DNA of 9,263 nucleotides, from contig JAGQJJ010000102.1 of assembly GCA_020430675.1 (NCBI GenBank), forward strand, positions 1 through 9,263, read 5' to 3'. This document shows positions 1-9,263 of this stretch, in pieces. How positions within the stretch are numbered: the stretch's first letter is position 1; each line of letters starts with the position of its first letter. The notes beneath the pieces are model-generated. The model was not told the DNA's origin. It made no database searches and worked only from the letters and a program-made list of their open reading frames with translations. Position numbers and translations under genes: made by a program. The stretch comes from Myxococcales bacterium (GTDB lineage: Bacteria; Myxococcota; Bradymonadia; UBA7976; UBA1532).

Positions 1-314
1 AGATGGGGCGAATGCGACGCACGCCCACCTGCGCGAGCATACGACGTGCCGGCCGCGTCCATCGCCCAGGCAGGGCGCGAGCCAGGGGCGGCATCGCAAG
101 CCGGGCCGGGCGCCGCCGGAGGTCCGCTGCGACCGACGCGGCCAGGCGCCCCGGACCTGCGCAGCCCGGCGGAGAGGTCGAACCGAAACGACGGCCGCTG
201 CGGCGGCACGACTCGGTGCCTTTCGACCGTCTCCTGGGCGTCCCTCAACCACGGAAGGCCCGTCGAGAATCGGGGGGGGGCCGCTGCGCACGTCCGCGGC
301 CCCCGCAGCCGGGG
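1..314. other. Left-edge stretch with no supportable gene
   Basis: No coding region here shows family motifs. All minus-strand frames are open over about the first 240 bases because the DNA is so GC-rich, so openness means little. A minus-strand ATG at 94 or 40 could begin a gene running off the left edge, but there is too little sequence to judge. A plus-strand frame open from position 1 runs into the antisense of the VioB-like gene and has an Arg/Gly/Pro-rich, shadow-like composition. The only structure seen is the hairpin at 276-304. Confidence 0.5.
276..304 (-). terminator. GC-rich hairpin after the operon, possible terminator
   Basis: A perfect 9-bp inverted repeat (GGGGGCCGC / GCGGCCCCC, arms 276-284 and 296-304, 11-nt loop) begins about 10 nt past the TGA of the last minus-strand gene. 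Its position fits transcript termination or 3'-end protection. It has no U-tract; on the minus strand it is followed by more C, so it is not a canonical intrinsic terminator. A run of nine G (272-280 on the plus strand) forms part of one arm. Confidence 0.45.
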
Positions 315-2495
315 TCAGACGCGCTTCTGGAGGCCGCGGGGCTTCGTACGCGGGCCGCCCGAGAGCCAGGCATCCCACAGCTCGAGCATGCGGCGCTGGC
401 CGGCGCTGAGGCAGCGGTTGACCGGCATATAGCGGCTGCGCTCGAACTCGGCCGGGTCGGTGACCTCCATGATCGGGCCGCGCCACGAGCGGAAGACCAG
501 CGGGTTGCGCAGGAAGCCCATGACCGGGAAGAGCCGGGCCCAGGTCTCGAAGACCTCCAGGTAGATGCGCGCGTCGACCTGGGCCGAGTCGGGGCCGGTG
601 GCGAGCCACTGTTCGAAGGCGATGGCCATCTGGTCGTGGAAGGGCAGTACGCGCACGACGGTGTAGGGCACGTCGACCACTTCGGTGCCGCCGATGCTCT
701 CGGCGAGCGTGGGCACGGCGGCGTCGGGCGGCAGGGCCAGCAGCGCCAGGTTGGGGAAGCCCGGCATGATGCCGTTGACCGCCAATTGCGCCTCGGCGTG
801 GGCGCTCAGGGCGGGCACGACGCGCACCGAGATCGTGCCACGGCCCAGGTCGACCGGGTGCAGGGCCGGGTTGGCGATGAGATGGGCCATCGGCGCGCCG
901 CCCTCACCGCCCGAGCGCGTCCAGCCGGCGTCGTATTGCGCGACGACAAGCTGCGTGCCCGGCGCCGGGGCGCGGCCGCGGTGCTGCACGCGCACATCGA
1001 GCAGGCTGGGCGGGCGCGCAAACTGGCCGGTGCCCGGCTGCTCGACATAGACGCCGCGATCGTCGGTGCGCGCGGTGAAGGCCTGCTCGTTGAGGCCGAT
1101 CTGCGGCTTGCGGGCGTCGGCGAAGAGCGTGAGCTGCAAGTCGCCGCCGAACCAGGTCGACGCGGACAGGACGCCGGGCGCGAGCGGCACGTCGATGACG
1201 CCCGCCGATCGGAGCAGCGCGTCGCGGCCGTACGCATCGGCCGGCAGCGTGGCGATCTTGTGCGTGGTGCCGTCGTCGCCGACCAACCGCACGCCGATCG
1301 CGCCGTAATTTGCGATGGGGCCGCCGAGCTGAAGCTTGGGGAAGGTGACCATCGTGTCGAGCGAGAGCCGCCGCACGTCGTCGCCTTCGATCGCCGCTTC
1401 GACGAGCATCGGGCCCAGCGGCAGCGCGTCGGTGCCTTTGGGCAGCTTCTTCGGCGCCACCGCGATGGGCTGCTGGCCGGTCAGCGCCGCGCCCGCGATG
1501 AGCAGGCGGCCCTCGGGCTCGCTCTGCAGCTCGCCGTGGCGCCAGGTGCCAATCCAGCCGATGGCGCGGCTGTAGGCGCGGTTGATCGGCGGCGGCGGCG
1601 CGTCGACCCGCTTCCCGGCGTCGAAGGCGGCCTTCTCGTCCGCGTACTGCGCATACAGATCGGCCATCAGCTTCATGCGGCCGCTGAGGCGCTCTGCCGG
1701 CGTGCCGCCGACGGCGCGGAAGACGTCGCCGTTGAAGTACAGCGTCTCGAAGGCCGAGAAGCGCACCATCAACCCCGCGACCTCGGGCTCGGCCAGCGCG
1801 GCGTGAAGGGCGGCGGTCACCTTGTCATCGGGGCCGCCATGGAATTGCAAGTCCTCGCGCGGCAAACAGAATTGCCAGACGGCGATCATGTTGCCGGCGA
1901 TGATGAGCTGCTGGTCGAGGTTGTAGTTGTTCTGCAGATTCGGGAAGCGCGTGCACATGCGGCGGCTGATGGCGCCGTTGAAGCCGACGCCGGCCGCTTC
2001 GCTGCCGACCTGCAGGCGATCGGCAAAGAGCTGGGTGCTCCAGAAGCAGGCCGGGTTGATGTCGCACATCTTGGCCTGCACGACCGGGCCCGGGTTCACC
2101 GCGACCTGCGCCGCGCCCCAGGCGCCGCCGAGCGGCTGCCATGCGCCGGTGCGATCGGTCCAGCCGGTGACCGTGGTGCCGCCGGCGGGCCGGTCGAAGA
2201 CCTTGCCGTCTTCGATCTGCGGCCATTCGGGGCTGACAAAGCCCCAGATCATGTCGCCGTAGTAGTTCCATTCGGCGGGCGGCAGATACTCGTCGGCCGA
2301 GGGGTCGTAGGTGGTGGTGATGGCCCATTTGGCGAACTGCTGCGGCGAGTAGACACCCTGTTCGTAGAGGTAGGGCGCGTTCAGCCGCACGTTGGCCGCG
2401 TCGTAGGTGGGCAGGTTGTCGTTGTTGTTGAACGTCGACGGGTTCCAGCTGGCGTGGCCGGCGAAGTAGAGGCGGGGCAGGGCGATGAGGCTCAT
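315..2495 (-). CDS. VioB/RebD N-terminal-half protein (split imine dimer synthase, subunit lacking the ferritin-like domain)
   Basis: This 726-residue protein reads like the N-terminal half of VioB, the enzyme that couples two indole-3-pyruvate imines in violacein synthesis. The shared landmarks, compared with VioB from memory, are: the start MSLIALPRLYFAGHASWN (VioB: MSILDFPRIHFRG); W207-QFCLPREDLQFHGGPDD followed by a helix and EVAGLMVRF; TWRHGELQSEPEGRLL around 317-332 (VioB: LWRRGELASYPAGRLL); and YMPVNRCLSAGQRRML near 689-704, matching the VioB segment just before its ferritin-like domain. The protein ends about 20 residues later, so the second half of VioB is absent here and is encoded by the gene immediately upstream. 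There is no signal peptide, so it is probably cytoplasmic. The ATG overlaps the upstream TGA (ATGA), with GGAG at 2503-2506 as ribosome binding site. Homology is clear; substrate and product are unknown because no partner pathway genes are present. Confidence 0.85.
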   Translation of the reverse strand: MSLIALPRLYFAGHASWNPSTFNNNDNLPTYDAANVRLNAPYLYEQGVYSPQQFAKWAITTTYDPSADEYLPPAEWNYYGDMIWGFVSPEWPQIEDGKVFDRPAGGTTVTGWTDRTGAWQPLGGAWGAAQVAVNPGPVVQAKMCDINPACFWSTQLFADRLQVGSEAAGVGFNGAISRRMCTRFPNLQNNYNLDQQLIIAGNMIAVWQFCLPREDLQFHGGPDDKVTAALHAALAEPEVAGLMVRFSAFETLYFNGDVFRAVGGTPAERLSGRMKLMADLYAQYADEKAAFDAGKRVDAPPPPINRAYSRAIGWIGTWRHGELQSEPEGRLLIAGAALTGQQPIAVAPKKLPKGTDALPLGPMLVEAAIEGDDVRRLSLDTMVTFPKLQLGGPIANYGAIGVRLVGDDGTTHKIATLPADAYGRDALLRSAGVIDVPLAPGVLSASTWFGGDLQLTLFADARKPQIGLNEQAFTARTDDRGVYVEQPGTGQFARPPSLLDVRVQHRGRAPAPGTQLVVAQYDAGWTRSGGEGGAPMAHLIANPALHPVDLGRGTISVRVVPALSAHAEAQLAVNGIMPGFPNLALLALPPDAAVPTLAESIGGTEVVDVPYTVVRVLPFHDQMAIAFEQWLATGPDSAQVDARIYLEVFETWARLFPVMGFLRNPLVFRSWRGPIMEVTDPAEFERSRYMPVNRCLSAGQRRMLELWDAWLSGGPRTKPRGLQKRV

Positions 2496-3460
2496 GACAG
2501 CGCTCCGTTCGGGCGGTCGGCGGCCGCGACATAGGCAAACGTGGGGCCGGCGAGGCGGTCGGTGCCGGGGATGGGCCCCTGCGCGCGCAGCACCGCAGCG
2601 AGGTGGGGCAGGGCCTCCATCGCCTGCGTCGAAGCGCCGTAGACCCCGGGCGAGGCCGAGCAGACGGTGTCTTGCAGGGCATCGAGCAGCGCGCTGTAGG
2701 CGCTGTTGAACGCCAGGTTGGCCGCGAGCTGGGCCTTGGTATAGGCGCCGAGGTGGCCGTGCGGGTCGTCGACCACCGGCCAGACATCGCGCGCCAGGTC
2801 GATCTGGCCCGTCGTCAGCAGCGTCTGCACCTGCAGGAACTTGTAGTAATGGGCCAGCTCGTGGTCGCCGTCATCGTCAGCTTGGGTGCTGCCTTCGCCC
2901 TGCTGCTGAATCTGGTCGATCGCCGCCACCGCATCGGCGTGGCTGGCGACGCGGAACAGGACGCCGCCGCCGGGATTGTCGCGCTTGGGAAGCTGTGAAT
3001 CGGGCGTGTAGGCGCCGTCGCGCACCGGCAGCATGCGCTTGAGCTCGTCGTAGAACTCGCCGATGGTCGACCAGCCCTTGACCGTGCGGCGCGCGTCCTG
3101 CCTTGGCAGCTCGATGTCGAGGAAGGTCTGGATGGCATCGGCGCCAAAGGGCCGCAGCACGACGCGGAACTCGTTGACCCGGTTGGAGTGGCCCGGCAGG
3201 TTCAGCGGCTGGCTGAAGTCGGGCACAAACTCGGGATCATTGATCGCCGTCTTGTGGCCCAGCGCGCGCGTCACGTTGGCGACGAGCGCCATGTGCAGCA
3301 TCTCTTCATAGGCGACCGACGCGATCAGACGCATGGCCTGCCGCGCCGGCGCGCTGTTGTTGCGCAGCGTCCACGCGGTGTACAGATAGGTCGGCAGCGT
3401 CGACAACTCGATGGTCATCGCCGTGTGCAGCCGACGTACGAGGCTCGGTTTCTGGAGCAT
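2492..3460 (-). CDS. VioB/RebD-type ferritin-like domain protein (iminophenyl-pyruvate dimer synthase domain)
   Basis: This 322-residue protein corresponds to the C-terminal half of VioB (Pfam Ferritin-like, iminophenyl-pyruvate dimer synthase). Helix 1 carries E18 in MTIELSTLPTYLYTAW (VioB: VDLELSVMLQYLYAAY). Helix 2 carries E53-x-x-H56 in YEEMLHM. The family signature QQGEGS (GEG at 188-190) is followed by HELAHYYKF with E201-x-x-H204, and the C-terminus has AGPTFAY. These Glu and His residues are the likely metal ligands of a four-helix ferritin-like fold. The ATG at 3460 is chosen because homology begins at once and GGGGGG (3467-3472) lies 6 nt upstream; extending further gives Arg/Pro/Ala-rich antisense-like sequence. 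There is no signal peptide. It follows the phosphatase gene by 64 nt and overlaps the N-half gene by 4 nt, which suggests translational coupling and a two-subunit enzyme. Catalysis could be imine coupling or another oxidation; the sequence does not decide. Confidence 0.87.
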   Translation of the reverse strand: MLQKPSLVRRLHTAMTIELSTLPTYLYTAWTLRNNSAPARQAMRLIASVAYEEMLHMALVANVTRALGHKTAINDPEFVPDFSQPLNLPGHSNRVNEFRVVLRPFGADAIQTFLDIELPRQDARRTVKGWSTIGEFYDELKRMLPVRDGAYTPDSQLPKRDNPGGGVLFRVASHADAVAAIDQIQQQGEGSTQADDDGDHELAHYYKFLQVQTLLTTGQIDLARDVWPVVDDPHGHLGAYTKAQLAANLAFNSAYSALLDALQDTVCSASPGVYGASTQAMEALPHLAAVLRAQGPIPGTDRLAGPTFAYVAAADRPNGALS

Positions 3461-3524
3461 GCGCTTCCCCCCTTGGCTTGTGGCCCTGGCTCGCGCGCGA
3501 GCATCGCACGGCCTGCTGAGGGGA
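3461..3524 (-). other. Short intra-operon gap with a 14-bp palindrome
   Basis: These 64 nt separate the phosphatase stop from the ferritin-like start. They hold the ribosome binding site of the downstream gene (GGGGGG, 3467-3472) and a perfect 14-bp palindrome, GCTCGCGCGCGAGC (3489-3502), which could fold as a 5-bp stem with a CGCG loop. No U-tract follows, so read-through into the VioB-like pair is likely. The palindrome may be a chance product of the GC-rich background. Confidence 0.4.
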
Positions 3525-5639
3525 TCACTCGATATTGAGGTCGCGCGCCGTGAAGCTGGGGTGGGTGATCTGCAAGCGGGCGGGCGGCGCGGCGGGATCG
3601 ATGGCAAGGCGGGCGCGGCCTTCGGCGTCGGTCTGCACCGGCGCGCAGCCTTCGCAGGTGACGCGCGCGTCGGCGACCGGCAGGCCCTCGCCATGCGCGG
3701 TCACGGTGACCGCCAGCGCGTCGCCCTCATCGACGACGGCGGCGTCGAGCGTGGCCAGCCAGGCGGTGCCGGCGCCCAGCGCGCGCAGCTTCACGCCACT
3801 GGCGCGCAGGGTCGCGGCGTGGGTGGCGGTGCGGCGTGGGTCCATCAGCTCCATGCCATGATCGCTGACCAGCACGAACATCGTGTCATCGAGCACGCCC
3901 CGCGCGGCATAGAGCGCGCGAATGGCGGCGATGCGGCCATCGAGCGTCTGCAGCGCCTCGCGCAGCCGCGGGCTGTGCGGGCCGAACCCTTCGCCGGCGC
4001 CGTCGGTGGCCAGAAACGAGAGCTGCAGGAGCGTGGGCACCGGCTTGCCGCGGTCGCCGAGCAGCGTCGAGACCATGATGCCGCCCAGCGCGTCGATGCG
4101 CTCGTAGTCTTCGACGCCCGCCTTGTGCACCCCGAAGTGATCGAGCGTCGTGTAATCGGCGCCGCCGATGGCGATCTCATTGAGCACCGCCACGAAGGCA
4201 TCGGGCCCCAGCGCGCGGTGGGTCGCCTGCGCCAGCGTCTCGGCGTCGCCGCTGAGCAGCCGGTCGTACAGCGCCCAGAAGCGCGCCGGCTCGGCGAAGA
4301 ACGAGGGCAGGTCGGTGAGCACCTGGAACGGGTTGATCATCGCCGCTTCGGCCCGGCCCCAGAATGCGTTGTCGACCACGCCGTGATGCCCGGGCCACGC
4401 GCCGGTGCCTGCGGTGGTGTGGCCGCCGGCCGAGATCGAGGGGAAGCCGACGACCGCGCCGTGCCGGAAGACCGCGCCCTCGTGGGCCAGCGTGCGGAAC
4501 GTGGGCAGGTCGACGGGCGGGGCGTCGTCGAGCATCAGGTGGTTCAACTCGGTGGCTTGCAGGCCGTCGAACAGGATGAGCACCACATGCTCGGGGCGCG
4601 CGCATGGGTCGGGATCGAGCGCGTCCCAGCGCGGCCAGCCGTCCTGGCGCAACAGGTAGAGGCCGTCGTCGTAGCGGCCGTCGGGGCCCAGGCCGCCGGT
4701 GGTGGGCGCGCCGAGCGCCGCGAGCACGGTGGGCGCGGCGTCGACGAGTCGGGCGGGCGCGTCGATCACGGCGCCGGCCCGGGCACCGCGGCCCGAGACG
4801 ACAAAGGTCGCCTGTGATTGCAGGACGCCCAGGCTGCCATGGCTGCCGACACCGCCATTGGCCCAGGGCCAGACGCCGGCGGCGATGTCGGGCGCGTCGG
4901 GGGCCTCGAACAGCGTGCCCAGGCGCACGAGGGGGTCGGGCCAGGACTGTGATTCGTAAGGCAAAAAGCCCACGCGCGGGTCGCCGAGCGGGTAGCCCGC
5001 CGCGGTCAGGTCGAGGTCGGGCGCCGGCTCGAAGGCGGCCAGCATCGCGTCGTAGTCGCCAACCGCATCGGCCGCGGTGTTCGGGAAGATGGCGCTCAGG
5101 TCGCCTTCGAGCACCTGCCACTCGCTGTGATCGAGCGCGTCGACGCGGTTGAAGACCACCGACGCCCGTGCCTCGGGCGGGCCGCCGTGCAGCAGGAAGC
5201 GGTCGTTCGCCTGATCGAAGGTGGCGACGAAGTGCACGGTGGGGTCGGCCATCAGCGCGTCGCGCAGGGCCGCCCAGGCGGGCTGCTCGACGGCGTCGAT
5301 GCCGGCCTGCGGCGGAAACGCGCGGGGCAGGGGGGCCACCGGCCGGGGCGGTGTCGGCGGCGGGGCGCTGCAACGAGGCGGCGGCCCGGCGTCGGGCGCG
5401 GCGTCAACCGCGGCATCAACCGCGGCGTCTGCCACCGCCAGATCGGGCAGGGTCAGATCGGGCGCGGCGTCGACCGCCCCGACATCGGGCGCGGCGTCGA
5501 CCGCCGGACCATCGGGCGCTGCGACGTCAATGGCGGGCGCCTCGGCCGTCGCTTCGTCGTCGCAGCCGGTCGCCATCCAGAGCAGCGCCAGCAACGGCGT
5601 GCCCCAACGCGATCCGCAGCCTCTCGCTTGACCCGCCAT
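3525..5639 (-). CDS. Alkaline phosphatase/phosphodiesterase-superfamily lipoprotein, apparently circularly permuted
   Basis: This is a 704-residue predicted lipoprotein. The signal peptide ends LLALLWMATGC, with C26 as acylation site; the lipobox is imperfect, with Ala at -3. A Pro/Ala/Asp linker with VDAAPD repeats runs to about residue 105. Residues ~110-310 look like the end of an alkaline phosphatase fold: G265-S-H267-G, then FVVSGRGARAG and D300-AAPT-VLAALG. Residues ~350-620 then look like its beginning and middle: LILFD358G; FPSIS403AGGH with TGAWPGHHG (S403 the likely nucleophile); D500 and H505 in DHFGVHKAG; and SD593H594GM. H267 is the best candidate for the last metal-binding His, with H607 (ATHAAT) an alternative. 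Residues ~625-704 form an Ig-like or carboxypeptidase-regulatory-like beta domain (GLPVADARVTCEGC). The ATG at 5639 is supported by GAGGGGG 8 nt upstream and by the signal peptide. It probably hydrolyses a phosphate mono- or diester outside the cytoplasm; substrate unknown. It is the first gene of the operon with the VioB-like pair. Confidence 0.82.
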   Translation of the reverse strand: MAGQARGCGSRWGTPLLALLWMATGCDDEATAEAPAIDVAAPDGPAVDAAPDVGAVDAAPDLTLPDLAVADAAVDAAVDAAPDAGPPPRCSAPPPTPPRPVAPLPRAFPPQAGIDAVEQPAWAALRDALMADPTVHFVATFDQANDRFLLHGGPPEARASVVFNRVDALDHSEWQVLEGDLSAIFPNTAADAVGDYDAMLAAFEPAPDLDLTAAGYPLGDPRVGFLPYESQSWPDPLVRLGTLFEAPDAPDIAAGVWPWANGGVGSHGSLGVLQSQATFVVSGRGARAGAVIDAPARLVDAAPTVLAALGAPTTGGLGPDGRYDDGLYLLRQDGWPRWDALDPDPCARPEHVVLILFDGLQATELNHLMLDDAPPVDLPTFRTLAHEGAVFRHGAVVGFPSISAGGHTTAGTGAWPGHHGVVDNAFWGRAEAAMINPFQVLTDLPSFFAEPARFWALYDRLLSGDAETLAQATHRALGPDAFVAVLNEIAIGGADYTTLDHFGVHKAGVEDYERIDALGGIMVSTLLGDRGKPVPTLLQLSFLATDGAGEGFGPHSPRLREALQTLDGRIAAIRALYAARGVLDDTMFVLVSDHGMELMDPRRTATHAATLRASGVKLRALGAGTAWLATLDAAVVDEGDALAVTVTAHGEGLPVADARVTCEGCAPVQTDAEGRARLAIDPAAPPARLQITHPSFTARDLNIE
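5395..5520 (-). repeat. VDAAPD-type linker repeat in the phosphatase lipoprotein
   Basis: This low-complexity coding repeat encodes variants of VDAAPD between the acylated Cys and the folded domain. A near-perfect DNA direct repeat of about 21 nt recurs with a 27-nt (9-codon) period, with copies beginning at 5457 and 5484. Such Asp/Ala/Pro linkers are typical spacers in lipoproteins of Myxococcota-like bacteria. Copy number could vary by slippage without breaking the frame. Confidence 0.65.
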
Positions 5640-5647
5640 GTCGCGCA

Positions 5648-5654
5648 CCCCCTC
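5648..5654 (-). promoter_or_regulatory. Ribosome binding site of the phosphatase lipoprotein
   Basis: GAGGGGG lies 8 nt before the ATG at 5639. It decides this start: the frame stays open far upstream on the minus strand, but only as antisense of the neighbouring gene. Confidence 0.65.
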
Positions 5655-5668
5655 GCTCGACCGCGCGC

Positions 5669-5698
5669 AGGGTAGACACCCGGGGCCGACCGTCGCAA
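5669..5698 (-). promoter_or_regulatory. Candidate promoter of the minus-strand operon
   Basis: TTGCGA (minus strand, 5698-5693) and TACCCT (5674-5669) are separated by 18 nt and could be -35 and -10 boxes of a housekeeping sigma factor in a GC-rich host. Transcription would start near 5662, giving a leader of roughly 23 nt that contains the ribosome binding site. The boxes match consensus only partly (TTGCGA 4 of 6, TACCCT 3 of 6). Confidence 0.33.
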
Positions 5699-5715
5699 GC
5701 GGCGCCGCGCGCCGC
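5699..5715. repeat. Inverted repeat between the two divergent promoter candidates
   Basis: GCGGCGC (5699-5705) and GCGCCGC (5709-5715) form a perfect 7-bp inverted repeat with a 3-nt spacer. It sits between the two candidate -35 boxes, where an operator for a shared regulator could lie. The repeat contains only G and C, so chance is a serious alternative. Confidence 0.3.
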
Positions 5716-5725
5716 GCGAAGGCGG

Positions 5726-5755
5726 TTGCGTCGATCCCGGTGCGCCGGCCAAGAT
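5726..5755 (+). promoter_or_regulatory. Candidate promoter of the Cys/Asp-rich lipoprotein gene
   Basis: TTGCGT (5726-5731) and CAAGAT (5750-5755) are separated by 18 nt, mirroring the candidate on the other strand. The predicted leader is about 22 nt and contains the purine-rich ribosome binding site GAGGAGGGG (5772-5780). Each box matches the consensus in only 3 of 6 positions. Confidence 0.3.
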
Positions 5756-5771
5756 CGGCCCACACGGGGGA

Positions 5772-5780
5772 GAGGAGGGG
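5772..5780 (+). promoter_or_regulatory. Ribosome binding site of the Cys/Asp-rich lipoprotein
   Basis: GAGGAGGGG ends 3 nt before the ATG at 5784, and its AGGAGG core is 5 nt away. It supports this start together with the signal peptide that begins there. Confidence 0.75.
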
Positions 5781-5783
5781 CCG

Positions 5784-8243
5784 ATGGCCCGCGTCTGTGC
5801 GCTGGCTTTGTTCGCCGCGATGTGCCTTGCCTGCGCCGAGAACGCCGCCGCGCCGGGCGGGGTCGACGCCGAGGCCGAGCCGCCCGATTCGATGTTTCTG
5901 CCGCCGGTCGTCGACGCCACCGTCGACCGCGGCACGCTCGCCGGCTTCGGCGCGCCCTGCGAGGACGACGCCGACTGTGCCTCGGGCTACTGCATCGAGG
6001 CGCGCGACGCCGGCCGCCTCTGCACGCAGACTTGCGGCGAGTGCCCGGCCGGCTATGAGTGCGCGCCCATCGGAAATGCCGGACCCGACCGGGTCTTCCT
6101 CTGCGTCACCGACCAGCCCGACCTGTGCAAGCCGTGCGAGCTGGACCGCGAATGCGATGACCCGGCCGACCTGTGCCTGCCCATCGGCCGCCACACATAC
6201 TGCGGCGAGGATTGCAGCGATGACGGCCTGTGCCCTGAGGGCTATCGCTGCGCCGAGATCGACCGCGAAGGCACCCTGCATCACCAGTGCGTGCCCGCCG
6301 ACGACGAAGGCTGCGAGCCGTGCCGCGACCGCGACGAAGACGGCTACGGCGACGGCGGCGACTGCCTGGGGCCCGACTGCGATGACAACGACCCCGACAC
6401 GCGTCCCGGCGCGCCCGAGCGGTGCGACGGCGTGGACAATGACTGCAACGCCCGGGTTGATGATGGCATGCTCACGCCGCCAGATGACGTGGCGTGCCTG
6501 GCCGTGGGCCTGTGCCTCGGCGCCGAGCCGCGCTGCGAGGGCGGCGAGTGGCGGTGCCGGTATCCCGCGGCGTATGAGGCCGATGAGTTGACCTGCGACG
6601 GCGTCGACAACGACTGCGATGGCGCCGTCGACGAGGCGTTCGACCTGACCCGCGATGTGGCCAACTGCGGCGTCTGCAACGCGGTTTGCAGCTATGCTCA
6701 CGCCGAGGCGCAATGCGCCAACGGGCGCTGCCTGCGCGGCCCCTGCGACGAAGGATGGCACGACGCCGACGGCGATCCGGGCACGGGCTGCGAGTACCTG
6801 TGCGCGCCCACCCGGGGCGGCGTCGAAGCCTGCGATCAGGTCGACAACGACTGCGACGGGCGCACCGACGAGGGCCTCGACCGGCCCGAGGTCTGCGACA
6901 ACGCGGACAACGACTGCGATGGCACCGCCGATGAGGGCTTCGATCTGCTCAGCGACGCCAGCAATTGCGGCGCGTGCGGCGCGGTCTGCGACCTGCCGGC
7001 GGCGCGCGCTCGCTGCGACGCCGGGCGCTGCTCGGTGGCCGAGTGCAACGCCGGCTTCTATGACCTCGACGGGCGGGGTGACAACGGCTGCGAGTATGCC
7101 TGCCAGTTCACCCGCGAAGGCATCGAGGTCTGCGATGGCATCGACAATGACTGCGACGGCCGCGTCGACGATGGCATCGACACCTCGGCCGACGTCAACA
7201 ACTGCGGGCGCTGCGGCAATATCTGTGCCGGCCCGGCCCATCGGGCCCTTTCGTGCGTCGATGGCATGTGCCAGGTGGGTGACTGCCTCGATGGCTTCGT
7301 CGACGCCGATGGTGATGGCGGCAATGGCTGCGAGTACGCCTGCCGGCCCGGCAACGGCGGCGTCGAAGCCTGCAACGGCGCCGATGATGACTGCGACCGG
7401 CGCACCGACGAAGGCGTGCTCAACGCCTGCGGCCAGTGCGGGCCGGTGCCGCCCGAGACCTGCAACGGCGTCGACGATGACTGCAATGGCATCGTCGACG
7501 ACCACGGTGTCTGCGGGCCGTACCTGGCCTCGCAGTGCCGCATCTTCCTCGCCTGGGCTGACCGCAGCTCGATGCCGGCCGGCGCGCTGCCGAGCTGGGG
7601 GCCATGCCCGGGCGCCGATCGCTCGGTCGCCGATCCCAACGTGCGGTGCGTGGGTACGCGGCGCGACGGCGCCTTTGCGCGGTTGCCCACCGCGGGCGAC
7701 GTGAACGACGACGACCAGTTTGCGGTGGCGCTGTTCTGCGACGACGCCGCCAATCCCGGGCTCGCGGCCTATATGCAGACCCATTGCGCGGTGTTTCTGA
7801 GCCACGCCGACGTGAACGGCGGCGTCGACAACAGCCCGAGCTGGGGCGATTGCCCGCCAGCGGCCACGGGCGACAACGGGCGGCTGCGCTGCACGTCGTC
7901 AGGCTATGACGGCCAGTTCCGCCGCATCGAGCTGGTGGGCGACGTGAACGCCGACGACCAGCTTGGCATCGCCTGGATCTGCCGCGACGGCGCCGATCCC
8001 GGTCGCGCGGGCGCCATGACCGCCTCGGCGCAGATCTTCCTCGGCTGGGCCGACCGCAACGAAGGCCCGGCAGATGGCTCACCCGCGTGGGGCCCGTGCC
8101 CCGGGCAGCTCTCGGGCGAAGCCAACGGCCAGCGCTGCACCAGCTCGCGCGGCGATGGGCTCTACCACCTGCTGCAGCTCGGCGGCGACGTAAGCGGCGA
8201 CGATCAATTCGGCATCGCGCTGCGCGCTCGCGCGGTGCCGTGA
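5784..8243 (+). CDS. Large Cys/Asp-rich lipoprotein with MopE/TSP3-like repeats and three C-terminal unknown repeats
   Basis: This is an 819-residue exported protein. The signal peptide MARVCALALFAAMCLAC gives C17 as probable acylation site; the lipobox is weak, with Cys at -3. Residues ~59-175 hold two disulfide-rich modules of the form CxxDxDCxSGYC ... CPxGYxC. Residues ~180-575 begin with a TSP3-like DRDEDGYGDG and DCDDNDPDTRPGAPE, then carry seven copies of a C-D-G-x-D-N-D-C-D-G-x-x-D-E-G motif, with first Cys at 214, 271, 350, 371, 450, 530 and 560. Three copies are interleaved with NCGxCxxxC ... CxxGxC ... GCEYxC modules at a spacing of about 79-80 residues. These acidic loops probably bind calcium. 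The Pfam name Cu-binding_MopE comes from a methanotroph copper protein, but no copper role can be read here. Residues ~585-819 are three unrecognised ~82-residue repeats. The role is probably structural or adhesive at the cell surface. It is divergent from the phosphatase operon. Confidence 0.85.
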   Translation: MARVCALALFAAMCLACAENAAAPGGVDAEAEPPDSMFLPPVVDATVDRGTLAGFGAPCEDDADCASGYCIEARDAGRLCTQTCGECPAGYECAPIGNAGPDRVFLCVTDQPDLCKPCELDRECDDPADLCLPIGRHTYCGEDCSDDGLCPEGYRCAEIDREGTLHHQCVPADDEGCEPCRDRDEDGYGDGGDCLGPDCDDNDPDTRPGAPERCDGVDNDCNARVDDGMLTPPDDVACLAVGLCLGAEPRCEGGEWRCRYPAAYEADELTCDGVDNDCDGAVDEAFDLTRDVANCGVCNAVCSYAHAEAQCANGRCLRGPCDEGWHDADGDPGTGCEYLCAPTRGGVEACDQVDNDCDGRTDEGLDRPEVCDNADNDCDGTADEGFDLLSDASNCGACGAVCDLPAARARCDAGRCSVAECNAGFYDLDGRGDNGCEYACQFTREGIEVCDGIDNDCDGRVDDGIDTSADVNNCGRCGNICAGPAHRALSCVDGMCQVGDCLDGFVDADGDGGNGCEYACRPGNGGVEACNGADDDCDRRTDEGVLNACGQCGPVPPETCNGVDDDCNGIVDDHGVCGPYLASQCRIFLAWADRSSMPAGALPSWGPCPGADRSVADPNVRCVGTRRDGAFARLPTAGDVNDDDQFAVALFCDDAANPGLAAYMQTHCAVFLSHADVNGGVDNSPSWGDCPPAATGDNGRLRCTSSGYDGQFRRIELVGDVNADDQLGIAWICRDGADPGRAGAMTASAQIFLGWADRNEGPADGSPAWGPCPGQLSGEANGQRCTSSRGDGLYHLLQLGGDVSGDDQFGIALRARAVP
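6423..7506 (+). repeat. Array of seven MopE-like Asp/Cys motifs
   Basis: Variants of a DNA unit encoding CDGVDNDCDGxxDEG recur at 6423, 6594, 6831, 6894, 7131, 7371 and 7461. Main spacing is about 237-240 nt where a Cys-rich module intervenes, and 63 nt or 90 nt where it does not. Copies 6 and 7 replace DND with DDD. Similarity is clear at DNA level, so copy-number change by recombination is possible. Confidence 0.8.
7536..8243 (+). repeat. Three tandem ~82-residue repeats of unknown type
   Basis: Three consecutive units begin near residues 585, 668 and 749. Each has an IFLxWADR-like start, a WGxCP motif, an RCxxxxxDGxF stretch and an ending GDVNxDDQFGIA (its Gly at 638, 719 and 801). The last unit has GDVSGDDQFGIA, and the protein ends shortly after it. 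Each unit has a conserved Cys pair and an acidic loop resembling a calcium site. I do not recognise a named domain. Confidence 0.75.
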
Positions 8244-8247
8244 CGGT

Positions 8248-9263
8248 TCACTTCGGCGGGCGCACGCGCAGCAACTTGTCGATCGGCGGCGCGTCGACCT
8301 TCGTCTGGCGGCCATCGGGCCAGCGCACCTCGACCGAGAGTGGCTTTGCCCGCCCAAGCCCGAAGTGATGCATCGGGCGCGACTGGCTCGCAAACGAGTC
8401 GCCGGCGATGACCGCCGCCGCCCGCGGGCCTTGATCGGTCCGCAGCGTGATCTGCGCGCCAAAAGGCGCGGCGTGGGCGTCGCCTTCGAGCGCGACGGTG
8501 ATGAAGTGGCCCTCGCTGGCGCCGGTATTGCGCATGACGCGGGCGCTCAGCTCGCCGCGCTCGGCCTCGGCGATGATGAGGTCGATGCGGCCGTCGCCGT
8601 CGAAGTCATCGGCGATGACATTGCGCGCGTCGGCCTCACCGCCCAGGCCGCGCGGGTAGCCGGCTTCGAGGTAGCCCTCGGGCTGGCGAACGAACAGGCG
8701 GTTATGCTCGAAGCCGTTCCATGACACGCCCGACTCGATGTCCTGCGCGAGTCGATCGATGATCGACCGCTGCGCCTCGGGCGCGACGCCGTCGTCGAGA
8801 TAGACATCGTGGCTCCAGTACCGCGTGCACTAATCCTGGGCCGTGCGGCCGCTGATGAAGCCGTTGGCCACGAAGAGGTCGAGATCGCCGTCGTTCTCGG
8901 GATCGAAGGCGGCCACGCCCCAGGCCCAGCCGGCGGCGGCGACCTGCTCGGCCTCGGGCGCCATGGCAAAGCGGCCGTTCGGCTGGCCCAGATAGAGCCG
9001 GTTGCCGAAGGTCATCTCGGTGCGCCAGCGCGTCTGCTCGGCGCGGTCGGGGCGCTGCAAGTCGAGCGCGTTGAGACGCCGGACCGTGGTCGAGTTCATG
9101 CCCGTGGCAAAAACATCGAGGCGGCCGTCGCCGTTGAAGTCGCCGAGGGCATGCGACATGCCAAACAGCGTTGGGTTGTCGAAGGCATCGGCGGCGCGCG
9201 TGAAGTGGCCGTGGCCGTCGTTGCGATGCAGCTCGACGCCGGCGAAGTCATTGACCGTCAAGA
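8248..9263 (-). pseudogene. CRTAC1-family FG-GAP / ASPIC-UnbV protein, interrupted by an in-frame TAG and cut by the right edge
   Basis: One reading frame spans this region on the minus strand and enters from beyond the window's right edge, so the N-terminus is missing. It encodes FG-GAP/VCBS-type calcium loops: DFNGDGRLDVF, DPENDGDLDLFVANG and DFDGDGRIDLII. An ASPIC/UnbV-type C-terminus follows (FGAQITLRTDQG, PMHHFGLGRAKPLSVEVRWPDGRQ). The family usually is a secreted beta-propeller protein of unclear function. A single TAG at 8830-8832 interrupts the frame between GRTAQD and CTRYWSHDVYLDDG; both sides are in the same frame and belong to one protein. From memory, relatives often have Tyr before the Cys here, so TAC or TAT to TAG is the likely change. 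The 193 codons after the stop show no other damage, suggesting a recent nonsense mutation, a sequence error or read-through. The stop at 8248 lies 4 nt from the end of the convergent plus-strand gene. Confidence 0.8.
8830..8832 (-). other. In-frame amber codon in the CRTAC1-type gene
   Basis: The minus-strand reading is GCC CAG GAT TAG TGC ACG CGG TAC TGG. The stop is exactly 35 codons upstream of the GTG at 8727, in the same frame, confirming a single-base nonsense change and not a frameshift. The four genes complete at their 3' end in this window all terminate with TGA. Confidence 0.85.

Follow-up and report, generated by a model that had tools for sequence, protein, structure and literature searches.

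Does the gene pair at positions 315 to 3,460 of the window, i.e., of the whole analysed stretch of 9,263 nt (9.3 kb) of a Myxococcales bacterium, code for a VioB-like enzyme made of two subunits, for two independent proteins, or for the remains of a fused gene? VioB is a pigment-making enzyme (violacein) with both halves joined in one chain, the N-half followed by the ferritin-like half, while the window has two genes with the ferritin-like one first.

Layout of the gene pair and its neighbourhood

Features of the window are as follows.

315..2495, minus strand: gene 2, N-half protein (P0001), 726 aa, counterpart of the VioB-like N-terminal half
2492..2495, minus strand: ATGA start/stop overlap of 4 nt between genes 1 and 2, read from the sequence
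2492..3460, minus strand: gene 1, ferritin-like protein, 322 aa, counterpart of the VioB-like C-terminal half
2503..2506, minus strand: GGAG within gene 1, Shine-Dalgarno-like, 7 bases 5' of the ATG of gene 2, of putative function
3467..3472, minus strand: G-rich Shine-Dalgarno-like run 5' of the ATG of gene 1, read from the sequence, of putative function
3525..5639, minus strand: alkaline-phosphatase-superfamily protein (PF01663, E 6.6e-28), 704 aa, 64 nt upstream of gene 1

Coordinates, strand and lengths of both genes and the ATGA overlap are exactly those given by the first-pass annotation. Translational coupling of the two genes, also proposed there, is likely because of this overlap. Two proteins, P0003 and P0019, are relatives of the products of the pair with 61% identity each; the longest contig is 12,954 bp for both, and they presumably share it. 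These relatives, together with five more ferritin-first pairs, argue that the pairing is not due to chance.

The PF01663 protein has a lipoprotein-like start (lipobox read by eye) and is a possible member of the operon. It was also considered as EboF and rejected: identity is 22–23% (30–34 bits) to either of two EboF-like proteins, which share 52% between them. No match to ebo genes and no amino acid oxidase was found within the 9.3-kb window, and neither VioA nor VioE was among its four main genes scanned, the window spanning 9.3 kb only. At least two ebo metabolite-traffic genes are present in 7 of the 47 fetched loci, the window not being among them.

Homology and integrity of the two halves

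In a Pfam search, residues 11–211 of the ferritin-like protein matched PF12902 over model positions 1–219 of 221 (E 1.3e-45). With 156.4 bits against a gathering cut-off of 22.3 and a full-length domain, the protein belongs to this family. It also matched the VioB model TIGR04492 at positions 670–836 (E 3.3e-5, 21.9 bits). Residues E18, E53, H56, E117, E189, and H204 are conserved in 52 or 53 of the 53 aligned ferritin-like sequences, including two RebD/VioB-type proteins with the same ligand positions, and E201 is variable. The six conserved positions would act as metal ligands. From the search for ferritin-like relatives, 24 of the 32 proteins, query counted, went into an alignment. In profile-profile comparison, the family aligned with the remainder of the fused family after the N-half part, with an E-value inflated by the partly fused P0043 in alignment A2.

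No Pfam match was obtained for the 726-aa protein at E ≤ 1. A match to the N-half of VioB was found in TIGR04492 (residues 304–509 on model 260–434, E 1.3e-6, 26.5 bits), and, as stronger evidence, residues 1–709 aligned with positions 1–572 of 948 in the natural fused family (profile-profile, probability 99.9%, E 1.8e-35). The AlphaFold2 single-chain model has pLDDT of 84.8 and pTM of 0.87. As no convincing full-length structural match for the N-half was found in PDB, its active site and any haem are not locatable.

These matches bear out the first-pass description of an intact gene for each half of VioB. Neither half looks damaged: M1 is common to all 39 N-halves outside the fused/VioB-order group, and the six ligand positions are conserved as given above. 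The cut also lies at the linker between the halves, the N-half ending after the motif YMPVxRxLSxGxRRxLxLW and a short tail; in the fused family, the ferritin domain comes next after this motif.

A broken remnant of a fused gene, whether a pseudogene or an artefact of assembly or sequencing, is highly improbable. Both ends are conserved and complete, both reading frames are intact and have their own start codons, GC3 of the two genes is 0.93 and 0.89, the order is reversed, and five other loci have the same layout; nothing was found in favour of a remnant. Next to no credence is given to a real gene on the plus strand at 3–2534 with the N-half frame as its shadow. That frame is open for 843 aa, but a shadow frame is to be expected on the strand opposite a conserved protein family when the DNA is GC-rich, as here, and of 7996 candidates scored, 14 proved to be relatives of the minus-strand protein at E ≤ 0.001.

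The name VioB itself did not hold for the pair, as 26.5 and 21.9 bits compare with a curated TIGR04492 cut-off of 1250. Both halves are nevertheless homologous to VioB (iminophenyl-pyruvate dimer synthase) on matching model segments, the N-half pieces reaching positions 583–590 and the ferritin-like pieces starting at 589–602. What we take to be RebD/StaD-type chromopyrrolic acid synthases are represented by actinomycete proteins in L099 and L100, with 680 and 782 bits to TIGR04492. Their N-halves share R183, G241, W318, P327, R615, and P618 with the group of the window and not with the fused group, and their ferritin ligand positions are those of the window. They differ in being single chains in N-then-ferritin order. 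Residues such as R8, G13, T21, D145, G313, R330, G398, E470, M659, M690, P691, and R694 are common to both N-half groups and to the two RebD/VioB-type proteins, whereas N23, N24, W76, and G80 are kept in both groups but replaced in these two, so the chemistry may differ.

Fused relatives are numerous. A Symploca fused protein has 546 relatives at E ≤ 0.001; among the 120 of them listed, PF12902 is present in all, and 119 cover at least 97% of the query. Thirty-four of the 120, query counted, were aligned. These VioB-like "ferritin-like proteins" (relatives of P0048) are homologous end to end to both halves of the window, but each is one chain, and their N-halves belong to the other deep group of the N-half tree.

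Distribution and history of the halves

How widespread splitting is had been left open in the first-pass annotation; VioB-order pairs proved to be common, while ferritin-first pairs were found in six loci. In eight plasmid records, a single place accounts for at least 80% of a fused query, and in all eight the annotation shows two genes there; seven VioB-order split pairs were fetched. Those of Aureibacter (L077), G941 (L066), and Mycetohabitans (L079) are two separate adjacent genes as in the window, but with the N-half first, with N-halves in the fused group, and with a full or partial ebo cluster downstream, which the window lacks. A gene annotated as a LodA/GoxA family CTQ-dependent oxidase precedes the Mycetohabitans pair, which lies some 4.5 kb downstream, beyond a transposase gene. 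LodA and GoxA are described as amino acid oxidases (PMC4417212).

Ferritin-first pairs are those of the window, a Saprospiraceae MAG (L001), a Symploca MAG (L003), a Bryobacterales MAG genome (L076), and two loci (L067 and L097) in genomes sampled from the phylum or class to which an actinobacterial MAG belongs. In the five other loci, order and strand are as in the window, the genes are adjacent or overlapping, and the N-halves fall in the window's group, with sequences distant from those of the window. Genes overlap in four of the six pairs, with ATGA also in L076 and L067 and a TGATG overlap of 1 nt in L097; the gap is 27 nt in L001 and 25 nt in L003. EboE, an EboF-like gene, and a fused VioB-like gene are also near the Symploca pair. 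Scoring in the phylum samples was limited to four candidates per genome, and so misses are possible.

Two deep groups were revealed in the N-half tree. One consists of the fused relatives, seven VioB-order pairs, and two lone N-halves; the other of the window, the five other ferritin-first pairs, and most lone N-halves. The window, L001, and L003 group together in both the ferritin tree (support 95) and the N-half tree (100). A single clade of all six ferritin-first pairs was rejected (AU p 1.6e-6), and therefore this order arose more than once, or it is old and was followed by losses. Joining the RebD/VioB-type proteins to the fused group gave AU p of 0.58 and a tree 4.27 log units better, with no firm placement. 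The first tree had 15 fused rows, seven of which were in the later trees. P0014 (a fragment), the first N-half copy of L006, and the N-halves of L009, L014, L015, L059, L065, L070, and L071 are absent from the trees; the AU test was run without L068, L064, P0016, and L011. The option of a separate lineage, raised in the first reading of the sequence, is supported; the split state may or may not be ancestral. Judging from the relatives, the two halves would be modules that have evolved separately, not fragments left by the breaking of one enzyme.

An origin from a fused VioB/RebD ancestor by secondary fission and a change of order is quite improbable. The two RebD/VioB-type N-halves score 69 and 90 bits with the window-clade profile versus 41 and 47 with the fused-group profile, which favours such an origin, but the lean is slight since a member of the fused group scores 70.5 bits with the window-clade profile. 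Reversed order needs more than fission, and the tree does not put the RebD/VioB-type proteins among ferritin-first pairs, their join not being firmly placed. Outside the fused/VioB-order group, most loci (24 of 31) have a lone N-half, the fetched stretch showing no gene for a ferritin-like protein. The idea that VioB was simply cut in two is not supported either: the ferritin-first pairs are scattered, and PF12902 had no match in 16 of the 25 genomes with an N-half that were searched, many of these being incomplete. That search covered N-half-bearing genomes other than, among others, G371, G431, G490, G1490, G1532, and the genome of L009/L014; a ferritin-like domain is known in G371, G490, G1490, and G1532.

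The same 16 genomes indicate that the N-half does not depend on a ferritin partner everywhere, and they favour two independent proteins of one operon. The N-half would then be a stand-alone module with different partners, serving for binding, as a scaffold, or as an enzyme in itself, and the ferritin-like protein would work alone, its target being iron, peroxide, or some small molecule. A Kelch-like protein adjoins the N-half in place of ferritin in 6 of 30 loci, besides a natural N-half/Kelch-like fusion in L011, and a CxxCH protein does so in 4 of 30; stand-alone PF12902 proteins exist as well, e.g., 3hl1 from Caulobacter. We regard this reading as rather unlikely, as N-half and ferritin genes repeatedly overlap or adjoin each other, in both orders, and fusion is frequent.

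Proposed enzyme and its meaning

The pair more probably encodes two subunits of a VioB-like oxidative enzyme, judging from sequence comparison. End-to-end homology, the kept ligand positions and shared N-half residues, the six ferritin-first pairs, agreeing tree groups, and plentiful fusions count for it, as does the oxidase gene near the Mycetohabitans pair. N-halves without ferritin, the lack of oxidase, VioE, and ebo genes in the window, and the tiny VioB-model scores count against it. Of the functional two-subunit enzyme proposed at first, the gene overlap, co-occurrence, and conserved ligand positions speak in favour, and the complex and its activity stay putative.

The ferritin-like subunit would carry a di-metal site, probably of iron, handling O2 or peroxide. 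The N-half subunit, predicted to be rich in beta structure and to end in a helical segment, which continues into the ferritin domain in fused proteins, would dock on it and shape the substrate pocket. Coupled translation would allow both subunits to be made together. By analogy with VioB and RebD, the reaction may be oxidative coupling of a reactive imine supplied by an amino acid oxidase.

More tentatively, the N-half may be an autonomous unnamed family with various redox or binding partners (ferritin-like in either order or fused, CxxCH, Kelch-like), and VioB/RebD one fused outcome of a wider two-component system, tied in part to ebo export. The operon of the window may then encode an unfused dimer-synthase-like enzyme of a not-yet-known natural product. 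If the reading of the pair is right, the halves of a well-known pigment enzyme could be studied as separate proteins, and experiments could tell the half responsible for the imine chemistry from the one with the metal. The N-half family would be an uncatalogued one, no Pfam model having matched the protein of the window, and it would serve as a signpost to unknown natural-product clusters in several phyla, some of them beside ebo export genes.

The gene pair and its relation to VioB

The counterparts of the two VioB halves are encoded by separate genes:

3460-2492, minus strand: gene 1, ferritin-like protein of 322 aa (PF12902, E 1.3e-45, model positions 1-219 of 221)
2495-315, minus strand: gene 2, protein of 726 aa corresponding to the VioB N-terminal half (N-half), starting inside the gene 1 stop codon

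The junction (...ACGGAGCGCTGTCATGAGC...) is an ATGA overlap, and GGAG lies seven bases 5' of the gene 2 ATG. Both frames are unbroken and have high GC3 (0.93 and 0.89). The gene 2 product had no match at E <= 1 in the Pfam scan; a profile match to the NCBI VioB model TIGR04492 was found, weak and confined to model positions 260-434 (E 1.3e-6), and gene 1 matched the same model at 670-836 (E 3.3e-5). The structure of the gene 2 product was predicted confidently (pLDDT 84.8, pTM 0.87), and no convincing full-length match to it was found in a structure search.

Gene 2 has 14 relatives besides itself at E <= 0.001 among 7996 candidates scored (alignment A1). P0048, a natural fused protein of 948 aa from Symploca sp. 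SIO1C2, has 546, of which the best 120 are 705-1069 aa long and all carry PF12902; at least 97% of the query is covered by 119 of these 120 relatives listed. Alignment A3 holds 34 fused relatives of P0048. When profiles were compared, residues 1-709 of the gene 2 product corresponded, with probability 99.9% and E 1.8e-35, to residues 1-572 of the fused protein; the remainder of the fused protein corresponded to the ferritin-like family, with an inflated E-value (one partly fused row). On TIGR04492, N-half pieces of other members extend to positions 583-590 and ferritin-like pieces begin at 589-602, so the first-pass annotation correctly placed the cut at the boundary between the halves. The two overlapping VioB-half genes that it described are real, well bounded and recurrent; the pair is not VioB itself, as it had been identified, and represents a new variant within the VioB-like kind.

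Ferritin-like residues E18, E53, H56, E117, E189 and H204 are each conserved in all 53 aligned sequences or in all but one; the 53 include two single-chain actinomycete proteins of RebD/VioB type. The sole exception is a row truncated at a contig end, which is gapped at E18, E53 and H56 and has a substitution at E189. By contrast with these six, E201 is variable. N-half residues R8, G13, T21, D145, G313, R330, G398, E470, M659, M690, P691 and R694 are among those common to both large N-half groups and the two RebD/VioB-type proteins, but N23, N24, W76 and G80, kept by both groups, are replaced in the latter.

VioB is described in PMC5577590 as a haem-dependent oxidase and partner of the amine oxidase VioA, the two oxidising L-tryptophan and dimerising the resulting imine. 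By analogy, the window pair may have the same general way of working, with a predicted metal site for oxidation on the ferritin-like subunit and a putative role in substrate binding and assembly for the N-half; the gene overlap would couple their translation. In Mycetohabitans, a pair with the N-half gene first, as in VioB (VioB order), is preceded at a distance of about 4.5 kb by a gene annotated as LodA/GoxA-type oxidase, and a transposase gene lies between them. A paper on LodA-like oxidases (PMC4417212) shows PF12902 genes together with the lodA-like genes in the fungus Gymnopus luxurians. Both cases fit an amino-acid-oxidase partner, and neither is about the window.

Other frames of the window are as follows:

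3-2534, plus strand: open frame of 843 aa on the strand opposite to that of gene 2, most probably a shadow frame of the kind expected in GC-rich DNA
3525-5639, minus strand: PF01663 phosphatase-superfamily protein whose start resembles that of a lipoprotein; 64 nt separate its gene from gene 1 downstream
5784-8243, plus strand: cysteine-rich protein of 819 aa, matched in seven stretches by the MopE copper-binding motif model PF11617 and, below threshold, by the MXAN_6577-like family
8248-9261, minus strand: FG-GAP-type protein (PF13517 in piece 8830-9261)

The last frame is interrupted at 8830-8832 by an in-frame TAG, flanked on both sides by sequence that looks coding; the TAG may be a nonsense change, a sequencing error or something else.

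Occurrence and gene arrangement

The species-genome scan gave 16 loci with an N-half. With at most four candidates scored per genome, A1 matches were found in 1 of 244 sampled genomes of the phylum of G003 (G003 itself), 6 of 247 for G002 (two already known), 6 of 247 for G001 (itself included) and 2 of 246 for G006 (itself included). Adjacent split pairs, for which a genome survey had been proposed, are recurrent. Outside the fused/VioB-order group, counting each place once, 6 of 31 loci (the window and 30 others) have the ferritin-like gene upstream of the N-half gene on one strand (ferritin-first). Besides the window these are:

L001: Saprospiraceae
L003: Symploca
L076: Bryobacterales genome, the same as that of L010
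L067 and L097: genomes sampled within the phylum or class to which an actinobacterial MAG belongs

The window, L076 and L067 share an ATGA junction and L097 has TGATG, while the genes are 27 nt apart in L001 and 25 nt apart in L003. One locus (L068, a 3.9-kb contig) has convergent genes, and in 24 of the 31 no ferritin-like gene was found in the fetched stretch, several of which end at contig ends.

The fused/VioB-order group includes seven fetched VioB-order pairs (L017, L066, L075, L077, L078, L079, L080), and for two of its N-halves (L062, L073) no ferritin-like gene was found in the fetched stretch. Fused proteins occur in two fetched loci (L003, L069). In all eight plasmid records where at least 80% of P0048 is covered at a single place, two separate genes are annotated. 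Besides the ferritin-first pair and the fused protein, the L003 region has genes for EboE, an EboF-like protein and another PF12902 protein, of 521 aa; Symploca contig G003:C202 has four PF12902 places within about 13 kb.

Descent of the arrangements

Trees were computed by a quick method, with SH-aLRT support only. In the 62-row N-half tree, a long, fully supported branch separates all 15 fused rows, all seven VioB-order pairs and two lone N-halves from the window, four further ferritin-first pairs (all those then known) and all remaining N-halves. A later tree, which took in L097 and the two RebD/VioB-type proteins and kept 7 of the 15 fused rows, retained this branch, with a long-branch warning. 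With the window-clade profile the RebD/VioB-type N-halves scored 69 and 90 bits, against 41 and 47 with the fused-group profile, but the former profile also gave 70.5 bits for a fused-group member. A tree joining the two proteins to the fused group was not rejected (p 0.58), its score exceeding that of the free tree by 4.27 log units; the split state may therefore be either ancestral or derived.

In the ferritin tree, the window, L001 and L003 form a clade (95*) that excludes the fused and VioB-order ferritins, so in these pairs the halves were probably inherited together. The branch of the L067 ferritin is very long, and the L076 ferritin is not firmly placed. A single N-half clade of all six ferritin-first pairs was rejected (AU p 1.6e-6); the arrangement has thus arisen repeatedly, or is old and was often lost.

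N-half genes and their neighbours

At least two ebo genes are present in 7 of 47 fetched loci (L003, L007, L013, L017, L066, L077, L079), the 47 including five without N-half and one repeat of another; none were found in the window. EboA-F lie directly downstream of the VioB-order pair in Aureibacter and G941. The ebo cluster is reportedly responsible for excreting scytonemin intermediates to the periplasm (PMC6282210). In L007 (Pseudomonas bharatica CSV86, 1764-12400), the N-half adjoins an ebo-like cluster and is immediately preceded by a CxxCH protein gene; judged by the description in PMC6282210, this cluster resembles the Pseudomonas EDB cluster. Neither of the two main ebo papers uses the words 'VioB' or 'ferritin' in its main text. 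VioB-like pairs that are split or reversed, and their ebo link, were not found described in literature including PMC5133447, PMC6282210, PMC4417212, PMC9235831, PMC5577590 and PMC10784701, which is weak evidence of absence because it covers the available text of open-licence papers only.

A PF12902 search of 25 N-half-bearing genomes matched in 9 and not in 16, many of them MAGs and maybe incomplete; it omitted at least six N-half-bearing genomes, four of which are known to have the ferritin-like domain. In a control of 14 known genomes only Caulobacter matched. Within 3.5 kb of the N-half in 30 loci, a Kelch-like family adjoins it in six (L008, L012, L015, L016, L064, L065) and is naturally fused to it in L011 (10001-13327, 1108 aa); the label derives from the L016 member, whose Pfam match is below threshold (20.4 bits vs 50), and no Pfam match was found for the L008, L012 and L011 members. 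A second family, with one CxxCH motif per member, adjoins it in four (L007, L013, L017, L060). A small protein that seems to be membrane-bound is near it in seven (L003, L006, L008, L015, L016, L061, L068), that of L003 weakly matching DedA-family models. The most interesting part of the finding is that the N-half is apparently independent and swaps partners.
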